64,000 nt of DNA, from the NCBI RefSeq assembly GCF_032401055.1, contig NZ_CP135529.1:2542001-2606000 (forward strand), read 5' to 3'. A program made the translations under genes and the position numbers. This document shows, one piece after another, positions 1 through 64,000 of the stretch. Position 1 is the first letter of the stretch. Every line of letters starts with the position of its first letter. This DNA comes from Tardiphaga sp. 709 (lineage in GTDB: Bacteria > Pseudomonadota > Alphaproteobacteria > Rhizobiales > Xanthobacteraceae). The notes below the pieces were generated by a model. It saw only the letters and a program-made list of their open reading frames with translations, was not told where the DNA came from and did no database searches.

Positions 1-46
1 GCGGCACGTTATCTTTATATACGTCTCTCTTCGATGACAGGATTGG

Positions 47-919
47 ATGCAGGTGCAGCGCGGCGTCAGGACAGTCTACGCGGCGATTCTTGCATTCAGC
101 ACGCTGGCCGTGCCACGCGTGCAGGCCGGTAACATCGATACCGAGCATATTTTCGGCTTCATGATCGGCAGTGACGTCGGCCGGGTGGGCGAGCGAGAAT
201 TCCAGAGCGAGACGACCGGGCGATTCGGCAAATCCGGCGGTCGCTATCGCGCGGGCGAGCAGGAATTCGAACTGGAGTTCGTTCCCGCCAAGGACATTCG
301 CATCGAGATCGGCAGCAGCTTCTCAGCCCATCGGATCACTGGCGTTCCCGGATTCGCCGATCAGCGCACGCTCGCCTGGCAGGGGGTATCGCTGGATTTC
401 CGCTACAGATTTCTCGATCGCGAAACGGCCCCCGTCGGCATGACGCTCGCGATCGACGCGCAGTTCAACGGGATCGACGAAACGAGCGCAGCGCGGGTCA
501 GGAGCTACGGCACGGGGCTCACGCTGGCCTTCGATCGCGAGATCGTCCCTGACGTCGCCGTTGCGGCGCTCAATCTGATCTATCAGCCGGAATGGACGCG
601 CTATGTCGATACCGGAACGCGGGAACGCGAGGCGAGCATCGGAGCGGCGCTCGGCGTCATGATGCAGGTGCGTCCCGGCATCCTTCTCGGAGGCGAGGCG
701 CGCTATATGCGCCGATATGAAGGGATCGGCCTTGGCGAACTGGCTGGTCAGGCGCTGTTCGTCGGGCCAACCGCCTATTTCCAGCTTTCTGACCGATCAC
801 GGCTGACTGCAAGCTGGAGCACCCAATTATGGGGCCGTTCGGAGGTGCCAGGATCGACGCTGGATCTGGTCAATTTCGAACGTCACCAGGCCCGTCTCGT
901 TTATGGGATCAATTTTTAG
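47..919 (+). CDS. Putative outer-membrane beta-barrel protein of unknown function
   Basis: The 290-residue product starts with a basic n-region and a hydrophobic stretch ending near Val-Gln-Ala (about residue 27), which looks like a Sec signal peptide. The rest alternates polar and hydrophobic residues with many aromatic and Arg/Glu positions. It ends in Gly-Ile-Asn-Phe, and a terminal Phe is typical of outer-membrane beta-barrels. I see no enzymatic motif. It is followed by three more small exported proteins and then by quinoprotein accessory genes, so a link to that system is possible by position only. The ATG follows an AGGATTGG stretch that could serve as ribosome binding site. The family is not recognised; the barrel prediction is an inference from composition and the C-terminus. 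Confidence 0.65.
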   Translation: MQVQRGVRTVYAAILAFSTLAVPRVQAGNIDTEHIFGFMIGSDVGRVGEREFQSETTGRFGKSGGRYRAGEQEFELEFVPAKDIRIEIGSSFSAHRITGVPGFADQRTLAWQGVSLDFRYRFLDRETAPVGMTLAIDAQFNGIDETSAARVRSYGTGLTLAFDREIVPDVAVAALNLIYQPEWTRYVDTGTREREASIGAALGVMMQVRPGILLGGEARYMRRYEGIGLGELAGQALFVGPTAYFQLSDRSRLTASWSTQLWGRSEVPGSTLDLVNFERHQARLVYGINF

Positions 920-998
920 CCTGGAAATCGCCGAAACTTCGCGCTGACGGGCGCGTATTTCAGATGCTATCGTCCGGTGAACGATCAGGGATGCCGAC

Positions 999-1235
999 AT
1001 GAATATGATCAATCTGGTCCTGACAGTCTGCGCGGTGATGTCGCCAAACACCTGCGAAGAGCGAAACCTGTCGTTTACGGCGGACTTCTCGCTGCATCAA
1101 TGTGCCATGGCAGCGCCGCCCTACATCGCCCAGTGGATCGGCGAACATCCGAAATGGACCGCGGTGAAGTGGCGCTGCGAATATCCGCATAGCCATGACA
1201 AGGCCGATACTGCGCAGGGAACAAAGGCCGGCTGA
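999..1235 (+). CDS. Small cysteine-containing exported protein, unknown function
   Basis: A 78-residue protein whose first 15 residues are hydrophobic (Met-Asn-Met-Ile-Asn-Leu-Val-Leu), suggesting a short signal peptide or membrane anchor. Cysteines occur in a Thr-Cys-Glu-Glu-Arg stretch, in Gln-Cys-Ala-Met and in Trp-Arg-Cys-Glu-Tyr, with a conserved-looking Trp-rich C-terminal half. Such small Cys/Trp proteins are common conserved hypotheticals in rhizobia. No function can be assigned. It reads in the same direction as the preceding barrel gene, 79 bases downstream. Overlapping frames on both strands were discarded because this one has the signal-like start and natural amino-acid composition. 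Confidence 0.6.
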   Translation: MNMINLVLTVCAVMSPNTCEERNLSFTADFSLHQCAMAAPPYIAQWIGEHPKWTAVKWRCEYPHSHDKADTAQGTKAG

Positions 1236-1250
1236 CCAAACGACCCGGCG

Positions 1251-1607
1251 CTATTTGTTGCAATCCTGTAGATCCCTGTCTGCAATCGAGAAGACGGCAT
1301 CGGCCTTGATCTCGATATTCCTGACCACGCATTGGCGCGCCTCGGAATAGCTGACCTTGGCATCGTAACTGCCGGGCTCTATCCCCGTGATGCGCAGCCG
1401 CTCGTCGTGATCGACTTCCTTATCCTTGTCCGCCAGTGTCAGGTTGGCGCTCCATTGCTGCTTTCCGGCCGGGGATAGCTGGAACCCGGTAATGGTCGAC
1501 GTCGTCAGATTCCAGAGCCGGATGCCCTTGCCGGCTTTGCCTTGAGCATGAGCGTTGCCTGCGATGAGCAGCAGTATGACAGCCATCGATAGAGATGCGC
1601 GCGACAT
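1251..1607 (-). CDS. Hypothetical periplasmic protein
   Basis: A 118-residue protein with a clear Sec signal peptide: Met-Ser-Arg, a hydrophobic core, and cleavage expected after Ala-His-Ala near residue 21. The mature part is predicted to be mainly beta-strand (a Leu-Trp-Asn-Leu-Thr stretch, then alternating polar and hydrophobic segments). It carries two cysteines near residues 91 and 115 that could form a disulfide. No enzymatic signature is visible. It is convergent with the preceding small gene and divergent from the next one, so it is probably transcribed alone. The family is not recognised. Confidence 0.6.
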   Translation of the reverse strand: MSRASLSMAVILLLIAGNAHAQGKAGKGIRLWNLTTSTITGFQLSPAGKQQWSANLTLADKDKEVDHDERLRITGIEPGSYDAKVSYSEARQCVVRNIEIKADAVFSIADRDLQDCNK

Positions 1608-1711
1608 GTCCCCTCCATATCTGTTCGGCTTATTGAGCCGTTTCGTTTTCTTAGTATAGTTTGCCAGTCGTCTTCGCCAGCTTTGCTGGGGCTTTCGTGG
1701 GACCCGATCGA

Positions 1712-2053
1712 ATGACAGGATATCTCGCCCCGTTTGCGATCATTGCCCTTTTGTCGGGGTCAGCACAGGCAGCGGAGATCAATGACTATCCGACCTCCGC
1801 GCGTGCCGAATATGTCTTCGGCTGCATGAAGGCAAATGGCGAGACCCGGCAGTCGATCGAGCAATGTTCGTGCTCCATCGATGTGGTGGCGTCGATTGTG
1901 CCCTATACCCGCTATATCACGGCGGAAACGGCGCTGAGCATGTCGCAGGTGCGCGGCAATCTGAGCGCCCAGTTTCGGACCTCGGAGCAGGCCAACAGCG
2001 CCATCAATGACGTCAGGCGCGCCCAAGCCGAGGCTGAAGTGCGCTGCTTCTAG
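1712..2053 (+). CDS. Small exported protein with a Cys-x-Cys motif, unknown function
   Basis: I chose the ATG at 1712 because it begins a clean signal peptide (Met-Thr-Gly-Tyr-Leu, cleavage after Ala-Gln-Ala near residue 20). An upstream TTG at 1661 would add a non-signal-like extension. The mature protein of about 93 residues carries Phe-Gly-Cys-Met, a Glu-Gln-Cys-Ser-Cys-Ser motif and a Cys two residues from the C-terminus. That gives four cysteines, which in the periplasm suggests disulfides or metal binding. It converges on the SoxYZ-like carrier gene. The function is unknown; a role in the neighbouring quinoprotein system is only positional inference. Confidence 0.6.
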   Translation: MTGYLAPFAIIALLSGSAQAAEINDYPTSARAEYVFGCMKANGETRQSIEQCSCSIDVVASIVPYTRYITAETALSMSQVRGNLSAQFRTSEQANSAINDVRRAQAEAEVRCF

Positions 2054-2079
2054 CGCGATCGCCTGCATGATGCGCTGCG

Positions 2080-2910
2080 TTACATGCCGGAGCCATTGAC
2101 CTTCCACTCATGCTTGAACTGATGCCCGTCAGTGTCCTTGGCTTCGGCACGGAACGTCTTTGCGCCATTTGAGACATAAGTGAATCGAATATTCGGGTCT
2201 TCGGAGATCGAGATGCCGCCCTCCACCGACAGGACCGGGCTGTTGTCCTGCCAAAGCTGGAGCCGGTCGACATAGAGGGCCGGAATATAGAGTTGCGTGA
2301 CCTGATCCATCTGCAGGCCGGAATTATTGGGGTGGCCGATCATGACCTGCGCCTCGCGCGTACCGCTTTTTTCCTCGTTTTGCGCTCCAGCAAACTCCCT
2401 GTAGCGCATCTGGCCCAACCGGCCCTTGGCCTCTTCGGCATTCTTCGCCGCAGGCGCAGAGCAGCCACCGGATGCCTTCACATAGGTTTGCACCACATGG
2501 AGCTTGCCGTCACTGGTCTCCGCGACGGCATGGACGTTGGTGTAGTTGTTGATTCGGACACGCGTTGAAATCTCCGAGACATTTGCGTCGGCCCCGAGCT
2601 TGAATTTCGCGGCCATGGGCGCCGGGTTCTGGTCGATCACCAGCGTGATCGTCACCACCCGCGAGCGTGCGTCCGACGTCGGCTTAAGGCGCAACGTCAC
2701 CGGCACGATGGCGGCATCCTCCGCGCGCGTCGGCATCTCGAGTGCAATCAGGTTGCTGCCGTCTTCCATCGGTCGGCTGTCGAAAATGTCCTGCACCAGC
2801 CCCGGCCATGGATCGTAAGGCTCCGGACCAGCCGCGGACACAGAATGCGGACTGAGTAAGGCGCTCAGCAGGATGGCGGCACAGACGCTGCGGATTGCAA
2901 ATTCCGGCAT
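2080..2910 (-). CDS. Quinoprotein dehydrogenase-associated SoxYZ-like carrier protein
   Basis: The 276-residue product resembles a fusion of SoxY-like and SoxZ-like beta-sandwich domains, a family found next to PQQ dehydrogenase genes. After a signal peptide (start ATG at 2910, cleavage after Val-Ser-Ala) the first half ends with an Ala-Ser-Gly-Gly-Cys-Ser stretch. This is comparable to the C-terminal Gly-Gly-Cys swinging arm on which SoxY carries sulfur intermediates, but here it sits internally before the SoxZ-like half. The chosen ATG has GAGGG about 8 bases upstream; a GTG at 2943 is the alternative. It lies 55 bases downstream of the zinc metallohydrolase gene on the same strand, as expected for this paired system. 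There are no other sox genes here, so ordinary thiosulfate oxidation is unlikely. Its actual cargo is not established. Confidence 0.82.
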   Translation of the reverse strand: MPEFAIRSVCAAILLSALLSPHSVSAAGPEPYDPWPGLVQDIFDSRPMEDGSNLIALEMPTRAEDAAIVPVTLRLKPTSDARSRVVTITLVIDQNPAPMAAKFKLGADANVSEISTRVRINNYTNVHAVAETSDGKLHVVQTYVKASGGCSAPAAKNAEEAKGRLGQMRYREFAGAQNEEKSGTREAQVMIGHPNNSGLQMDQVTQLYIPALYVDRLQLWQDNSPVLSVEGGISISEDPNIRFTYVSNGAKTFRAEAKDTDGHQFKHEWKVNGSGM

Positions 2911-2965
2911 GGAGTGGCCCTCGCAAGGGAAGAAGCGACGCACTTGATACTAACCCAACCGGCGG

Positions 2966-3892
2966 TCATTCCCATTCAAATTGTGAGTATGCTGCAGTTG
3001 CGTTGCGGACGTTATAGTCGTCAAAAAGCTCCCATTTGCCGCGTTCGGCTTCTGCCGCGTGTTTCGTAGCTGCCGCGATCGGTTTGCCGTCGATGACGTC
3101 CTTGCGGATACCGGACGCGAGTGTTTCGAGATACCGGCGTTCGGCGGCGAGGGCTTGCGGCCAATCGCTCACTGGACCATGGCCGGGAACGACGCGTTCG
3201 GCCGGCAGCGCCGCGAGATCGTCCAGCAGCTTGAGCCACGCCTGGATGCTGCCATCGAGCACCGGGATATGGCGGAGAAAGACCAGATCTCCAGCGAACA
3301 ACGTCTTCGTCGCCGAGTCGAATACCGTGACGTCGCTATCGCTATGGGCGGTGGGCCAGGCTTTCACGACAAGTGTGCGCCCGCCAAGATCGAGGACGAG
3401 CTCACCATCGACGAGCCGGGTTGGCGGTACGATACGGACGTCATCGATCAGCGCGTCGCCCATGCTGCGCCTGAATGCGTCGAGATAATACTGTCCGCGT
3501 ACAGCCAGTGCCTGCGGCAGCCTGATATGGCCGACGAACTCGGTTCCGTCAGCGACGAAAGCGGCGTTACCGAACATATGGTCGGGATGGCCATGGGTAT
3601 TGATGACGTAGCGAATGGGCTTGTCTGTATGTGCGCGAATGGCGGCCAGTAGTTGCCGCCCCTCCCGCACGCTGCCGCCGGTGTCGATCACCGCAACAGC
3701 CTGCTCGCCGATCACGACGCCGATATTGGCGATGGCGCCGTCATTGTCCGACGACATCAAGGCAATGCGTCCCTGATGCATGAAGACACCCGGTGCGATT
3801 TCACTGATCGCCAAGGTCTGCTGTTGCGCGCGAGCGGATGCGAGCATTGCCAGCATGATGAGCGCTGCATGCATCGCAAAGCGAGATGTCAT
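2966..3892 (-). CDS. Quinoprotein relay system zinc metallohydrolase (metallo-beta-lactamase fold)
   Basis: A periplasmic metallo-beta-lactamase-fold hydrolase of about 308 residues. The zinc motif Thr-His-Gly-His-Pro-Asp-His lies near residue 100. Further ligands are the His in Thr-Ala-His-Ser-Asp, the Asp in Phe-Ala-Gly-Asp-Leu and the His in Pro-Gly-His-Gly. The start at 3892 is preferred because GGAG lies 8 bases upstream and the protein then begins directly with a signal peptide ending Ala-Arg-Ala-Gln. ATG codons at 3904 and 3898 are alternatives. It is first in a two-gene unit with the SoxYZ-like carrier and diverges from the XoxJ-type gene. By family and context it belongs to the group named quinoprotein relay system zinc metallohydrolase. 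Its substrate is unknown; a thiol or persulfide ester on the carrier is a guess. Confidence 0.82.
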   Translation of the reverse strand: MTSRFAMHAALIMLAMLASARAQQQTLAISEIAPGVFMHQGRIALMSSDNDGAIANIGVVIGEQAVAVIDTGGSVREGRQLLAAIRAHTDKPIRYVINTHGHPDHMFGNAAFVADGTEFVGHIRLPQALAVRGQYYLDAFRRSMGDALIDDVRIVPPTRLVDGELVLDLGGRTLVVKAWPTAHSDSDVTVFDSATKTLFAGDLVFLRHIPVLDGSIQAWLKLLDDLAALPAERVVPGHGPVSDWPQALAAERRYLETLASGIRKDVIDGKPIAAATKHAAEAERGKWELFDDYNVRNATAAYSQFEWE

Positions 3893-4047
3893 TTGCATCT
3901 CCATATCACCCCGGGGAAGCAGCGACTCTGCAATTGCCCGGAAAGTGCGGCGCAACATCGGAAGCGCCCCATTGCATCTTGCACGCTTAAAACGAGAGGC
4001 CTAGGTTTTTGTCGTGTCACCCATCAAATGTGAACGGCAGGTAGCGC

Positions 4048-4944
4048 ATGCAGCACCGAGCGGAACGATCCGGAACACGTCGCGCGCTACTCACATCGCT
4101 GTTCGCGAGTGCGCTGTTGCTTGAGGGCATATGCACCGCGCTTGCCCAGACTGCTGCGACCGACGATCTCTCGATCGAACTGGTCGATCCGCAGGTCCTG
4201 CGTGTTTGCGCCGATCCGCGCAACATGCCGTTCTCGAATGAGAAGGGCGAGGGTCTGGAGAACAAGCTCGCCGAGCTGTTCGCAGCCAAACTGCAGAAGA
4301 AGCTCGATTACGTCTATTTCCCGCAGGCGACGGGCTTCGTTCGCATGACTCTCGGCGCGCATCGTTGCGATGTCATCATGGGCTTCCCGCAGGGCGACGA
4401 CCTCGTCCAGGGCACCAATCCCTATTACCGGACGGCCTATGCGCTGGTCTCGAAGACCGGCGCCGGTCTCGATGACGTCACGACGCTGGATGACGCCAGG
4501 TTGAAGAGCAAGCATATCGGCATCGTGGCGGGGACGCCGCCGGCCACCAATATGGCGGTCAACGGCCTGATGGTGAATGCGAAGCCCTATCCGTTGGTGA
4601 TCGATACCCGCATTGATTCATCAGCACTGGCCATGATCAAGGATCTCACATCTGGCGATATCGACGCAGCGATCCTGTGGGGGCCTATGGCGGGCTTCTA
4701 CGCCAAGAACGCCAATCCTCCGCTTCATGTCACGCCGCTGGTCAAGGAAACCACCGGGCCGCGCCTCGTCTATCGCATCGGCATGGGCGTGCGCTCCGCA
4801 GATCAGAACTGGAAGCGGCAGCTCAACCGGCTGATTCAGGAAAACCAACCGGCCATCAACAAGGTCCTGCTCGATTTCGGCGTTCCCATTCTCGATGAGA
4901 ACAATCGTCCGATCGGGCCGGAGGCGGCAGCCAAGTCGCCGTGA
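4048..4944 (+). CDS. xoxJ: XoxJ/MoxJ-type periplasmic binding protein associated with quinoprotein dehydrogenase
   Basis: A 298-residue periplasmic solute-binding-fold protein with an N-terminal signal region (basic start, cleavage near Ala-Leu-Ala-Gln, residue 31). The family signature Arg-Val-Cys-Ala-Asp-Pro-Arg-Asn-Met-Pro-Phe-Ser appears at about residues 51-62. It is followed by Arg-Cys-Asp-Val-Ile-Met-Gly and a Thr-Asn-Pro-Tyr-Tyr-Arg-Thr stretch. MoxJ/XoxJ proteins lack a cognate ABC transporter and act as maturation or activation factors for methanol dehydrogenases, with XoxJ paired with the lanthanide-dependent XoxF type. The downstream CXXCW gene overlaps its stop codon. No xoxF or cytochrome gene lies next to it in this window, which is unusual. 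The assignment to XoxJ rather than another MoxJ-like subgroup is moderately sure. Confidence 0.8.
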   Translation: MQHRAERSGTRRALLTSLFASALLLEGICTALAQTAATDDLSIELVDPQVLRVCADPRNMPFSNEKGEGLENKLAELFAAKLQKKLDYVYFPQATGFVRMTLGAHRCDVIMGFPQGDDLVQGTNPYYRTAYALVSKTGAGLDDVTTLDDARLKSKHIGIVAGTPPATNMAVNGLMVNAKPYPLVIDTRIDSSALAMIKDLTSGDIDAAILWGPMAGFYAKNANPPLHVTPLVKETTGPRLVYRIGMGVRSADQNWKRQLNRLIQENQPAINKVLLDFGVPILDENNRPIGPEAAAKSP

Positions 4945-5501
4945 CCATGCGTTACGCCATCCTTCTCGCGATGGCACTGGTGATGGTCACGACGGCCCGG
5001 GCACAGGATATCGTCCCCGAGCCCGACGACTATCGCACCGACAATTATCGCACGCCGGTGCCGGCGACGCTGAAAGGCGGACGCGTCATCACGACGAAAG
5101 ACGCCGAGGCGATCTGGCGCGGCAAACGAGGCGCTTTCATTGATGTCATGCCGCGTCCGCCGAAACCGGCCAATTTGCCGCCGGAAACGGTCTGGCGCGA
5201 CAAGCCGCGGCACAACATTCCGGGCAGCCTGTGGCTGCCCGACACCGGCTACGGCAGGCTGGCCACCGAGACCGAGGCCTATCTGCGGGATGGTCTCGCG
5301 CGCGCATCGGCCGGCAACCGTGCTGCGCTTCTGGTGATCTACTGTCAGGCCGATTGCTGGATGTCGTGGAATGCCGCAAAGCGCGCGGTGTCCTATGGCT
5401 ACAGCAATGTCGTCTGGTATCCGGAAGGCACCGACGGTTGGGAGCTGGAGGATCTACCGCTGGCGGATGCGCAGCCTGAACCGCGGCCGCCGGCAAACTA
5501 G
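4941..5501 (+). CDS. PQQ-dependent catabolism-associated CXXCW motif protein (rhodanese-like)
   Basis: A 186-residue exported protein with a signal peptide ending Ala-Arg-Ala-Gln (about residue 22) and a rhodanese-like fold. The defining motif is Tyr-Cys-Gln-Ala-Asp-Cys-Trp-Met-Ser-Trp-Asn-Ala-Ala-Lys-Arg near residue 133. The first Cys corresponds to the rhodanese active-site loop and the second precedes Trp. This family accompanies PQQ-dependent alcohol and methanol dehydrogenase loci, with no proven biochemistry. It starts with GTG at 4941, overlapping the xoxJ stop by four bases (GTGA); an ATG at 4947 is the alternative. The overlap shows translational coupling. Together with the SoxYZ carrier and the metallohydrolase it suggests periplasmic sulfur or thiol handling around the dehydrogenase. 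Confidence 0.85.
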   Translation: MTMRYAILLAMALVMVTTARAQDIVPEPDDYRTDNYRTPVPATLKGGRVITTKDAEAIWRGKRGAFIDVMPRPPKPANLPPETVWRDKPRHNIPGSLWLPDTGYGRLATETEAYLRDGLARASAGNRAALLVIYCQADCWMSWNAAKRAVSYGYSNVVWYPEGTDGWELEDLPLADAQPEPRPPAN

Positions 5502-5565
5502 GGCGCGCTTGGAACCATCTTCCGCGCCATAGTAAAAGACTCCCCTTGGCTGGGATTAAGACATC

Positions 5566-6921
5566 ATGCATTGGGCGCTCAGGCTTTTCGGTTTCGTCGT
5601 CGGTGTTTTGGCCTTGGCGATACTCGGGCTCGGCGGTTGGATCGTCATCGCCCATCAGGACGAATTACGGCTCGCCTCCGCTGCTGCGGCGAAGACCATC
5701 TGCTCGAACGTATTCATGGCCAAGCGCGAAGCGGATGCGATCTTGCGTACCGACCTGCTGGCCCTCGGACATCCGATCTTCCGCCTCATGAAAATCGACG
5801 TCAGCGCCGCCGACCACAGCGTCGACGCCAGTCTTTTCGGTTTTTTCGCCAAACGTCACGCCCAATATGTCGAGGGACGGGGCTGCACCAACGTCCTGAA
5901 CGACCAATCTTGGGACCGCCCTGCCGCACTGCGACTCTCGTCTACGAAAGACGCCGACAAGCTTTGGCCGACCGGCGAGAAGGCGCAATTATCCGACAAC
6001 ACACGTTTGCAGGCGGCGGTGAACAATCCGGTTTTTCAAGGTCCCGGCATGCGCGCCATCGTTGTCGTTCACGACGGGCGCATCGTCGCCGAAACCTATG
6101 GCCAGGGTTTCACCGCTTCAACACCCTTGCTGGGTTGGTCGATGACCAAGAGCGTCACGGCGGCTCTGGTCGGCCTGGCCATCAAGGACGGCAAGCTTTC
6201 GCTCGATCAGAAGAAGTTGTTTCCGCAATGGGCGGGGGACGCCCGCTCGGACATCTCGGTCGCCGATCTGATGGCCATGTCTGGCGGACTGGAATGGAAC
6301 GAAGATCAGGGGCGACACACCGACCCGGGGCGCATGGAGTATCTCGTGCGGGATGCGGCGGCTTTCGCGAGGGATCGAAGGCTCGTCGCCTCACCGGGAA
6401 CCAAATTCCACTATTCGTCCGGCGAGTCCGTCCTGCTGACGCGACTGTGGCAGAACGCGATTGGCGAGGGGGCTCTGTCTTATCCGCGCGAGCGGCTGTT
6501 CAACCCTTTGGGCATGAATAGCGCCGTTATCGAAGCCGACGAGGCCGGCACGTTTCTCGGCGAAGGCTTCCTCTACGCCAACGCACACGATTGGGCGCGC
6601 TTCGGCGAGTTTTTGCGATTGCGCGGGGAATGGAACGGCCAACAGCTTTTGCCGGCGGGCTTTGTCGACTATATGCGCTCACCTGCGCCAGCGTCCGATG
6701 AGGGCCAAGGCCCCGTCTATGGTCGTGGACAGCTTTGGTTGGCCCGGGGCCAAGGATTCGATCTCCCTGCCGACACGTTTATGTTGCAAGGCCACCTCCG
6801 TCAGGTGATCGCGGTCATTCCCTCGCGCAAATTGGTGATCTTGCGCATGGGATTAACGCGTGAAGATATTGGCTTCAGCAACGCGAAGCTGCTGCGCGCC
6901 ATCGTCGCCGCAGGCTTTTGA
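5566..6921 (+). CDS. Serine hydrolase of the beta-lactamase / class C family, membrane anchored
   Basis: A 451-residue protein with one N-terminal transmembrane segment (residues 5-28) and a penicillin-binding-protein-like serine hydrolase domain. The nucleophile motif Ser-Met-Thr-Lys (SxxK) is in Gly-Trp-Ser-Met-Thr-Lys-Ser near residue 195. The second motif is Tyr-Ser-Ser-Gly-Glu-Ser rather than the classical Tyr-x-Asn, as is common in esterase and peptidase relatives. A Gly-Arg-Gly stretch near residue 385 is a possible third motif. It probably acts on periplasmic esters or peptides, not as a resistance enzyme. It sits 64 bases after the CXXCW gene on the same strand, with its own GGGATTAAG upstream of the ATG. 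Its role in the quinoprotein island is unclear and it may be a passenger. Confidence 0.85.
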   Translation: MHWALRLFGFVVGVLALAILGLGGWIVIAHQDELRLASAAAAKTICSNVFMAKREADAILRTDLLALGHPIFRLMKIDVSAADHSVDASLFGFFAKRHAQYVEGRGCTNVLNDQSWDRPAALRLSSTKDADKLWPTGEKAQLSDNTRLQAAVNNPVFQGPGMRAIVVVHDGRIVAETYGQGFTASTPLLGWSMTKSVTAALVGLAIKDGKLSLDQKKLFPQWAGDARSDISVADLMAMSGGLEWNEDQGRHTDPGRMEYLVRDAAAFARDRRLVASPGTKFHYSSGESVLLTRLWQNAIGEGALSYPRERLFNPLGMNSAVIEADEAGTFLGEGFLYANAHDWARFGEFLRLRGEWNGQQLLPAGFVDYMRSPAPASDEGQGPVYGRGQLWLARGQGFDLPADTFMLQGHLRQVIAVIPSRKLVILRMGLTREDIGFSNAKLLRAIVAAGF

Positions 6922-6961
6922 AGCTTGCTGGACATATGGGTACACGCCCTGGCGCGCGATA

Positions 6962-7570
6962 CTATTCCATCTCCTGCTGGATGGTGCGGCTGAGCGCGAA
7001 CAGGCGCTGGTCGATCAGCGTCGGCACCTCGCAGACGAAGGTGACGACGCGGCGGCGGTCGTCGAAGATGCGGGCTTCCCATAGCAGCTTGTTGTTGAGT
7101 TCGTCGATCTTCGCCTGATCGGGTGGCGACGCGTTCTGCAGTGTCTGCAGCATGGCCGTGTCGGCGCGGACGCGATCCGCCGCTTCGCGCTGTTTGCGCG
7201 TGACGCGTTCGAGACCGGCCAACACCGTCGCGCGCTGCGCGTTCAAACTGTCGAACAACCCGGCGAAGATCAGTTTGCCTGACCTGGCCTTGTCCGGCGA
7301 TCGCGAGAGAAAATCCGTGATCGCCTTCTGCGCTTCCTCAACGGGCACGCGCCGTGTCGCCAGACGTTCGACAAGCGAGCTGACCTGGGCATCGTCCTTC
7401 CAGACGCTGGCGACATCGTCGATCGGCGGTCCGGCCCAGACGGCAGCCAGCGAGATTTCCGGCACCTTGGCCTGAACGCACGGCCAGTCGGGATAACGCG
7501 GATCGGCGGCCCGCGCAGTGCCCGACCAGATCAACAAGAGTGCCGTGATGATGCCGATCGGTCTGTTCAT
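6962..7570 (-). CDS. Hypothetical exported protein, last gene of the PQQ-associated ABC operon
   Basis: A 202-residue protein with a signal peptide (cleavage after Ala-Arg-Ala, residue 21). The mature N-terminus contains Trp-Pro-Cys-Val-Gln, and a long charged helical region from about residue 90 to 160 is likely coiled coil. A second Cys lies in Phe-Val-Cys-Glu-Val near the C-terminus. Its start overlaps the permease stop by four bases (ATGA), so it is translated together with the transporter and is probably a functional part of it, for example a periplasmic adaptor. The family has no known biochemical role. The function is not recognised; the assignment rests on coupling alone. Confidence 0.75.
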   Translation of the reverse strand: MNRPIGIITALLLIWSGTARAADPRYPDWPCVQAKVPEISLAAVWAGPPIDDVASVWKDDAQVSSLVERLATRRVPVEEAQKAITDFLSRSPDKARSGKLIFAGLFDSLNAQRATVLAGLERVTRKQREAADRVRADTAMLQTLQNASPPDQAKIDELNNKLLWEARIFDDRRRVVTFVCEVPTLIDQRLFALSRTIQQEME

Positions 7571-8415
7571 GTCTCGCCCCCGGCTGGTGCCCGGCGGGCA
7601 AGGCCGCGGCCGGGATCGTAAGCAATGATTGCACCGATCATGAAGACGGCAGTACAGCCCGCGACAACGGCAAGGGAGAGCCAGTTGACCTTGTCATAGA
7701 GCGCGAAGCGAATCAGTTCGACCGCATGCGTGAAGGGATTGAACAGGCAGAGATAATAGAGCATCGGGCTGCCCTCCTGCACGCGCCACAAAGGATAGAG
7801 CGCGGACGACGCAAAGAACATCGGGAAGATCACGAAGTTCATGACCCCCGCAAAATTCTCCAGTTGCTTGATGCGCGACGAGATCAGCATGCCCAGCGAT
7901 CCCAGCATCAATCCGGACAGGATCAGTGCCGGTAGAACGGTGAGATAGCCAATGAGCGGCGGAGCGATGTCCCAGAACCACGCGATCAGGAGAAACGCAT
8001 AGACCTGCAGCAGGGAGACCACCGTCCCGGCCAGCAGTTTGCAGACCAACAGGAACCAGCGCGGCAGCGGGCTGACCAGAAGCGTCCGCATATTCCCCAT
8101 CTCGCGGTCATAGACCATCGACAACGAGGACTGCATGCCATTGAACAACTGGATCATCGCGATAAGGCCCGGCGCGATATAGACCTCATAGAGAATATAG
8201 GTCTCGTAAGGCGGGATGATCGAGATACCGAGCACCTGCCGAAAGCCGGCGGCGAAAATGAACAGCCATACCAGCGGACGCACCAGCGCCGAGACGAAGC
8301 GTTCGCGCTGATGCAGGAAGCGCAACGCCTCGCGCCACAGGATGCCGTTGAGGCAGGTGACATAATTGCCGAAACCCAGCTTGCGACGCTCATGCGTGAC
8401 AAATGTTGTACTCAC
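7567..8415 (-). CDS. ABC-2 type permease, PQQ-dependent alcohol dehydrogenase system
   Basis: A 282-residue ABC-2 family integral membrane protein with about six transmembrane segments. A cytoplasmic N-terminus precedes the first helix near residue 45, and the last helix lies near residues 250-270. The Gln-Ser-Ser-Leu-Ser-Met-Val-Tyr-Asp-Arg-Glu-Met-Gly region near residue 112 is typical of ABC-2 exporters of the NodJ/DrrB type. It overlaps both neighbours by four bases. Together with the preceding ATPase it should form one transporter. The pairing of an export-type permease with a periplasmic binding protein and a beta-propeller is the hallmark of a PQQ dehydrogenase-associated transporter whose substrate is unknown. 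Confidence 0.88.
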   Translation of the reverse strand: MSTTFVTHERRKLGFGNYVTCLNGILWREALRFLHQRERFVSALVRPLVWLFIFAAGFRQVLGISIIPPYETYILYEVYIAPGLIAMIQLFNGMQSSLSMVYDREMGNMRTLLVSPLPRWFLLVCKLLAGTVVSLLQVYAFLLIAWFWDIAPPLIGYLTVLPALILSGLMLGSLGMLISSRIKQLENFAGVMNFVIFPMFFASSALYPLWRVQEGSPMLYYLCLFNPFTHAVELIRFALYDKVNWLSLAVVAGCTAVFMIGAIIAYDPGRGLARRAPAGGET

Positions 8416-9233
8416 GATGACCTCCCGCCCCGGTCGGCCGCCTCGGTCATGCCCCGGAAAGCCATGTCGAAATTGGCAGCGCCGGTTTCGCCCAGGATCT
8501 GCGTCACGGGACCGCGTGCGAGCACATGACCGTGATGCAACACGACGAGATCGTCGCTGGCGGCAATCTCGTCAAACAGATGGGTTGCCCACAGCACGCC
8601 AATGCCTTGTTCCGCGACCAGCATCCGGACATGCGCAAGAATATCGGCGCGCGCCTGCACGTCGAGGCCAACGGTCGCTTCGTCCAGCAACAGCAGCCGC
8701 GGCCGGTGCAGCAGTGCCCTGGCGATCTCGAGGCGTCGCATCTGTCCGCCGGAGAGATCTCGCACCCGGCTGTTCACCCGGTCGGCAAGGCCGATGCGCG
8801 CAATCACCTCGTCGCCGCGCACGCGAGCCTCGCGCCGTGCAATGCCCTGCAGCGCCGCATGATAGAGCAGGTTCTGCATGACAGACAGATCGAGATCGAG
8901 CGTACGTGGCTGAAACACCACGCCGAGCAGCCGCAAGGCTTCGCTCGGCGTGTCGCTGATGTCGTGGCCGAAGACGCTGATCCGTCCAGTTTGAATGCCG
9001 AACAGCCGGGTGATCAGCGCAATCAGCGTACTCTTGCCCGCGCCATTGAGGCCGAGCAGAGCCGTGAAACTCGCCGGTGCGACATTGAAGGAGACATCCG
9101 ACAGCGCCTGCCGACGACCATAGCAATGGCTGATGCCTGCGACCGACAGAGCGGGTGTGACCGCCGGCGCGTCAAATGGCTCGGGCGCGTCGTGCGCGAT
9201 CTGGTCAGGGCGGGATGTCTCGATTGTGGTCAT
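8412..9233 (-). CDS. ABC transporter ATP-binding protein, PQQ-dependent alcohol dehydrogenase system
   Basis: A 273-residue ABC ATPase. The Walker A motif Gly-Leu-Asn-Gly-Ala-Gly-Lys-Ser-Thr is at residues 61-69, the signature Leu-Ser-Gly-Gly-Gln near 164, and Walker B Leu-Leu-Leu-Leu-Asp-Glu near 185. The switch His is in Trp-Ala-Thr-His. The variable N-terminal 30 residues are unusual but free of motifs. It energises the permease encoded directly downstream, with four-base overlaps to both neighbours. Family and context match the ATPase of the transporter associated with PQQ-dependent alcohol oxidation. The transported molecule is not known. Confidence 0.9.
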   Translation of the reverse strand: MTTIETSRPDQIAHDAPEPFDAPAVTPALSVAGISHCYGRRQALSDVSFNVAPASFTALLGLNGAGKSTLIALITRLFGIQTGRISVFGHDISDTPSEALRLLGVVFQPRTLDLDLSVMQNLLYHAALQGIARREARVRGDEVIARIGLADRVNSRVRDLSGGQMRRLEIARALLHRPRLLLLDEATVGLDVQARADILAHVRMLVAEQGIGVLWATHLFDEIAASDDLVVLHHGHVLARGPVTQILGETGAANFDMAFRGMTEAADRGGRSS

Positions 9234-10222
9234 GGCCGTGCCATGGCGACGCCCCAGGGCAATTCGCCGACCTGAATGGTCTTGATGACTTTCTGCGCCA
9301 CGACGTCGATGACCGAGACATCGTTGGAGACGCCATTGGTGACCAGCAGATATTTCTCATCGGGGGTAAACGCCATGTGCCAGACCCGCTGGCCCACCAG
9401 CAGATACTTGATCACTTTGTGGGTCGCCGCATCGACGATGGCGATCCGGTTGGCGGGGCCGAGCGCGATGAAAGCGGTTTTGGCATCCCGGGTCATGCCG
9501 ATGCCGACCGGCTGAATGGCTTCGCGCCGCAGACCGGGAATATTGAACTCGATCTTGTCGGTCACGACCCGCTTGGCGGGATCGATCACGGACACGGTGC
9601 CACCGATTTCGGAGGACACCCACAGTTCCGAGCCGTCGCGCTTGAATTCGGCAAAGCGCGGGCGCGCATCGACCAGGACATTGGCCACGATCTCGCGCGT
9701 CGCGGTGTCGATGAAATGCGCCATATTGGTGGTTTCGGACGTGTTGATCAGGATCTTGCCATCAGGGCTGATCGCCATGCCTTCGGGCTCGACACCGACC
9801 TGCACGTCGCCGATGCGCACGCGCTTTTCGAGATCGAGTACGGTCACCGTGTTGTCGTTCTCATTGGCGACATAGAGAATCTTGCCGGCGGCATCCTGGG
9901 TGAAAAGCTCGGGGTCGGGACCCGATGGCAGCGAGTCGACCACCTTCTGGCTGGCGACGTCGATGATCTGGATGGTGTCGTCGTCGCCGACCGCGACAAG
10001 TACCGATTTGCCATCGCGCGTCAGTTCGATGCCGCGCGGACGCTGACCAACCTTGATGGTCGCGGTGACGGTCCAGCTATCGGTGTCGATCACCGAAACG
10101 GTGTTGCTCTTCTCGTTCGACACATAAGCGAGAAAGGCCGATGCAGGTACTGCCGTTGCAAGCCACGTCGCCGCTCCACACAACCAGACACGGCACAGCA
10201 TCTTTGATCTCTTCATTATCAT
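9230..10222 (-). CDS. PQQ-dependent catabolism-associated beta-propeller protein (YVTN repeats)
   Basis: An exported beta-propeller of about 330 residues with a signal peptide (cleavage near Val-Pro-Ala-Ser-Ala). It carries at least six repeats of the YVTN type, seen as Ala-Tyr-Val-Ser-Asn, Leu-Tyr-Val-Ala-Asn-Glu and Leu-Leu-Val-Thr-Asn, each followed by Val-Ser-Val-Ile-Asp or a similar strand. The ATG at 10222 overlaps the stop of the binding-protein gene as ATGA; an ATG at 10216 also fits. Such propellers accompany PQQ alcohol dehydrogenase loci, where they may bind protein partners or a ligand. No enzymatic residues are evident. It is co-translated with the ABC transporter genes on both sides. 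Confidence 0.88.
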   Translation of the reverse strand: MIMKRSKMLCRVWLCGAATWLATAVPASAFLAYVSNEKSNTVSVIDTDSWTVTATIKVGQRPRGIELTRDGKSVLVAVGDDDTIQIIDVASQKVVDSLPSGPDPELFTQDAAGKILYVANENDNTVTVLDLEKRVRIGDVQVGVEPEGMAISPDGKILINTSETTNMAHFIDTATREIVANVLVDARPRFAEFKRDGSELWVSSEIGGTVSVIDPAKRVVTDKIEFNIPGLRREAIQPVGIGMTRDAKTAFIALGPANRIAIVDAATHKVIKYLLVGQRVWHMAFTPDEKYLLVTNGVSNDVSVIDVVAQKVIKTIQVGELPWGVAMARP

Positions 10223-11400
10223 TGCAGCCTGCATTTGCTTTCCGGACGATCTATACCGAGCGTGTCGAGCTCAGAGACCTGATGCAGGAAGCCGTCCTGC
10301 GGCGATACCGAAACCACCATGCGCCCGTCGACCAGCAGGATGGGCTGGCGTAGCTGCAGGTTCCAGTCACGGATCGTGAGCCGCTGACCCTTGAAGCCGG
10401 CGATGGAGAAATCGGGCGACTTCAGAAACGCCAGAATGGCTTTGCCGTCGCCCGAACGCGTGCGGGACGCGGCTTCGCCGATCATGCGGGTCGCGAGCCA
10501 GGCCTGCATGTCGCGCGCTGTCATGCGGCGCGCGTTCAGCTTGGTGAAGCGGTTCTGGATCTGCACGGCACCCCATTGATCCTGTGCGGCATGCCAACTG
10601 GTCGGCACCAGACCCGCCGATCCCGCGACCGGTCGCGGATCCCAGGTGCGATATGGCAAATAGGATGCGAAGACTTCGCTCTCGTCGGCGGCGATCATGA
10701 CGTCATAGGCCGGTGCCTGTTGCGTGAAGACCGGGATCTGGCGCTGGATCAATGTAACGCCGCTATCGGTGCGCCGCGCGCCGCCGGTGTCCTCGAAGAC
10801 ACGTTCCTGCACGATCTTTGCGCCGAACCGGGCGGCGGCACGACGATAGGCGTCGGCTTCAAGCCGATCGTCGTCATGCGAGCCGACCACGAGCAGCCAG
10901 CGTTTCCACTGCTTCCACACCAGATATTGCGCCAGTGCATCCGCCAGCATCGATCGCGTCGGCGCAATATGGATCACATTGGCACGGCAGTCCGCCTCGC
11001 GCAGCCGATCGTCGGCGGCCCCCACATTGAACAGGATGCCGCCGCGGTCACGCACCGCGTCCGCCGCCTGCAGCAATGCATCAGGCGGCAGGTCGGTAAT
11101 GATGAAACTATTACGGCCAGCGAGATTGCGCGCGGCTCCGGCGACATCGTCGCCCTCCTTCACACGGACCTCTTCCAGCCCGAACTGCTGCTTCAGGAAC
11201 CTGCCCGTGGTGTTGTTGTCCTCGATGGCGAGCCGCGCCCCGGCGATGCCATCGTTCTCGGACGGTAATTCGACCAGCGAAAGAGTTGCCTTGATGCCGG
11301 CCTGACCGAGATAACCGATGCTGATCATCAGCGGTTCGGCCGCCAGCGCAGACGACGTCACGGCGCATAGACTGATCGCGCCGATCAACCACCGTATCAT
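10219..11400 (-). CDS. ABC transporter substrate-binding protein, PQQ-dependent alcohol dehydrogenase system
   Basis: A branched-chain-amino-acid-type (type I) periplasmic binding protein of about 393 residues. The ATG at 11400 is chosen because it begins a signal peptide ending Ser-Ala-Leu-Ala-Ala and has GGAGGGAAC just upstream. The ATG at 11484 would add a repeat-like, non-signal extension. Features include Ala-Arg-Leu-Ala-Ile-Glu-Asp-Asn-Asn-Thr-Thr-Gly near residue 50 and a second lobe with Tyr-Asp-Val-Met-Ile-Ala-Ala-Asp-Glu. It is the first gene of the five-gene coupled operon running down to 6962. A Leu/Ile/Val-type binding protein combined with an ABC-2 permease is an unusual pairing that is specific to this family of loci. 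The ligand is unknown. Confidence 0.85.
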   Translation of the reverse strand: MIRWLIGAISLCAVTSSALAAEPLMISIGYLGQAGIKATLSLVELPSENDGIAGARLAIEDNNTTGRFLKQQFGLEEVRVKEGDDVAGAARNLAGRNSFIITDLPPDALLQAADAVRDRGGILFNVGAADDRLREADCRANVIHIAPTRSMLADALAQYLVWKQWKRWLLVVGSHDDDRLEADAYRRAAARFGAKIVQERVFEDTGGARRTDSGVTLIQRQIPVFTQQAPAYDVMIAADESEVFASYLPYRTWDPRPVAGSAGLVPTSWHAAQDQWGAVQIQNRFTKLNARRMTARDMQAWLATRMIGEAASRTRSGDGKAILAFLKSPDFSIAGFKGQRLTIRDWNLQLRQPILLVDGRMVVSVSPQDGFLHQVSELDTLGIDRPESKCRLQ

Positions 11401-11531
11401 GTTCCCTCCGGCTACTCCTTCCCGGCTTGGCGCCGGTGAAGGGTCTCGTGGCTTGAAACATGAACCAATTATCGTAGCTTGCAACCTCGGATTCTGCCGA
11501 CGCGTTGCATTTTAATGATGCGAGGTCCGCG

Positions 11532-12044
11532 ATGAGAGCCCTATCGATCACCGTGCTGTTACTGATGATGACAGCGACGGCTCACGCCGCAGCGCCTAAA
11601 GTGGCGGTGTTCAATTTCGAATGGCTGGATACGAGCCTCGAAGGCGAGGTGAAGGGACGCCGCAGCGACGAGCAGGCAAGACTGCTCCATGCTGCCGACC
11701 AGCTTCGCGAGGAGATGAAGCAGTCCGGCCGTTTCGAGCTGCTGGATATGTCATCCCTCAATGTTGCGGCGCAAGGCCGGAACCTGCAGGCATGCGGCGG
11801 CTGTGACGTACAACTCGCGCAGCAGATCGGCGCTGACCTTGTCATTACGGGGCTCGTACAGAAGGTCTCGAACCTGATCCTCAATATGAACATCACCCTG
11901 CGAAATGTTCACACCGGGCGGCTGGTCGCCACAATGAGCGCTGACCTGCGCGGCAATACCGATGAAAGCTGGTCGCGCGCGACGAGCTATCTGGTTCGCA
12001 ACCGCCTGCTCGCTCCGAATTACGGTGCCCCGCAGCCGCAGTAA
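11532..12044 (+). CDS. DUF3280-like periplasmic protein
   Basis: A 170-residue exported protein starting at the ATG at 11532, with GAGG eight bases upstream and a signal peptide ending Ala-His-Ala-Ala. The mature part begins Pro-Lys-Val-Ala-Val-Phe-Asn-Phe-Glu and contains Ala-Cys-Gly-Gly-Cys-Asp near residue 91. It then shows Gly-Ala-Asp-Leu-Val-Ile-Thr-Gly, the pattern of DUF2380/DUF3280 proteins that resemble the TolB N-terminal or CsgG-like fold. It diverges from the ABC operon across a 131-base gap. The Cys-Gly-Gly-Cys is notable because several other island proteins also carry paired or exposed cysteines. No function is established. Confidence 0.72.
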   Translation: MRALSITVLLLMMTATAHAAAPKVAVFNFEWLDTSLEGEVKGRRSDEQARLLHAADQLREEMKQSGRFELLDMSSLNVAAQGRNLQACGGCDVQLAQQIGADLVITGLVQKVSNLILNMNITLRNVHTGRLVATMSADLRGNTDESWSRATSYLVRNRLLAPNYGAPQPQ

Positions 12045-12057
12045 TGCGGGCCGCAAC

Positions 12058-12903
12058 TCACCCTTTGAGCCGCGCCGCGTGCCAGCGCAGATGATCCGCC
12101 ATGAAGGTCGAGATGAAATAGTAGCTGTGATCGTAGCCGGGCTGGTGGCGTAGCGTCAGCGGAATGCCCGCCTTTGTGCAAGCGCTCTGCAGCAGTTCAG
12201 GCCGCAATTGTTCGGCCAGAAAATTGTCGGCGTCACCCTGATCGACCAGCAATTCGGGGAATCGCGCGCCGTCCTCGATCAGGGCAACCGCATCGTGCTT
12301 TCGCCACGCCGCTTTGTCGTCGCCGAGATAGCCTCCCAGCGCCTTGATTCCCCACGGCACCAGCGACGGCGCCACGATCGGAGCGAACGCGCTGGCCGCG
12401 CGGTAGCGATCGGGATGACGCAGCGCAATGGTCAGCGCGCCATGCCCGCCCATGGAATGGCCGAAAATCGACTGACGGCTGCTATCGATGGGGAATTGGT
12501 CGGCTACGAGCTGCGGCAGCTCCTCGGTCACATAACTCCACATGCGATAGTTGCGCGCATAGGGCTCCTGGGTGGCATCGACGTAAAAGCCGGCGCCAAG
12601 GCCGAAGTCATAGGCATTGTTGGCGTCACCGGGAACATCGGCACCGCGCGGGCTGGTGTCCGGCGCAATGAAGATCAGCCCCAGTTCGGCGCATGCGGCG
12701 CGAAAGTCGCCCTTTTCGGTGACATTGGCGTGGGTGCAGGTGAGGCCCGAGAGATACCAGACCACGGGCAGCCTGACGCCATCCTGATGCGGCGGCACAT
12801 AGACCGAGAATGTCATGTCAGTTCCGGTCGCGCGGCTGGCGTGTTTGTAGACACCCTGTGTGCCGCCATATGATCGATTGAGCGAAACTGTCTGCATGGT
12901 CAT
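12058..12903 (-). CDS. fghA: S-formylglutathione hydrolase
   Basis: A 281-residue esterase-D type alpha/beta hydrolase that cleaves S-formylglutathione to formate and glutathione in the cytoplasm. This is the second step of glutathione-dependent formaldehyde oxidation. The nucleophile Ser150 lies in Gly-His-Ser-Met-Gly-Gly-His-Gly-Ala. The Tyr-Leu-Ser-Gly-Leu-Thr-Cys-Thr segment near residue 50 is diagnostic, Asp is in Val-Asp-Gln-Gly-Asp-Ala-Asp, and the catalytic His is in Tyr-Asp-His-Ser-Tyr-Tyr-Phe. An ATG six bases further in (12897) is an equally possible start. Its position between the PQQ accessory genes and a two-component system fits alcohol or methanol oxidation that yields formaldehyde. 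The glutathione-dependent formaldehyde dehydrogenase partner is not in the window. Confidence 0.95.
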   Translation of the reverse strand: MTMQTVSLNRSYGGTQGVYKHASRATGTDMTFSVYVPPHQDGVRLPVVWYLSGLTCTHANVTEKGDFRAACAELGLIFIAPDTSPRGADVPGDANNAYDFGLGAGFYVDATQEPYARNYRMWSYVTEELPQLVADQFPIDSSRQSIFGHSMGGHGALTIALRHPDRYRAASAFAPIVAPSLVPWGIKALGGYLGDDKAAWRKHDAVALIEDGARFPELLVDQGDADNFLAEQLRPELLQSACTKAGIPLTLRHQPGYDHSYYFISTFMADHLRWHAARLKG

Positions 12904-12974
12904 GACTTTACAGGTTGGGTGCGGCAGCGATGCGACATCGCCGAAACAAGTGATGTCTAATCAGGGACGCCCGG

Positions 12975-13595
12975 TCAGGCGATGCCACGCTCGATGGCGA
13001 AGCGCACCAATTCGACCGAGCTGCGGACGCCGAGCTTTTGCCGCATGAGTGACGATGTATTGGCCACCGTCTTGTAGGAGGCGTGAACCATCCATGCAAT
13101 CTCGGCGAGGCTCTTGCCGGCACCGAGCAGTCGCAGGATCTCCATCTCGCGCGAATTCAGCTTCGACAGCGGGCTTTGGGTCAGCGCAGGTCCGGCAAAA
13201 GCAAGGCTTCGCGCCATCGCCGGTGGGAGATAGACGCCGCCACGCGCAACCTCATAGACGGCCTCCAGGAGATCGTGTGGGTCGCCGGTCTTGGAGACAT
13301 AGCCCTTGGCGCCACTCTCGATCGCACGGGCTGCGAAGATCGGGTCGTCATTCATGCTGAACATGATGATGCGCATCGTGTCGTCGCGCAGCAGGATGCG
13401 CCGCGCCAGTTCATATCCGGACACTGTCGGCAGATTGATATCGATGATGCAGATATCGGGGTCGCCGGTCAGGAAAACCTGCTCCCCACTGGCGGCATCG
13501 GACGCTTCCAGCAGTTCGATCTCCGGATCGTCCGCGAACACCGCGCGGCAGCCCGATGTGACGATGGGGTGATCATCGACGATCAGAACGCGCAT
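12975..13595 (-). CDS. NarL/LuxR-family response regulator
   Basis: A 206-residue regulator with an N-terminal receiver domain (acidic pocket Asp7-Asp8, phospho-acceptor Asp52 in Ile-Asp-Ile-Asn-Leu-Pro, Lys in Tyr-Val-Ser-Lys). The C-terminal LuxR-type helix-turn-helix begins near residue 140 (Leu-Asn-Ser-Arg-Glu-Met-Glu-Ile-Leu-Arg). It diverges from the histidine kinase gene across 184 bases and precedes fghA on the same strand with a 71-base gap. Paired HisKA_3 kinases and NarL-type regulators near fghA and quinoprotein genes recall FlhSR of Paracoccus, which controls formaldehyde and methylamine/methanol oxidation. Equivalence here is an inference from context. Confidence 0.88.
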   Translation of the reverse strand: MRVLIVDDHPIVTSGCRAVFADDPEIELLEASDAASGEQVFLTGDPDICIIDINLPTVSGYELARRILLRDDTMRIIMFSMNDDPIFAARAIESGAKGYVSKTGDPHDLLEAVYEVARGGVYLPPAMARSLAFAGPALTQSPLSKLNSREMEILRLLGAGKSLAEIAWMVHASYKTVANTSSLMRQKLGVRSSVELVRFAIERGIA

Positions 13596-13779
13596 GGGTT
13601 AACCCCGTAAACTCTGTCGGCAGGTCCAGGCCTGCTCCTCGATTGCTGCGCTGCATCAGCCGCGCGCCTTTGGAGTGAAATGATTGACAATCGAAGGTCG
13701 CCTCGATCCGATATGATCGCCGTCGAATTTCGCTGTCAAGTTCATAGTCGCGGCATGCAGGCGAGATGCGAGTGAAAGC

Positions 13780-15207
13780 ATGGTCATGTGGCAGAATCTT
13801 TCGCTGCGCGCGCGGATCAATCTCCTGGTAGCGCTCGTACTCGCTCTTGGCCTGGTCGCCAATGTCGCGCGGCTCGCGCTGGAAGCTGGCCCGCGCGTCC
13901 AGGCTGAGGACCAGAGCGTGATCCGGCTGACGCGTGAAGTCATCGAAAGTATCGGAGCTGGCCTGAGCGAAGCGCAGGATCCGAATGCGCGGCTCGATAA
14001 AATTGTCGCCGATCTGAATCGATTGCGACATGTCAGTATCGTCAGGCAAGGCGACGGGATCATGCCGTCCCCGAAGAGTGACGGTCAGGGTCGAAGCGAT
14101 GATGCAGGCTCTCCGCCATCGTGGTTCGTATCCTTGATTCACCCGGAGCGGATATCGGAGTCGGTATCGGTGATGGTTGGCGAGAAGCGGCAGACGCTGC
14201 TGATCACCTCACATCCGGATGACGAGATGCGGGAGATATGGGATGGCATCGTCACCCAGCTCGCAGTCAGCCTGATCGTTGCAATGGTGCTGTTCGTCGT
14301 CACGAGTCTGGTCGTCAGGCGGGCGCTGGCGCCGCTCGATGCATTGTCGCAGGCCATGGTCGATATCGAAGCGGGAAACTATCAGGCACGCGTCGCCCCC
14401 GCGGGCGCGCCGGAACTCGCCGCACTCTGCATCCGGCTCAATCATCTCGCTGCCACATTGGGCGATGTGCTGGAAGACCGGCGGCGTCTGGCCCAACGGG
14501 CCGTCTCGCTGCAGGATATTGAACGCAAAGATATCGCACGCGAACTGCATGATGAGTTCGGGCCATATCTCTTTGCCCTGCGCGCCCATGCAGGCGCAGT
14601 GATGCGCCTCGCCGATCACGATCCGTCGGGCACAGGCGCCTTGTCGCGGCACGGCACTGCCATTCTGGCGCAGGTCGATGTCTTGCAGCAGTTCAATCGC
14701 CGCATTCTCGAGCGATTGCGGCCGGTCGGGCTGACGGATCTCGGCTTGTCCGGTGCTATCACGGTCTTGCTGCGTCTCTGGCGCGAATCCCATCCCGAGG
14801 TCATGATCGAGAGCCGGGTATCGCCAGCGCTTGCTCCCCTTGGCGAGATCGCCGAACTGACCGCCTATCGTGTCGTGCAGGAGGCACTCACCAATGTATT
14901 CCGCCACGCGCAAGCCTCAGCCGTGAGCGTGGTCATCGAACCGGTGACGGGAGCGGCGGCGACGCCTGAGCGTGACAACGTACTGGTCCGCGTGCGCGAC
15001 AATGGCCTCGGCCTCGATCCCGATCACAATGGCGGCTTTGGCCTCATTGGCATGAGAGAGCGGGTCTGGGCCCTGGGCGGGACGCTCATAGTCAGATCTG
15101 ATGTGGACGGTGTGACTGTCGAGGCTATCATTCCCGTGACTGATTCACTGCCAAATGCTCCTGTGACGCGAGATCGGGAATTTGTCCCGACTTTATCGGG
15201 AAAATAA
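13780..15207 (+). CDS. HisKA_3-type membrane sensor histidine kinase
   Basis: A 475-residue kinase. A transmembrane helix at about residues 13-32, a periplasmic sensor of roughly 125 residues and a second helix at 160-180 are followed by a HAMP linker. The dimerisation motif Arg-Glu-Leu-His-Asp-Glu-Phe-Gly-Pro carries the phospho-acceptor His257. The HATPase domain shows Val-Gln-Glu-Ala-Leu-Thr-Asn near residue 370 and Asp-Asn-Gly-Leu-Gly-Leu-Asp followed by Gly-Phe-Gly-Leu-Ile-Gly-Met. It should phosphorylate the divergent NarL-type regulator. Likely signals are products of alcohol or C1 oxidation (inference). The sensor region has no recognisable ligand motif. A TonB receptor gene follows on the same strand. 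Confidence 0.9.
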   Translation: MVMWQNLSLRARINLLVALVLALGLVANVARLALEAGPRVQAEDQSVIRLTREVIESIGAGLSEAQDPNARLDKIVADLNRLRHVSIVRQGDGIMPSPKSDGQGRSDDAGSPPSWFVSLIHPERISESVSVMVGEKRQTLLITSHPDDEMREIWDGIVTQLAVSLIVAMVLFVVTSLVVRRALAPLDALSQAMVDIEAGNYQARVAPAGAPELAALCIRLNHLAATLGDVLEDRRRLAQRAVSLQDIERKDIARELHDEFGPYLFALRAHAGAVMRLADHDPSGTGALSRHGTAILAQVDVLQQFNRRILERLRPVGLTDLGLSGAITVLLRLWRESHPEVMIESRVSPALAPLGEIAELTAYRVVQEALTNVFRHAQASAVSVVIEPVTGAAATPERDNVLVRVRDNGLGLDPDHNGGFGLIGMRERVWALGGTLIVRSDVDGVTVEAIIPVTDSLPNAPVTRDREFVPTLSGK

Positions 15208-15320
15208 CTGAACCGGATTTCGACACTTTGCAGATAGCGCAGTCCTCCTCACTCGCTAGTATCACGCTACCGGACGGTGCCATCAGAGCGCCGACGCGGA
15301 ATGGGAATGGGGTGGAACAG

Positions 15321-17741
15321 ATGCGCGTGAGAGTGCTGGTCGTTGCTTCGCTGTCGACGGGTCTTCTACCGGTTTCCGAAACGGTTTTTGCGCAAAGTCC
15401 TCCTGGAGAACCGCAAGTGCTGCCGCCGGTGGTGGTGTCCGCCCCTGCCGTCGCCAGCAAACGCGGCCCCCGGCGTCAGACGACCCAGCGGGTCACCACC
15501 GAGCGGCCCCGCACGGTCTATGTCTATCCGACCACGCCGACATCGCGTTCCGGCATCGACGTCGACAAGGTCACAGCAAGTATCAATTATGTCGATGCCC
15601 GCGCGATCGAACGCGCCAATTCCCTGAACGTCACGGATGCGCTGCAACAGCAAGTGCCCGGCATTCTGATCAACGAAGTCGCGGGCAATCCCTTCCAGCC
15701 CGACCTGCAATTTCGCGGTTTCGTGGCCTCGCCGGTGGCTGGTACGCCGCAGGGGCTCGCGGTGTATCAGAATGGCGTGCGCATCAACGAAGCCTTCGGC
15801 GACACCGTCAATTGGGACCTGATCCCGACAGCGGCAATCCGCTCGGTCAGCGTGGTCACCAACAATCCCGCCTTCGGCCTCAACGCGCTGGGCGGCGCGG
15901 TCAACATCCAGATGAAGGACGGCTTCAACTATCAGGGAGCCGAGCTCAGCACGATGGGCGGCTCGTTCGGCCGCATCCAGGGCTCGGCGCAATGGGGCAA
16001 GCAGGTCGAGGGATTCGCCGTCTATGGCGCGCTCGAAGGCCTGCATGAAAAGGGCTTCCGCAACTTCGCGACATCGGACGTCCGACGCTTTTACGGCGAT
16101 GTCGGCTATCGCAGCGACAGCAGCGAATTTCACCTCAATATGGGCGTCGCCAACAACAAATTCGGCGCCTCGGCCACTGTTCCGGTCGAGCTGCTGCAGC
16201 AGAATTACGGCGCCACCTATACGACGCCGCAGACCGCGAACAACCGCGTCGGCTATCTCAATTTCACTGGAAAGGTCGAGGCGACGCCGACCTGGACGGT
16301 GGAGGCGGCAGCGCATCTTCGCTTCTTCCGCAACAAGACCCAGGATGGCAATCCGACCGGCACCCAGCCCTGCGAAGATCCGACCCTTCTGTGTTTCGGC
16401 AATGATGACACGCCGGCCAATGGCCTGAACGGCGCGCAACTCGCCAATCCCTTCGCGCCCGGCGCGGTTCTTGGCGAGAATGATCGCACCTCGACGCGCT
16501 CGACCACGGTGGGCGGCTCCCTGCAGGCGACCAATACCGATCAGCTCTTCGGTCATGACAACCGCTTCGTCGTCGGCGCCAGCTATTCGTCCAGCGTCAG
16601 CCAGTTCACGGCCAGCGCCGAACTCGGCACGATCGGCCCGGATTACATCGTCACCGGCAGCGGGATTTCCCTCGGTCAGTCCGGCGATCCGATCGCGATC
16701 GGCCCGGTGTCGCTGCGCACCACCAATCGCTATGGCGGCATTTACGCGCTCGACACGTTCGATGTGACCAATGCCTTTTCGATTACCGGCGGCGGTCGCT
16801 TCAACACCGCGCAGATCGTGCTCGAGGATCAGATCGGCACCGCGCTCAACGGTGACCACACGTTCAATCGCTTCAATCCGATCATCGGCGGCACCTACAA
16901 GATCACGCCTGAGCTGACCGCCTATGCCGGCTATTCGGAAGCCAACCGCGCGCCGACCCCGCTGGAACTCGGCTGCGCCGACCCCGCCAATCCCTGCATC
17001 GTCGGCGCCTTCCTGATCTCCGATCCGCCGCTCAAGCAGGTGGTTTCGCATACGATAGAAGCCGGTCTGCGTGGCACCAAGGAGCTGAATGCCGGCACGC
17101 TGGGCTGGAAGCTCGGCGCGTTCCGCGCCACCAACAACGACGACATTCTCGCGATCCCGAGCCCGGTGCTGCAAGGCTACGGCTATTTCCAGAATGTGGG
17201 CTCGACGCGCCGGCAGGGCATCGAAGCGGAAGTCACGCTGCGTGCGCCGACCCTGCAGCTCTATGCCAGCTATGCCTTCGTCGATGCGCGTTTCCTTGAT
17301 GCGCTCGCCATCGGATCGAACAGCCCGTTCAAGGATGACAACGGCAACGTCCAGATCCTGCCCGGCAACCAGATCCCGGCGATCCCGCGTCACCGCGTCA
17401 AGGCCGGGTTCGACTATGCGGTGACTGACGCTTTCAAGGTCGGGGCTGATGCGCTGTTCGTCAGCAGCCAGTATTTCGTCGGTGACGATTCCAACCAGGC
17501 GCCGAAACTTGAAGCCTATACCGTGTTCAATGCCCATGCGTCGTATCAGATCGACAAATCCGTGCAGGTCTTCGCCCGCGTCGACAACGTCCTCGACCGG
17601 CGCTATTCGACCTACGGGACTTTCTTCGAGACCGACTCGGTGCCGAATTTTGCCAATGGCGGCGCTCAGTTCACGGACGCACGTTCGGTCAGCCCGGCGC
17701 GGCCGCGCGCCTTCTATGCCGGTGTGAAGGTCAGGTTCTGA
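15321..17741 (+). CDS. TonB-dependent outer-membrane receptor
   Basis: An 806-residue receptor. The ATG at 15321 starts a signal peptide ending Thr-Val-Phe-Ala-Gln. A 60-residue Pro/Arg-rich linker is followed by the plug domain (Val-Thr-Asp-Ala-Leu-Gln-Gln-Gln-Val-Pro-Gly near residue 110, Gly-Leu-Asn-Ala-Leu-Gly-Gly-Ala-Val-Asn near 190). The beta-barrel then runs to a terminal Val-Lys-Val-Arg-Phe. The absence of heme or siderophore partner genes and the position beside quinoprotein accessory and sensor genes make uptake of a lanthanide chelate or of PQQ itself the most attractive roles, by analogy with LutH and PqqU. This is inference; the sequence alone does not reveal the ligand. It converges on the DUF1232 gene with a 13-base gap. 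Confidence 0.88.
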   Translation: MRVRVLVVASLSTGLLPVSETVFAQSPPGEPQVLPPVVVSAPAVASKRGPRRQTTQRVTTERPRTVYVYPTTPTSRSGIDVDKVTASINYVDARAIERANSLNVTDALQQQVPGILINEVAGNPFQPDLQFRGFVASPVAGTPQGLAVYQNGVRINEAFGDTVNWDLIPTAAIRSVSVVTNNPAFGLNALGGAVNIQMKDGFNYQGAELSTMGGSFGRIQGSAQWGKQVEGFAVYGALEGLHEKGFRNFATSDVRRFYGDVGYRSDSSEFHLNMGVANNKFGASATVPVELLQQNYGATYTTPQTANNRVGYLNFTGKVEATPTWTVEAAAHLRFFRNKTQDGNPTGTQPCEDPTLLCFGNDDTPANGLNGAQLANPFAPGAVLGENDRTSTRSTTVGGSLQATNTDQLFGHDNRFVVGASYSSSVSQFTASAELGTIGPDYIVTGSGISLGQSGDPIAIGPVSLRTTNRYGGIYALDTFDVTNAFSITGGGRFNTAQIVLEDQIGTALNGDHTFNRFNPIIGGTYKITPELTAYAGYSEANRAPTPLELGCADPANPCIVGAFLISDPPLKQVVSHTIEAGLRGTKELNAGTLGWKLGAFRATNNDDILAIPSPVLQGYGYFQNVGSTRRQGIEAEVTLRAPTLQLYASYAFVDARFLDALAIGSNSPFKDDNGNVQILPGNQIPAIPRHRVKAGFDYAVTDAFKVGADALFVSSQYFVGDDSNQAPKLEAYTVFNAHASYQIDKSVQVFARVDNVLDRRYSTYGTFFETDSVPNFANGGAQFTDARSVSPARPRAFYAGVKVRF

Positions 17742-17754
17742 CGGACCTGGGCGA

Positions 17755-18156
17755 TCAGGCCCGCGTCCAGTAGCGATAGCCGAGCCACCCGAGCAGGAGT
17801 GCGCTCGCAAGCCACAACACGATGATGGCGATCATGCCCGATCTGCTGGTCGGGCGTTCTGCAGCCTCGCGCGCCTTGATCCGGTACTCCGCCATCACCT
17901 CGCTTGGGACCAGCGCCACCACGAGCCAGATGCCCAGCGGCACGATGATCAGGTCGTCGAGATAGCCAAGGACCGGCACGAAGTCCGGAATGAGATCGAT
18001 CGGCGACAGCGCATAGGCGGCGACAGCGATCGCGAGAACTTTCGCAAACCATGGCACCCGCGGATCGCGCGCGGCGAGATAGACGGCATGCGTGTCCGTC
18101 TTGATCTGTCGTGCCCAGCTTTTGATCCGCGTCAACATGAATGCGTCGTATCGCAC
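17755..18156 (-). CDS. YkvA family DUF1232 membrane protein
   Basis: A 133-residue protein with the DUF1232 core: Arg-Asp-Pro-Arg-Val-Pro-Trp, a helix, then Ala-Leu-Ser-Pro-Ile-Asp-Leu-Ile-Pro-Asp-Phe and Gly-Tyr-Leu-Asp-Asp near residue 65. A C-terminal transmembrane helix ends in Tyr-Arg-Tyr-Trp-Thr. The GTG at 18156 has AAGGTG at a good distance; the ATG at 18138 is the alternative. The family is widespread and of unknown function, probably membrane associated. It converges on the TonB receptor gene and diverges from the acyl-CoA dehydrogenase gene. No link to the quinoprotein island is apparent. Confidence 0.9.
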   Translation of the reverse strand: MRYDAFMLTRIKSWARQIKTDTHAVYLAARDPRVPWFAKVLAIAVAAYALSPIDLIPDFVPVLGYLDDLIIVPLGIWLVVALVPSEVMAEYRIKAREAAERPTSRSGMIAIIVLWLASALLLGWLGYRYWTRA

Positions 18157-18343
18157 AAGTCACCTTCAGGATAGTCATTGATAATGCTGGAGAAGTTGAC
18201 GGATCTTGCTTCCCCCTACGGAGGCCCGGATCTTCCTGCCCCAGCCACAGCCAGCCCCGGATGCGCCCTTTGGCGTGTTGAGGGGCCGCCCGTTTCGTGG
18301 GAAGACGGCGGAAAGCTGAAAGAATTTCCGGGAGCAAGATGCC

Positions 18344-20125
18344 ATGACCTACCGAGCACCGATCAACGACATGCTGCTGGCCCTCAATCACGGCGCCGGC
18401 CTGCAGGCGGCCCTGAAAGCCGGGCATTATGGCGATTTCGACGCCGATATGACCGCTGCGGTGCTCGAAGAGGCCGGCCGCTTTGCCAGTGACGTTCTGG
18501 CGCCGCTCAATACGGTGGGCGACAAGAACGGCATCAAGCTCGCAGATAACAAAGTCACCACCGCCCCCGGCTGGCCGGATGCCTATGCGCGCTGGACCGC
18601 CGCCGGCTGGAACGGCGTCTCCGGTCCCGAGGCCTTCGGCGGACAGGGCCTGCCGCTGGCCGTCAATGCCGTCTGCACCGAAATCTGGAGCGCGTCGAAT
18701 ATCGCCTTCGGCCTCTGCCCGCTGCTGACGCTGTCGGCCATCGAAGCACTCGATGCCCATGGCAGCGACGAGCTGAAAAAGATCTATCTGGAGAAGCTGG
18801 TCACCGGCGAATGGACCGGCACCATGCAGCTCACCGAGCCGCAGGCCGGCTCCGATGTTGGCGCGCTGCGCTCGCGTGCCGAGCGCCAGGCGGACGGCAG
18901 CTATCGCATCTCCGGCACCAAGATCTTCATTACCTATGGCGATCACGACATGACCGATAACATCGTGCATTTCGTGCTTGCGCGATTGCCCGATGCCCCC
19001 GCCGGTACCAAGGGCATCTCGCTATTCCTGATTCCAAAATTTCTCGTCAATGCCGACGGCTCGCTCGGCGAACGTAACGACATCCATGCGTCAGGCGTCG
19101 AGCACAAGCTCGGCATGCACGCCTCGCCCACCTGCACCATGACCATGGGCGACAAGGGCGGCGCCATTGGCTACCTGATCGGCGAGGAAAATCGCGGCAT
19201 GCTGTGCATGTTCACGATGATGAACCAGGCCCGGCTCGGCGTCGGCCTTGAAGGCGTCGGCATTGCCGACCGCGCCTATCAGCAGGCGCTGGCTTTTGCG
19301 CAGGAGCGTAAACAAGGCCGCGGCATCGGTAGCAAGACCGCCGGCATGGACCCGATCATCGTGCATCCCGACGTCAAGCGCATGCTGATGCAGATGCGCT
19401 CGCTCACCGCCGCTGCGCGCACCATCTGCTACGCCACCGCCGTGGCGCTCGACGTGGCCGCGCGTTCGCCCGACGCCAAGGTGCGCACCGAAGCGGCGGC
19501 ACGCGGCGCCCTGCTGACGCCAATCGCCAAGGCCTTCTCCACGGATATCGGCAATGAAGTGACGTCATTGGGCGTGCAGATCCATGGCGGCATGGGCTTC
19601 ATCGAGGAGACCGGCGCGGCACAGCACTACCGCGATGCGCGCATCACCGCGATCTATGAAGGCACCAACGGTATCCAGTCGATCGATCTCGTCACGCGAA
19701 AACTCGCGGCATCAGGCGGCGAAGCGGTCTGGGCGTTGATCGAGGAGCTCTCCGGCATCGTCAGCCGCGTCGAGGCCTCCAACGATCCCGGTTTCGGCAC
19801 CACCGGCGCAAAACTCCGCGACGCGCTCGGCTCGCTGGAGCGTTCGAGCAAGTGGCTGCTGGAGAAGCTGGCCTCGGCGCCGAACGACGCACTGTCCGGC
19901 GCCACGCCCTATCTGCGGCTGTTCGGCTCCGCGCTCGGCGGCTGCATGCTGGCTAACGAGGCGCTTGCAGCGCGCGACATCGACGGCGGCAGCGATGCGA
20001 CGCGTTATGTCACACTGGCGCGGTTCTTCGCCGAGAATGTTGCAGTGCAGGCTGGTTCGCTTGAACGCACCGTGATGGACTCCAGTGAATCCGTGATGTC
20101 GGCCGATGCCGTTTTGCTGGCATAA
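18344..20125 (+). CDS. Acyl-CoA dehydrogenase, long (about 590 residue) form
   Basis: A 593-residue FAD-dependent acyl-CoA dehydrogenase of the longer class with an N-terminal cap and a C-terminal extension, related to DmdC-like and FadE-like enzymes. FAD-binding signatures include Met-Gln-Leu-Thr-Glu-Pro-Gln-Ala-Gly-Ser-Asp near residue 165. The catalytic-base region is Ile-Tyr-Glu-Gly-Thr-Asn-Gly-Ile-Gln near residue 440, and a Gly-Gly-Met-Gly-Phe-Ile-Glu-Glu stretch precedes it. It oxidises acyl-CoA to enoyl-CoA in the cytoplasm and passes electrons to ETF. The enoyl-CoA hydratase gene follows 106 bases downstream on the same strand, so the two probably act in sequence. Chain-length preference cannot be read from the sequence. 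GGAG lies upstream of the ATG. Confidence 0.92.
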   Translation: MTYRAPINDMLLALNHGAGLQAALKAGHYGDFDADMTAAVLEEAGRFASDVLAPLNTVGDKNGIKLADNKVTTAPGWPDAYARWTAAGWNGVSGPEAFGGQGLPLAVNAVCTEIWSASNIAFGLCPLLTLSAIEALDAHGSDELKKIYLEKLVTGEWTGTMQLTEPQAGSDVGALRSRAERQADGSYRISGTKIFITYGDHDMTDNIVHFVLARLPDAPAGTKGISLFLIPKFLVNADGSLGERNDIHASGVEHKLGMHASPTCTMTMGDKGGAIGYLIGEENRGMLCMFTMMNQARLGVGLEGVGIADRAYQQALAFAQERKQGRGIGSKTAGMDPIIVHPDVKRMLMQMRSLTAAARTICYATAVALDVAARSPDAKVRTEAAARGALLTPIAKAFSTDIGNEVTSLGVQIHGGMGFIEETGAAQHYRDARITAIYEGTNGIQSIDLVTRKLAASGGEAVWALIEELSGIVSRVEASNDPGFGTTGAKLRDALGSLERSSKWLLEKLASAPNDALSGATPYLRLFGSALGGCMLANEALAARDIDGGSDATRYVTLARFFAENVAVQAGSLERTVMDSSESVMSADAVLLA

Positions 20126-20231
20126 ACCGTCGCCCACCATATCGGCCGCAGCGGATTGATGTAATATCCGGCAGAGGAAACGCGGCAGCCGCGCTTTTTG
20201 CGGGGCGCTTGGGCTATGCCAGGGAATTGAC

Positions 20232-20993
20232 ATGACCGAACATCTGATCGTGACCGACGAAGAGGCCACGCGCGTGATCACGCTGCGCCGGCCTGAAAAG
20301 AAGAACGCGCTGACGCAGGACATGTATCACGCCATGTCGGACGCGATCGACACCGCGCAGAACAATCCCGATATCCGCTGCATGATCATCACCGGCGGCT
20401 CCGGCGCCTTCACCGCGGGCAACGACCTGCAGGATTTTCTGAAGGACAGCGCCGAAAAGGCCGAGGCCCCACGCGCGTCGAACGCCGTGAAATTTCTGTA
20501 TTCGCTGGCGCAGAACACCAAGCCGATCATCGCCGCGGTGGATGGCATTGCCATCGGCATCGGCACGACCATGCTGTTCCACTGCGACTATGTGCTAGCC
20601 TCGACCACCGCAACCTTCTCAACGCCGTTCATCCATCTCGGCCTGGTGCCGGAAGCCGCTTCCAGCCTGCTGTTCCCGCGCACCATGGGTCATCAGCGGG
20701 CCTTCGCCGCGCTGGTGATGGGCCGCACGATGACGGCGGAAGATGGCCAAGCCGCCGGTTTCATCAACGAAATCGTGCCGCCCGGTCACACCGAAGTCGA
20801 GGCGCGCAAGGTCGCCCGCGAAATTTGCGCCCTGCCGGTGGAAGCCGTGGCAATCTCGCGCCGGCTGCTGAAGCTCCCGCCCGAGGATCTCACGCGGCGC
20901 ATCGATCAGGAGAGCCATCTGTTCGGCGAGCGCATGAAGTCGCAGGAGGCGAGCGCGGCGTTCAAGGCGTTCTTCGCGCGCAAGAAGGCGTAG
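20232..20993 (+). CDS. Enoyl-CoA hydratase / crotonase family protein
   Basis: A 253-residue crotonase-fold enzyme. The first oxyanion-hole segment is Ala-Phe-Thr-Ala-Gly-Asn-Asp-Leu near residue 58 and the second is Asp-Gly-Ile-Ala-Ile-Gly-Ile-Gly-Thr-Thr near residue 105. Pro-Glu-Ala-Ala-Ser-Ser near residue 135 supplies a candidate acidic residue, as in hydratases and isomerases. It probably adds water to, or isomerises, enoyl-CoA made by the dehydrogenase encoded just upstream. The exact substrate is unknown, since crotonases range from hydratase to isomerase. The C-terminus is Lys-rich, typical of the short bacterial forms. It precedes a palindromic repeat pair. Confidence 0.9.
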   Translation: MTEHLIVTDEEATRVITLRRPEKKNALTQDMYHAMSDAIDTAQNNPDIRCMIITGGSGAFTAGNDLQDFLKDSAEKAEAPRASNAVKFLYSLAQNTKPIIAAVDGIAIGIGTTMLFHCDYVLASTTATFSTPFIHLGLVPEAASSLLFPRTMGHQRAFAALVMGRTMTAEDGQAAGFINEIVPPGHTEVEARKVAREICALPVEAVAISRRLLKLPPEDLTRRIDQESHLFGERMKSQEASAAFKAFFARKKA

Positions 20994-21008
20994 GTGCTGG
21001 CTTCTCTT

Positions 21009-21083
21009 AACCTCTCCCCGCTCCCGTGCGAAGCGCAGCTTCGCTAGGCGGGGAGAGGTCACCGCGTCTTCGCGGCGGGTGAG
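21009..21083. repeat. Palindromic intergenic repeat, first half of an inverted pair
   Basis: The stretch starts CCTCTCCCCGC and contains a hairpin with CGGGGAGAGG, followed by GCGGGTGAGGGG. A second, inverted copy begins at 21229. Such REP-like elements are scattered between genes in Bradyrhizobium-type genomes (general knowledge). Here it lies just after the enoyl-CoA hydratase stop. Confidence 0.75.
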
Positions 21084-21173
21084 GGGCATGGCACCATGCC
21101 AGCATCGATGGAGATCTCGCGGATCACATCGCTGTCGCACTGAGACGCCAAAGTCCTCAATCATCGATACAAG

Positions 21174-22961
21174 ATGCTCAAAATCATGCGACCCGATAGC
21201 TCTCCCGAATGGCAATGCCCTTGCGCCGCCCCTCACCCGGATCGCAAGAGCGATCCGACCTCTCCCCGTAAAGCACGGGGAGAGGTTAAGAATGCAGCGC
21301 TCGCTGCGTGCACTGTTCTAGCTGGCGCACTATTGTGTGTAGCGCCGGCCGCCCACGCCCAGACCCCCGCATCTCCCGTCGACATCACCGTCCTTGCCAT
21401 CAACGACTTCCACGGCAATCTGCGCCCTGCCCCCGGCGGCATCACCATCGACGATCCCGCCGATAGGACGAAGAAGATCACCGTGCCCGCGGGCGGCGCG
21501 GAGCATATGGCGACGCTGGTCAAGCAGCTCCGCGCTGGCAAGGCGAACAGCGTGTTCGTCGCTGCCGGCGACCTGATCGGCGCCAGCCCATTTCTCTCCG
21601 CGCTGTTCCATGACGAACCGACCATCGAAGCACTGTCGATGATGGGCCTTGAGATCGCCTCGGTCGGCAATCACGAATTCGACGAAGGGCGCGAGGAGCT
21701 GCTGCGTATGCAGAACGGCGGCTGCCATCCCGTCGATGGCTGCCAGGGTCCGCATCCCTTTGCCGGCGCGACGTTCAACTATCTCGCCGCCTCCACCATT
21801 GATACCAAGACCGGCAAGCCACTGCTGCCGTCCTATCAGATCAAGACATTCGACGACATTCCCGTCGCCTTCATCGGGCTCACGCTGAAAGGTACGCCCG
21901 GCCTCGTCGCGCCGCCCGGCATTGCCGGCCTCGAATTCAGGGACGAAGCCGACACCGTCAACGCACTGGTGCCCGAACTGAAGGCCAAAGGTGTCGAAGC
22001 CATCGTGGTGCTGATCCACGAAGGCGGCTTCCCCACCGGCGACTACAATGAATGTCCGGGTATTTCCGGACCAATCGTCGATATCGTGAAGAAGTTCGAC
22101 AAGGCGGTCGATGTCGTGGTCAGTGGTCACACCCACCGCGCCTATACCTGCCAGATCGACGGGCGCCTCGTCACCTCGGGCGACAAATACGGCACGCTGG
22201 TCACCACCATCGATCTCAAGCTCGACCGCACGACGCGCGATGTCATCAGCGCGAAGGCCGACAACGTCATCGTGCGGACGGCAACCTATGCCGCAGATCC
22301 CACCCAGACGGCCTTGCTTGCCGCCTATGACAAGGTTGCCGCGCCCATTGCCAGTCGCCCTGCCGGATCGGTCACCGCAACGCTGTCGCGCATGCCCGAC
22401 ATGACGACCGGCGAAAGCCCGCTGGGCGATATCATCGCCGACGCACATCTCGCCGCGACATCGGCCGGCAATCTCGGCGCCGCCGTGATCGCCTTCACCA
22501 ATCCCGGCGGCATCCGCGCCGACATCACCAAATCGGCAGACGGCAGCGTGACCTATGGCGACGTCTTCGCAGCGCAGCCGTTCCGCAATCAGTTGGTGAC
22601 GCTGACGCTCACAGGCGCGCAGATCAAGGCGATGCTCGAGCAGCAATGGATCACGCCGAGCCGGCCCCGCATCCTGCAGGTGTCGAAAGGCTTCAGCTAC
22701 GCGTGGGATAACACGGCGGCGGCGGGTCAGCGCGTCCCGCCCGAGCGCATGATGCTGGATGGCAAGGTGATCGATCCCACGGCCAATTATCGCGTCACCG
22801 TGAACGGCTTTCTGGCCGTCGGCGGCGATGGCTTCACGGTATTGAAAGAGGGCCGGGAGCCGCTGGTCGGCGTCTACGATGTCGATGCGCTGAACGCTTA
22901 CATGAAGGCCAACAGCCCGGTGTCGCCGATGCCGCTGGGGCGGATTGCGCGGGTGGATTAG
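21174..22961 (+). CDS. Periplasmic bifunctional metallophosphatase / 5'-nucleotidase (UshA-like)
   Basis: A 595-residue calcineurin-like phosphoesterase with a C-terminal 5'-nucleotidase domain. Metal-binding motifs are Asn-Asp-Phe-His-Gly-Asn near residue 75, Ala-Ala-Gly-Asp-Leu-Ile-Gly near 126, Gly-Asn-His-Glu-Phe-Asp-Glu near 162 and Ser-Gly-His-Thr-His-Arg near 318. The substrate-binding domain shows Thr-Asn-Pro-Gly-Gly-Ile-Arg and ends with Gly-Gly-Asp-Gly-Phe-Thr. It probably dephosphorylates extracellular nucleotides. The signal core (Ala-Ala-Leu-Ala-Ala-Cys-Thr-Val-Leu, cleavage after Ala-His-Ala) is preceded by about 35 residues encoded by a repeat element. No in-frame start lies closer, so 21174 or 21186 must be used. 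An alternative is that the gene was damaged at its 5' end by the repeat. Confidence 0.88.
   Translation: MLKIMRPDSSPEWQCPCAAPHPDRKSDPTSPRKARGEVKNAALAACTVLAGALLCVAPAAHAQTPASPVDITVLAINDFHGNLRPAPGGITIDDPADRTKKITVPAGGAEHMATLVKQLRAGKANSVFVAAGDLIGASPFLSALFHDEPTIEALSMMGLEIASVGNHEFDEGREELLRMQNGGCHPVDGCQGPHPFAGATFNYLAASTIDTKTGKPLLPSYQIKTFDDIPVAFIGLTLKGTPGLVAPPGIAGLEFRDEADTVNALVPELKAKGVEAIVVLIHEGGFPTGDYNECPGISGPIVDIVKKFDKAVDVVVSGHTHRAYTCQIDGRLVTSGDKYGTLVTTIDLKLDRTTRDVISAKADNVIVRTATYAADPTQTALLAAYDKVAAPIASRPAGSVTATLSRMPDMTTGESPLGDIIADAHLAATSAGNLGAAVIAFTNPGGIRADITKSADGSVTYGDVFAAQPFRNQLVTLTLTGAQIKAMLEQQWITPSRPRILQVSKGFSYAWDNTAAAGQRVPPERMMLDGKVIDPTANYRVTVNGFLAVGGDGFTVLKEGREPLVGVYDVDALNAYMKANSPVSPMPLGRIARVD
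21229..21298. repeat. Inverted copy of the palindromic repeat, inside the 5'-nucleotidase reading frame
   Basis: CCCCTCACCCG followed by a CCTCTCCCCG / CGGGGAGAGG hairpin. It is the reverse complement arrangement of the copy at 21009-21083. The pair encloses about 145 bases and resembles a REPIN-type doublet. It encodes the segment His-Pro-Asp-Arg to Gly-Glu-Val-Lys of the downstream protein. Confidence 0.75.
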
Positions 22962-22985
22962 GGCAACGACGGTCTGCGCCAGGCT

Positions 22986-23128
22986 GTCATTCCGAGGCGT
23001 TCGCTCGTCATTCCGGGGCGCGGCCGGCACTTGCCGGACGCGAACCCGGAATCCCGAAATGTTTTGCGCTGAACATGTCGAGATTCCGGGTTCGCGTGCG
23101 CGAAGGCGCGCCCGCGCCCCGGAATGAC
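22986..23128. repeat. Long imperfect hairpin repeat (GTCATTCCGGGGC type)
   Basis: The left arm TCATTCCGGGGCGCGG and CGCGAACCCGGAATC is mirrored by GATTCCGGGTTCGCG and GCCCCGGAATGA on the right, around a centre near 23062. It could form a long stem in RNA or single-stranded DNA. The type is a known class of dispersed intergenic repeat in related genomes (from memory). Confidence 0.8.
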
Positions 23129-23777
23129 GAGTATGGGGCGGGGTAGCACCCTAATATTCCTATATCCCATTGACAGTATCCCTATCTTGATTATATTCCC
23201 CTTCGTCCTGCCCCACCGAGAGGGGCGATCGCGATCGTCACGTTCGCGGGGTGGGATGCGGTGGACGCCGGAGATGCGGCGTTACGCGGTTCATGGGGGA
23301 CGTCTGTCTTCGGGCAGGACGGATCTGCGCCAGCACTGCCACTGGCAAGGAGACGGCTGGCCTTGGGATGGAAAGACCCCTGGACAGTGTGACGGACGAC
23401 CAACTCGAAACGCGTCCGGCTTACTCGCTTGAGGCTCCCTGTCCCTCCGCCGTGGGACCATCATTTTGGTGATCGGACCGTTCGCCAAGGCAAAGTGCAA
23501 GCAGGCTGAAAAAACACCGCATGCGGAACGTCGGGCACTCGCTCGGCGCCTCCGAAAGTCCTGATGCACTCACAATTGCGGAAGACCGCATTCGCATCAG
23601 GCCCAAGGGTGCAACGGGCACCCGGCGTTCCGCACGCCCTCTCACAGGGGGCGGGAATGCAAGCGACGACGGCGCCCCCGCGCCGCAAACAATGGGGGCG
23701 ATGACGCATGTCTGAAGCACAGTGGCTGTTTGAAATTCGAATAGGCAACGACGCGCAGCCGTCATCGCATACTCAGC

Positions 23778-23871
23778 CGTCATGCGCGGGCTTGTCCCGC
23801 GTATCCACGTCTTGGCCGCAAAAAGAGGAAGACGTGGATGGCCGGGACAAGCCCGGCCATGACGTGGGGGA
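23778..23871. repeat. Palindromic intergenic repeat (GTCATGC..CCGGGC type), copy 1
   Basis: About 94 bases: CGTCATGCGCGGGCTTGTCC at the start, GTATCCACGTCTT in the middle, then GACGTGGATGGCCGGGACAAG and GGCCATGACGTGG. A closely similar element lies at 49586-49673. Each half is itself a hairpin (GCGGGCTTGTCCCGC; GCCGGGACAAGCCCGGC). Confidence 0.85.
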
Positions 23872-23947
23872 AAGGTCTGAGATCATCGCGAAGTTCGCTT
23901 CGCGCCGTCCGGCCATGACGATCATTAAATTGAACGGCCTCCACCTT

Positions 23948-26023
23948 CTACGCCACGTTCCTCCGGTCGATCTCGCTATGGACATCGAACGGCTCCGGCC
24001 GGCCCACCGCATAGCCCTGCGCAAAGTCCACGCCGATCTCGGTGAGCGCCGTGATGATCTCGGCGCTCTCGACGAATTCGGCCACCGTCCGCTTGCCCAT
24101 GATCTTGCCGATATGGCTGATCATCTCGACCATGGCACGGTCGATCGGATCGGTGAGCATGTCCTTGACGAAGGAACCATCGATCTTAAGATAGTCCACC
24201 GGCAGGTGCTTGAGATAGGCGAAGGACGACATGCCGCTGCCGAAATCGTCCAGCGAGAAGCGGCAGCCGATCTGCTGCAGCGCCTGAATGAATTTGTTGG
24301 CATCGGCGAGATTGGCGATGGCGCTGGTCTCCGTGATCTCGAAGCAGATGATGGTCGGCGGTATCCGATAGATACGGAATTGCTCGCGGACATAATCCAG
24401 AAAGCTTTCATCCTTGAATGTCGCGCCGGACAGGTTGATGGCACAGGTCGAGACCGGCGTGGCACCTTCGGCCAATCGCGCGGCGAGAATGGCGAACGCA
24501 CTCCTGACCACCCAGCGATCGATCAGCGTCATCAACCCATAACGTTCCGCCGCGGGAATGAAATGGCCGGGCGCAACCAGTTGCCCCGCCTCGTCGCGCA
24601 GCCGCAACAACAGTTCGACATGCAGAGTGCCATCCTCTCGCTCGCTCAGCGGAATGATCTTCTGGGCATAGAGACAGAAACGATCCTGTTCCAGCGCATC
24701 GTGAATGCGCTGTACCCAGTTCATTTCGCCGAACCGCTGCAGCAATTCGGAATCGCTGGGCTGATGCAGTGTAACGCGATTGCGGCCTTTCTCCTTGGCC
24801 ATGTAGCAAGCTGCATCGGCCGCGCGCAGCGCCTCTTCCAGCGTCACGTCGGGCTGCGCGATACAGACGAGGCCGATACTGACGGTGACGTTGAACGAAC
24901 GTCCGTTCCAGACGAAGTTCAGTTCCTCCACCGTCCGCCGCAATCGCTCAGCGGTCGCAGCCGCACGATCCGGCTCGCAGCGCTCCAGCAGCACGGCGAA
25001 TTCATCGCCGCCAAGGCGGGCCAACAGATTGTCCGGGCGCAGATGTTTTTTCAGTATGCCCGAGACCTGCCGCAGCAGATGATCGCCGGCAGCATGGCCG
25101 CAGGTGTCGTTGACGATCTTGAATTGATCGAGATCGAGGAACATCAGTGCATGCGGCCGCGCATCGGCGTCGATCCGCGGCAATGCGTATTGGACCCGAC
25201 GCTCGAATTCGCGGCGGTTCGCCAGCCCCGTCAGTGCATCATGCGAGGCCTGGAAAGCGAGACGTGAGATGTATTTCTGCTCACGCTCCTTCTCGATCTT
25301 CAGCGCCGTCTCGAAGCGCTGACGCTGGATCAGCAGCTTGCGTATCCGCCAGATGCCGAGCAGGATCAACAGCGCCGCGGTAAGCACATTGGCGACCAGC
25401 AGAATGCCTTGAATGGCGCGGGAGCCGATGCCGAGGCGCCGGGAGAACTCCACTGCCAGCGGCGAGGTCTGTTCATTGATCTGGTCGATTTGCGCCTTCA
25501 GGGCTGCGAGGCGCATCGATCCCACCTTGCCATCGGTGACGCTGGCGTGAATGGCGTCGGCCGTATCCACCAGATTCTGGATCACGGGATCTGTGGCGTG
25601 CCAGGTCTCGATGGCTCGGGCGAGATAGACGACCTTGCTGAAATTGCGAAACAGCGAGATCATGCCGGGGATGTCGGCGGCATCGTTGCCGCCTTGCAGG
25701 AATCCGTCATAGGCAGCCCGCAGATCCGGCACCGGCTGTTCGAGCGCGCGGCGCGCGATGAGATCCCCGAGCGGCACGGCGATGCTCGCCTGATAGAGAC
25801 GATAATATCTGTCGTCGCCGGTCTCGGCATAGAGGCTGAGCGAATGCACCGCCTCCATCTGCCCCTTCGACCATCGGCTTTCGCCGGTGACATAGGCGCG
25901 GACCGACGACAGGATGTGGATGCTGGTGCCGGCGAGAAATGCCTGCAGCAAGACGATAGCGACGAACGGCCACACCGAACGCAGAAGATGGGGTACGCGC
26001 CTTGGATATCTCGATTCACTCAT
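23948..26023 (-). CDS. Membrane-bound GGDEF-EAL cyclic-di-GMP protein
   Basis: The ATG at 26023 gives 691 residues; an upstream extension to 26113 lacks signal-like features. There are transmembrane helices at about 18-38 and 204-226 flanking a periplasmic helical sensor of about 165 residues. A short coiled linker leads to a GGDEF domain with intact Gly-Gly-Asp-Glu-Phe at 338-342, then an EAL domain from about 440. The EAL motif reads Glu-Leu-Leu (470-472), an accepted ExL variant. Glu-Ile-Thr-Glu, Asp-Asp-Phe-Gly-Ser-Gly and Tyr-Leu-Lys-Ile-Asp-Gly are present, so phosphodiesterase activity is plausible. I see no canonical RxxD inhibitory site five residues before GGDEF. Which activity dominates cannot be told. 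It is transcribed alone. Confidence 0.92.
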
Positions 26024-26332
26024 CGCGTACGAACCCACCCCAGACGCGAGCGCCACTGCGGAGTCCGACGATGGAATATGCGCACCTTCTCCGCAGAATG
26101 CCGCAACCTCCACCGATAGCAGCCACGACTTAACGCGCGTTTCAATTCCGCGGCGTCAGGCGGTGTCGATGAAACGACATGAATCGAATGTGAAGAAAGC
26201 GATCCATAATTCTGATCGGTAGCTTTGTCAGGGGCCGACCGCACCAGCGATGCCCCCCTATCGGAACCTGACCTGACCGGCTAGGTTATCGTCTCATCAT
26301 ACCAGCGCACCCTGCGCTTGCGGACCATTTGC
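26024..26332. other. Divergent intergenic region of about 300 bases
   Basis: It lies between the GGDEF-EAL gene (minus) and the histone-deacetylase-like gene (plus). I see no supported gene, strong hairpin or repeat. It must contain promoters for both neighbours, but I cannot assign them confidently. Confidence 0.5.
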
Positions 26333-27268
26333 ATGACGACACTTCTTCTGAGCCATCCGGCCTCGCTCGATCACCTCACGCCGCCCGGTCATCCCGAACG
26401 CCCCGACCGCATACGCGCTGTGGAACAGGTACTAGGTGAGGATCGCTTCAAGGCGCTGGTGCGGGGCGAAGCGCCAGAGGGCGATCTCGAAGTGGTCAGC
26501 CTCTGCCATGACAATCACTACATCGATGAGCTGCGCCATGTCGCGCCGAGCAACGGCCTCGTCTATCTCGACGGCGACACGTCGATGTCCCCCGGCACCT
26601 GGGAAGCCGTGATGCGCGGCGTCGGCGGCGCAATCGCGGCGACCGACGCGGTGATGAAGGGCGAGCACAGCAATGCCTTCGTCGCGACCCGCCCGCCCGG
26701 CCATCATGCTGAGCACAACAAGCCGATGGGTTTCTGCTTCTTCGATCAGGCCGCGATTGCAGCGCGGTATGCGCAGCGCACCTACGGCATTACCCGCGCG
26801 GCCGTCGTGGATTTCGACGTCCACCATGGCAATGGCACGCAGGACATTTTCTGGGCCGACCCCACAGTGATGTATTGCTCGACACATCAGATGCCGCTGT
26901 TTCCCGGCACCGGTGCATCCCAGGAACGCGGCGAGCACGACACGGTCGTCAATGCACCGCTGCATGATGGCGACGGCAGTGCAAAATTCCGCTCTGCCTT
27001 CGACAACCTCATCCTGCCGCAACTGCAGAAATTCGCACCGGAACTGCTGATCATCTCCGCCGGCTTCGATGCGCATCGTCGCGATCCGCTCGCGTCGCTC
27101 AATCTCGACGCCGAGGATTTCGGCTGGGTGACGCGCAAGCTGATGGATCTGGCCGACAGCACCGCCGGTGGCCGCATTGTCTCGGTACTCGAGGGTGGCT
27201 ATGATCTGCAGGGCTTGAAAGAATCGGCCGCAGCCCATGTTTCTGCGCTGATGGGGGCATCGCGCTGA
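26333..27268 (+). CDS. Histone deacetylase family amidohydrolase (acetylpolyamine or acuC-like)
   Basis: A 311-residue zinc-dependent deacetylase of the arginase/deacetylase fold. The motifs are all present: Arg-Pro-Pro-Gly-His-His near residue 130, the zinc site Asp-Phe-Asp-Val-His-His-Gly-Asn near 167, Ser-Ala-Gly-Phe-Asp-Ala-His near 247, and the transition-state Tyr in Glu-Gly-Gly-Tyr-Asp near 289. It probably deacetylates a small acetylated amine or a protein lysine in the cytoplasm; the substrate is not determined by sequence. The ATG at 26333 gives the usual N-terminus (Met-Thr-Thr-Leu-Leu-Leu-Ser-His); an ATG at 26318 is unlikely. It precedes xseB by 92 bases on the same strand. Confidence 0.92.
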   Translation: MTTLLLSHPASLDHLTPPGHPERPDRIRAVEQVLGEDRFKALVRGEAPEGDLEVVSLCHDNHYIDELRHVAPSNGLVYLDGDTSMSPGTWEAVMRGVGGAIAATDAVMKGEHSNAFVATRPPGHHAEHNKPMGFCFFDQAAIAARYAQRTYGITRAAVVDFDVHHGNGTQDIFWADPTVMYCSTHQMPLFPGTGASQERGEHDTVVNAPLHDGDGSAKFRSAFDNLILPQLQKFAPELLIISAGFDAHRRDPLASLNLDAEDFGWVTRKLMDLADSTAGGRIVSVLEGGYDLQGLKESAAAHVSALMGASR

Positions 27269-27360
27269 CAGGGGCGCAGGTCGCAAAACGTACCCGCCAC
27301 AATACGCCCTCAAACATATCTTTGACTCCGTCCTTCCAAAATGCGCACACGGGAAACCGA

Positions 27361-27612
27361 ATGGCCGAGAACACCCATGCTGACGTCAAGAAGCTGACGT
27401 TTGAGACCGCGATCGAAGAACTGGAATCGATCGTGAAGCGCCTCGAAGACGGCAAGGTGCCGCTGGAAGAGTCGGTCGCCATCTATGAGCGCGGCGAGGC
27501 GCTGAAACGGCGCTGCGACGAGTTGCTGCGTCAGGCCGAAGCCCGCGTGGACAAGATCACCACGGATTCGAATGGCAAAGCGATCGGCACCGAACCGCTG
27601 GACGTCCAGTAG
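27361..27612 (+). CDS. xseB: Exodeoxyribonuclease VII small subunit
   Basis: An 83-residue, mostly helical protein with the family pattern Phe-Glu-x-Ala-Ile-Glu-Glu-Leu-Glu-x-Ile-Val near residue 12. This is followed by Gly-Lys-Val-Pro-Leu-Glu-Glu-Ser and Tyr-Glu-Arg-Gly-Glu-Ala-Leu near residue 42. Several copies bind the XseA large subunit to form exonuclease VII, which trims single-stranded DNA. The ATG at 27361 gives the usual length; the frame is open back to 27322 but that adds unrelated residues. In alphaproteobacteria xseB often lies close to dxs, as here with one gene between. xseA is not in the window. Confidence 0.95.
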   Translation: MAENTHADVKKLTFETAIEELESIVKRLEDGKVPLEESVAIYERGEALKRRCDELLRQAEARVDKITTDSNGKAIGTEPLDVQ

Positions 27613-27713
27613 GAAATCGCGCGGGCTGAGACCTCGCACCACCCCGCGGCCGAATTAGCGCTTGGCGCATGGCGCGGCCTGTTTATAGTCCGCCGTCAGT
27701 CCGGGGAACCAGC

Positions 27714-29021
27714 GTGCGCGTCCAGCACCGTCATGTCATCTATGTGCAGGGATACGATCCGCGGGGACTCTCGCAGTATTACCGCATGTTTCGGACCGAA
27801 CTGCGCAAGTTCGGCCGCCTCTATGGCCTGACCACCTCGGTCAGCCGGCCGAAGGGCCATACCGAAGGCGAATTCGCGCATGAATCCGCCTCCTGGCGCA
27901 TCGAAACCTCCGGTGACGGCTGGCAGACTACGACCGATTACGACTTCCTGCGCTGGGAAGACATGATCCAGCGCGATCTGGCCGTGCCGATCTGGCGCAC
28001 GCTCATCCACGCCATCGCCATCTATTGGGGCCTCGTCTTCTCGGGCACGATGGGCCGGTTCTGGAAGGCGCATTGGCGCTTCGCCACCTTCATCAGCTGG
28101 CCCCACGTCCTGCTGCTCAACGGAGCGATCTGGTCGGCGGGTATCGCCTGGCTATTCGCGCTAGGGCTGCAGGCGCTTGGAATACACGGATTTCTGGTGG
28201 GCTGCGGCGCTGCGGCGGTGTTTGTGGCCGTCCTCGGCTCGCTGCTGAAATACACCGAAAAACACACCTATCTGCTCTATCTGATGGCCGACACCATCTT
28301 CACCTGGCAGTTCTCCCACGGCAACCGGCCGGACTGGGACGCCCGGATCGACCGCTTCGCGCAGCATCTGGTCCAGGTTGCCAAGTCTACCAAAGCGCAG
28401 GAAATCGTGCTGGTCGGTCACAGCTCCGGGTCGTTCCTTGGCTCCGAAATCCTCGCCCGCGCGCTGAAACTCGATCCGGAACTCGGCAGCCACGGCCCTC
28501 GCGTCGTGCTGCTGACGCTCGGCGGCAATATGCCGATCGTCGGCTTCCATAGAGTCGCGCAAGGCTTTCGCGACAATTTGCGGCTGCTGGCCGTGGAGCC
28601 TTCCATCGACTGGATCGACTGCCAGTCCCGCAAGGACGTGATGAACTTCTTCCCGTTCGATCCCATCGTCGGTCACGGGATCGACGCTGGCCCGGCCCGG
28701 CGGAATCCAACCATCGTCCCCGTCCGGTTCCGTGAAATCATCCGCCCGGAACATTACAACCGGTTCCGCTGGAAGTTCTTCCGGGTGCACTTCCAGTTCG
28801 TCATGGCCAATGAGCGGCCGCATGCCTACGATTTCTTCATGATCGTTTGCGGGCCCGTGCCTCTCAGGGGGCGTGTCAGTCAGCCGGCCACAACTTTGGC
28901 GTTGGTCGATGGCCCCCCCACTACCCGCGAAAACGCATGGAAAAAGCTCGATTTGGGCGCGAAGAGCCCCACTCATACGGGTTCCCATGAGACGGAACCG
29001 GTCGCCCGGCGCATCGGTTAG
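27714..29021 (+). CDS. Membrane protein with alpha/beta hydrolase-like domain, unknown function
   Basis: The GTG at 27714 is chosen because GGGGAA lies eight bases upstream and the conserved part begins at once (Arg-His-Val-Ile-Tyr-Val-Gln-Gly-Tyr-Asp-Pro-Arg-Gly). An ATG at 27669 lacks a binding site. The 435-residue protein has a soluble N-terminal part and two hydrophobic helices at about residues 140-190. A serine hydrolase-like motif Val-Gly-His-Ser-Ser-Gly-Ser (GxSxG) lies near residue 243. An N-terminal Tyr-Val-Gln-Gly strand could contribute an oxyanion hole. The family is a conserved hypothetical in Bradyrhizobium-type genomes; a lipase-like role is a guess. It lies between xseB and dxs. 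Confidence 0.75.
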   Translation: MRVQHRHVIYVQGYDPRGLSQYYRMFRTELRKFGRLYGLTTSVSRPKGHTEGEFAHESASWRIETSGDGWQTTTDYDFLRWEDMIQRDLAVPIWRTLIHAIAIYWGLVFSGTMGRFWKAHWRFATFISWPHVLLLNGAIWSAGIAWLFALGLQALGIHGFLVGCGAAAVFVAVLGSLLKYTEKHTYLLYLMADTIFTWQFSHGNRPDWDARIDRFAQHLVQVAKSTKAQEIVLVGHSSGSFLGSEILARALKLDPELGSHGPRVVLLTLGGNMPIVGFHRVAQGFRDNLRLLAVEPSIDWIDCQSRKDVMNFFPFDPIVGHGIDAGPARRNPTIVPVRFREIIRPEHYNRFRWKFFRVHFQFVMANERPHAYDFFMIVCGPVPLRGRVSQPATTLALVDGPPTTRENAWKKLDLGAKSPTHTGSHETEPVARRIG

Positions 29022-29363
29022 GACACCGCGCGAATGTCCATAGCGCCTTTGTGCTGCCACCCCCGCAGGCACGGCGGTTGGCTTTGGCCATCGCTTTGGT
29101 GTAAAGGGACTAGGACTATGCGCTGACGAGCAGGCTGAAACGCCGGCCGTTAACGTAGATAAGCGCTTCATTCATCTGGCAAAAATGATCAGATGAAGTC
29201 GCCGCTAAGCATGTTAGATATCACACTGAAAAATCGAAGCCCATTATAAGGCCTCGAAACAGGCTTCCCGGTTCTGGAGGCTGCGGTTGTCCGGTGGGCG
29301 CGCGGAAACGCGACGGCCCCGAAGCCAGACGCAGTCCCGGACATGTAAAATTGGAATAGTGCC
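29022..29363. other. Intergenic region upstream of dxs, about 340 bases
   Basis: I see no supported gene here. The stretch is less GC-rich in its middle (around 29170-29250) than its surroundings, which fits a promoter for dxs. A GC-rich patch with short inverted segments (GGGCGCGCGGAAACGCGACGG) lies just before the start. No riboswitch class was recognised by eye. Confidence 0.45.
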
Positions 29364-31289
29364 GTGACCGATTTTAGTAAGACACCGTTGCTCGATACCA
29401 TCAAGACTCCGGAAGATCTCCGGAAGCTGAAGATCGAGCGGGTTCGTCAGGTTGCCGACGAGCTTCGTCAGGAAACCATCGATGCGGTGTCCGTCACCGG
29501 CGGCCACTTCGGCGCCGGCCTCGGCGTTGTCGAACTGACCACCGCCCTCCACTACGTCTTCGATACGCCGCGCGACCGCATCATCTGGGACGTCGGCCAT
29601 CAGGCCTATCCGCACAAAATCCTCACCGGTCGCCGCGACCGTATCCGCACCCTGCGCACCCCCGGTGGCCTGTCGGGCTTCACCAAGCGCAGCGAGAGCG
29701 AATACGATCCGTTCGGCGCTGCGCACTCCTCGACTTCGATCTCGGCCGGCCTCGGCATGGCGGTCGCCCGCGACCTCTCCGGCGGCAAGAACAACGTTAT
29801 CGCCGTGATCGGTGACGGTTCGATGTCGGCAGGCATGGCTTATGAAGCCATGAACAACGCAGGCGCGATGAATTCCCGCCTGATCGTCATCCTCAACGAC
29901 AACGACATGTCGATCGCGCCGCCGGTCGGCGCCATGTCGGCCTATCTGTCGCGCATGTATTCGGGCAAGACCTACCGCTCGCTGCGCGATGCCGCCAAGC
30001 AGCTCGGCAAACATCTGCCGAAGCTGATCGCCGATCGTGCCGAGCGCGTCGAAGAATATTCGCGCGGCTTCATGGTCAACGGCGGCACGCTGTTCGAAGA
30101 GCTCGGCTTCTATTATGTCGGCCCGATCGACGGTCATAACCTCGATCACCTGCTGCCCGTGCTGCAGAACGTCCGCGACATGGAGACCGGCCCGATCCTG
30201 CTTCACGTCGTGACCCAGAAGGGCAAGGGCTACGGTCCGGCCGAAGCCGCCGCTGACAAATATCATGCGGTCGTCAAATTCGACGTCGCCACCGGCACCC
30301 AATCGAAGTCCAAGCCCAACGCCCCGGCCTATCAGAACGTGTTCGGCCAGAGCCTCGTCAAGGAAGCCGAGAAGGACGACAAGATCGTCGCCATCACGGC
30401 GGCCATGCCGTCGGGTACAGGCGTCGACATCTTCAACAAGGCGTTCCCGAACCGCACCTTCGACGTCGGCATCGCCGAGCAGCATGCGGTGACCTTTGCC
30501 GCCGGTCTTGCGACCGAAGGCTACAAGCCGTTCTGCGCCATCTACTCGACCTTCCTGCAGCGCGGCTACGACCAGATCGTCCACGACGTGGCGATCCAGA
30601 ATCTGCCCGTGCGTTTCGCCATCGATCGCGCCGGACTGGTCGGTGCGGATGGTGCGACCCATGCGGGCTCATTCGACAATGCCTATCTCGGCTGCCTGCC
30701 GAACATGGTCATCATGGCTGCCTCCGACGAGGCCGAACTGGTGCACATGGTCGCGACCCAGGTCGCCATTAACGATTCACCGAGCGCCCTGCGCTATCCC
30801 CGCGGGGAAGGCCGCGGCGTCGAGATGCCTGAAGTCGGTATCCCCCTGGAAATCGGCAAGGGCCGCATCGTCCGCGAAGGCAGCAAGGTTGCTCTTCTGT
30901 CGTTCGGCACGCGCCTTGCCGAATGCGAGAAGGCGGCCGACGAACTGGCCGCCCACGGCCTGTCCACCACGATTGCCGATGCACGTTTCATGAAGCCGCT
31001 CGACACTGACATGATCCTCAAGCTCGCCCGCGATCACGAGATCCTTCTGACCGTCGAGGAAGGTTCGATTGGCGGATTCGGCTCGCATGTGATGCAGCTG
31101 CTCGCCGACAACGGCATGCTCGACGGCGGTCTGCGCATGCGTTCGCTGGTGCTGCCCGACATGTTCCAGGATCACGACACGCCAGCAGCGATGTATGCCC
31201 AGGCGGGTCTGGACTCCAAGGGGATCGTCAAGAAGGTGTTCGAGACCCTCGGCAAGGATTTCAAGGCCGAGACCGTCAAGCTCGCCTGA
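29364..31289 (+). CDS. dxs: 1-deoxy-D-xylulose-5-phosphate synthase
   Basis: A 641-residue thiamine-diphosphate enzyme that condenses pyruvate and glyceraldehyde 3-phosphate, the entry step of the MEP isoprenoid pathway. His79 and His121 are in place (Asp-Val-Gly-His-Gln; Ala-Ala-His-Ser-Ser). The thiamine-diphosphate and Mg motif runs from Gly-Asp-Gly-Ser (150-153) to Glu-Ala-Met-Asn-Asn-Ala. The transketolase-like second domain has Asp-Val-Gly-Ile-Ala-Glu-Gln-His-Ala near residue 370. The start is GTG at 29364; only weak Shine-Dalgarno pairing (GGAA) is visible. The length is normal for the family. A hairpin terminator follows at 31338, so the next gene is likely separate. Confidence 0.98.
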
Positions 31290-31337
31290 TCTGTCGTTGA
31301 ACGCAACATCGCGTTTGCAATTGCGAAGAGAATACGA

Positions 31338-31380
31338 CGAGGCAATTCGGCAGAAACCGCCGGATTGCCTCGTTCTCGTC
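31338..31380 (+). terminator. Hairpin terminator downstream of dxs
   Basis: A 13-base stem CGAGGCAATTCGG / CCGGATTGCCTCG (31338-31350 with 31360-31372, one wobble) around a nine-base loop, followed by TTCTCGT. The T-run is weak, so termination strength is uncertain. Confidence 0.6.
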
Positions 31381-31429
31381 TGAATTGGCTCGTCAATGTC
31401 GGCGCGGCTCACTATGAGACGGGGACTTC

Positions 31430-31972
31430 ATGAATATCTATCTCGCAGGCCCCGACGTGTTCCTGCCCAATGCCGCCGAGATCGGCCGGCAGAAGGTCGC
31501 GCTCTGCAAGCGCTACGGCGCACACGGGTTCTTCCCGCTCGATAACGCCATCGACATCAATGCCGGCGACGCCTCGCGCCAGATATTCCACGGCAACGAA
31601 GCGATGATGAACCACTGCGACATCATCATCGCCAATCTCACGCCATTCCGCGGCCCCAGCGCCGATGCCGGTACGGTGTTCGAGCTCGGCTATATGGCGG
31701 GCCACGGCAAGCTGTGCTTCGGCTATTGCAATGACCCCGCGCTCTATATCGACCGCGTCCGCCGTATGACGGAGATCACCGATCATGATGGCCATCTGGT
31801 CGATGCGAACGGGCTCACCGTCGAAAATTTCGGCCTCGCCGACAATCTGATGATGATCCACGCGCTCGATCTCTATGGCGCGTCCATGATCGTCCCCCGC
31901 GAAGCGCCCAATGATCTCTGGCAGGATCTGACGAGCTTCGAAGCCTGTTTGAAACTTGCTGCATCGTACTGA
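31430..31972 (+). CDS. Nucleoside 2-deoxyribosyltransferase family protein
   Basis: A 180-residue protein of the nucleoside deoxyribosyltransferase fold. The N-terminal Tyr-Leu-Ala-Gly-Pro-Asp-Val-Phe near residue 4 is the nucleotide-binding start. A central Asp-Ile-Ile-Ile-Ala-Asn-Leu-Thr-Pro-Phe-Arg-Gly near residue 65 is followed by Asp-Ala-Gly-Thr-Val-Phe-Glu-Leu-Gly-Tyr near 79, which supplies the candidate nucleophilic Glu. Such enzymes swap bases on deoxyribonucleosides or hydrolyse N-glycosidic bonds in the cytoplasm. The stop is two bases before the tlyA ATG, so the two are probably co-transcribed. Confidence 0.88.
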   Translation: MNIYLAGPDVFLPNAAEIGRQKVALCKRYGAHGFFPLDNAIDINAGDASRQIFHGNEAMMNHCDIIIANLTPFRGPSADAGTVFELGYMAGHGKLCFGYCNDPALYIDRVRRMTEITDHDGHLVDANGLTVENFGLADNLMMIHALDLYGASMIVPREAPNDLWQDLTSFEACLKLAASY

Positions 31973-31974
31973 CC

Positions 31975-32730
31975 ATGATGAAATCTCCGACCACTGCGAC
32001 TGCGCTACGCAAGCGCGCCGATACGCTTCTCGTCGAACGCGGCATTTTCGAAAGCCGCGCACGTGCCCAAGCTGCCATCGAAGCAGGTCTCGTGAAGGCC
32101 AACGGCAAGGCTGTCGCCAAGGTCTCCGAACCGTTACCGCTCGATGCCGCGATCGAGGCTGAACCGGCGCATCCCTGGGTCTCGCGCGGCGGCGTCAAGC
32201 TCGCAGGTGCGCTCGAGCAATACCCGATCGAGATCGAGGATCACGTCTGTCTTGACGTCGGCGCCTCCACCGGCGGCTTTACCGAAGTGCTGCTCGCCAA
32301 CGGCGCCAGCATGGTGTTCTCCATCGATGTTGGGCACAGCCAGCTCCATCCATCGCTGCACGGCCATCCGAAAATCATCTCGATGGAGGAGACCGATATC
32401 CGCAGCTATGAGAACAAGCGTCTGCCGGCCCGCCCGGATGTGGTCGTGATCGATGTCAGTTTCATTTCGCTGAAGGCGGTACTGCCTGTTGCGCTGTCGC
32501 TCGCGGCGGCGCCGATGAGCCTGCTAGCGCTGATCAAGCCGCAATTCGAGGCCGATCGAAAGCAATCCAAACGCGGCATCATCAAGAACGCCGCGGTGCA
32601 TCAGGCCATCTGCGACGACATCACGGATTTTGCCAGGACGCTCGGTTGCACTGATATTGAAGTCTTCCCGTCGTCAATCACCGGCGGCGACGGCAATATC
32701 GAATTCTTCATGGGTGCCCGGCGTGGCTGA
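31975..32730 (+). CDS. tlyA: TlyA family rRNA methyltransferase (S4 + FtsJ domains)
   Basis: A 251-residue protein with an N-terminal S4 RNA-binding domain ([10 protein letters not shown] near residue 14) and a Rossmann-like FtsJ methyltransferase domain. The S-adenosylmethionine loop is [10 protein letters not shown] near residue 93. The KDKE-like set is suggested by Lys in Ser-Arg-Gly-Gly-Val-Lys, Asp in Val-Ile-Asp-Val-Ser, Lys in Ile-Lys-Pro-Gln-Phe-Glu and Glu near the C-terminus. TlyA methylates ribose 2'-O of 16S and 23S rRNA; older names call it hemolysin. Two adjacent ATGs begin the gene. The downstream RNA methyltransferase start overlaps its end. Confidence 0.93.
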
Positions 32731-33961
32731 ACGCCTGACCATCGATCATGTCGGCCAGCGCGGCGACGGCGTCAGCTTCGCAGACGGCGCGTCACTATTC
32801 GTGCCCTACACGCTGGCGCATGAGGTCGTCGAGGCCGGCCCCGATGACGGGCATCCGGAGCGGCGGCGACTGCTGCAGATCGACACGGCCAGTCCGGAAC
32901 GGATCGACCCGTTCTGCACCTATTTCACGCGCTGTGGCGGCTGCGCCATCCAGCACTGGCAGCCCGATCCCTATCAGACCTGGAAGCGCCAGATCGTGAT
33001 CGACACGCTGGCACAGGCGAAGATCACCTGCCCGGTCGATCCGATCGTCGATGCCCATGGCGCCGGCCGCCGCCGCGTGACGCTGCATGCCCGGCGTGGC
33101 AGCGATGGCGAGCTGCGTGTCGGCTTTGCGGCATCGGCGAGCCACGCCATCATCGCCATCGACGCGTGCCCGATCCTGGATCCTGGACTGGATGGCGCGC
33201 TCGATGCCGCACGCGCGCTGGCCGAGGTGTTGAAGCCGGTCAGCAAACCGCTGGACATTCAGGTGACAGCCGCCAGTAACGGACTCGATATCGACGTCCG
33301 CGGCACCGGGCCATTGCCGACCGCGATCATCACGACACTGTCGCGCATTGCCGAAGCGCACAAACTGGCGCGGCTGACACGGCATGGCGAACTCGTGCTG
33401 ATGCGCGTGCCGCCGGTCGTGACGATGGGCAGCGCACAGGTCACATTACCACCCGGCTCGTTCCTGCAGGCCACCGCGGCCGGTGAAGAGACATTGGCGG
33501 CGCTTGTGCTCCAGCTCTGCAAAGGCGCGAAAAACATCGCCGATCTGTTCTGCGGTATCGGTCCCTTTGCGCTCCGGCTTGCAACCAAATCCAAGGTCAC
33601 CGCGCTCGACAGCGACAGTGGCGCGATCACATCGCTGCAACAGGCCATCAAGGACACCAAGGGACTGAAGCCGATCAAGGCCGAGATGCGCGACCTGTTT
33701 CGCCGTCCACTGGTACCGCAGGAATTGCGCGACTTCGACGCTGTCGTGTTCGATCCGCCGCGTCAGGGCGCGCAGGCACAAGTTGAACGGCTCGCGGCAA
33801 GCAAGATGCCCGTCGTCGTCGCCGTGTCGTGCAACGTCCAGACCTTCGCACGCGATGCAAAGATCCTGATCGATGGCGGCTACAAGCTCGACAGGGTCAC
33901 ACCCGTGGACCAATTCCGGCATACGCCCCATATCGAATTGGTGGCCCGCTTCAAACGCTAG
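32714..33961 (+). CDS. Class I SAM-dependent RNA methyltransferase (RlmD/TrmA family)
   Basis: The GTG at 32714 or 32723 begins the family N-terminus ([10 protein letters not shown]), giving about 415 residues and a short overlap with tlyA. A TRAM-like domain is followed by an iron-sulfur motif [11 protein letters not shown] near residue 64. Motif I is Asp-Leu-Phe-Cys-Gly-Ile-Gly-Pro-Phe near residue 277, and the catalytic Cys is in Val-Ser-Cys-Asn-Val-Gln near residue 374. Members methylate C5 of uridine in 23S rRNA or tRNA; which one is not decided by sequence. The 4Fe-4S cysteines look complete. Confidence 0.9.
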
Positions 33962-34028
33962 TTGTCTTTTCACGGTGCTTGCGCTGGAGTGCACTCACGC
34001 TGCCGCACAAGTGCAGCATGGAGGCGAC

Positions 34029-35183
34029 GTGACACCCATCGATCCCAACATTCTGCCGGCTGGAATTCGCTCGCGCTTTGTCGAGGACATCAACGGTTTG
34101 CGCGTCCATGTGCTGGAGGCCGGCTTCGAAACCAAGGGCCGGCCCTGCATCCTGCTGGTGCACGGCTTTCCCGAACTGGCCTTCAGCTGGCGCAAGGTGA
34201 TGCCGCAGCTGGCCGCGGCCGGCTATCACGTGATTGCACCGGACCAGCGTGGCTATGGCCGCACCACCGGCTGGAGCGCCGACTATGATGGCGATCTGCG
34301 TCCCTTCAATCTGCTCAACCTCGTGCGCGATGCGGTCGGGCTGGTCGCAGCCTTCGGCTATCGCCATGTCGATGCGGTGGTCGGACATGACTACGGCAGC
34401 TCGGTCGCAGCATGGTGCGCACTGGTGCGGCCGGATGTCTTCAAATCCGTCGTGCTGATGAGTGCGCCCTTCGCCGGGCCTCCGCCGCTGCCATTCGGTA
34501 CCGCCGATCAGCCGGCTCCGCCAAAGGCGGAAGATCCCGTGCATCGCGACCTCGCCGCACTGCCGCGGCCGCGCATCCACTATCAGTGGTACTACGCGAC
34601 GCGCGATGCCAACGCGCATATGCAGCACGCGCCGCAAGGCGTGCATGATTTCCTGCGCGCCTATTATCATCACAAAAGTGCGGACTGGTCGGGCAATACG
34701 CCCACTCCATTGCAAGGCTGGACCGCGAGCGAACTCGCGAAATTGCCAACCTACTATGTGATGGACCGCGGCCAGACCATGGCCGAGACCGTCGCTGCGG
34801 AAATGCCGACGCCCGAGCAGGTCGCATTGTGCAAATGGCTGCCGGACAATGAGCTGGCCTTCTATGCCGGCGAATATGCCCGGACCGGCTTCCAGGGCGG
34901 ATTGCAATGGTACCGCTGCAACACGACAGGCGCGTTCAATGCAGACTACGAGACCTTCGCCGGGCGCACCATCGACGTGCCCTCAGCTTTCATCTCGGGC
35001 AAGCAGGACTGGGGCATCTATCAGCGTCCCGGCGCCATCGAGGCCATGCAGAACAGCGCCTGCACGGACATGCGCGCGGTTCATCTGATCGACGGCGCGG
35101 GCCATTGGGTGCAACAGGAGCAACCAGAAGAGGTCAGCCGCTTGCTGCTCGAGTTCCTGAAAGACAACAGCCCGCCGTCATAG
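34029..35183 (+). CDS. Epoxide hydrolase-like alpha/beta hydrolase
   Basis: A GTG start at 34029 is supported by GGAGG five bases upstream. The frame is open further upstream but would read into the preceding gene region. The 384-residue protein has the oxyanion motif His-Gly-Phe-Pro-Glu near residue 37 and an Asp nucleophile in Gly-His-Asp-Tyr-Gly-Ser near 118, with Tyr-rich cap residues. The catalytic His is in Gly-Ala-Gly-His-Trp-Val-Gln near residue 356. An Asp nucleophile with the HGxP motif is the pattern of soluble epoxide hydrolases and dehalogenases. The substrate is unknown. It converges on the acyl-CoA dehydrogenase gene. Confidence 0.87.
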   Translation: MTPIDPNILPAGIRSRFVEDINGLRVHVLEAGFETKGRPCILLVHGFPELAFSWRKVMPQLAAAGYHVIAPDQRGYGRTTGWSADYDGDLRPFNLLNLVRDAVGLVAAFGYRHVDAVVGHDYGSSVAAWCALVRPDVFKSVVLMSAPFAGPPPLPFGTADQPAPPKAEDPVHRDLAALPRPRIHYQWYYATRDANAHMQHAPQGVHDFLRAYYHHKSADWSGNTPTPLQGWTASELAKLPTYYVMDRGQTMAETVAAEMPTPEQVALCKWLPDNELAFYAGEYARTGFQGGLQWYRCNTTGAFNADYETFAGRTIDVPSAFISGKQDWGIYQRPGAIEAMQNSACTDMRAVHLIDGAGHWVQQEQPEEVSRLLLEFLKDNSPPS

Positions 35184-35197
35184 CCCCTGCGATCAGA

Positions 35198-36955
35198 TCA
35201 GGCCAGCACGAGCCGGCCGGCCTCCGCCATACTGACATCGCGCTCGCCGAGCAGATGCGTGACGATCTGCTTCTGCGTCTCGGTTTCCACCAGCGCGAAC
35301 GGATCGGGCGCCATCAGGCGATGATCGATGACAAGGCGCGACAACAGCAGACGCCGCGCATCGCCGCGTCGTGCGTGGATGCGGTGCGCTTCCCATGTGA
35401 GTGCCACGGCACTGGCCACATGATACAGAGAACTGGTCGCACGGCGGGCGTCGCCTTCGTTGTCCGACCGTGCGGCGACCTCGCGCGCGAAGCCGATGGC
35501 ACGGTCGGCGAGACCGCGCAGCCGATCGCGCCATGCCTGTGGCACGCTCGGAGAATCGTCCAGCCGCGCATGCAGATCGGCCGCAAGCGCGGCTTCCGCG
35601 CCATGCCGGCCCACGGCACGCGTCAGCGCATCCAGCGCTACGATATTGCCGGTGCCCTCCCAGATCGAGCCGAGATGCGCATCGCGCAGCAGCCGCGCGG
35701 TGGCGAATTCCTCGATGTAACCGACACCGCCGCGCATCTCCATCGCATCGCCGCAGACCTTGCGCGCATCACGCGTGGCACGGAATTTCAGCGTCGGCGT
35801 CAGGATCCGCAGCAGCGCTGCGGCGTCCTGGCTGCCGGCTTCGGCGCGGTCCAGCGCATCCGCAGTGAGGAAGCTCATCGACAACGCCTGCTCGGTCGCC
35901 ACCATGATCTTCATCAATTGCCGCCGCGCCAGCGGCATGTCGATGATGCGCTGGCCGAATACGACACGGCCGCGCGCGACTGCCATCGCATCGTGCCAGG
36001 CGCGGCGCATCAGCGAGGTCGACTTCACGCCATTCGAGAGACGCGACGAGTTCACCATCTCGGCCATCTGCACGAAGCCGCGATCGAGCTTGCCAACGGC
36101 ATATGCAATGGCGCCCTCGAGCTTGATCTCACCTGACGCCATCGACCGCGTACCAAGCTTGTCCTTCAAGCGCACGATCCGGTAGTGATTGGGCGTGCCG
36201 TCATCGAGCGTCCGCGGCATCAGGAACAGGCCGACGCCCTTGGTGCCGCCGACCGCACCTTCCGGCCGCGCCAGCAGCATCACGACCTTCGCATCGGCAT
36301 TGGAGCAGAACCACTTTTCTCCATACAGCCGCCAGTGATCGCCCTCCTGCACGGCCCGCGTCGTCAGTTTGCCGACGTCGGAGCCGCCTTCCTTCTCGGT
36401 CATGAACTGGCCGCCCTGGGTCAGCTTGCTCATGTCGGTCTGCGTCAAGCCGTCGAGATATTTCGCCTTCAGTGCGTTATCACCATAGTTCGAGAGCAAC
36501 TTGGCCGCCCCATCGGTGACATTGATGGGACACCCCATGCCGAACTCGGCCTGGTTGAACAGGAACGTAAAGGCGTGTTTGGCCGCCACCGGATAGGTCG
36601 AGGGCCAGCCCATGATCCCCTTGCGATGCGACAAAGCGTGAATGCCGAATTCGCCGAAGGCTGCGTTCTCAAGCTCGCGATAGGCCGGGTGATATTCCAC
36701 CCACTGCACGTCCTGGCCGAACTTGTCGCGCTGATGCAGCACTGGTCCATGCTTGTCGGCCATCCGCCCCGCTTCATCGAGCGGCCCACCAACAAGACCG
36801 CCCAGCCGATCAAGATGCGGTTCGATATGGTTGAACAGATCCTCCGGCAGATGAATACGCAGCAGATCGGTCAGCGCCGGATCGGCGCGGTAGAAGTTCA
36901 TGCCGGACGTATCGGGTGCGATCAGATTGGCGGCAATCTGGGCGTGGGCGTTCAT
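35198..36955 (-). CDS. Acyl-CoA dehydrogenase family protein (AidB-like length)
   Basis: A 585-residue flavoprotein of the acyl-CoA dehydrogenase superfamily with a long N-terminal domain. The FAD and substrate region includes Phe-Met-Thr-Glu-Lys-Glu-Gly-Gly-Ser-Asp near residue 185. Gly-Gly-Val-Gly-Tyr-Ile-Glu-Glu lies near residue 412 and Ile-Trp-Glu-Gly-Thr-Gly-Asn-Ile near 434. Its size and four-domain layout resemble the AidB/ACAD11-like branch more than fatty-acid short-chain enzymes. It diverges from an SDR gene that is followed by an enoyl-CoA hydratase gene, and the three may catalyse linked steps of one acyl-CoA route. AGAGG precedes the ATG. Confidence 0.9.
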   Translation of the reverse strand: MNAHAQIAANLIAPDTSGMNFYRADPALTDLLRIHLPEDLFNHIEPHLDRLGGLVGGPLDEAGRMADKHGPVLHQRDKFGQDVQWVEYHPAYRELENAAFGEFGIHALSHRKGIMGWPSTYPVAAKHAFTFLFNQAEFGMGCPINVTDGAAKLLSNYGDNALKAKYLDGLTQTDMSKLTQGGQFMTEKEGGSDVGKLTTRAVQEGDHWRLYGEKWFCSNADAKVVMLLARPEGAVGGTKGVGLFLMPRTLDDGTPNHYRIVRLKDKLGTRSMASGEIKLEGAIAYAVGKLDRGFVQMAEMVNSSRLSNGVKSTSLMRRAWHDAMAVARGRVVFGQRIIDMPLARRQLMKIMVATEQALSMSFLTADALDRAEAGSQDAAALLRILTPTLKFRATRDARKVCGDAMEMRGGVGYIEEFATARLLRDAHLGSIWEGTGNIVALDALTRAVGRHGAEAALAADLHARLDDSPSVPQAWRDRLRGLADRAIGFAREVAARSDNEGDARRATSSLYHVASAVALTWEAHRIHARRGDARRLLLSRLVIDHRLMAPDPFALVETETQKQIVTHLLGERDVSMAEAGRLVLA

Positions 36956-37046
36956 GACGACCTCTTGTGTTTGGCAGTTGCGTTTCCATCTTCATCATGC
37001 GCCTGCCGCGCCAGCGAATAAAGTGCCCCAGCCGGAGATTTGATCC

Positions 37047-37748
37047 ATGGAAATTCCGCATTACGAAACCGCTTTGATCGTCGGCGTCGGTGAGGGTATC
37101 AGCGCATCGCTGGCGAGGCTGCTGTCCAAACATGGCATCCGCGTCGCACTCGCCGCCCGCAATCCTGGCAAGCTGGATGCGCTGTGCCAGGAGACCGGCG
37201 CCAAGGCCTTTGCCTGCGACGCGACCCAGGCCGAAGATGTGGCCAGACTGTTTGCAGATGTCGAACGCCAGATCGGCGCGCCGGATATCGTTGTCTACAA
37301 CGCCAGCCAGCGCGCCCGCGGGCCTTTCATCGAGCTCGCACCTCCCGATGTTGCACAAGCCATCGCAGTTAGCGCCTTCGGCGGATTTCTGGTCGCGCAA
37401 CAGGCATTGCAGCGCATGTTGCCCAACAAGCACGGCGCCATCCTGTTCACTGGTGCCTCCGCGAGTATCAAGGGCTTTGCGCAATCGGCTCCCTTCGCCA
37501 TGGGCAAGTTCGCTTTGCGTGGCATGGCCCAGTCGTTGGCCCGCGAATTCGCGCCGCAGGGCATTCACATCGCCCACTTTGTCATCGATGGCGGTATTCG
37601 CAGTTCAGTCCGCGTTGAGCCAGCGGACAGGCCGGACTCGATGCTCGACCCCGATGCCATCGCCATGAATTACTGGAACGTGCTACAGCAGCCCCGCAGT
37701 GCATGGAGTTCGGAGCTCGAAATCCGTCCATGGGTCGAGAAATTCTGA
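37047..37748 (+). CDS. SDR-family protein with altered catalytic motif
   Basis: A 233-residue Rossmann-fold protein of the short-chain dehydrogenase family. The nucleotide loop reads Val-Gly-Val-Gly-Glu-Gly-Ile-Ser (residues 12-19) instead of TGxxxGIG. The usual Tyr-x-x-x-Lys is Phe-Ala-Met-Gly-Lys near residue 152, so the catalytic Tyr is replaced by Phe. Ser is present in Thr-Gly-Ala-Ser-Ala-Ser. Standard hydride-transfer chemistry is therefore doubtful, although relatives with this pattern are annotated as oxidoreductases. It lies 21 bases before an enoyl-CoA hydratase gene and diverges from an acyl-CoA dehydrogenase gene. Confidence 0.82.
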   Translation: MEIPHYETALIVGVGEGISASLARLLSKHGIRVALAARNPGKLDALCQETGAKAFACDATQAEDVARLFADVERQIGAPDIVVYNASQRARGPFIELAPPDVAQAIAVSAFGGFLVAQQALQRMLPNKHGAILFTGASASIKGFAQSAPFAMGKFALRGMAQSLAREFAPQGIHIAHFVIDGGIRSSVRVEPADRPDSMLDPDAIAMNYWNVLQQPRSAWSSELEIRPWVEKF

Positions 37749-37769
37749 CGCGAGAACGGGGCGAGACAC

Positions 37770-38603
37770 ATGAGCGAAGCCGTAAAGGTCATCGACACCG
37801 GCACCAGTGAACTGCTGTGTGAGATCCGCGAGCGCGTGGCCGTCATCACCCTGAACCGGCCGGAAGCGCGCAACTCGCTGTCGGACCATCTGACGCCCGC
37901 ATTGCGCACAATGATCCGCACCTGCGGCGAAAATCCTGATGTCGGCGCGCTACTGATTACCGGCGCCGGCACCGCCTTCTGTTCCGGCGGCGACGTGAAG
38001 GGCATGGGCGCGCATCGCAAGCAGACGGTGCTGGAGATGTCGTTCGACGAGCGTGTCGCCGATCTGCAGGAGCGCCAGCGCCTCCTGACCGGCGCCCTCG
38101 TTGCCGTGCGCAAGCCCACCATTGCCGCGCTCCCAGGCCCTGCTGCAGGTGCGGGCCTCGCCATCGCCATGGCCTGCGATATCCGCATCGCCGCGCAATC
38201 GGCTTTCGTCTCGACAGGCTATCTGCGCGTCGGTCTCAGCGGCGATTACGGCATCGCCTGGCTGTTGACGCGTCTCGTCGGCACAGCCCGCGCGCGCGAG
38301 CTGATGTTCACCGCCGAAAAAGTGGAGGCAAGCCGCGCCGAAGCCATCGGGTTGTTCAACCGCGTGGTGCCCGACGACAGGCTGCAGGACGAGGCTTTCG
38401 CGCTGGCGCGCGGCATGGCGCAGGGGCCGACGCTGGCACTGCGCTATATGAAGGACAATCTCGACGAGGCACTGGCCTTCGATTTTGCGACGGCGCGGGA
38501 CCATGAAGCCGAGCGGCTGATCCGCACGACCATGACGGCAGATCACCGCGAGGCGGTGCAAGCCTTCATCGAGAAGCGCAAGCCGAACTTCTCAGGCAAC
38601 TGA
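37770..38603 (+). CDS. Enoyl-CoA hydratase / isomerase family protein
   Basis: A 277-residue crotonase-fold enzyme. The first oxyanion segment is Ala-Phe-Cys-Ser-Gly-Gly-Asp-Val near residue 72 and the second is Pro-Gly-Pro-Ala-Ala-Gly-Ala-Gly near 126. Gly-Asp-Tyr-Gly near residue 157 replaces the usual second acidic patch, so isomerase or ligase-like chemistry is possible. The family stretch Ala-Arg-Glu-Leu-Met-Phe-Thr-Ala-Glu follows near residue 176. It follows the SDR gene by 21 bases and is probably co-transcribed with it. It converges on a LysR regulator gene with seven bases between the stops. Confidence 0.9.
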   Translation: MSEAVKVIDTGTSELLCEIRERVAVITLNRPEARNSLSDHLTPALRTMIRTCGENPDVGALLITGAGTAFCSGGDVKGMGAHRKQTVLEMSFDERVADLQERQRLLTGALVAVRKPTIAALPGPAAGAGLAIAMACDIRIAAQSAFVSTGYLRVGLSGDYGIAWLLTRLVGTARARELMFTAEKVEASRAEAIGLFNRVVPDDRLQDEAFALARGMAQGPTLALRYMKDNLDEALAFDFATARDHEAERLIRTTMTADHREAVQAFIEKRKPNFSGN

Positions 38604-38610
38604 AACGCAT

Positions 38611-39519
38611 CTAGGTCTTCGACTTTGCAGGAGCGGGCGTTTTGGCAAAATCGATGAAGGCGCGTAATGCCGCCGGCAGTTGTCGCCGGCTTGGATAATA
38701 CATGAAGAAGCCGGGATAGGCCGGGCACCAGTCGGCGAGCACGCGCACCAGCTTGCGCTTGGCGATCAACTCCTCGACCTGTCCTTCGAACACGTAAGCC
38801 AGCCCGGCTCCGTCCAGCGCAGCGTCCACCATCAGGTCCTGATCGTTCAAGGTGAGCGCGCCCGTGACGTTGATCTCGACCTCGATGCCGCCGCGCTCGA
38901 ATTCCCAGCGATAAAGCGCACCGCCCCAGAATCGATAGCGGATGCAGGGCAGATCCTTCAGCTCGTGTGGCGTCTGCGGCGGCCTGTGCTGCTTGAAGAA
39001 GCCGGGTGACGCAACGACGGCCGATCGCTGCCGCGGACCGATAGGCACGGCAATCATGTCCGCTGCGACAGTTTCGCCGAAGCGGATACCCGCATCGAAG
39101 CCGGCAGAGACCATGTCGACAAGACCGTCATTCACGGCAATCTCGACATTGATCTCCGGATAGGCTTTCAGGAATCGCGTGACGATCGGCAGCAGCACGA
39201 GCTGCGCGGATTGCCGGGCGGCATTGAAGCGCAACGTCCCCGCCGGCTTGCCACGAAAATGATTGAGATCTTCCAGCGCGTCATCGATGTCCTGGAATGC
39301 CGGGCTAACCCGCGCAAACAGCCGCTCCCCGGCCTCGGTCAGCGCGACACTGCGGGTGGTGCGATTGACCAGCCGGATATCCAGCCGCTCCTCGATGCCG
39401 CGCAAGGCATGGCTCAATGCCGAAGCAGATACGCCAAGTTCGACGGCGGCATTGCGAAAGCTGCGATGCCGGGCAATCGCCAGAAAGGTGGCAAGGTCGG
39501 CCGGGCCGATCAGGCTCAT
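38611..39519 (-). CDS. LysR-family transcriptional regulator
   Basis: A 302-residue LysR protein with an N-terminal winged helix-turn-helix at residues 6-65 (Asn-Ala-Ala-Val-Glu-Leu-Gly-Val-Ser-Ala-Ser-Ala-Leu-Ser). A periplasmic-binding-like effector domain follows. Its closest style is the LysR group that controls divergent oxidoreductase genes. It is transcribed away from the SDR gene at 39639, the likely target, with an AT-rich imperfect dyad between them. It probably activates that SDR in response to an unknown small molecule and represses itself. Confidence 0.92.
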   Translation of the reverse strand: MSLIGPADLATFLAIARHRSFRNAAVELGVSASALSHALRGIEERLDIRLVNRTTRSVALTEAGERLFARVSPAFQDIDDALEDLNHFRGKPAGTLRFNAARQSAQLVLLPIVTRFLKAYPEINVEIAVNDGLVDMVSAGFDAGIRFGETVAADMIAVPIGPRQRSAVVASPGFFKQHRPPQTPHELKDLPCIRYRFWGGALYRWEFERGGIEVEINVTGALTLNDQDLMVDAALDGAGLAYVFEGQVEELIAKRKLVRVLADWCPAYPGFFMYYPSRRQLPAALRAFIDFAKTPAPAKSKT

Positions 39520-39544
39520 TGTTGAATCCAGCTCATGAACGCAT

Positions 39545-39566
39545 GGAATAAATAGAGGATTATTTC
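39545..39566. promoter_or_regulatory. Candidate LysR operator between regulator and SDR gene
   Basis: An AT-rich imperfect dyad GGAATAAAT-AGAGG-ATTATTTC in an otherwise GC-rich divergent gap. LysR regulators bind interrupted dyads in such positions. The match is weak and untested. Confidence 0.35.
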
Positions 39567-39638
39567 AGCTCTGGCGAGCCGCTAGTTTCCTCCCATCAGC
39601 CCGGCACTGACGCGGGGCCATACGAAAGGGAGACCATC

Positions 39639-40478
39639 ATGCGTGTCTGGTTCATCACAGGAGCATCCCGCGGTTTCGGCGCCCTCATCGCGGCAGAAGC
39701 GTTGGCCCAGGGCGACGCCGTCGTTGCAACGGCCCGCGATCCCAGCGCCGTCACCGCACGCCTCGGTGCCCATGAACGCCTGCTGGCCACGCGGCTCGAT
39801 GTCACCAACGAAGCCCAGGCTCATGAAGCTGCGGCTGAAGCCGTCAAAAAATTCGGTCGCATCGATGTGCTGGTCAACAATGCCGGCTATGGCCTGCTCG
39901 GCGCGATCGAGGAAGCCAGCGCCAAGGAAGTCGAACGTCTCTATGCCACCAATGTATTCGGCCTGCTCGGCGTCACCCGTGCCGTGCTGCCGCATATGCG
40001 CCGGCAGGGCTCAGGTCACATCATGAACGTGTCATCAGTCGGCGGATATGCCGGCTTCCCCGGCTGGGGCGTCTATGGTTCTACCAAATTCGCCGTGGAG
40101 GGCATCAGCGAAGCGCTGGCCGCCGAAGTCGCGCCGCTCGGCATCCATGTGACGGTGGTCGAGCCCGGCTTCTTTCGCACCGACTTTCTGGATGATAACT
40201 CGCTGGTGCGCACCGCGCTCGAGATCGGCGACTATCACGCAACCGTCGGCAAGACTCGCGGCCATGCCGCCGACGCCAATCATGCGCAGCCCGGCGATCC
40301 CAGCAAGCTGGCAAAGGCCTTCATGCAGCTCGCGGCTGCCAAGACCCCTCCGGTCCGCTTGCCGCTCGGCAGCGACACGGTTGCGCGGATCGAGAGCAAG
40401 CATGCTTTTGTCGAGAAGGAACTGGCAGCGTGGCGCGAGGTAGCTACGTCAACCGACTTTACCAAACAGACAGCTTGA
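39639..40478 (+). CDS. SDR-family oxidoreductase, intact catalytic motifs
   Basis: A 279-residue classical short-chain dehydrogenase/reductase. The NADP loop Thr-Gly-Ala-Ser-Arg-Gly-Phe-Gly is at residues 7-14; the Arg suggests NADP preference. Asn-Asn-Ala-Gly lies near residue 85, the catalytic Ser in Val-Ser-Ser-Val near 132, and Tyr-Gly-Ser-Thr-Lys near 147. The length and Val-Glu-Pro-Gly-Phe-Phe-Arg-Thr near residue 175 fit the group of ketone/aldehyde reductases controlled by a divergent LysR. AAGGGAG sits upstream of the ATG. The substrate is unknown. Confidence 0.92.
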   Translation: MRVWFITGASRGFGALIAAEALAQGDAVVATARDPSAVTARLGAHERLLATRLDVTNEAQAHEAAAEAVKKFGRIDVLVNNAGYGLLGAIEEASAKEVERLYATNVFGLLGVTRAVLPHMRRQGSGHIMNVSSVGGYAGFPGWGVYGSTKFAVEGISEALAAEVAPLGIHVTVVEPGFFRTDFLDDNSLVRTALEIGDYHATVGKTRGHAADANHAQPGDPSKLAKAFMQLAAAKTPPVRLPLGSDTVARIESKHAFVEKELAAWREVATSTDFTKQTA

Positions 40479-40501
40479 TTCCGTCTTCGGGACGAGCACT
40501 T

Positions 40502-40551
40502 GCGACGAAGCAATCCGGAGCTAGAGAGAGGGAATTGGATTGCTTCGTCGC
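40502..40551. repeat. 15-base perfect inverted repeat between convergent genes
   Basis: GCGACGAAGCAATCC (40502-40516) and GGATTGCTTCGTCGC (40537-40551) flank a 20-base loop. It lies between the SDR and GNAT genes, which converge here. It could act as a bidirectional terminator, though no T-run follows. The GGATTGCTTCG core recurs in dispersed repeats of related genomes (from memory). Confidence 0.75.
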
Positions 40552-40587
40552 GTCGCTCTTGCCTCGGCGTGGCTAATCTTGCCGCGC

Positions 40588-41199
40588 TCAGGCAAGTGTC
40601 GGCTGCAGCGACTGCGCTGCAAGGCGCCATGTTGCGCAAGATGTTCGGGCCGGCGTCGTATCGATCTGCTTCTCGAACCGCATCTGCTTCCAATCGCCCG
40701 GTGTCGGCGCGAATGTGAAGCCGGCCTTGCGCGCCAGCGCGAGCATCGCCTCATTGGAGCGCAATGTGTCGCCAAACAGAAAATCGGCGTCCAACGCCGC
40801 AGCGCGACACTCCAGATTGGACAGGAGCGCCGCGCCGACGCCCTGCCCTTGCATGGAGTCGGCAACAGACAGTCCCATCTCGAAACGGGATGTCAGTTCA
40901 TCGAACGCATAGCGGGCTTCCCCGACAATCGTCTCCGCACCATCGCGCGAGATCGTTGCGACGACCGAAAAGCTGTCGGCCTCGCCGACATGGATGAACT
41001 TCTGCAGCTGCCCGGCCGGCAATTCACTGGCGGCACCCATGAAGCGATTGTAGCGCGAACGCGTCGACAGGCCGCGAAAATAGCCCTGCAACGCTTCGGC
41101 ATCTGCAACCTCGACAAAGCGCACCGTGACGGCTGTTCCGCTACGCAGCAACAGCACGTCTGAATACTGGCCGAGATCATCGAGGTTGAGATGTTTCAT
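40588..41199 (-). CDS. GNAT-family N-acetyltransferase
   Basis: A 203-residue protein with the GNAT fold. The acetyl-CoA loop appears as Asp-Ser-Met-Gln-Gly-Gln-Gly-Val-Gly near residue 115, followed by Asn-Glu-Ala-Met-Leu-Ala-Leu-Ala-Arg-Lys-Ala-Gly-Phe. A Phe-Arg-Gly-Leu-Ser-Thr-Arg-Ser-Arg-Tyr segment near residue 45 is typical of the group fused or related to protein acetyltransferases. The last 25 residues look unstructured. The acceptor is unknown. It lies upstream of nothing obvious and converges on the SDR gene. Confidence 0.85.
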   Translation of the reverse strand: MKHLNLDDLGQYSDVLLLRSGTAVTVRFVEVADAEALQGYFRGLSTRSRYNRFMGAASELPAGQLQKFIHVGEADSFSVVATISRDGAETIVGEARYAFDELTSRFEMGLSVADSMQGQGVGAALLSNLECRAAALDADFLFGDTLRSNEAMLALARKAGFTFAPTPGDWKQMRFEKQIDTTPARTSCATWRLAAQSLQPTLA

Positions 41200-41228
41200 C
41201 GCAGTCGCTCCCTAACATCCCTTGGGCG

Positions 41229-41432
41229 TCACGCCTGCCAGAAGGGCTTGCCGGCCTCAGCCATCACGTCGTTCACCGAGAAACCCGCATCGTGGATGTC
41301 GCGCTCGCTCCACTGCGCCAGTTCACGCCGCTGCTTGGCGCGCTCACGCCAGACGTGAAGGGTCTCAGCGATCGCTCCGAGGCTCAGCGGGGCATGATAA
41401 TTTGTCATCGATTCATGGGTGCAAGTAGACAT
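41229..41432 (-). CDS. DUF1127 small protein
   Basis: A 67-residue protein with the DUF1127 pattern Trp-Arg-Glu-Arg-Ala-Lys-Gln-Arg-Arg-Glu-Leu near residue 30, then Asp-Ile-His-Asp-Ala-Gly-Phe. The ATG at 41432 has AGGAG eight bases upstream; an ATG at 41408 is the alternative. DUF1127 proteins in alphaproteobacteria are small, Arg-rich and often bind RNA or affect phosphate and small-RNA turnover (known for some members). It diverges from a GcvA-type LysR gene, which may regulate it. Confidence 0.88.
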   Translation of the reverse strand: MSTCTHESMTNYHAPLSLGAIAETLHVWRERAKQRRELAQWSERDIHDAGFSVNDVMAEAGKPFWQA

Positions 41433-41486
41433 TTTTCTCTCCTGAAGCTAAATTTATGCGGCAAATATCGACTTCATTTCCAAATC

Positions 41487-41504
41487 GCACAAACGACATT
41501 GTGC
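41487..41504. promoter_or_regulatory. Perfect 6-base dyad, candidate operator for the GcvA-type regulator
   Basis: GCACAA-N6-TTGTGC in the 136-base gap between the DUF1127 gene and the divergent LysR gene. The size and place fit a LysR recognition dyad. No binding has been shown. Confidence 0.4.
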
Positions 41505-41568
41505 ACCGCATCACATGACAAAAATTCATGGATGGCACGAGCGGTGAATCGCCAGGGAGAGAGCGCGG

Positions 41569-42483
41569 ATGAGCACCCGGTTGCCGTCACTCAACGGGCT
41601 GCGCGCCTTCGAAGCCGCCGCGCGCCATCTGAGCTTCACCAATGCGGCAAGCGAGCTGAACGTCACGCAGACCGCGATCAGCCATCAGATCAAGCGACTG
41701 GAAGAGGAGCTCGGTCTCAAACTGTTCATTCGGCAAAACCGTGCGCTCGCACTCACCCCGCAAGGACACGACTATCTGCCGAGCGTACGCGCGGCCTTCA
41801 ACGATCTGCGTCTTGCTACGGACCGACTCAAGCGCCGTGACAACGACCACGTGCTGACCGTGAGCACGCTTGCGTCGATGGCGTCGAAATGGCTCCTGCC
41901 GCGCATCTCGATGTTCCAGAAAGCCCATCCCGATATCGATGTACGTATCACGACGTCGACCAGCATGGTCGATTTCAAGAGCGGCGATGTCGATGCCGCG
42001 ATCCGCTACGGCCGCGGCCAATGGCCGGGCTTGCGCGCGGACTGGCTCACCGCCGATCATCTGTTTCCGGTGTGCAGCCCCGCGCTCCTGACCGGCAAAA
42101 AGGCGCTGCGACAGCCGCAGGACCTTGCCGGCTATACACTATTGCATTCGAGCGGCGGCTACGACGATGACTGGCGGCTCTGGCTCACCGCCGCCGGACT
42201 GCCGGCCAATATTTCGAAGCAACCGGACCTGACCTTCGACATGATTTTCATGACGCTGCAGGCCGCTATCGATGGCCTCGGCGTCGCGATCGGCCGCACC
42301 ACCTATGTGGAGGGCGATCTGGCCAAGGGCCGGCTGGTGATGCCGTTCGACATTAGCCTGCCCGCCGATGCCGGCTTCTATCTGGTGTCGCCCGAAGCCT
42401 CTTCGGACTCGCGGAAGCTGAAGGCTTTTCGTGAGTGGCTGCTCTCGCAGGTCCCGCCGGAGCGTGACCGTCCTGGCCGCTGA
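41569..42483 (+). CDS. GcvA-type LysR transcriptional regulator
   Basis: A 304-residue LysR protein whose N-terminus (Leu-Pro-Ser-Leu-Asn-Gly-Leu-Arg-Ala-Phe-Glu-Ala-Ala-Ala-Arg-His) is the GcvA/AmpR-type start. The helix-turn-helix covers residues 20-40 (Asn-Val-Thr-Gln-Thr-Ala-Ile-Ser-His-Gln) and the effector domain follows from about 90. Proteins of this subgroup control many different operons in alphaproteobacteria, so the name does not imply glycine cleavage. Its divergent neighbour is a DUF1127 gene. GGGAGAGAG lies upstream of the ATG. Confidence 0.92.
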   Translation: MSTRLPSLNGLRAFEAAARHLSFTNAASELNVTQTAISHQIKRLEEELGLKLFIRQNRALALTPQGHDYLPSVRAAFNDLRLATDRLKRRDNDHVLTVSTLASMASKWLLPRISMFQKAHPDIDVRITTSTSMVDFKSGDVDAAIRYGRGQWPGLRADWLTADHLFPVCSPALLTGKKALRQPQDLAGYTLLHSSGGYDDDWRLWLTAAGLPANISKQPDLTFDMIFMTLQAAIDGLGVAIGRTTYVEGDLAKGRLVMPFDISLPADAGFYLVSPEASSDSRKLKAFREWLLSQVPPERDRPGR

Positions 42484-42569
42484 TCGGCATTGTCGACATC
42501 ACGTGTTCGCGAGCAGATCGCCATCCGAAACATGCTAGAAGTCTGGCCTGTTTCGGAATGGAGCTTGCG

Positions 42570-43541
42570 ATGAATCGGACGACACTGGCCGCGGTTTTCA
42601 CCCTTCTGGCGCTGGCGCCTGCGCTCGCACAGCAGGCGCCCACACCGCCGGCAGCACCGCCGCCGCCCGACTTCTCAAAAGTCGAGATCAAGACCACGGA
42701 CCTCGGTGACGGCGTCTACATGCTCGAAGGCCAGGGCGGCAACATGACGCTGGCCACGGCCAAATCGGGCGCCATCCTCGTCGACAGCCAGTTTGCCCCG
42801 CTGCATGACAAGATCAAGGCCGCCATCGCCGCGGTGACACCGCAGCCGGTCAAGTATCTCGTCAACACGCATTTCCACGGCGACCACACCGGCGGCAATG
42901 AGGCCTTTGCCAACGAAGGCGCGACCATCGTCGCCAACGTCAAGGTCAGAACCCGCCTGAAAAAGGGCACCACGAATTTCCTGACCGGCGCGCAGAATCC
43001 GCCTGCGCCGAAGGCGGCGCTGCCGACCAACACCTACACGCATCAGCTTAAACTCAGTCTGCCCGGCCGCATCGCCGAACTGCGCCATCCCGACAACGCG
43101 CATACCGACGGCGACACCTATGTCTACTTCAAGAGCGCCAATGTCATTGCGACCGGTGATACATTCAGCAATGGCCGCTATCCCAATATCGATCTCCTCA
43201 ACGGCGGCAATATCAAGGGCATGATCGCAGCGACAGACGCCTATCTGAAACTGGCGAATGACAACACTAAGATCGTTCCCGGCCACGGTCCGCTCGCGAA
43301 CAAGGCTGCGCTGGTCGACTATCGCACCATGCTGGTGACGGCGCGCGATCGCATGGCGAAGCTGATCAAGGAAGGCAAGACCGAGGACGAGGTTCTGGCG
43401 GCCAAGCCATTCGCCGATCTCGACGCCAAATGGGCGCCGAACGAAACCGCCAGCAAGAATTTCATTCGCGCTGTCTACGGATCACTGGCAAAGAAGCCGT
43501 GGATCAGGCCCTGGTCTAAACCTTGGGGAAAGAAGTCATGA
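42570..43541 (+). CDS. Exported metallo-beta-lactamase-fold hydrolase
   Basis: A 323-residue protein with a signal peptide (Ala-Leu-Ala-Pro-Ala-Leu-Ala-Gln) and a Pro-rich linker. The zinc motif Thr-His-Phe-His-Gly-Asp-His-Thr-Gly-Gly-Asn lies near residue 100. His-Thr-Asp-Gly-Asp near 175, Thr-Gly-Asp near 196 and Pro-Gly-His-Gly near 233 provide further ligands. The start at 42570 has GGAG nine bases upstream; an ATG at 42558 is possible. The role is a periplasmic hydrolase of unknown substrate; it is a different subgroup from the one at 2966. Its stop overlaps the next ATG (ATGA), so the two genes are coupled. Confidence 0.9.
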   Translation: MNRTTLAAVFTLLALAPALAQQAPTPPAAPPPPDFSKVEIKTTDLGDGVYMLEGQGGNMTLATAKSGAILVDSQFAPLHDKIKAAIAAVTPQPVKYLVNTHFHGDHTGGNEAFANEGATIVANVKVRTRLKKGTTNFLTGAQNPPAPKAALPTNTYTHQLKLSLPGRIAELRHPDNAHTDGDTYVYFKSANVIATGDTFSNGRYPNIDLLNGGNIKGMIAATDAYLKLANDNTKIVPGHGPLANKAALVDYRTMLVTARDRMAKLIKEGKTEDEVLAAKPFADLDAKWAPNETASKNFIRAVYGSLAKKPWIRPWSKPWGKKS

Positions 43542-44026
43542 GAGATCTCATTCCCCTCGCCGAGAAGATCGCCATTGAGCTGATCGCACGCAAGCAGACC
43601 ATCGGCATAGCCGAATCCTCCACCGGCGGTCTGATTTCTGCCGCGCTGCTCGCGGTGCCCGGCGCCTCCGCCTATTTCATCGGCGGCGGCGTGATCTATA
43701 CGCGCGATGCAAGGCGCGTGTTGATGGATATTTCCGATGATGCGTTTCGGGTACCGGGCATGCGTTCGTCTTCCGAGCCCTATGCACAACTGCTGGCAAC
43801 GCAGATCCGCACCCGCCTCGGCTGCGACTGGGGTCTGTCGGAGACCGGCGCCACCGGCCCCTCCGGCAATCGCTACGGCGACGCCGCCGGCCATAGCTGC
43901 ATGGCCGTCGCCGGCCCGCGGAACGAGGTCATGACGCTGGAGACCGGCAGCAGCGACCGGTCCGGCAACATGCACAGTTTCGCGCAGACGGCGCTGACGT
44001 TCCTGCTGAAGAATTTGGCGGGGTAG
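43538..44026 (+). CDS. CinA C-terminal family amidohydrolase (nicotinamide-nucleotide amidase-like)
   Basis: A 162-residue stand-alone CinA C-terminal domain. The motif Gly-Ile-Ala-Glu-Ser-Ser-Thr-Gly-Gly-Leu lies near residue 23 and Glu-Thr-Gly-Ala-Thr-Gly-Pro-Ser-Gly-Asn near 105, where most CinA relatives have Gly-Ile-Ala-Gly-Pro-Gly. PncC-type enzymes deamidate nicotinamide mononucleotide to salvage NAD breakdown products. The Thr-Gly-Ala variant may change specificity. The ATG at 43538 overlaps the preceding stop; a TTG at 43523 is less likely. Confidence 0.85.
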   Translation: MRDLIPLAEKIAIELIARKQTIGIAESSTGGLISAALLAVPGASAYFIGGGVIYTRDARRVLMDISDDAFRVPGMRSSSEPYAQLLATQIRTRLGCDWGLSETGATGPSGNRYGDAAGHSCMAVAGPRNEVMTLETGSSDRSGNMHSFAQTALTFLLKNLAG

Positions 44027-44033
44027 GAAGGCG

Positions 44034-45017
44034 TCAGGCCGGCACTGCCGCTGCCGCCTGCTCCGCCAGAATACACCGCACCACACGATTATCGGCGAGT
44101 TCGACATTCGGCGGCGGCGCCTCGACGCAACGCGGCTGGGCGAATTTGCAGCGCGGCGCGAAGGAGCAATTCACCGGCGGCTTGTCGAGCGACGGCGGCG
44201 TACCGGGAATGGTCTCAAGCCGTGCCCCGCGCTTGGCGCCGTGCACGGTCGAGGCCAGCAGCCCCTGCGGATAGGGATGCACGGCCGAGCGCACGATCTG
44301 GCTCAGCGTGCCCTGTTCAACGATCTGACCTGCATACATCACCGCGACGCGGTCGCAGATCTCGATGGCCACGCCGATATCGTGCGTGACGAAGATGATC
44401 GACATGCCGAACTCGCGCTGCAGCTCGCGCAGCAAGAGCAGGATCTGGATCTGCACGGTGGCATCGAGTGCCGTGGTCGGCTCGTCGGCGAGCAGAATCT
44501 TCGGCTTGCAGGCGAGCGCCAGCGCAATCATCGCGCGTTGCCGCATGCCGCCGGACATCTCGTGCGGATAGGCATCGAGACGACGCTTGGCGGAGGGAAT
44601 GCGCACGACCTCGAGCATTTCGAGCGCGCGCTTCACGCCCTCAGCCTGGCTCTTGCCCTCGTGGCGCATCACGCTTTCGGCGATCTGCTGGCCGATCGTA
44701 TAAACGGGGTCCAGCGCCAGCGCAGGCTCCTGGAAAATCATCGACACCGTCTGGCCGCGAAATGCCGAGAGCTCGTCATCGTCGAGTGCCAGCACGTCCT
44801 TGCCGAGCACGTTGACCGTGCCGGTGATCTGAGTACGCTTTTTGGGTAGCAGTCGCATCAGCGCGCGCAAAGTGACGCTCTTGCCTGACCCGGACTCGCC
44901 GAGCAGGCCAAGCACCTCGCCTTCGCCGAGCGTGAGATTGAGATCGTTTACCGCATAGACGGTGCGTTCGCCGCCGAACCGGACGTTGAGATTGCGAACC
45001 TCGACAAGATTGCTCAT
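44034..45017 (-). CDS. Oligopeptide/dipeptide-type ABC transporter ATP-binding protein (DppD-like)
   Basis: A 327-residue ATPase. Walker A is Gly-Glu-Ser-Gly-Ser-Gly-Lys-Ser near residue 38, the signature Met-Ser-Gly-Gly-Met-Arg-Gln-Arg near 155, and Walker B Leu-Ala-Asp-Glu-Pro-Thr-Thr-Ala near 175. The C-terminal Opp/Dpp cysteine region includes Pro-Val-Asn-Cys-Ser-Phe-Ala-Pro-Arg-Cys and two further cysteines, often an iron-sulfur site. The ATG at 45017 overlaps the amidase stop by four bases. It is the last gene of the operon that starts at the binding protein (51392), separated from its ATPase partner by the amidase and a small gene. Confidence 0.92.
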   Translation of the reverse strand: MSNLVEVRNLNVRFGGERTVYAVNDLNLTLGEGEVLGLLGESGSGKSVTLRALMRLLPKKRTQITGTVNVLGKDVLALDDDELSAFRGQTVSMIFQEPALALDPVYTIGQQIAESVMRHEGKSQAEGVKRALEMLEVVRIPSAKRRLDAYPHEMSGGMRQRAMIALALACKPKILLADEPTTALDATVQIQILLLLRELQREFGMSIIFVTHDIGVAIEICDRVAVMYAGQIVEQGTLSQIVRSAVHPYPQGLLASTVHGAKRGARLETIPGTPPSLDKPPVNCSFAPRCKFAQPRCVEAPPPNVELADNRVVRCILAEQAAAAVPA

Positions 45018-46429
45018 GCCAACTCCGGGCACTGTTTGTGGAAATCCGTGGCGCGCTGGAAGGCAGCACCGATGGTCACCAGCGTCGCTTCATCGAACGG
45101 CCGACCAATCAGCTGCATGCCGACCGGAAGTTTCGACTTGGTGAAACCCGCGGGGATCGAGAGACCGGGCAGACCGAGATAGTTGATCGGGCGCGTGAAG
45201 CGCGTCAGGCGCTGGATCATCGCTTCAGCACCCGAGCTGTTGCCGACATCGGTCTCGGCAATGGTCGGAGCCGCGCCGGGCGAGACCGGAGCGAGCACCG
45301 CGTCAGTTCCGGTCACCGCAGCGAGATAGGCCGCAAGCGCAGGACCGCGCCAGCGCAGCGCCTCGATATAGGAGACGCCGGTGATCGCGAGACCGTTCTG
45401 CAACCGCATCAGCACCTGCGCGCCGTAGTCCTGCGGACGCTCGATCATCCAGCGCTTGTGCATTGCCGCGGCTTCCGTCGCAAGCACGAATTGGCAGGCT
45501 GCCGTGAGCTGGCCCTGATTGGGCAGATCGACTTCGACGATCTTGATGCCTTCATCCTTTAGCGTCGCAATGGTGTTCTGCAGAATGGCCGCGGTATCGG
45601 CATCGAGATCGTCGACATAGAACGCCTTGGGGATACCGACCGTCATGCCTTTGGCGGACACGCGCGTCGCCGCCATGTAGTCCGGCACAGGGCGCGTGCT
45701 GGTGGTCGGATCGAGCGGATCCGCACCGGCCATCAGACCGGTCAGCAGCGCGCAATCCTCGACGGTGCGCGCCAGCGGACCGACCGTATCGAGCGATTGC
45801 GACAGCGGCATCGCACCGGCGCGGCTGACCAGACCGACGGTCGTTTTCAAACCGGAGACGCCGCAGAAATGCGCCGGCAGCCGGATCGAGCCGCCGGTGT
45901 CGGAGCCGAGCGCCGCAAAAGTGAGACGCGCCGCAACGGCCGAGCCCGAGCCGGACGATGAACCGCCGGTGACGTGATCGACATGCCAGGGGTTATGCAC
46001 GGCGCCGTAATGCACGTTGTGACCGAGCGGGCCATAGGCGAATTCGACCATCTGCAACGAACCGAGCCGCACCGTGCCGGCATCCTTCAGGCGCTGCAGC
46101 GATGTCGCCGTCGTGGTCGCCACCCAGTCGCGGCGAATATGCGAGCCGCAGGTCACGACATGTCCCTCGTCGTAATACATGTCCTTGTGCGCCAGCGGCA
46201 CGCCGTGCAGCACGCCGCGGCTTTCCCCCTTGGCGAGCTCGGCATCGGCTGCGTCGGCCGCTGTCAGCGCCGTATCCGCCTCGATCGACATATAGGCGTT
46301 GAGGCTCGGCTGCGACTTCACGGCGCGATCGAGGCACGACTGCGTGGCTTCGCGCGACGAAATCTTCTTTGTGGCGATAGCGTCGGCGACTTCCGTCAGC
46401 GACAGCAATGCGGGTTCGGTCGCGCTCAT
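45014..46429 (-). CDS. Amidase signature enzyme inside an ABC importer operon
   Basis: A 471-residue amidase-signature hydrolase. The Ser-cisSer-Lys triad is complete: Lys82 in Leu-Ala-His-Lys-Asp, cis-Ser in Gly-Gly-Ser-Ser-Ser-Gly-Ser-Gly (155-162), and nucleophile Ser181 in Gly-Ser-Asp-Thr-Gly-Gly-Ser-Ile-Arg-Leu. It hydrolyses an amide to acid and ammonia in the cytoplasm. It resembles GatA/AtzE-type enzymes but has no GatB. Its ATG overlaps the stop of a 65-residue protein, and its stop overlaps the DppD-like start. The operon logic is import of an amide followed by hydrolysis. The substrate is unknown. Confidence 0.93.
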   Translation of the reverse strand: MSATEPALLSLTEVADAIATKKISSREATQSCLDRAVKSQPSLNAYMSIEADTALTAADAADAELAKGESRGVLHGVPLAHKDMYYDEGHVVTCGSHIRRDWVATTTATSLQRLKDAGTVRLGSLQMVEFAYGPLGHNVHYGAVHNPWHVDHVTGGSSSGSGSAVAARLTFAALGSDTGGSIRLPAHFCGVSGLKTTVGLVSRAGAMPLSQSLDTVGPLARTVEDCALLTGLMAGADPLDPTTSTRPVPDYMAATRVSAKGMTVGIPKAFYVDDLDADTAAILQNTIATLKDEGIKIVEVDLPNQGQLTAACQFVLATEAAAMHKRWMIERPQDYGAQVLMRLQNGLAITGVSYIEALRWRGPALAAYLAAVTGTDAVLAPVSPGAAPTIAETDVGNSSGAEAMIQRLTRFTRPINYLGLPGLSIPAGFTKSKLPVGMQLIGRPFDEATLVTIGAAFQRATDFHKQCPELA

Positions 46430-46623
46430 TTGGCAGCCTTCGTATTCTGAACAGCGAGGAAGGTCGCGGGCTCAAGATCGAACGGCAGCGTCCCAGCCAC
46501 AGCCGCGAATCCCTCGAACGCCGGCCCGATCGAATTGGCGATGCGCTCCGCAACCTCGTCGGAGGCCGGAAGGCCGCTGACTTCGGTCAGCGCCTTGATC
46601 TGCTTGGCAGTCGGTTTGGTCAT
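46426..46623 (-). CDS. 65-residue protein coupled to amidase, possible AtzG/GatC-like partner
   Basis: A 65-residue helical protein. An N-terminal Thr-Lys-Pro-Thr-Ala-Lys-Gln-Ile-Lys-Ala-Leu is followed by Asp-Glu-Val-Ala-Glu-Arg-Ile-Ala-Asn and a central Leu-Pro-Phe-Asp-Leu-Glu-Pro-Ala. Length, helix-Pro-Phe-Glu layout and place directly before an amidase gene match AtzG-type gamma subunits (DUF4089-like) that wrap around AtzE amidases much as GatC does around GatA. The four-base overlap (ATGA) with the amidase implies equal production. Sequence similarity cannot be confirmed by eye, so partnership is an inference. It begins one base after the preceding ATPase gene ends. Confidence 0.6.
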   Translation of the reverse strand: MTKPTAKQIKALTEVSGLPASDEVAERIANSIGPAFEGFAAVAGTLPFDLEPATFLAVQNTKAAK

Positions 46624-46624
46624 G

Positions 46625-47686
46625 TCACTGCACTCCTGCGGCAGGTGCTTTGCTGTGTCCCGAGCCCGGAATCGCCATGTAACAGGCAGCCTGATGGCCG
46701 GTTACCGTGATTTCAGTCAGCTTCGGCGTCGCCTCACCGCACATCGCTTCGGCAAAGGGGCAGCGTGTGTGGAAACGACAACCGGACGGTGGATCAATCG
46801 GGTTCGGCGGATCGCCTGTGATCGGCGGCGTCTCGGTACGGTTGTCGGGATCGGATGACGGCATCGCGGCGAGCAGCGCCCGCGTATAGGGATGCGCCGG
46901 CCCGTCCCAGACCTCGTCCACCGGACCGAGTTCAACCACTTCGCCAAGATACATCACCAGCACGCGGTCGGAGATATAGCGCACCACGTTGAGATCGTGG
47001 CTGATGAACAGATAGGTCAGGCCGAATTCGCGTTTGAGATCGACCAGCAGATTGAGCACCTGCGCCTCGACCGACTTGTCGAGTGCCGAGACGGCCTCAT
47101 CGAGAATGACAAGACGCGGCGACAGCGCGAGCGCACGTGCGATGTTGACGCGCTGACGCTGGCCACCGGAGACTTCATGCGGATAGCGGTTGGCGAAGGT
47201 CTCGGGCCGCAGGCCGACCTTGCCGAGCAGCTCACGCGCCAGCAGCCGCGCGGCCTTGTCGGCCATGCCGTGCACCTTCGGCCCGAAGGCGATCGATTCC
47301 TCGATGGTCAGGCGCGGATTAAGCGACGCATAGCTATCCTGGAACACCATCTGCATGCCGCGGCGTAGCTCGCGCAGCGAAAGTTCGCGCCCGACGGTGC
47401 GGCCGTCATAGATGATATCGCCGGAATTGCGCGGCATCAGATGCATCAGCAGCCGCGCTGTCGTCGACTTGCCGCAGCCGGATTCGCCGACGATACCGAC
47501 GGTCTCGCCCTTGGAAATGGCGAAGGACACATCGTCCACCGCCCGCACGGTCTTGCTCGGCGCAAACAAGCCGCCGCGCACGGGGAAGTGCTTGGTCAGG
47601 CTGACCACCTGCAACAGCGGCTGTGCAACACCGCCAATGTCTTCCAGCGGCTCCAGCTTGTCGATTTCTTCTACAATATCACTCAT
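46625..47686 (-). CDS. Oligopeptide/dipeptide-type ABC transporter ATP-binding protein (DppF-like)
   Basis: A 353-residue ATPase; the ATG at 47686 avoids a ten-residue extension overlapping the permease gene. Walker A Gly-Glu-Ser-Gly-Cys-Gly-Lys-Ser lies near residue 62, the signature Val-Ser-Gly-Gly-Gln-Arg-Gln-Arg near 168, and Walker B Ile-Leu-Asp-Glu-Ala-Val-Ser-Ala near 188. The C-terminus has Gly-Cys-Arg-Phe-His-Thr-Arg-Cys-Pro-Phe and further cysteines, as usual in Opp/Dpp ATPases. It pairs with the DppD-like ATPase encoded downstream of the amidase. Confidence 0.92.
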   Translation of the reverse strand: MSDIVEEIDKLEPLEDIGGVAQPLLQVVSLTKHFPVRGGLFAPSKTVRAVDDVSFAISKGETVGIVGESGCGKSTTARLLMHLMPRNSGDIIYDGRTVGRELSLRELRRGMQMVFQDSYASLNPRLTIEESIAFGPKVHGMADKAARLLARELLGKVGLRPETFANRYPHEVSGGQRQRVNIARALALSPRLVILDEAVSALDKSVEAQVLNLLVDLKREFGLTYLFISHDLNVVRYISDRVLVMYLGEVVELGPVDEVWDGPAHPYTRALLAAMPSSDPDNRTETPPITGDPPNPIDPPSGCRFHTRCPFAEAMCGEATPKLTEITVTGHQAACYMAIPGSGHSKAPAAGVQ

Positions 47687-47690
47687 GCCA

Positions 47691-48578
47691 TCAGTTCCGG
47701 ATATCCATGGCACTGCGCATGCCGTCGCTCAGCAGATTGAAACAGATCGACACCGCGAAGATCATCGCGCCTGGGAGTGCTGCCACCCACGGATTGACAT
47801 AGATCGCGGTGCGCAGCGTGTTCAGCATCAGACCCCATTCCGGCTCCGGCGGCTTGGTACCGAGGCCGAGGAACGACAGGCCGGCAGCGAGGATCATCGA
47901 CACCGAGATCAGGCCAGTCGCGTAGACGAAGATCGAACCCAGCACGTTGCCCAGCATGTGCACGCGCATGATGGTGAAAGCGTTCGCGCCGGAGGCACGC
48001 GCGGCTTCCACATAGTCCATGTTACGCACGCCCGTGGTAACGCTCTCGGCGACACGCGTGATCTGCGGCACGAAGACGATGGTCAGCGACACGATCGAAT
48101 TGACGATGCCGGCGCCGAGCGCGCCGGAGATCGCGATGGCCAGCAGCACCGACGGGAACGCGTAGAACACGTCGACGGTGCGCATGATCGCGGTATTGAG
48201 CTTGCCGCCGACATAGCCGGCCACAACGCCAAGACCCGTCCCGATGATGAAGGCCAGGATCACCGGCAGGATGCCGATCAACAGCGACAGACGGCCGCCA
48301 TAGATCAGGCGCGCCAGCATGTCGCGGCCGAGTTCGTCGGTGCCGAGCGGATAATTGGGCGTACCGATCGCGCGCAGGCGACGGATCATCGAGCCCTGAT
48401 AGGGGTCTGCGAGATGCAGATAGGGCGCAAAGATCGCCGCCAGGAAGATCAGCAGCAGAATGAACGCGCAGGCCATGCTGACTTTGTCGCGCACGATGCG
48501 GCGGCCGACCGTGGCCCAATAGCCGCGGGCCTTGGTGGCAGGCGCCGCCTGCAATGCGGTGTCTGTCATTACAGTCAT
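47691..48578 (-). CDS. ABC importer permease (DppC-like)
   Basis: A 295-residue inner-membrane permease with about six helices and the binding-protein-dependent transport motif Glu-Ala-Ala-Arg-Ala-Ser-Gly-Ala near residue 190. The N-terminal helix and the periplasmic loop Thr-Asp-Glu-Leu-Gly-Arg-Asp near residue 77 are classic DppC features. It sits between the DppB-like permease and the DppF-like ATPase with small gaps, and forms the translocation pore with DppB. An alternative ATG at 48569 is nine bases inside. Confidence 0.92.
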   Translation of the reverse strand: MTVMTDTALQAAPATKARGYWATVGRRIVRDKVSMACAFILLLIFLAAIFAPYLHLADPYQGSMIRRLRAIGTPNYPLGTDELGRDMLARLIYGGRLSLLIGILPVILAFIIGTGLGVVAGYVGGKLNTAIMRTVDVFYAFPSVLLAIAISGALGAGIVNSIVSLTIVFVPQITRVAESVTTGVRNMDYVEAARASGANAFTIMRVHMLGNVLGSIFVYATGLISVSMILAAGLSFLGLGTKPPEPEWGLMLNTLRTAIYVNPWVAALPGAMIFAVSICFNLLSDGMRSAMDIRN

Positions 48579-48597
48579 GAGAGGATATCCAGCATGG

Positions 48598-49551
48598 TCA
48601 GCTCCGCTTGATGCGCGGATCGATCGATGCCTGCGCGATATCGACCAGAAGATTGAGGAACACGAAGAACAGCGCCAGCACCAGGATCGTGCCCTGCAGC
48701 AGCGGCAGGTCTCGCTGGAAGATTGCGGAGTTCAGAAGAAGCCCCGAACCGGGCCACGAGAACACGGTTTCGATCAGGATCGAACCGCCGAGCATGTAGC
48801 CGAGCTGCAGGCCCATCACAGCCAGCGCCGTGGGCGCCGCATTCTTGATGACGTGGCGAAACACCTTGGTTTCCTGCAGGCCTTTGGCGCGCAGCGCTTC
48901 GACGAAATCCTGCGACAGGATATCGCCTGTGAGCGCACGCACCGTGCGGGTCACGATGCCCATCGGAATGACCGATGTCGTGATCGCCGGCAGCACAAGA
49001 TATTTGATGTGCTCCCAGTCCCAAGCCCATGAGCCGGAGCCGCCCGGCCCTGCGCCAACCGCAGGCAGCCAGTTGAGCTGCACCGAGAAGATGATGACCA
49101 GCACCATGCCAAGCCAGTAATGCGGCACGGAGACGCCAGCGATGGCGATCGAGGTCGCCACCTTGTCGACCCAGGTGTCGCGGAAATAGCCGGCGATCAG
49201 GCCGAAGAACAGACCGAGCGTGAAGCCGATGGCCGCCGCGGCGATGGCCAGCGTCACGGTGTTTCCGACGGCCTTCAGCACTTCCGCCAGCACGGGGCGT
49301 CCGGTGGCGATGGAGCTGCCGAGATCGCCATGCAGCGCACGCCATAGCCACAGACCGAACTGGACCGGCAGCGGGCGATCGAAGCCGTAAGCGACGCGCA
49401 GTTGCTGCGCCAGTTCCTGCGATGCGTCAGCGGGGAGAATGGCCACGAGAGGATCGCCGGGCGTGATGTGCACCAGCAGGAAACACACCAGCGCCACGCT
49501 GAGGACGATAGGAATCACATAGACGACGCGTCGCGCGATGTAGACGAACAC
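48598..49551 (-). CDS. ABC importer permease (DppB-like)
   Basis: A 317-residue inner-membrane permease with six helices. Its N-terminal helix is typical (Met-Phe-Val-Tyr-Ile-Ala-Arg-Arg), and the segment Thr-Pro-Gly-Asp-Pro lies near residue 31. The coupling motif Glu-Ala-Leu-Arg-Ala-Lys-Gly is near residue 219. It forms the channel with the DppC-like subunit. It follows the binding-protein gene after 173 bases that contain a palindromic repeat, so the operon may show a transcript step-down there. Confidence 0.92.
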   Translation of the reverse strand: MFVYIARRVVYVIPIVLSVALVCFLLVHITPGDPLVAILPADASQELAQQLRVAYGFDRPLPVQFGLWLWRALHGDLGSSIATGRPVLAEVLKAVGNTVTLAIAAAAIGFTLGLFFGLIAGYFRDTWVDKVATSIAIAGVSVPHYWLGMVLVIIFSVQLNWLPAVGAGPGGSGSWAWDWEHIKYLVLPAITTSVIPMGIVTRTVRALTGDILSQDFVEALRAKGLQETKVFRHVIKNAAPTALAVMGLQLGYMLGGSILIETVFSWPGSGLLLNSAIFQRDLPLLQGTILVLALFFVFLNLLVDIAQASIDPRIKRS

Positions 49552-49585
49552 TAATCACCTTCGGTTCAGACTCTGCCCCCTCGTT

Positions 49586-49673
49586 CGTCATGCCCGGGCT
49601 TGACCCGGGCATCCACGTCTTTGCAGCGAAGAAGGCATGGATGGCCGGGTCAAGCCCGGCCATGACGTGGAGA
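49586..49673. repeat. Palindromic intergenic repeat (GTCATGC..CCGGGC type), copy 2
   Basis: CGTCATGCCCGGGCTTGACC, then ATCCACGTCTT, then GCATGGATGGCCGGGTCAAG and GGCCATGACGTGG. It is closely related to the copy at 23778. It lies between the binding-protein gene and its permease gene, where the hairpins may stabilise or attenuate the mRNA. Confidence 0.85.
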
Positions 49674-49724
49674 GGTTCGTGCGAATATCAGCTGCACAAT
49701 GTGCGGCCGATATTCACCTGTTGC

Positions 49725-51392
49725 TTACGGCGTGATCGACACCGGCGAGAAGTCGACGAACCAGCTCTTCGGCTGCACAAAGCCCTTGATCTTCGGGCTC
49801 AGCGCACGCGGACCGACGTCATGGGCCACGTAGAGGAAGGCTGCGTCATCGACCGAAGCGGCGTGCAGCTCGGCCAGCGCCGCGTCACGTGCCGTCGCAT
49901 CGAAGGTGGTGCGTGCCTTGGTCACGAGTTCATCGAACTTCGGATTGTTGATGAAGCCCCAATTGTTCGAGACCGGCGGCGCCATCGACGACTGCAGGAA
50001 GCGAACCAGTGCGAAGAACGGATCCATCGCCGCATAGGTGACGTTGGTGGCGTTGGAGCCGTTCGCCGAGGGATCCTTGACGCCGCGGCGCCAGTTGGTG
50101 AACAGCGTATTCCACTCAATGACGTCGAGCTTGACGTCGAAGTAGCACTCCGCCAGCGCCTGCTGCAGATATTCGTTCATCGGCAGCGGCAGCATCTGGC
50201 CGGAGCCGGACGCCGAGGTCTGCGTCTTCACTTCGAGCTTCTTGGTGGGGCCGTAACCGGCTTCCTTCATCAGCGCTTGCGCTGCCTTCAGGTCATACTT
50301 GATCTCGAAGGTCGGCTTGCCGCGCCAGGGGTGGCCCGGCTCGAAAGTGCCGCTTGCCGGCACCATCAGGCCGGCGAGCAGACCATCCTTCAGGCCTTCA
50401 CGATCGATGCAGAGATTGGCGGCCTTGCGGACGCGGATGTCGTTCCACGGCGAGCCTTCGGCACGGGAGAACTGCCACGGCCAGACATGCGGCTGCTCGT
50501 TCTTCTCGATCTTGAAGCCACGCGCGGTGATTTCCTTGACCGCGTCGGGCGCCGGCGCTTCGACCCAATCCACCTGACCGGACAGCAACGCAGCGGTGCG
50601 TGCGTTGGCTTCCGGCATCGGCAGCAACACCATCTTGTCGGTCTTCGGAACACGGTCCTTGTTCCAGTAGGCGTCGTTCTTCACCAGTTCGAGACGCTCG
50701 CGCGGCGTGAACTTCGACATCTTCCACGGGCCGGTGCCAGAAGCTTCGCGCGCGAAGGCCGCCCATGCGGCCTGCGACTTGGCCTTGGCATCGGCGCCTT
50801 CAGCCTTGTCGAACAGCGCCTGCCACTTGGTGGGGCTCGCCATAAAGAGGTTGGTGAGATTGATCGGCAGGAAGGAGTCCGGCTCCTTGGTGGTCAGCTC
50901 GACGGTCATGTCGTCGATCTTCTTCGCCGACACCAAAGTCGGCATGCGCGAGGCGGTTACACCGACCTGGCTGGCATCGAACTGGACTGCATCTTGTTTG
51001 AGCACCTTGTCCACATTCCAGACCACGGCGTCCGCATTGAAGGCCGAACCGTCGTGAAAAGTGACGCCGGGACGCAGTTTGAAGGTCCACTTCTTCTTGT
51101 CGGCGTCGTCGACTGCCCACTCGGTGGCGAGCGCCGGGATAACGACACTCGCTTTGGTCGCGGACGACAGATCCCAGCCGGTCAGGCCGTCATACATCGT
51201 ATTGCCGGTGAAACGATTGCCTTCGAAGCCCTGATCGGGCTGGCCAAGCGTGCGCGGAATGTCGGCAGCGGTCATGCCGATGCGCAGCACCGTTTCGGCG
51301 CGCGCCACCTGTGGCAAGGTCAGGGCCGTGGCGAGCGTCAGCATCGTGACTGCTGCCGCGAGACGGCTCTTTGTCGGCTTTTCGATACGCAT
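49725..51392 (-). CDS. ABC importer substrate-binding protein (Dpp/Opp type)
   Basis: A 555-residue extracellular solute-binding protein family 5 member. A Sec signal peptide ends Val-Ala-Arg-Ala (about residue 32). The mature part has the family pattern Thr-Met-Tyr-Asp-Gly-Leu near residue 68 and Trp-Thr-Phe-Lys-Leu-Arg-Pro-Gly-Val-Thr-Phe-His-Asp-Gly near 100. It delivers the ligand to the downstream permeases. It is first in the operon and is preceded by a near-consensus sigma-54 promoter (51471-51486). A divergent gene encodes a clear paralogue, so the system may have two ligand ranges. Confidence 0.93.
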   Translation of the reverse strand: MRIEKPTKSRLAAAVTMLTLATALTLPQVARAETVLRIGMTAADIPRTLGQPDQGFEGNRFTGNTMYDGLTGWDLSSATKASVVIPALATEWAVDDADKKKWTFKLRPGVTFHDGSAFNADAVVWNVDKVLKQDAVQFDASQVGVTASRMPTLVSAKKIDDMTVELTTKEPDSFLPINLTNLFMASPTKWQALFDKAEGADAKAKSQAAWAAFAREASGTGPWKMSKFTPRERLELVKNDAYWNKDRVPKTDKMVLLPMPEANARTAALLSGQVDWVEAPAPDAVKEITARGFKIEKNEQPHVWPWQFSRAEGSPWNDIRVRKAANLCIDREGLKDGLLAGLMVPASGTFEPGHPWRGKPTFEIKYDLKAAQALMKEAGYGPTKKLEVKTQTSASGSGQMLPLPMNEYLQQALAECYFDVKLDVIEWNTLFTNWRRGVKDPSANGSNATNVTYAAMDPFFALVRFLQSSMAPPVSNNWGFINNPKFDELVTKARTTFDATARDAALAELHAASVDDAAFLYVAHDVGPRALSPKIKGFVQPKSWFVDFSPVSITP

Positions 51393-51470
51393 CGTAATCA
51401 GTCCCTCTTGGCTTTGGATGACACGTTGGCTCTCGCCAGTGTTGGTTTGTTCTAAACTGGCTAATTCTTA

Positions 51471-51486
51471 TGCAACGCTTGTGCCA
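51471..51486 (-). promoter_or_regulatory. Sigma-54 promoter for the ABC importer / amidase operon
   Basis: On the minus strand the site reads TGGCACAAGCGTTGCA. It has the -24 GG and -12 GC elements with exactly ten bases between and matches the consensus TGGCAC-N5-TTGCA. Transcription would start about 12 bases further, giving a leader of roughly 65 bases before the start at 51392. Confidence 0.75.
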
Positions 51487-51569
51487 AGGCCTGCAACCTT
51501 GCACCGCAATGACTCAAACTGCGGCACTGCAGCACACCAGCACACACCAACCGTTCGAAATGCCCAATC

Positions 51570-51585
51570 TGGCATCAGGATTGCA
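51570..51585 (+). promoter_or_regulatory. Sigma-54 promoter for the divergent binding protein
   Basis: The site reads TGGCATCAGGATTGCA: -24 GG at 51571-51572, -12 GC at 51583-51584, ten bases between. It is one base from the best consensus. The expected transcript start near 51596 leaves a 30-base leader with GGAG nine bases before the ATG. Confidence 0.7.
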
Positions 51586-51626
51586 GGTATCTGGCAGACA
51601 ATATCCCACCATACGGAGTCTGGTTT

Positions 51627-53225
51627 ATGCGCGTTCGAAGCTCGTTGTTTGTTGCGGCCATCGCCGCCGCCATAGGTGCAGCCGCGCCGGCGCAAGCCGA
51701 AACGGTGGTGCGCTATGGCATCTCGATGGCGGACGTGCCGCTGACCACGGGTCAGCCCGATCGCGGCGCCGGCGGCTACCAGTTCACCGGTTACACAATC
51801 TACGATCCGCTCGTCGCCTGGGAAATGGATGTCGCCGATCGTCCGGGTAAACTCATTCCCGGCCTCGCCACCGAATGGAAGGTCGACGACACCGACAAGA
51901 CCAAGTGGCGTTTCACCTTGCGCAAGGGCGTCAAGTTTCACGATGGCAGCGACTTCAACGCCGATGCGGTGATCTGGAATCTCGACAAGGTGCTGAACGA
52001 GAAGGCGCCGCAATTCGACAAGCGCCAGAGCGCGCAGGTGAAGACCCGCCTGCCCTCGGTCGCAAGCTACGCGAAGATCGACGACGGCACCGTGGAGATC
52101 ACGACCAAGACCGTCGACTCCTTCTTCCCGTATCAGATGCTCTGGTTCCTGGTCTCCAGCCCGGCGCAGTATGAGAAGGTCGGCAAGGACTGGGACAAGT
52201 TCGCATCGCAGCCGTCGGGCACCGGCCCGTTCAAGCTGACCAAGCTCGTTCCGCGCGAGCTCGCCGAGCTCAGCAAGAATCCGGATTACTGGGACAAGAA
52301 GCGCATTCCGAAAGCCGACAAGCTCGTGCTCGTGCCCATGCCGGAAGCCCTCACCCGCACCAACGCGCTGCTCGCCGGTCAGGTCGACCTGATCGAGACC
52401 CCTGCTCCCGACGCTGTGCCGCAGCTCAAGGGCGCCGGCATGAAGATCGTCGACAACGTCACGCCGCATGTCTGGAATTATCACCTCAGCGTGCTGCCGG
52501 GTTCACCCTGGACCGACGTCCGCTTGCGCAAGGCGCTCAACCTCGCCATCGATCGCGATGCCGTCGTCGCGCTGATGAACGGACTCGCCAAGCCCGCCAT
52601 CGGCCAGGTCGATCCGTCGAGCCCGTGGTTCGGCAAGCCGACATTCAAGATCAAGTATGATCTTGCCGAAGCCAAGAAGCTGGTGAAGGAAGCCGGCTAC
52701 GGCCCGGAGAAGCCGCTGAAGGCGACGTTCATCATCGCCAATGGCGGCACCGGCCAGATGCTGTCGCTGCCGATCAACGAATTCCTGCAGCAGAGCTTCA
52801 AGGAAATCGGCGTCGAGGTGGAATTCAAGGTCGTCGAACTCGAAGTTCTCTACACCGCATGGCGCAAGGGTGCGGCCGACGACAGCATGAAGGGCATCAC
52901 GTCCAACAACATCGCTTACGTCACCTCGGATCCGCTCTACGCCATCGTGCGCTTCTTCCACTCCGGCCAGATCGCACCGGTCGGCGTGAACTGGGGCGGC
53001 TACAAGAACCCGAAGGTCGATGCGCTGATCGACGAAGCCAAGAACACGTTCGATCCGAAGAAGCAGGACGAGTTGCTCGCCGAAGCCCACGCGCAGATCG
53101 TCGACGATGCCGTGCTGGTCTGGGTAGTTCACGACACCAACCCGCATGCGCTGTCGCCTAAGGTGAAGAAGTTCGTGCAGGCCCAGCACTGGTTCCAGGA
53201 CCTGACCACAATCGGTCTCGACTGA
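51627..53225 (+). CDS. Second ABC importer substrate-binding protein, paralogue of the 49725 gene
   Basis: A 532-residue family 5 solute-binding protein with a signal peptide ending Pro-Ala-Gln-Ala-Glu. It aligns by eye with the divergent binding protein along most of its length. Shared segments are Gly-Gln-Pro-Asp-Arg/Gln-Gly, Leu-Ala-Thr-Glu-Trp, Val-Asp-Asp, Phe-His-Asp-Gly-Ser and Phe-Asn-Ala-Asp-Ala-Val. The two differ mainly in the ligand-facing central region. It has no own permeases and presumably uses those of the divergent operon. It has its own sigma-54 promoter and a strong terminator at 53258. Confidence 0.92.
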   Translation: MRVRSSLFVAAIAAAIGAAAPAQAETVVRYGISMADVPLTTGQPDRGAGGYQFTGYTIYDPLVAWEMDVADRPGKLIPGLATEWKVDDTDKTKWRFTLRKGVKFHDGSDFNADAVIWNLDKVLNEKAPQFDKRQSAQVKTRLPSVASYAKIDDGTVEITTKTVDSFFPYQMLWFLVSSPAQYEKVGKDWDKFASQPSGTGPFKLTKLVPRELAELSKNPDYWDKKRIPKADKLVLVPMPEALTRTNALLAGQVDLIETPAPDAVPQLKGAGMKIVDNVTPHVWNYHLSVLPGSPWTDVRLRKALNLAIDRDAVVALMNGLAKPAIGQVDPSSPWFGKPTFKIKYDLAEAKKLVKEAGYGPEKPLKATFIIANGGTGQMLSLPINEFLQQSFKEIGVEVEFKVVELEVLYTAWRKGAADDSMKGITSNNIAYVTSDPLYAIVRFFHSGQIAPVGVNWGGYKNPKVDALIDEAKNTFDPKKQDELLAEAHAQIVDDAVLVWVVHDTNPHALSPKVKKFVQAQHWFQDLTTIGLD

Positions 53226-53257
53226 GCTTCGGCACACCAGCCGATCGCATTATCAAC

Positions 53258-53289
53258 ACGCCGTCGGGCAACCGGCGGCGTTTTTGTTT
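53258..53289 (+). terminator. Rho-independent terminator after the second binding-protein gene
   Basis: A ten-base stem ACGCCGTCGG / CCGGCGGCGT with a GCAA tetraloop and one G-T wobble, followed directly by a T-run (TTTTTGTTT). A strong intrinsic terminator by all visible criteria. Confidence 0.9.
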
Positions 53290-53378
53290 GCAATGAGAAC
53301 GATGGATACCGCCGGCGAAAACGGAACCCTCGCTTGCGCCACGACTTGAACCGCACCGTCCTGCATACCGGTGCCATC

Positions 53379-55070
53379 ATGATCGACGACCTCTGGTACA
53401 AAAACGCCGTTTTCTACTGCCTGTCCGTCGGCAGTTTCATGGATGCCGACGGTGACGGTTGCGGCGATTTCAAGGGCCTCACGCGGCGGCTTGACTACAT
53501 TCATGGCCTCGGCATTACCGCGATCTGGCTAATGCCGTTCCAGCCGTCGCCCGGCAAGGACGACGGCTACGACATCTCAGACTATTACGGCGTCGATCCG
53601 CGCTACGGCACGCTCGGCGACTTTGTCGAATTCACCCATGGCTGCCACCAGCGCGGCATCCGCGTCATCATCGATCTCGTGGTCAACCACACCTCGGACC
53701 AGCATGCCTGGTTCAAGGACGCGCGCAGCGCCAGGGATTCGAAGTATCGCGACTGGTATGTCTGGTCGGACAAGAAGCCAGCCAATGCCAACAAGGGCAT
53801 GGTGTTTCCCGGCGTGCAGAAATCGACCTGGACCCACGACACCACGTCGAAGTCCTGGTTCTTCCATCGCTTCTACGATTTTCAGCCCGACCTCAACACA
53901 TCAAATCCCTATGTACAGGCCGAGATCCTGAAGATTATGGGCTTCTGGCTGCAGCTCGGCGTCTCCGGCTTCCGCATGGACGCCGTGCCCTTCGTGATCG
54001 CCACCAAGGGACCGAAGGTCAATAAGCCGACCGAACAATACGACATGCTGCGCGCCTTCCGCGAATTCCTGCAATGGCGCAAGGGCGATGCAATCATTCT
54101 CGCCGAAGCCAATGTGCTGCCGGAAACCGACATGGAATATTTCGGAGACGATGGCGACCGCATGCAGATGATGTTCAACTTCCACGTCAACCAGAACCTT
54201 TTCTATGCGCTGGCCTCCGGCGATGTACGTCCACTGGCGGCGGCCATGAAGGTGACCAAGCCGCGCCCGGCGACGGCGCAATGGGGCTTGTTTCTGCGCA
54301 ATCATGACGAGCTCGATCTTGGACGGCTGACTGAAGAGCAACGCCAGACGGTGTTTGCCAAATTCGGCCCGGACAAGGACATGCAGCTCTACGACCGCGG
54401 CATCCGCCGTCGGCTGGCGCCTATGTTGGGCGGCGACCGGCGCCGGCTCGAACTCGCTTATAGCCTGATGTACACGCTGCCCGGCACACCGGTGCTGCGC
54501 TATGGCGACGAAATCGCCATGGGCGACGATCTATCCCTACCGGAGCGCAATTGCGCGCGAACGCCGATGCAATGGTCGACCGAGCCGCATGCCGGCTTCA
54601 CCAAGAGCGACAGGTCGAAAAACCCGGTGATCAACAAAGGCCCCTATGGCTACGACCACGTGAATGTCGCCAAACAACGCCGCGATCCCAATTCGATGCT
54701 GAACTGGACCGAGCGCATGATCCGCATGCGCAAGGAAGTGCCGGAGATCGGTTGGGGCGACTTTGCCATCATCGCCACGCGCAATCCGGCCGTGCTCGCG
54801 ATCCGCTATGACTGGCGCAACAACTCGGTCTTGTTCGTGCATAATCTCGACGAGAAACCCTGCGAAGTTACCTTTGCTGTCGGGATAGACGGCCAGCAGG
54901 GCGAACACCTGATCAACCTTCTGGCTGAAGACCACAGCCGCGCCGACGCCAAAGGCAAGCATCATCTGATGCTGGAGGCCTATGCCTATCGCTGGTATCG
55001 TGTCGGCGGTCTGGATTATCTGCTGCGCAGAAGCGACATCGATGGCGAGACGGATGCGCATCCGGGATAA
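53379..55070 (+). CDS. GH13 enzyme, trehalose synthase-like (maltose alpha-glucosyltransferase-like)
   Basis: A 563-residue GH13 protein; the ATG at 53379 gives the family start (Asp-Asp-Leu-Trp-Tyr-Lys-Asn-Ala-Val-Phe-Tyr). The nucleophile Asp is in Gly-Phe-Arg-Met-Asp-Ala, the acid Glu in Ile-Leu-Ala-Glu-Ala-Asn, and the third Asp in Arg-Asn-His-Asp-Glu-Leu. Val-Asn-His-Thr-Ser-Asp is the conserved region I. The sequence style (Lys-Asp-Asp-Gly-Tyr-Asp-Ile, Thr-Pro-Met-Gln-Trp-Ser) is closest to trehalose synthase, which interconverts maltose and trehalose. It lacks a maltokinase fusion. Trehalose or glycogen metabolism is likely with glgX nearby. Confidence 0.85.
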   Translation: MIDDLWYKNAVFYCLSVGSFMDADGDGCGDFKGLTRRLDYIHGLGITAIWLMPFQPSPGKDDGYDISDYYGVDPRYGTLGDFVEFTHGCHQRGIRVIIDLVVNHTSDQHAWFKDARSARDSKYRDWYVWSDKKPANANKGMVFPGVQKSTWTHDTTSKSWFFHRFYDFQPDLNTSNPYVQAEILKIMGFWLQLGVSGFRMDAVPFVIATKGPKVNKPTEQYDMLRAFREFLQWRKGDAIILAEANVLPETDMEYFGDDGDRMQMMFNFHVNQNLFYALASGDVRPLAAAMKVTKPRPATAQWGLFLRNHDELDLGRLTEEQRQTVFAKFGPDKDMQLYDRGIRRRLAPMLGGDRRRLELAYSLMYTLPGTPVLRYGDEIAMGDDLSLPERNCARTPMQWSTEPHAGFTKSDRSKNPVINKGPYGYDHVNVAKQRRDPNSMLNWTERMIRMRKEVPEIGWGDFAIIATRNPAVLAIRYDWRNNSVLFVHNLDEKPCEVTFAVGIDGQQGEHLINLLAEDHSRADAKGKHHLMLEAYAYRWYRVGGLDYLLRRSDIDGETDAHPG

Positions 55071-55140
55071 TCGCACCAGCCCCTCCGCGTCATTGCGAGC
55101 GCAAGCCAGGCAGTCCAGGAAGATGGCTGATGGACCTGAG

Positions 55141-56727
55141 CTATCGTAACCTTACAATAGCGCCCTCATTGCCGCGCAACTCCAATTGGCCCGACACGTT
55201 CTCGCCCTTACGATCCAGCGCCGTCGCCAGCAAAATCTCGCCGCCCTCCACATGCAATACGACAGGCTCACCGCTCAAATTGAGGGCAATCAGGAGCGCC
55301 TGCCCGTCATAGACGCGCCGATAGGCCAGCACATCGCCCGCAGCGTCCACAGGCTCATAGCCGCCGAACACAAGCTCAGGCATGTGCTTGCGCAAATCGA
55401 TCAGCTTCACATAGAGGCTAAGAATCGAATGGGGATCGGCCGCAAGCGCCGCCGCATTCTGATGCGGATAGTCCGCATCCAGCGGCAGCCAGGGCTGGCC
55501 GGTCGTGAAACCCGCATGCTCGGTGGCACCCCATTGCATCGGCGTGCGGCATCCGTCGCGGCCGAGACCAATCCCAGGCACATTCTTTTCGAACGGATCC
55601 TGAACCTGATCCGGTGCAATAGGCACCTGCTTCATGCCGATCTCGTCGCCATAGTATAGCGTCGGCGTCCCGCGTAGCGTCAGCAGCAACATCGCAGCGA
55701 CGCGCGCCTGGGCCATGCCAACCCGGCTAGCGACGCGCGGCCGGTCGTGATTGCCGAGCACCCAGTTCGGCCAGGCGCCGAGCGGCAGTGCGGCTTCGTA
55801 GCGCGCGATCAATTCGCCGATGGCAAAAGCATTCCACGGCGCGGAGAGCAGCGCAAAATTGAACGGCAGATGCGCGCCCGACAGGTCACTTCCGTAGTAG
55901 GCGACCAGCCGATCGAACGGGAGATAGATCTCGCCGATCAGCACGCGATCGTCGAATTCATCGACCACGCGGCGCATTTCGGCGACCACATCCAGCGTCT
56001 CCGGCCGATCGGTCGAGTAGAGCGGCAGGAAAGCCTCGTGTGGCGGGCGCCCGGCCGTGAAATTCGGATTTGCAGGGTTATCGCGAAATTCAGAATCCTT
56101 GATCAGATGCCAGATCACATCGACGCGAAAGCCATCTACGCCGCGGCGCATCCAGAACCGCATCACCTCATAGATGGCGTCACGAACGGCAGGATTGCGC
56201 CAGTTCAGGTCGGGCTGTTTGTCGAGAAAGGCATGATAGTAATATTGCTGGGTGGCCTCGTCATATTGCCAGGAGCTGCCGCCAAACTCCGACATCCAGT
56301 TGGTCGGCGCGCTGCCGTCCGGCTTCGGATCGTGCCAGATATACCAATCGCGTTTGGGATTATCTGATGATGACCGGCTTTCGACAAACCACGGATGCTG
56401 ATCCGAGGTGTGGTTCGGCACCAGATCGAGAATGATCTTCAGACCATGACCGTGAGCCGCAGCCACCAGCGCATCGAAATCGGCCGACGTACCGAAAATC
56501 GGATCGACGCCGATATAGTCTGATATGTCATAGCCGAAGTCTGCCATCGGAGACGGGAAGATCGGCGACAGCCAGATCGCGTCGATGCCGAGCCGCCGCA
56601 GATAAGGCAGCCGGCCAACGATGCCCGCGAGATCGCCGATGCCGTCTCCGTTCGAGTCCTGAAACGACCGCGGATAGATCTGATAGATGGTACCGGCCTG
56701 CCACCAGACTGTCGCTGCAGTTGCCAT
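55141..56727 (-). CDS. GH13 alpha-glucosidase / oligo-1,6-glucosidase-like
   Basis: A 528-residue GH13 enzyme. The ATG at 56727 starts the usual N-terminus (Val-Trp-Trp-Gln-Ala-Gly-Thr-Ile-Tyr-Gln-Ile-Tyr-Pro-Arg-Ser-Phe). The open frame upstream to 56766 just reaches the terminator of the neighbouring gene. Catalytic residues are Asp in Gly-Phe-Arg-Val-Asp-Val, Glu in Leu-Ile-Gly-Glu-Ile-Tyr and Asp in Gly-Asn-His-Asp-Arg-Pro. It hydrolyses terminal alpha-glucosidic bonds, probably in the cytoplasm because no signal peptide is seen. It converges on the trehalose-synthase-like gene. Confidence 0.88.
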   Translation of the reverse strand: MATAATVWWQAGTIYQIYPRSFQDSNGDGIGDLAGIVGRLPYLRRLGIDAIWLSPIFPSPMADFGYDISDYIGVDPIFGTSADFDALVAAAHGHGLKIILDLVPNHTSDQHPWFVESRSSSDNPKRDWYIWHDPKPDGSAPTNWMSEFGGSSWQYDEATQQYYYHAFLDKQPDLNWRNPAVRDAIYEVMRFWMRRGVDGFRVDVIWHLIKDSEFRDNPANPNFTAGRPPHEAFLPLYSTDRPETLDVVAEMRRVVDEFDDRVLIGEIYLPFDRLVAYYGSDLSGAHLPFNFALLSAPWNAFAIGELIARYEAALPLGAWPNWVLGNHDRPRVASRVGMAQARVAAMLLLTLRGTPTLYYGDEIGMKQVPIAPDQVQDPFEKNVPGIGLGRDGCRTPMQWGATEHAGFTTGQPWLPLDADYPHQNAAALAADPHSILSLYVKLIDLRKHMPELVFGGYEPVDAAGDVLAYRRVYDGQALLIALNLSGEPVVLHVEGGEILLATALDRKGENVSGQLELRGNEGAIVRLR

Positions 56728-56767
56728 GGTCCTGTCACTCAATGTTCTGAGGCTTCCATCACGCACG

Positions 56768-56795
56768 AAAAAACGGCCCTTCCGAGGAAGGGCCG
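56768..56795 (-). terminator. Rho-independent terminator for the small secreted protein gene
   Basis: On the minus strand the stem CGGCCCTTCC / GGAAGGGCCG with a short central loop is followed by TTTTTT. It lies 20 bases beyond the stop at 56815 and before the alpha-glucosidase start. Confidence 0.9.
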
Positions 56796-56814
56796 CCTCT
56801 CGTTCGGCGTAATA

Positions 56815-57087
56815 TTAGTAGCGTTCGATGACAGTACGACGTTCGACGCCGCCATCGTAATAGCCACGATCGCGGTCGCGGCTGCGCTTGATGATCACGG
56901 TCTCGTTGCGGTCACGACGATCGCGGTAGTACCCGCGATCATAGTCGTCGCGATAGCGGTCGCGGCCGACGGCGCCAACCGTAACGCCTCCCGGACCGAC
57001 GCCAACGCCGAACTCCTGGGCCTTGGCTGGAATTGCGCTGCTGATGCCCGCCGCAGCAACGGCGATGATGGCAAGATGCTTAATCAT
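56815..57087 (-). CDS. Small secreted Arg/Asp/Tyr-rich protein
   Basis: A 90-residue protein starting at the ATG at 57087 (GAGGAGCAC upstream on the minus strand), with a signal peptide ending Ala-Lys-Ala-Gln. The mature part has a Gly-Val repeat (Gly-Val-Gly-Val-Gly-Pro-Gly-Gly-Val) followed by a low-complexity stretch of Arg, Asp and Tyr. It ends Thr-Val-Ile-Glu-Arg-Tyr. The longer frame to 57366 reads through non-signal sequence and is rejected. Similar short Tyr/Arg/Asp proteins are common in Bradyrhizobium-type genomes, with no known function. A strong terminator follows, so it is transcribed alone. Confidence 0.8.
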   Translation of the reverse strand: MIKHLAIIAVAAAGISSAIPAKAQEFGVGVGPGGVTVGAVGRDRYRDDYDRGYYRDRRDRNETVIIKRSRDRDRGYYDGGVERRTVIERY

Positions 57088-57218
57088 GACGTGCTCCTCG
57101 TGTGTGAACCATGAGGTAGCAATCCCGCACTGCAGGGTTAGTTCCGAGAGCATGACAAAACGATCACGCGTAACGCGCACGAAAGCCCGGAACCAATCGA
57201 GGTTTTGCCGAACGTGAA

Positions 57219-58187
57219 CTAGCCGGGCGGTATAATTGCGTTGCTCGGTGTCGGCCGATCGGTGATCTGCTGCCCGAACAGGCTGCCGACCAGCTCGACC
57301 ATCACCCGTGCGGTACGCCCGCGCTCGTCCAGAAACGGGTTGAGCTCGACGACATCCAGCGAACACATCAGGCCGGAATCGTGCAGCAGCTCCATGATCA
57401 GATGCGCCTCACGATAGGTCGCGCCGCCGGGCACCATGGTGCCAACGCCGGGCGCTGTTGCAGGATCGAGGAAATCCACATCGAAGGACACATGCAACAC
57501 GCCGTTGCGCGCCTTGACCCGCTCGATGACACGGCGGATCAGAACTCCGACACCGAACTCGTCGATCTGCCGCATATCTGCAATGGCCACCTTGCGTGCG
57601 TGCACCAGCTCTTTCTCGAGCTTGTCGATGGAGCGAATCCCGAACAGATCGAGATTGTCAGGCTTGATCGATGCGCGCGGATCAACGCCGAGCAAGCCAT
57701 CCAGACCGGGCTCGCCGCACAGAAAGGCCGCGGACATGCCGTGCATGTTGCCGGTGATGGTCGTGTGCGGCGTATTGTAATCGGCATGCGCGTCGAGCCA
57801 CAGCACGAACAGTTCGCGCCCCTGCTCGTGCCAGTGTCGCGCCACGCCATTGACCGATCCCATGGACAGGCTGTGATCACCCCCCACGAAGATCGGCAGC
57901 GCGCCCGATTTGGCAAGCGTGTAGGCTCGCGCACTCAACGCCTGGATCCAGCTCTGGATCACACGGTAATGCTTGGCATTCTCCGGCGGCGTATCTGTCG
58001 ACAGAGGCACAGACGGTGGCATGAGGTCACCATGATCCTCCACCTCGAAGCCAAGCTCCTCCAGCAGCGGCCCCAAGCCTGCCGTCCGCATGGCCGCCGG
58101 CCCCATCAAAGTCCCGCGCTGCGAGGCCCCGACTTCAACTGGCGCGCCCAGCAATGCGATGCGTTTGTGACGGGAGACGTCGGTCAT
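57219..58187 (-). CDS. rocF: Arginase
   Basis: A 322-residue ureohydrolase that converts arginine to ornithine and urea with a binuclear manganese site. Ligand motifs are Gly-Gly-Asp-His-Ser near residue 101, Asp-Ala-His-Ala-Asp near 127 and Ser-Phe-Asp-Val-Asp-Phe-Leu-Asp-Pro near 235. The C-terminal Ser-Leu-Asp-Val-Val-Glu-Leu-Asn-Pro stretch is normal. The ATG at 58187 has CGGAG upstream; a TTG at 58193 is the alternative. It diverges from glgX. The enzyme would release urea nitrogen, and no urease genes are in the window. Confidence 0.95.
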   Translation of the reverse strand: MTDVSRHKRIALLGAPVEVGASQRGTLMGPAAMRTAGLGPLLEELGFEVEDHGDLMPPSVPLSTDTPPENAKHYRVIQSWIQALSARAYTLAKSGALPIFVGGDHSLSMGSVNGVARHWHEQGRELFVLWLDAHADYNTPHTTITGNMHGMSAAFLCGEPGLDGLLGVDPRASIKPDNLDLFGIRSIDKLEKELVHARKVAIADMRQIDEFGVGVLIRRVIERVKARNGVLHVSFDVDFLDPATAPGVGTMVPGGATYREAHLIMELLHDSGLMCSLDVVELNPFLDERGRTARVMVELVGSLFGQQITDRPTPSNAIIPPG

Positions 58188-58314
58188 AAGCAAAACTCCG
58201 GGCTAGCGACCCTCGCAGGCCAAGATATATTCCGAAACAACCTGATTGCATTGCAACGGAAATGCGGCGGCGCAGTTATCCCGCGCATTTTCATCACCAG
58301 ACAGTGGGGCAATC

Positions 58315-60420
58315 GTGACGAACAGAGTAGTTGAAGAAGGTCTTCCCTATCCCTTTGGCGCGCATTGGGACGGAAAGGGCACCAACTTCGCGCTCTTCTC
58401 GGCCAATGCCACCAAGGTCGAGGTCTGCCTGTTCGACGGCGACAAGGAAACGCGAATCGAGCTGCCGGAATATACCGACGAGGTGTTTCACGGCTACATC
58501 CCGGACGTCAGCCCCGGCACTTTCTATGGCTACCGCGTCCATGGCCCGTATGAGCCGGAAAAGGGCCATCGTTTCAATCCGAACAAGCTGCTGCTGGATC
58601 CCTATGCCCGCGCCCATGCCGGGCAGCTCGAATGGAATCCGGCCGTGTTCGGCTACAAGATGGAGAGCGGCGACGATACCACTTTCGACGAACGCGACTC
58701 CGCCCCGTTCATGCCTAAATGCGTGATTGTCGATCGCGACTTCGACTGGGCCGGTGAAGCCGGCCGGCAGCCTGTGCCATGGGACCAGACCATCATCTAC
58801 GAGACCCACGTCAAGGGCTTCACCAAGCTGCATCCCGACGTGCCGGAAAAACTGCGCGGCACCTATGCCGGCTTCGGCAGCAAGCCTGTGGTGGATTATC
58901 TCTGCGGCCTCGGCATCACCTCGGTCGAGCTGTTGCCAATCCATACTTTCATCAATGACGACTATCTGCTGAACAAGAAGCTGGTGAATTACTGGGGCTA
59001 CAATTCCATCGGCTTCTTCGCGCCCGATCCTCGCTACGCATCGGACGTACCGAACTCGCTGCGCGAGTTCAAGGAGATGGTGTCGGCGCTGCACGCCGGC
59101 GGGCTCGAGGTCATCCTCGACGTGGTCTATAACCACACCGCCGAAGGCAACGAGCTTGGCCCGACGCTATCCTTCAAAGGCATCGACAATGCCAGCTATT
59201 ACCGGCTGATGCCGGACAAACCCCGCTACTACATCAACGACACTGGCACAGGCAACACGGTCAACCTGTCCAATGCCCGCGTCATCCAGATGGTGGCGGA
59301 CAGCCTGCGCTACTGGGTGCGGGAGATGCACATCGACGGCTTCCGTTTCGATCTCGGCACCATTCTCGCGCGAGAAGTCTACGGCTTCACCGAACAGAGC
59401 GGCTTCCTGAAAGCCGTCGATCAGGACCCATTGCTGACGACAGTGAAGCTGATCGCCGAACCTTGGGACATCGGGCCCGGCGGCTATCAGGTCGGCGGCT
59501 TCCCGCCAGGCTGGGCGGAATGGAACGACAAATTCCGCGATACCGCGCGCGACTTCTGGCGTGGCGAAGCGCCGGTCTCGGCACTGGCGCCGCGGCTTGT
59601 CGCGTCCGGCGACATGTTCAACCACCAGGGCCGCCGCGCCTGGGCCAGCGTCAACTTCGTCACCGCCCATGACGGCTTCACGCTGAACGACTGGACGAGC
59701 TACAACGAGAAACACAACGAGGCCAATGGCGAGGATAACAAGGACGGCTCCTCCAACAACGCCTCGTGGAATTGCGGTGTGGAAGGGCCGACCAACGACA
59801 AGGCGATCATCGCGCTGCGCGAGCGGCAGAAGCGCAACATGCTGGCAACGCTGCTGTTCTCGCAGGGTACGCCGATGCTGCTCGGCGGCGATGAATTCGG
59901 CCGCACGCAGAACGGCAACAACAATGCCTATTGCCAGGACAGCGAGATTTCCTGGTTCAACTGGAGCCTGACGACCGAGGGCAAGGATCTGCTCGCTTTC
60001 ACCAAGCGGCTCATCAAACTGCTCGGCGGCTGCTCGGTCCTGCGTCGCAGCCGCTTCCTGACCGGCGAACACGATCCCGATCTCGACGTCCGCGACGTGA
60101 CCTGGATCAACGCCAATGGCGGCCCGATGGAAGACACACATTGGAAAGACGGCAACATGAAATGCTTCGGCATGCTGCTGGACGGCCGCGCGCAGAAGAC
60201 CGGCATCCACAAGCCCGCCGAGGACCAGACCATGCTGATGATTCTGAACGGCTTCGAAGGACTGGTCGATTTCACGATGCCCGAGGCGTTTGGTGGACAG
60301 GCCTGGGAACTTCTGGTGGATACCAATATCCCCGATACGAAAGGCGGCGAGGATTTCCCGTTCGGCCATATGTATCAGGTGACCGCCCGCTCGCTGCTGC
60401 TATTGTCCCTGAAGAAATAG
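58315..60420 (+). CDS. glgX: Glycogen debranching enzyme GlgX
   Basis: A GTG start at 58315 gives 701 residues, the usual GlgX N-terminus (Glu-Gly-Leu-Pro-Tyr-Pro-Phe-Gly-Ala-His-Trp) and a CBM48 domain. The frame is open to 58246 but without signal or conservation. GH13 residues are Asp in Gly-Phe-Arg-Phe-Asp-Leu, Glu in Ile-Ala-Glu-Pro-Trp-Asp and Asp in Ala-His-Asp-Gly-Phe-Thr. It cleaves alpha-1,6 branches of glycogen limit dextrin in the cytoplasm. A hairpin terminator follows. glgB, glgC and glgA are not in the window. Confidence 0.95.
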   Translation: MTNRVVEEGLPYPFGAHWDGKGTNFALFSANATKVEVCLFDGDKETRIELPEYTDEVFHGYIPDVSPGTFYGYRVHGPYEPEKGHRFNPNKLLLDPYARAHAGQLEWNPAVFGYKMESGDDTTFDERDSAPFMPKCVIVDRDFDWAGEAGRQPVPWDQTIIYETHVKGFTKLHPDVPEKLRGTYAGFGSKPVVDYLCGLGITSVELLPIHTFINDDYLLNKKLVNYWGYNSIGFFAPDPRYASDVPNSLREFKEMVSALHAGGLEVILDVVYNHTAEGNELGPTLSFKGIDNASYYRLMPDKPRYYINDTGTGNTVNLSNARVIQMVADSLRYWVREMHIDGFRFDLGTILAREVYGFTEQSGFLKAVDQDPLLTTVKLIAEPWDIGPGGYQVGGFPPGWAEWNDKFRDTARDFWRGEAPVSALAPRLVASGDMFNHQGRRAWASVNFVTAHDGFTLNDWTSYNEKHNEANGEDNKDGSSNNASWNCGVEGPTNDKAIIALRERQKRNMLATLLFSQGTPMLLGGDEFGRTQNGNNNAYCQDSEISWFNWSLTTEGKDLLAFTKRLIKLLGGCSVLRRSRFLTGEHDPDLDVRDVTWINANGGPMEDTHWKDGNMKCFGMLLDGRAQKTGIHKPAEDQTMLMILNGFEGLVDFTMPEAFGGQAWELLVDTNIPDTKGGEDFPFGHMYQVTARSLLLLSLKK

Positions 60421-60428
60421 CTTATGGC

Positions 60429-60455
60429 GCAGCGAGGCCGGCGCGGCCTCGCTGC
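60429..60455 (+). terminator. Hairpin terminator after glgX
   Basis: A 12-base perfect stem GCAGCGAGGCCG / CGGCCTCGCTGC with a three-base loop, followed by CCACATTTTC. The stem is very stable but the T-run is short and delayed. Confidence 0.7.
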
Positions 60456-60563
60456 CCACATTTTCTGCACATTCCTGTCACTGAACCTCGGAACGATGTT
60501 TGGTGACTACACTTGTCTGGCAACGATGAATTCCTGATTTGCCGAGCTAGTGGAGACGTAAAA

Positions 60564-61412
60564 GTGAAGATTCGCGCGGGCTACGACATCGCTTTCCAGT
60601 GTTTGCAGGAAACACCCATGATCCTGATGCTCAGCATTCATCCTTCGCGCGCGAAGGATTTGCAGAGCCCACACCGCATCCAGTTTTCCCATGACGTACA
60701 GGCGCATGACTATCTCGACATGTTCGGCAATACCTGCACGCGCATCGTCGCACCGCCCGGGCTCATCGAGATCAAAAATGACTTTCTGATTTCAGATAGC
60801 GGGCTGCCGGATGCGGCTCCGCCGTCCGGGCCGCTGCAGGCGGTCGGCGAGCTACCTGACGATGTCATGGTCTTCCTGCTCGGCAGCCGCTATTGCGACA
60901 CTCAGAAGCTGTCAGATCTGGCCTGGTCGCTGTTCGGCCATATCGAGGATGGCGCAGCGCGCGTCCAAGCCATTGTCGATTACGCGCATCAACGCATCGA
61001 GTTCGGCTATCACCATGCCCGCAACGATCGTACAGCCTTTGAAGGTCATGAAGAGCGCATCGGCGTCTGCCGCGACTTCGCGCATCTGGCCGTCGCGCTG
61101 TGCCGCTGCATGAACATTCCGGCGCGCTACTGCACCGGCTATCTCGGTGATATCGGCGTGCCCAAGGATCCCGCGCCGATGGATTTCAGCGCCTGGTTCG
61201 AAGTCTATCTCGGACACAAGTGGTACACCTTCGATGCGCGCCACAATCATCCGCGCATCGGGCGCATCGTGATGGCCCGCGGCCGCGATGCCGCGGACGT
61301 CGCAATCTCCACCAATTTCGGCCCGACGCCGCTGGTGCGCTTTAGGGTGATCACCGAAGAGGTTTTTAGCGAAGCCACCCCTGCCGTCGCACGGATGTCG
61401 ATGGTGGCTTAG
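60564..61412 (+). CDS. Transglutaminase-like cysteine protease family protein
   Basis: The GTG at 60564 with GGAGAC upstream gives 282 residues. A beta-rich N-terminal domain is followed by a transglutaminase core with catalytic Cys in Ile-Gly-Val-Cys-Arg-Asp-Phe-Ala-His near residue 173. The His is in Trp-Tyr-Thr-Phe-Asp-Ala-Arg-His-Asn-His near 235 with the Asp just before it. No signal peptide is seen. Members act as peptidases or amide-forming enzymes on unknown targets; a conserved Bacterial_Transglu_N domain is likely but not certain. It is separated from glgX by a terminator. Confidence 0.88.
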   Translation: MKIRAGYDIAFQCLQETPMILMLSIHPSRAKDLQSPHRIQFSHDVQAHDYLDMFGNTCTRIVAPPGLIEIKNDFLISDSGLPDAAPPSGPLQAVGELPDDVMVFLLGSRYCDTQKLSDLAWSLFGHIEDGAARVQAIVDYAHQRIEFGYHHARNDRTAFEGHEERIGVCRDFAHLAVALCRCMNIPARYCTGYLGDIGVPKDPAPMDFSAWFEVYLGHKWYTFDARHNHPRIGRIVMARGRDAADVAISTNFGPTPLVRFRVITEEVFSEATPAVARMSMVA

Positions 61413-61472
61413 TCGTTTAAGAGGCAGTCGGTAATTGCAAAGCCATCCGTGTCCGCGGGCGGCTTTGTTGTT

Positions 61473-62996
61473 TCAGGTCCTGACAGGACTGATCTTCCAC
61501 GTCAGCGCCATGAGGCCTGCCGTCATGACACCCGAGATCACAGAGGCAATCGGCAGCACCAGTGCCAGCGCCGCCGTCGCAGCCCAGCCGATCGACGAGA
61601 AGGCTTCGGCGAAGGTCGCGATACGCGATGACGTCTGACGTCGCCTGAACTGGCTGCGCCGTGCCTGCACCCTGAACCAGAGCTGGATGGCCGTCGCCGA
61701 GGCTGCCGCCACAACGGTCGCCAATGCCGTCACCGCAGCCAGCTGCAGTGAAACGAGCGCCAGACCTGCGACCATCGGCGTGAACACGGCGGCGATGATC
61801 ACCAGCACGACTTCGACCTTGGCCGTGACGATCGTGTTTGCCGGAAGCGGTGCGGTCGTCACCAGATCCGCGGCGTCCTCACCGGAGATCGTCAGCCAGG
61901 CCAGGCCGCCGGCGAGCTGACCCGCGGCCATCACGATCACTGGGGCCAGCACGATGAAGGCGCCGGCGCCCTCGCCGAAGCTGCGCCACAGCATCAAGGC
62001 CGGCGGCAGCAGATACAGCAGTTGCATCAGCGTTTGCGAGACCAACCACGGATCGCGCCACAACAGGATAAACTCCTTGCGACGCAAGGCGTTACGCCGG
62101 GATCCCGTCCGGAACGGTCTTGCGACTTTCTTCCGACCAACTTGCGCCAATGGCACGGCACTGGCCACGTAGTTGCTGAATCGCGGCGAGAAGATCGCCA
62201 TCGTGATGCCAAGCAGGATCAACCCGGCCGCCAGCAGCGGCACCAGTGCTGCGATATCGCCGAGCATCGCGCGCGCGGGCCACCACACCACGCTGTCCGC
62301 CGCCGGCGCAAAGGCGGCTGCGGCATCGGAGGTCAGCACGGCAAAACGCGACAGCGTGCCGTAAGAGAGAATCGCCGCAACCTGCAATGCGATGACGAAG
62401 CCTGCGCCCGTAACCGCAGAAATAATCTGCGCGACCAGTCGTGTCTTCGCGGGACCGCAAAGCTGAAACAGTCCGACGGTGATGGCGATGGCGCACGCCG
62501 ATGCGGACAGGCCCATCGCGATGACGACGGCATAGGCGGAGAACCAGCGTGCGCCGCCGCCGATCACCAGCACGTTGACAAAAGGCGTCGCCAGCAACAT
62601 CGCCATCAGCGTCACCGTCAATGCGATGGCCGCGATGCGAACGGAGAACAGGTTGGTGAGCGGTGCCGGCGACGACATGATGAGATCGAGATCGGCGCGC
62701 GCATAAAACACGCGGGTGACGGACTCGATCGCCTGCGACAGAACGAGCGCCCAGGCGAGGAAGATACTCGCAGTGATAACAATCGCCGTCGATTGATCGA
62801 GCGGCGTCTGCACATCTGCGAAACGGCCGACCACCGCATAGGCCGGCAAATGCAGGAAGATCACGAAGACAATCAGCAGAAGCGAAATGCTGCGCGGACG
62901 CCAGCGACGGCCCGCTGTGAGCATGCCCAGCATCTCTCGCCATGCCAGCCGGACTTCATGGCCGGCAAACCACATCACGCTGGCGGATGGCGTCAT
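61473..62996 (-). CDS. ABC exporter permease, large type
   Basis: A 507-residue integral membrane protein with roughly ten to twelve hydrophobic helices and no binding motif other than a short Arg-rich loop near residue 295 (Lys-Lys-Val-Ala-Arg-Pro-Phe-Arg). It has the layout of large fused permease subunits that pair with a single ATPase. Its ATG overlaps the stop of the upstream ATPase gene by four bases. Substrate and direction are unknown; export is likely by family shape. Confidence 0.82.
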   Translation of the reverse strand: MTPSASVMWFAGHEVRLAWREMLGMLTAGRRWRPRSISLLLIVFVIFLHLPAYAVVGRFADVQTPLDQSTAIVITASIFLAWALVLSQAIESVTRVFYARADLDLIMSSPAPLTNLFSVRIAAIALTVTLMAMLLATPFVNVLVIGGGARWFSAYAVVIAMGLSASACAIAITVGLFQLCGPAKTRLVAQIISAVTGAGFVIALQVAAILSYGTLSRFAVLTSDAAAAFAPAADSVVWWPARAMLGDIAALVPLLAAGLILLGITMAIFSPRFSNYVASAVPLAQVGRKKVARPFRTGSRRNALRRKEFILLWRDPWLVSQTLMQLLYLLPPALMLWRSFGEGAGAFIVLAPVIVMAAGQLAGGLAWLTISGEDAADLVTTAPLPANTIVTAKVEVVLVIIAAVFTPMVAGLALVSLQLAAVTALATVVAAASATAIQLWFRVQARRSQFRRRQTSSRIATFAEAFSSIGWAATAALALVLPIASVISGVMTAGLMALTWKISPVRT

Positions 62997-63745
62997 GCGG
63001 CGACCGGTGCGCCGTCCACCAGCGCCACGAACATGTCTTCGAGGCTGGTGTCGCCCTGTCCGTTCTGCTGACGCAATTCGGCAAGCGTACCTTCGGCGAT
63101 GAGCCTGCCCGCAGCGATCACGCCGATCCGGTCAGCCATGCGCTCGGCGACTTCGAGAATATGCGTGGTCATGATCACTGTGCAGCCGGAGCGCACGCGA
63201 TCCTGCAACAGGCCTTTGACATGACGCGCCGACACGGCATCGAGCCCGGTCAAAGGTTCGTCGAGAATGATCAGCCGGGGCTCATGCACCAGCGCGCCGG
63301 CCAGCGCCACCTTCTGGCGCGTCCCCTTGGAGAAGCCTTCGCATCGCTCATGCAGATGTGGACCAAGGCCTAGCGATGCCAACAATCCGTGCGACGTGCT
63401 CTCTGCCGTTTCAGCATCGCAGCCCCATAGACCGGCAACGAATTCGAGATATTCGAGCGGCGTCAGCTTGTCATAGATCATCGGCTCGTCGGAGACCCAG
63501 GCCATGATCTGCTTTGCCGCAACGGGATCGGCGAGCGCGTCGATACCAAGTATCGACACCGATCCTGCATCGGGGCGCAGCAATCCAGCGACCATGCGCA
63601 ATGTCGTCGTCTTGCCGGCTCCGTTGGCACCCAGGAGCGCATAGAACTCGCCAGCACGAACCGTAAGATCGAGTCCGTCGACAGCTGGCCGATCGAAACG
63701 TTTCGTTAACCCTCGCAATTCGAGGGCAGCGTGTGTTGCGGACAT
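62993..63745 (-). CDS. ABC transporter ATP-binding protein for the large permease
   Basis: The ATG at 63745 gives 250 residues and a natural start (Ser-Ala-Thr-His-Ala-Ala-Leu-Glu-Leu-Arg-Gly-Leu). The ORF extension to 63835 lacks conserved content. Walker A is Gly-Ala-Asn-Gly-Ala-Gly-Lys-Thr near residue 39. The signature is degenerate (Phe-Ser-Lys-Gly-Thr-Arg-Gln-Lys near 135) and Walker B is Leu-Ile-Ile-Leu-Asp-Glu-Pro near 157. The Ser-Lys-Gly in place of Ser-Gly-Gly is common in exporter ATPases of the ABC-2 class. It is co-translated with the large permease. Confidence 0.9.
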   Translation of the reverse strand: MSATHAALELRGLTKRFDRPAVDGLDLTVRAGEFYALLGANGAGKTTTLRMVAGLLRPDAGSVSILGIDALADPVAAKQIMAWVSDEPMIYDKLTPLEYLEFVAGLWGCDAETAESTSHGLLASLGLGPHLHERCEGFSKGTRQKVALAGALVHEPRLIILDEPLTGLDAVSARHVKGLLQDRVRSGCTVIMTTHILEVAERMADRIGVIAAGRLIAEGTLAELRQQNGQGDTSLEDMFVALVDGAPVAA

Positions 63746-63790
63746 GACAGACGATCTGCGCGTTAAGTTGCGTAGCAACATGGAGGGAAG

Positions 63791-64000
63791 TTGTTTCAGG
63801 GCAGTGAATCCGATGACGTAACTACGCCGCGTCACGCGCCTGGTGGTATCTATGTGCGCATCGGCATTGATGACCCCATCAATCCTCCCGCCTACGCATG
63901 TGCGTTTGTGATCTATGCCGGCAATTTAACTAGATCTGACGGGAACAATACAACCCTGAATAGATTTACGCTGACCTGCAAAGATCGATCTCCGGAGATT
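63791..64000 (+). CDS. Possible partial gene running off the right edge
   Basis: From a TTG at 63791 (GGAGGG four to nine bases upstream) the frame stays open to the window end, 70 codons, with protein-like content (Gly-Gly-Ile-Tyr-Val-Arg-Ile-Gly-Ile-Asp-Asp-Pro). It diverges from the ATPase gene. The base composition is less GC-rich than its surroundings. Without the 3' end it cannot be confirmed; chance openness over 210 bases is possible. No family is recognised. Confidence 0.35.
   Translation, partial: MFQGSESDDVTTPRHAPGGIYVRIGIDDPINPPAYACAFVIYAGNLTRSDGNNTTLNRFTLTCKDRSPEI

Follow-up and report, generated by a model that had tools for sequence, protein, structure and literature searches.

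Gene layout

The window, that is, the whole stretch of DNA analysed here, comprises 64,000 nucleotides of Tardiphaga sp. 709 (NZ_CP135529.1, positions 2,542,001-2,606,000 of the forward strand; genome size 6.36 Mb). It harbors two genes coding for solute-binding proteins of the SBP_bac_5 family (family 5), SBP1 on the minus and SBP2 on the plus strand, which diverge from a 234-bp gap bounded by the ATG codons of SBP1 (ending at 51392) and SBP2 (at 51627). The two proteins share ~50% sequence identity, and the nearest solved sequences are those of family 5 binding proteins. The closest named relatives at the locus, in which SBP2 is 99-100% identical, are Tardiphaga strains and one Bradyrhizobium sp. 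NFR13. The features of the locus are as follows.

44034-45032, minus strand: DppD-type ATPase, encoded at the far end of the inferred operon (from its open frame, its position and a reading of the sequence)
45014-46429, minus strand: amidase (Pfam PF01425; nearest NCBIfam models are those of the AtzE family, with scores below the cut-offs)
46625-47713, minus strand: DppF-type ATPase (Pfam ABC_tran and oligo_HPY)
47691-48578, minus strand: DppC-type permease (Pfam PF00528/PF12911)
48598-49551, minus strand: DppB-type permease (Pfam PF00528/PF19300)
49725-51392, minus strand: SBP1, SBP_bac_5 solute-binding protein, 555 aa (Pfam PF00496, 243.7 bits)
51471-51486, minus strand: predicted sigma-54 -24/-12 promoter of the SBP1-dppB-dppC-dppF-amidase-dppD operon, TGGCACAAGCGTTGCA (11/11 specified bases)
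51487-51569, no strand: 83-bp spacer between the two sites, putative enhancer region (conserved spacer length; midpoint dyad in many Bradyrhizobium loci)
51500-51524, no strand: imperfect dyad of the first-pass annotation (CCGCA-N11-TGCGG core at 51504-51524; unconserved)
51570-51585, plus strand: predicted sigma-54 -24/-12 promoter of SBP2, TGGCATCAGGATTGCA (11/11 specified bases)
51627-53225, plus strand: SBP2, SBP_bac_5 solute-binding protein, 532 aa (Pfam PF00496, 265.5 bits)
53258-53281, plus strand: terminator-like stem-loop 3' of SBP2 (10 pairs, 8 of them G-C, with a T-rich tail; pattern scan, 1 found versus 0.3 expected)

We infer that the minus-strand genes form an operon, SBP1-dppB-dppC-dppF-amidase-dppD, which is headed by SBP1 and extends to 44034. 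SBP2 is probably transcribed alone, because the terminator-like stem at 53258-53281 follows it. In the rows shown for the six proteins tested, none reached a curated NCBIfam cut-off. Across 80 loci, the operon content is largely retained, with dppB present in 77, dppC in 75, dppF in 74 and the amidase gene in 73; six loci hold fewer than three of these four genes, and in five of them (the exception being L023) a contig ends on the operon side. Past SBP2 and the stem, two glycosidase-like genes of the GH13 type and an arginase-like gene can be read from the open frames at 53334-58193.

The two sigma-54 sites

Both sites exhibit GG-N10-GC within TGGCAYN5TTGCW, face outward toward the binding-protein genes and are separated by 83 bp; the first-pass annotation, which had reported two divergent near-consensus sigma-54 promoters here, turned out to be exact with respect to both sequence and coordinates. 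When placed by the usual convention, about 12 bases past the GC, transcription would start at ~51460 on the minus and ~51596 on the plus strand. The predicted leaders are then ~68 bases long on the SBP1 side and ~31 bases long for SBP2, and reading of the sequence identifies GAGGGA and GGAG, respectively, as ribosome-binding sites.

Exact matches to TGGCAYN5TTGCW occur in the whole window at these two sites only, and matches with one mismatch are fewer than expected (3 versus 4.63). Genome-wide, the bare motif yielded 26 matches versus 18 for the reversed control, a weak enrichment, so that a single site taken alone constitutes weak evidence. When the 234-bp gap was shuffled 40,000 times with preservation of dinucleotides, the plus site arose in 98 and the minus site in 76 of the shuffles, and both sites together in none; the outward site pair is not due to chance. 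A search of the gap for a sigma-70-like promoter found none, and the genome contains a single rpoN gene.

Elsewhere in the genome of Tardiphaga sp. 709, TGGCAYN5TTGCW is matched exactly by another two outward-facing sites with 138 bp between them (C1:4449052-4449067 on the minus and 4449206-4449221 on the plus strand), and directly after the minus site starts an open frame that spans 155 codons or more.

Conservation of the sites and of their spacing

A match with at least 75% identity to either binding protein was found at 93 loci, 91 of which hold the divergent pair; the other two (L007 and L125) were excluded from the site count, the fetched DNA containing one gene of the pair only. A B. 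diazoefficiens strain (L035) is among the carriers of the pair. The window's own locus is counted three times among the 91 (L092, L093 and L117) and some strains probably twice, and the 91 loci collapse to 83 distinct sequences. At all 91 loci the minus site agrees at 11/11 bases; the plus site does so at 89, the remaining two (L017 and L021, both from Rhodopseudomonas) agreeing at 10/11 bases. Across the 83 distinct sequences, the core of the minus site is invariant except for C/T at position 6, and in that of the plus site A5 is present in 81 (G in the other 2) while position 16 is A or T. Variation is seen at the linker positions, slight at some (82/83 have C at position 10 of the minus site). 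The two sites are separated by a spacer of 83 or 84 bp in 64 sequences of the 83.

When 149 genomes of the family were scanned, the two-site divergent pattern was detected in 17, at one place each, and the reversed control in none. The pattern adjoins a relative of SBP2 in 16 of these 17 genomes. In the exception, G045, it lies at C3:338976-339096 between two other matches to family 5 binding proteins, ~4.1 and 2.7 kb away, and may represent a second, independent divergent RpoN pair.

An SBP2-type match at E 1e-150 or better is present in 59 of the 149 genomes; the loci of 30 were fetched and read, those of 29 were not fetched. SBP1 lies divergently next to SBP2 in 22 of the 30, with the plus site at 11/11 bases in 19 and at 10/11 in 3, and the minus site at 11/11 in all 22 (in G025 it sits outside the 450 bp scanned and was read separately). 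The first-pass annotation had named conservation in orthologous gaps as a check, and the sites are indeed kept wherever the divergent pair is found, that is, in 91/91 loci and 22/22 genomes.

The remaining 8 of the 30 genomes exhibit no SBP1 (>60% identity) inside the ~1.5 kb fetched. In each of these eight loci a sigma-54-like site is nevertheless located 20-54 bp upstream of SBP2, at 11/11 bases in two and at 9/11 in six, in which C precedes the GG. Because SBP2 has such a site even where no SBP1 was seen nearby, its control by RpoN may have preceded the divergent arrangement of the two genes. Palindromes of the TTGTATACAA or CATTGCATACAATG type, which operators of the GntR family often resemble, are found upstream of SBP2 in five genomes (L183, L197, L199, L200 and L203), hinting at a second regulator.

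Dyads between the sites

An enhancer serving both promoters would be expected in the spacer at 51487-51569. The first-pass annotation had proposed as enhancer the imperfect dyad at 51500-51524, the arms of which (CCGCA at 51504-51508 and TGCGG at 51520-51524) are separated by 11 bases. The dyad is present in the window as described; it is confined to the strain group of the window, and the proposed role is not supported, the left arm being missing from the sister species.

A different dyad, ACAA-N4-YTGT, occurs in 43 of the 83 distinct spacers, many of them from Bradyrhizobium, and in 42 of the 43 it is centered no more than 1.5 bp from the midpoint of the site pair; the 43 spacers are related and do not represent 43 independent events. 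The Tardiphaga spacers lack this dyad; there GCACA, the left half of the Bradyrhizobium dyad, can be aligned with GGCAC by eye only. It is likewise missing in three genomes whose spacers measure 284, 333 and 398 bp. A search of six Bradyrhizobium genomes for ACAA-N4-YTGT located 20-50 bp upstream of an RpoN-type site returned this locus only, in four of the six, and the reversed control one match, in G122. The dyad was rejected as a regulon-wide motif, because it was found at this locus only and the reversed control likewise gave a match. ACAA-N4-YTGT is likely an activator site in those Bradyrhizobium, and possibly a repressor site instead.

Candidate activators

Five proteins encoded in the genome of Tardiphaga sp. 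709 carry the GAFTGA motif: NtrC (exceeding the TIGR01818 cut-off), FlbD (exceeding the NF050807 cut-off), an FhlA-like protein with PAS domains, a PAS-type activator and an orphan response regulator, L111, which consists of a receiver domain, an AAA+ domain with GAFTGA and a Fis-type HTH; NtrX is devoid of GAFTGA. NifA was eliminated as the activator, none of the five reaching the NifA cut-off. Other genomes were surveyed with matches to NtrC at E 1e-60 or better. In all 22 pair-bearing genomes we found NtrC (93-100% identical; GAFTGA was seen in the copy of the window's genome), the L111-type regulator (74-100% identical) and FlbD-type matches (judged on identity and range, the FlbD model having been run on the copy of the window's genome only). 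The PAS-type activator is present in 2 of the 22. G124 yielded four activator matches, none of them FhlA-like, at a threshold that a weaker match could escape. Hence NtrC, FlbD and the L111-type orphan response regulator remain as candidates, since each is present in 22 of the 22 genomes.

The rhizobial NtrC box has the form TGC-N11-GCA (available text of PMC10746234). An exact match is found in 6 of the 83 spacers, a number within the range of 1 to 11 obtained for other spacings; with one mismatch allowed, 65 of the 83 spacers match, placing N11 second among 17 spacings (67 for N4, 62 for N10), a result compatible with the presence as well as the absence of an NtrC box. The window's species exhibits an exact TGC-N11-GCA at 51492-51508, which is lost in the sister species.

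Motifs could not be transferred from known nitrogen promoters: 11 glnB leaders contain conserved blocks with no clean dyad to carry over, and glnK leaders align poorly. Searching 17 genomes with a form of the glnII site of Bradyrhizobium sp. DOA9 yielded one match, at what reads as an amino-acid binding-protein gene, and neither a TGC-GCA nor a CAC-GTG dyad is present in the 260 bp upstream of that match. In the glnK leader of the window's genome (comparison of L148 and L151), TGGCAT and GC are nine instead of ten bases apart, TGGCATAAAGTTGC; the glnK leader of G159, from the same genus, has the ten-base spacing, TGGCATAGAGGTAGCT, and members of the genus may not all share one spacing at this promoter.

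Of the three candidates, NtrC fits best the gene content, that is, a peptide/opine-type ABC transporter together with an amidase. We therefore lean, with slight preference, toward NtrC as the most likely activator, and hence toward induction at nitrogen shortage.

Relation to published systems

A paper of 2026 on Bradyrhizobium sp. DOA9, which has two RpoN proteins, predicts chromosomal RpoN targets in its Table 1 (available text of PMC13207237). The table gives TGGCATCAAGATTGC at -37 of BRADOA9_v1_30300 ('Heme-binding protein A') and TGGCATAGCCATTGC at -51 of BRADOA9_v1_30301 ('ABC transporter substrate-binding protein') (PMC13207237), and these are letter-identical to the plus and minus sites, respectively, of many Bradyrhizobium loci aligned here. 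Identical sites and consecutive numbering suggest that 30300 and 30301 are orthologues of the SBP1/SBP2 pair. The two genes appear there as separate rows, and within the main text they are named in that table only; the word 'divergent' is found nowhere in the main text, where layout, spacer, operon and enhancer are untreated (PMC13207237).

According to the paper, its predicted RpoN sites agree well with the genes that are altered in the rpoN mutant; a fold change for 30300 or 30301 was not found in the available text, and Table 1 includes many loose sites devoid of the GG-N10-GC core (PMC13207237). Cells were grown under microaerobic, nitrogen-fixing conditions, and dppB, dppD, dppF and atzE were lowered in the rpoN mutant; these need not belong to the operon described here, because dppF carries the distant tag 40033 in Table 1 (PMC13207237). 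A gel shift is likewise reported for a promoter called ABC-transporter, with no fuller name in that section (PMC13207237).

The -24/-12 element is common to this pair and to the RpoN promoters of rhizobial glnB, glnII and urt in the same organisms; a TGGCACGGACCCTGCT site is located upstream of glnB in an alignment of 11 leaders from the genus of the window. Dependence on NtrC is established for glnII of B. japonicum; at the present pair the exact NtrC box is unconserved. The genes glnB, glnII and urtA are listed in the DOA9 table as well (PMC13207237). Dipeptide- and opine-type ABC importers (DppA/OppA/HbpA, AccA) likewise combine SBP_bac_5 proteins with Dpp-type permeases and ATPases. What distinguishes the present locus from them is the presence of two divergent binding-protein genes per permease set and of an amidase gene inside the operon. 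The literature searched contained no description of this site pair as one divergent unit, and no account of induction by nitrogen limitation, or of loss in an ntrC mutant, for this promoter pair.

Discussion

Our findings suggest, with a high degree of confidence, that the gap between SBP1 and SBP2 holds a divergent RpoN promoter pair, which would be opened by one enhancer-binding protein and would switch on the operon and SBP2 together. RpoN control of both genes, as predicted from the sites, is well supported, because the sites are conserved along with the gene pair and because the same sites are found among the predicted RpoN targets of DOA9 (available text of PMC13207237); the first-pass annotation had postulated such control and is corroborated on this point. 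RNA polymerase containing RpoN would bind to each -24/-12 element and then wait until an ATP-hydrolysing enhancer-binding protein, located in or near the 83-bp spacer, opens both promoters, so that the SBP1-dppB-dppC-dppF-amidase-dppD operon and the single gene SBP2 would be induced together. The two binding proteins would then probably feed one common permease set, thereby widening the range of substrates. The proposal would entail RpoN dependence in Tardiphaga sp. 709 itself, co-activation from a shared enhancer, and sharing of the permease.

It is exceedingly improbable that the two sites match the motif by accident in non-coding DNA and that promoters of a different type drive these genes. 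The weak enrichment of the bare motif in the genome (26 versus 18) and the unenriched one-mismatch form in the window would be in line with it, but both sites together were obtained in 0 of 40,000 shuffles, every examined locus with the divergent pair conserves them, the RpoN table of DOA9 lists the same sites (available text of PMC13207237), and the gap yielded no sigma-70-like promoter on search. The site pair might also have had a different history, in which the plus site is the old RpoN promoter of SBP2 and the minus site arose upon arrival of the SBP1 operon, each being served by a separate enhancer. This is conceivable, if doubtful: all eight fetched loci devoid of a nearby SBP1 exhibit a sigma-54-like site upstream of SBP2 (six of them at 9/11 bases), and in three genomes the two sites stand 284-398 bp apart, a distance at which a single central enhancer appears less natural, but the minus site is the stricter of the two (11/11 in 91/91 loci), and 64 of the 83 spacers measure 83 or 84 bp.

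As for the activator, a tentative alternative, to which we assign the lesser weight, is that the RpoN promoters are fired not by NtrC but by the L111-type orphan response regulator or by FlbD, in response to a signal other than nitrogen. Both are as widespread as NtrC in the pair-bearing genomes (L111-type, 74-100% identical, and FlbD-type matches in 22/22 genomes), the midpoint dyad ACAA-N4-YTGT was found at this locus only in the six genomes searched, and the exact NtrC box is unconserved across the spacers. The operon, however, encodes nutrient uptake and an amidase, FlbD serves flagella, and the surroundings of the L111 gene, as far as reading of the open frames goes, give no pointer to peptide uptake. 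A special form of such control, which we consider quite improbable, would be a symmetric, locus-specific enhancer at which one oligomer of the L111-type regulator, and not NtrC, binds to the midpoint, ~66 bp away from either start, and activates the two promoters; L111-type orphan response regulators of this bacterial family have received little study. Control by NtrC and nitrogen starvation, which the first-pass annotation had deduced from the promoters, is plausible: gene content and the elimination of some activators speak for it; no exact NtrC box is conserved, and L111-type and FlbD-type proteins are distributed just as widely.

A divergent RpoN pair is a familiar kind of element, and orthologous sites are already in print. 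The region described here is well conserved, is predicted to place a peptide/opine-type uptake operon of the Bradyrhizobium group under two-way control by RpoN, and unites two published table rows from DOA9 into one regulatory unit. With its two strong sites and short spacer, it provides a compact natural system for studying whether a single activator is able to act on two outward RpoN promoters simultaneously.
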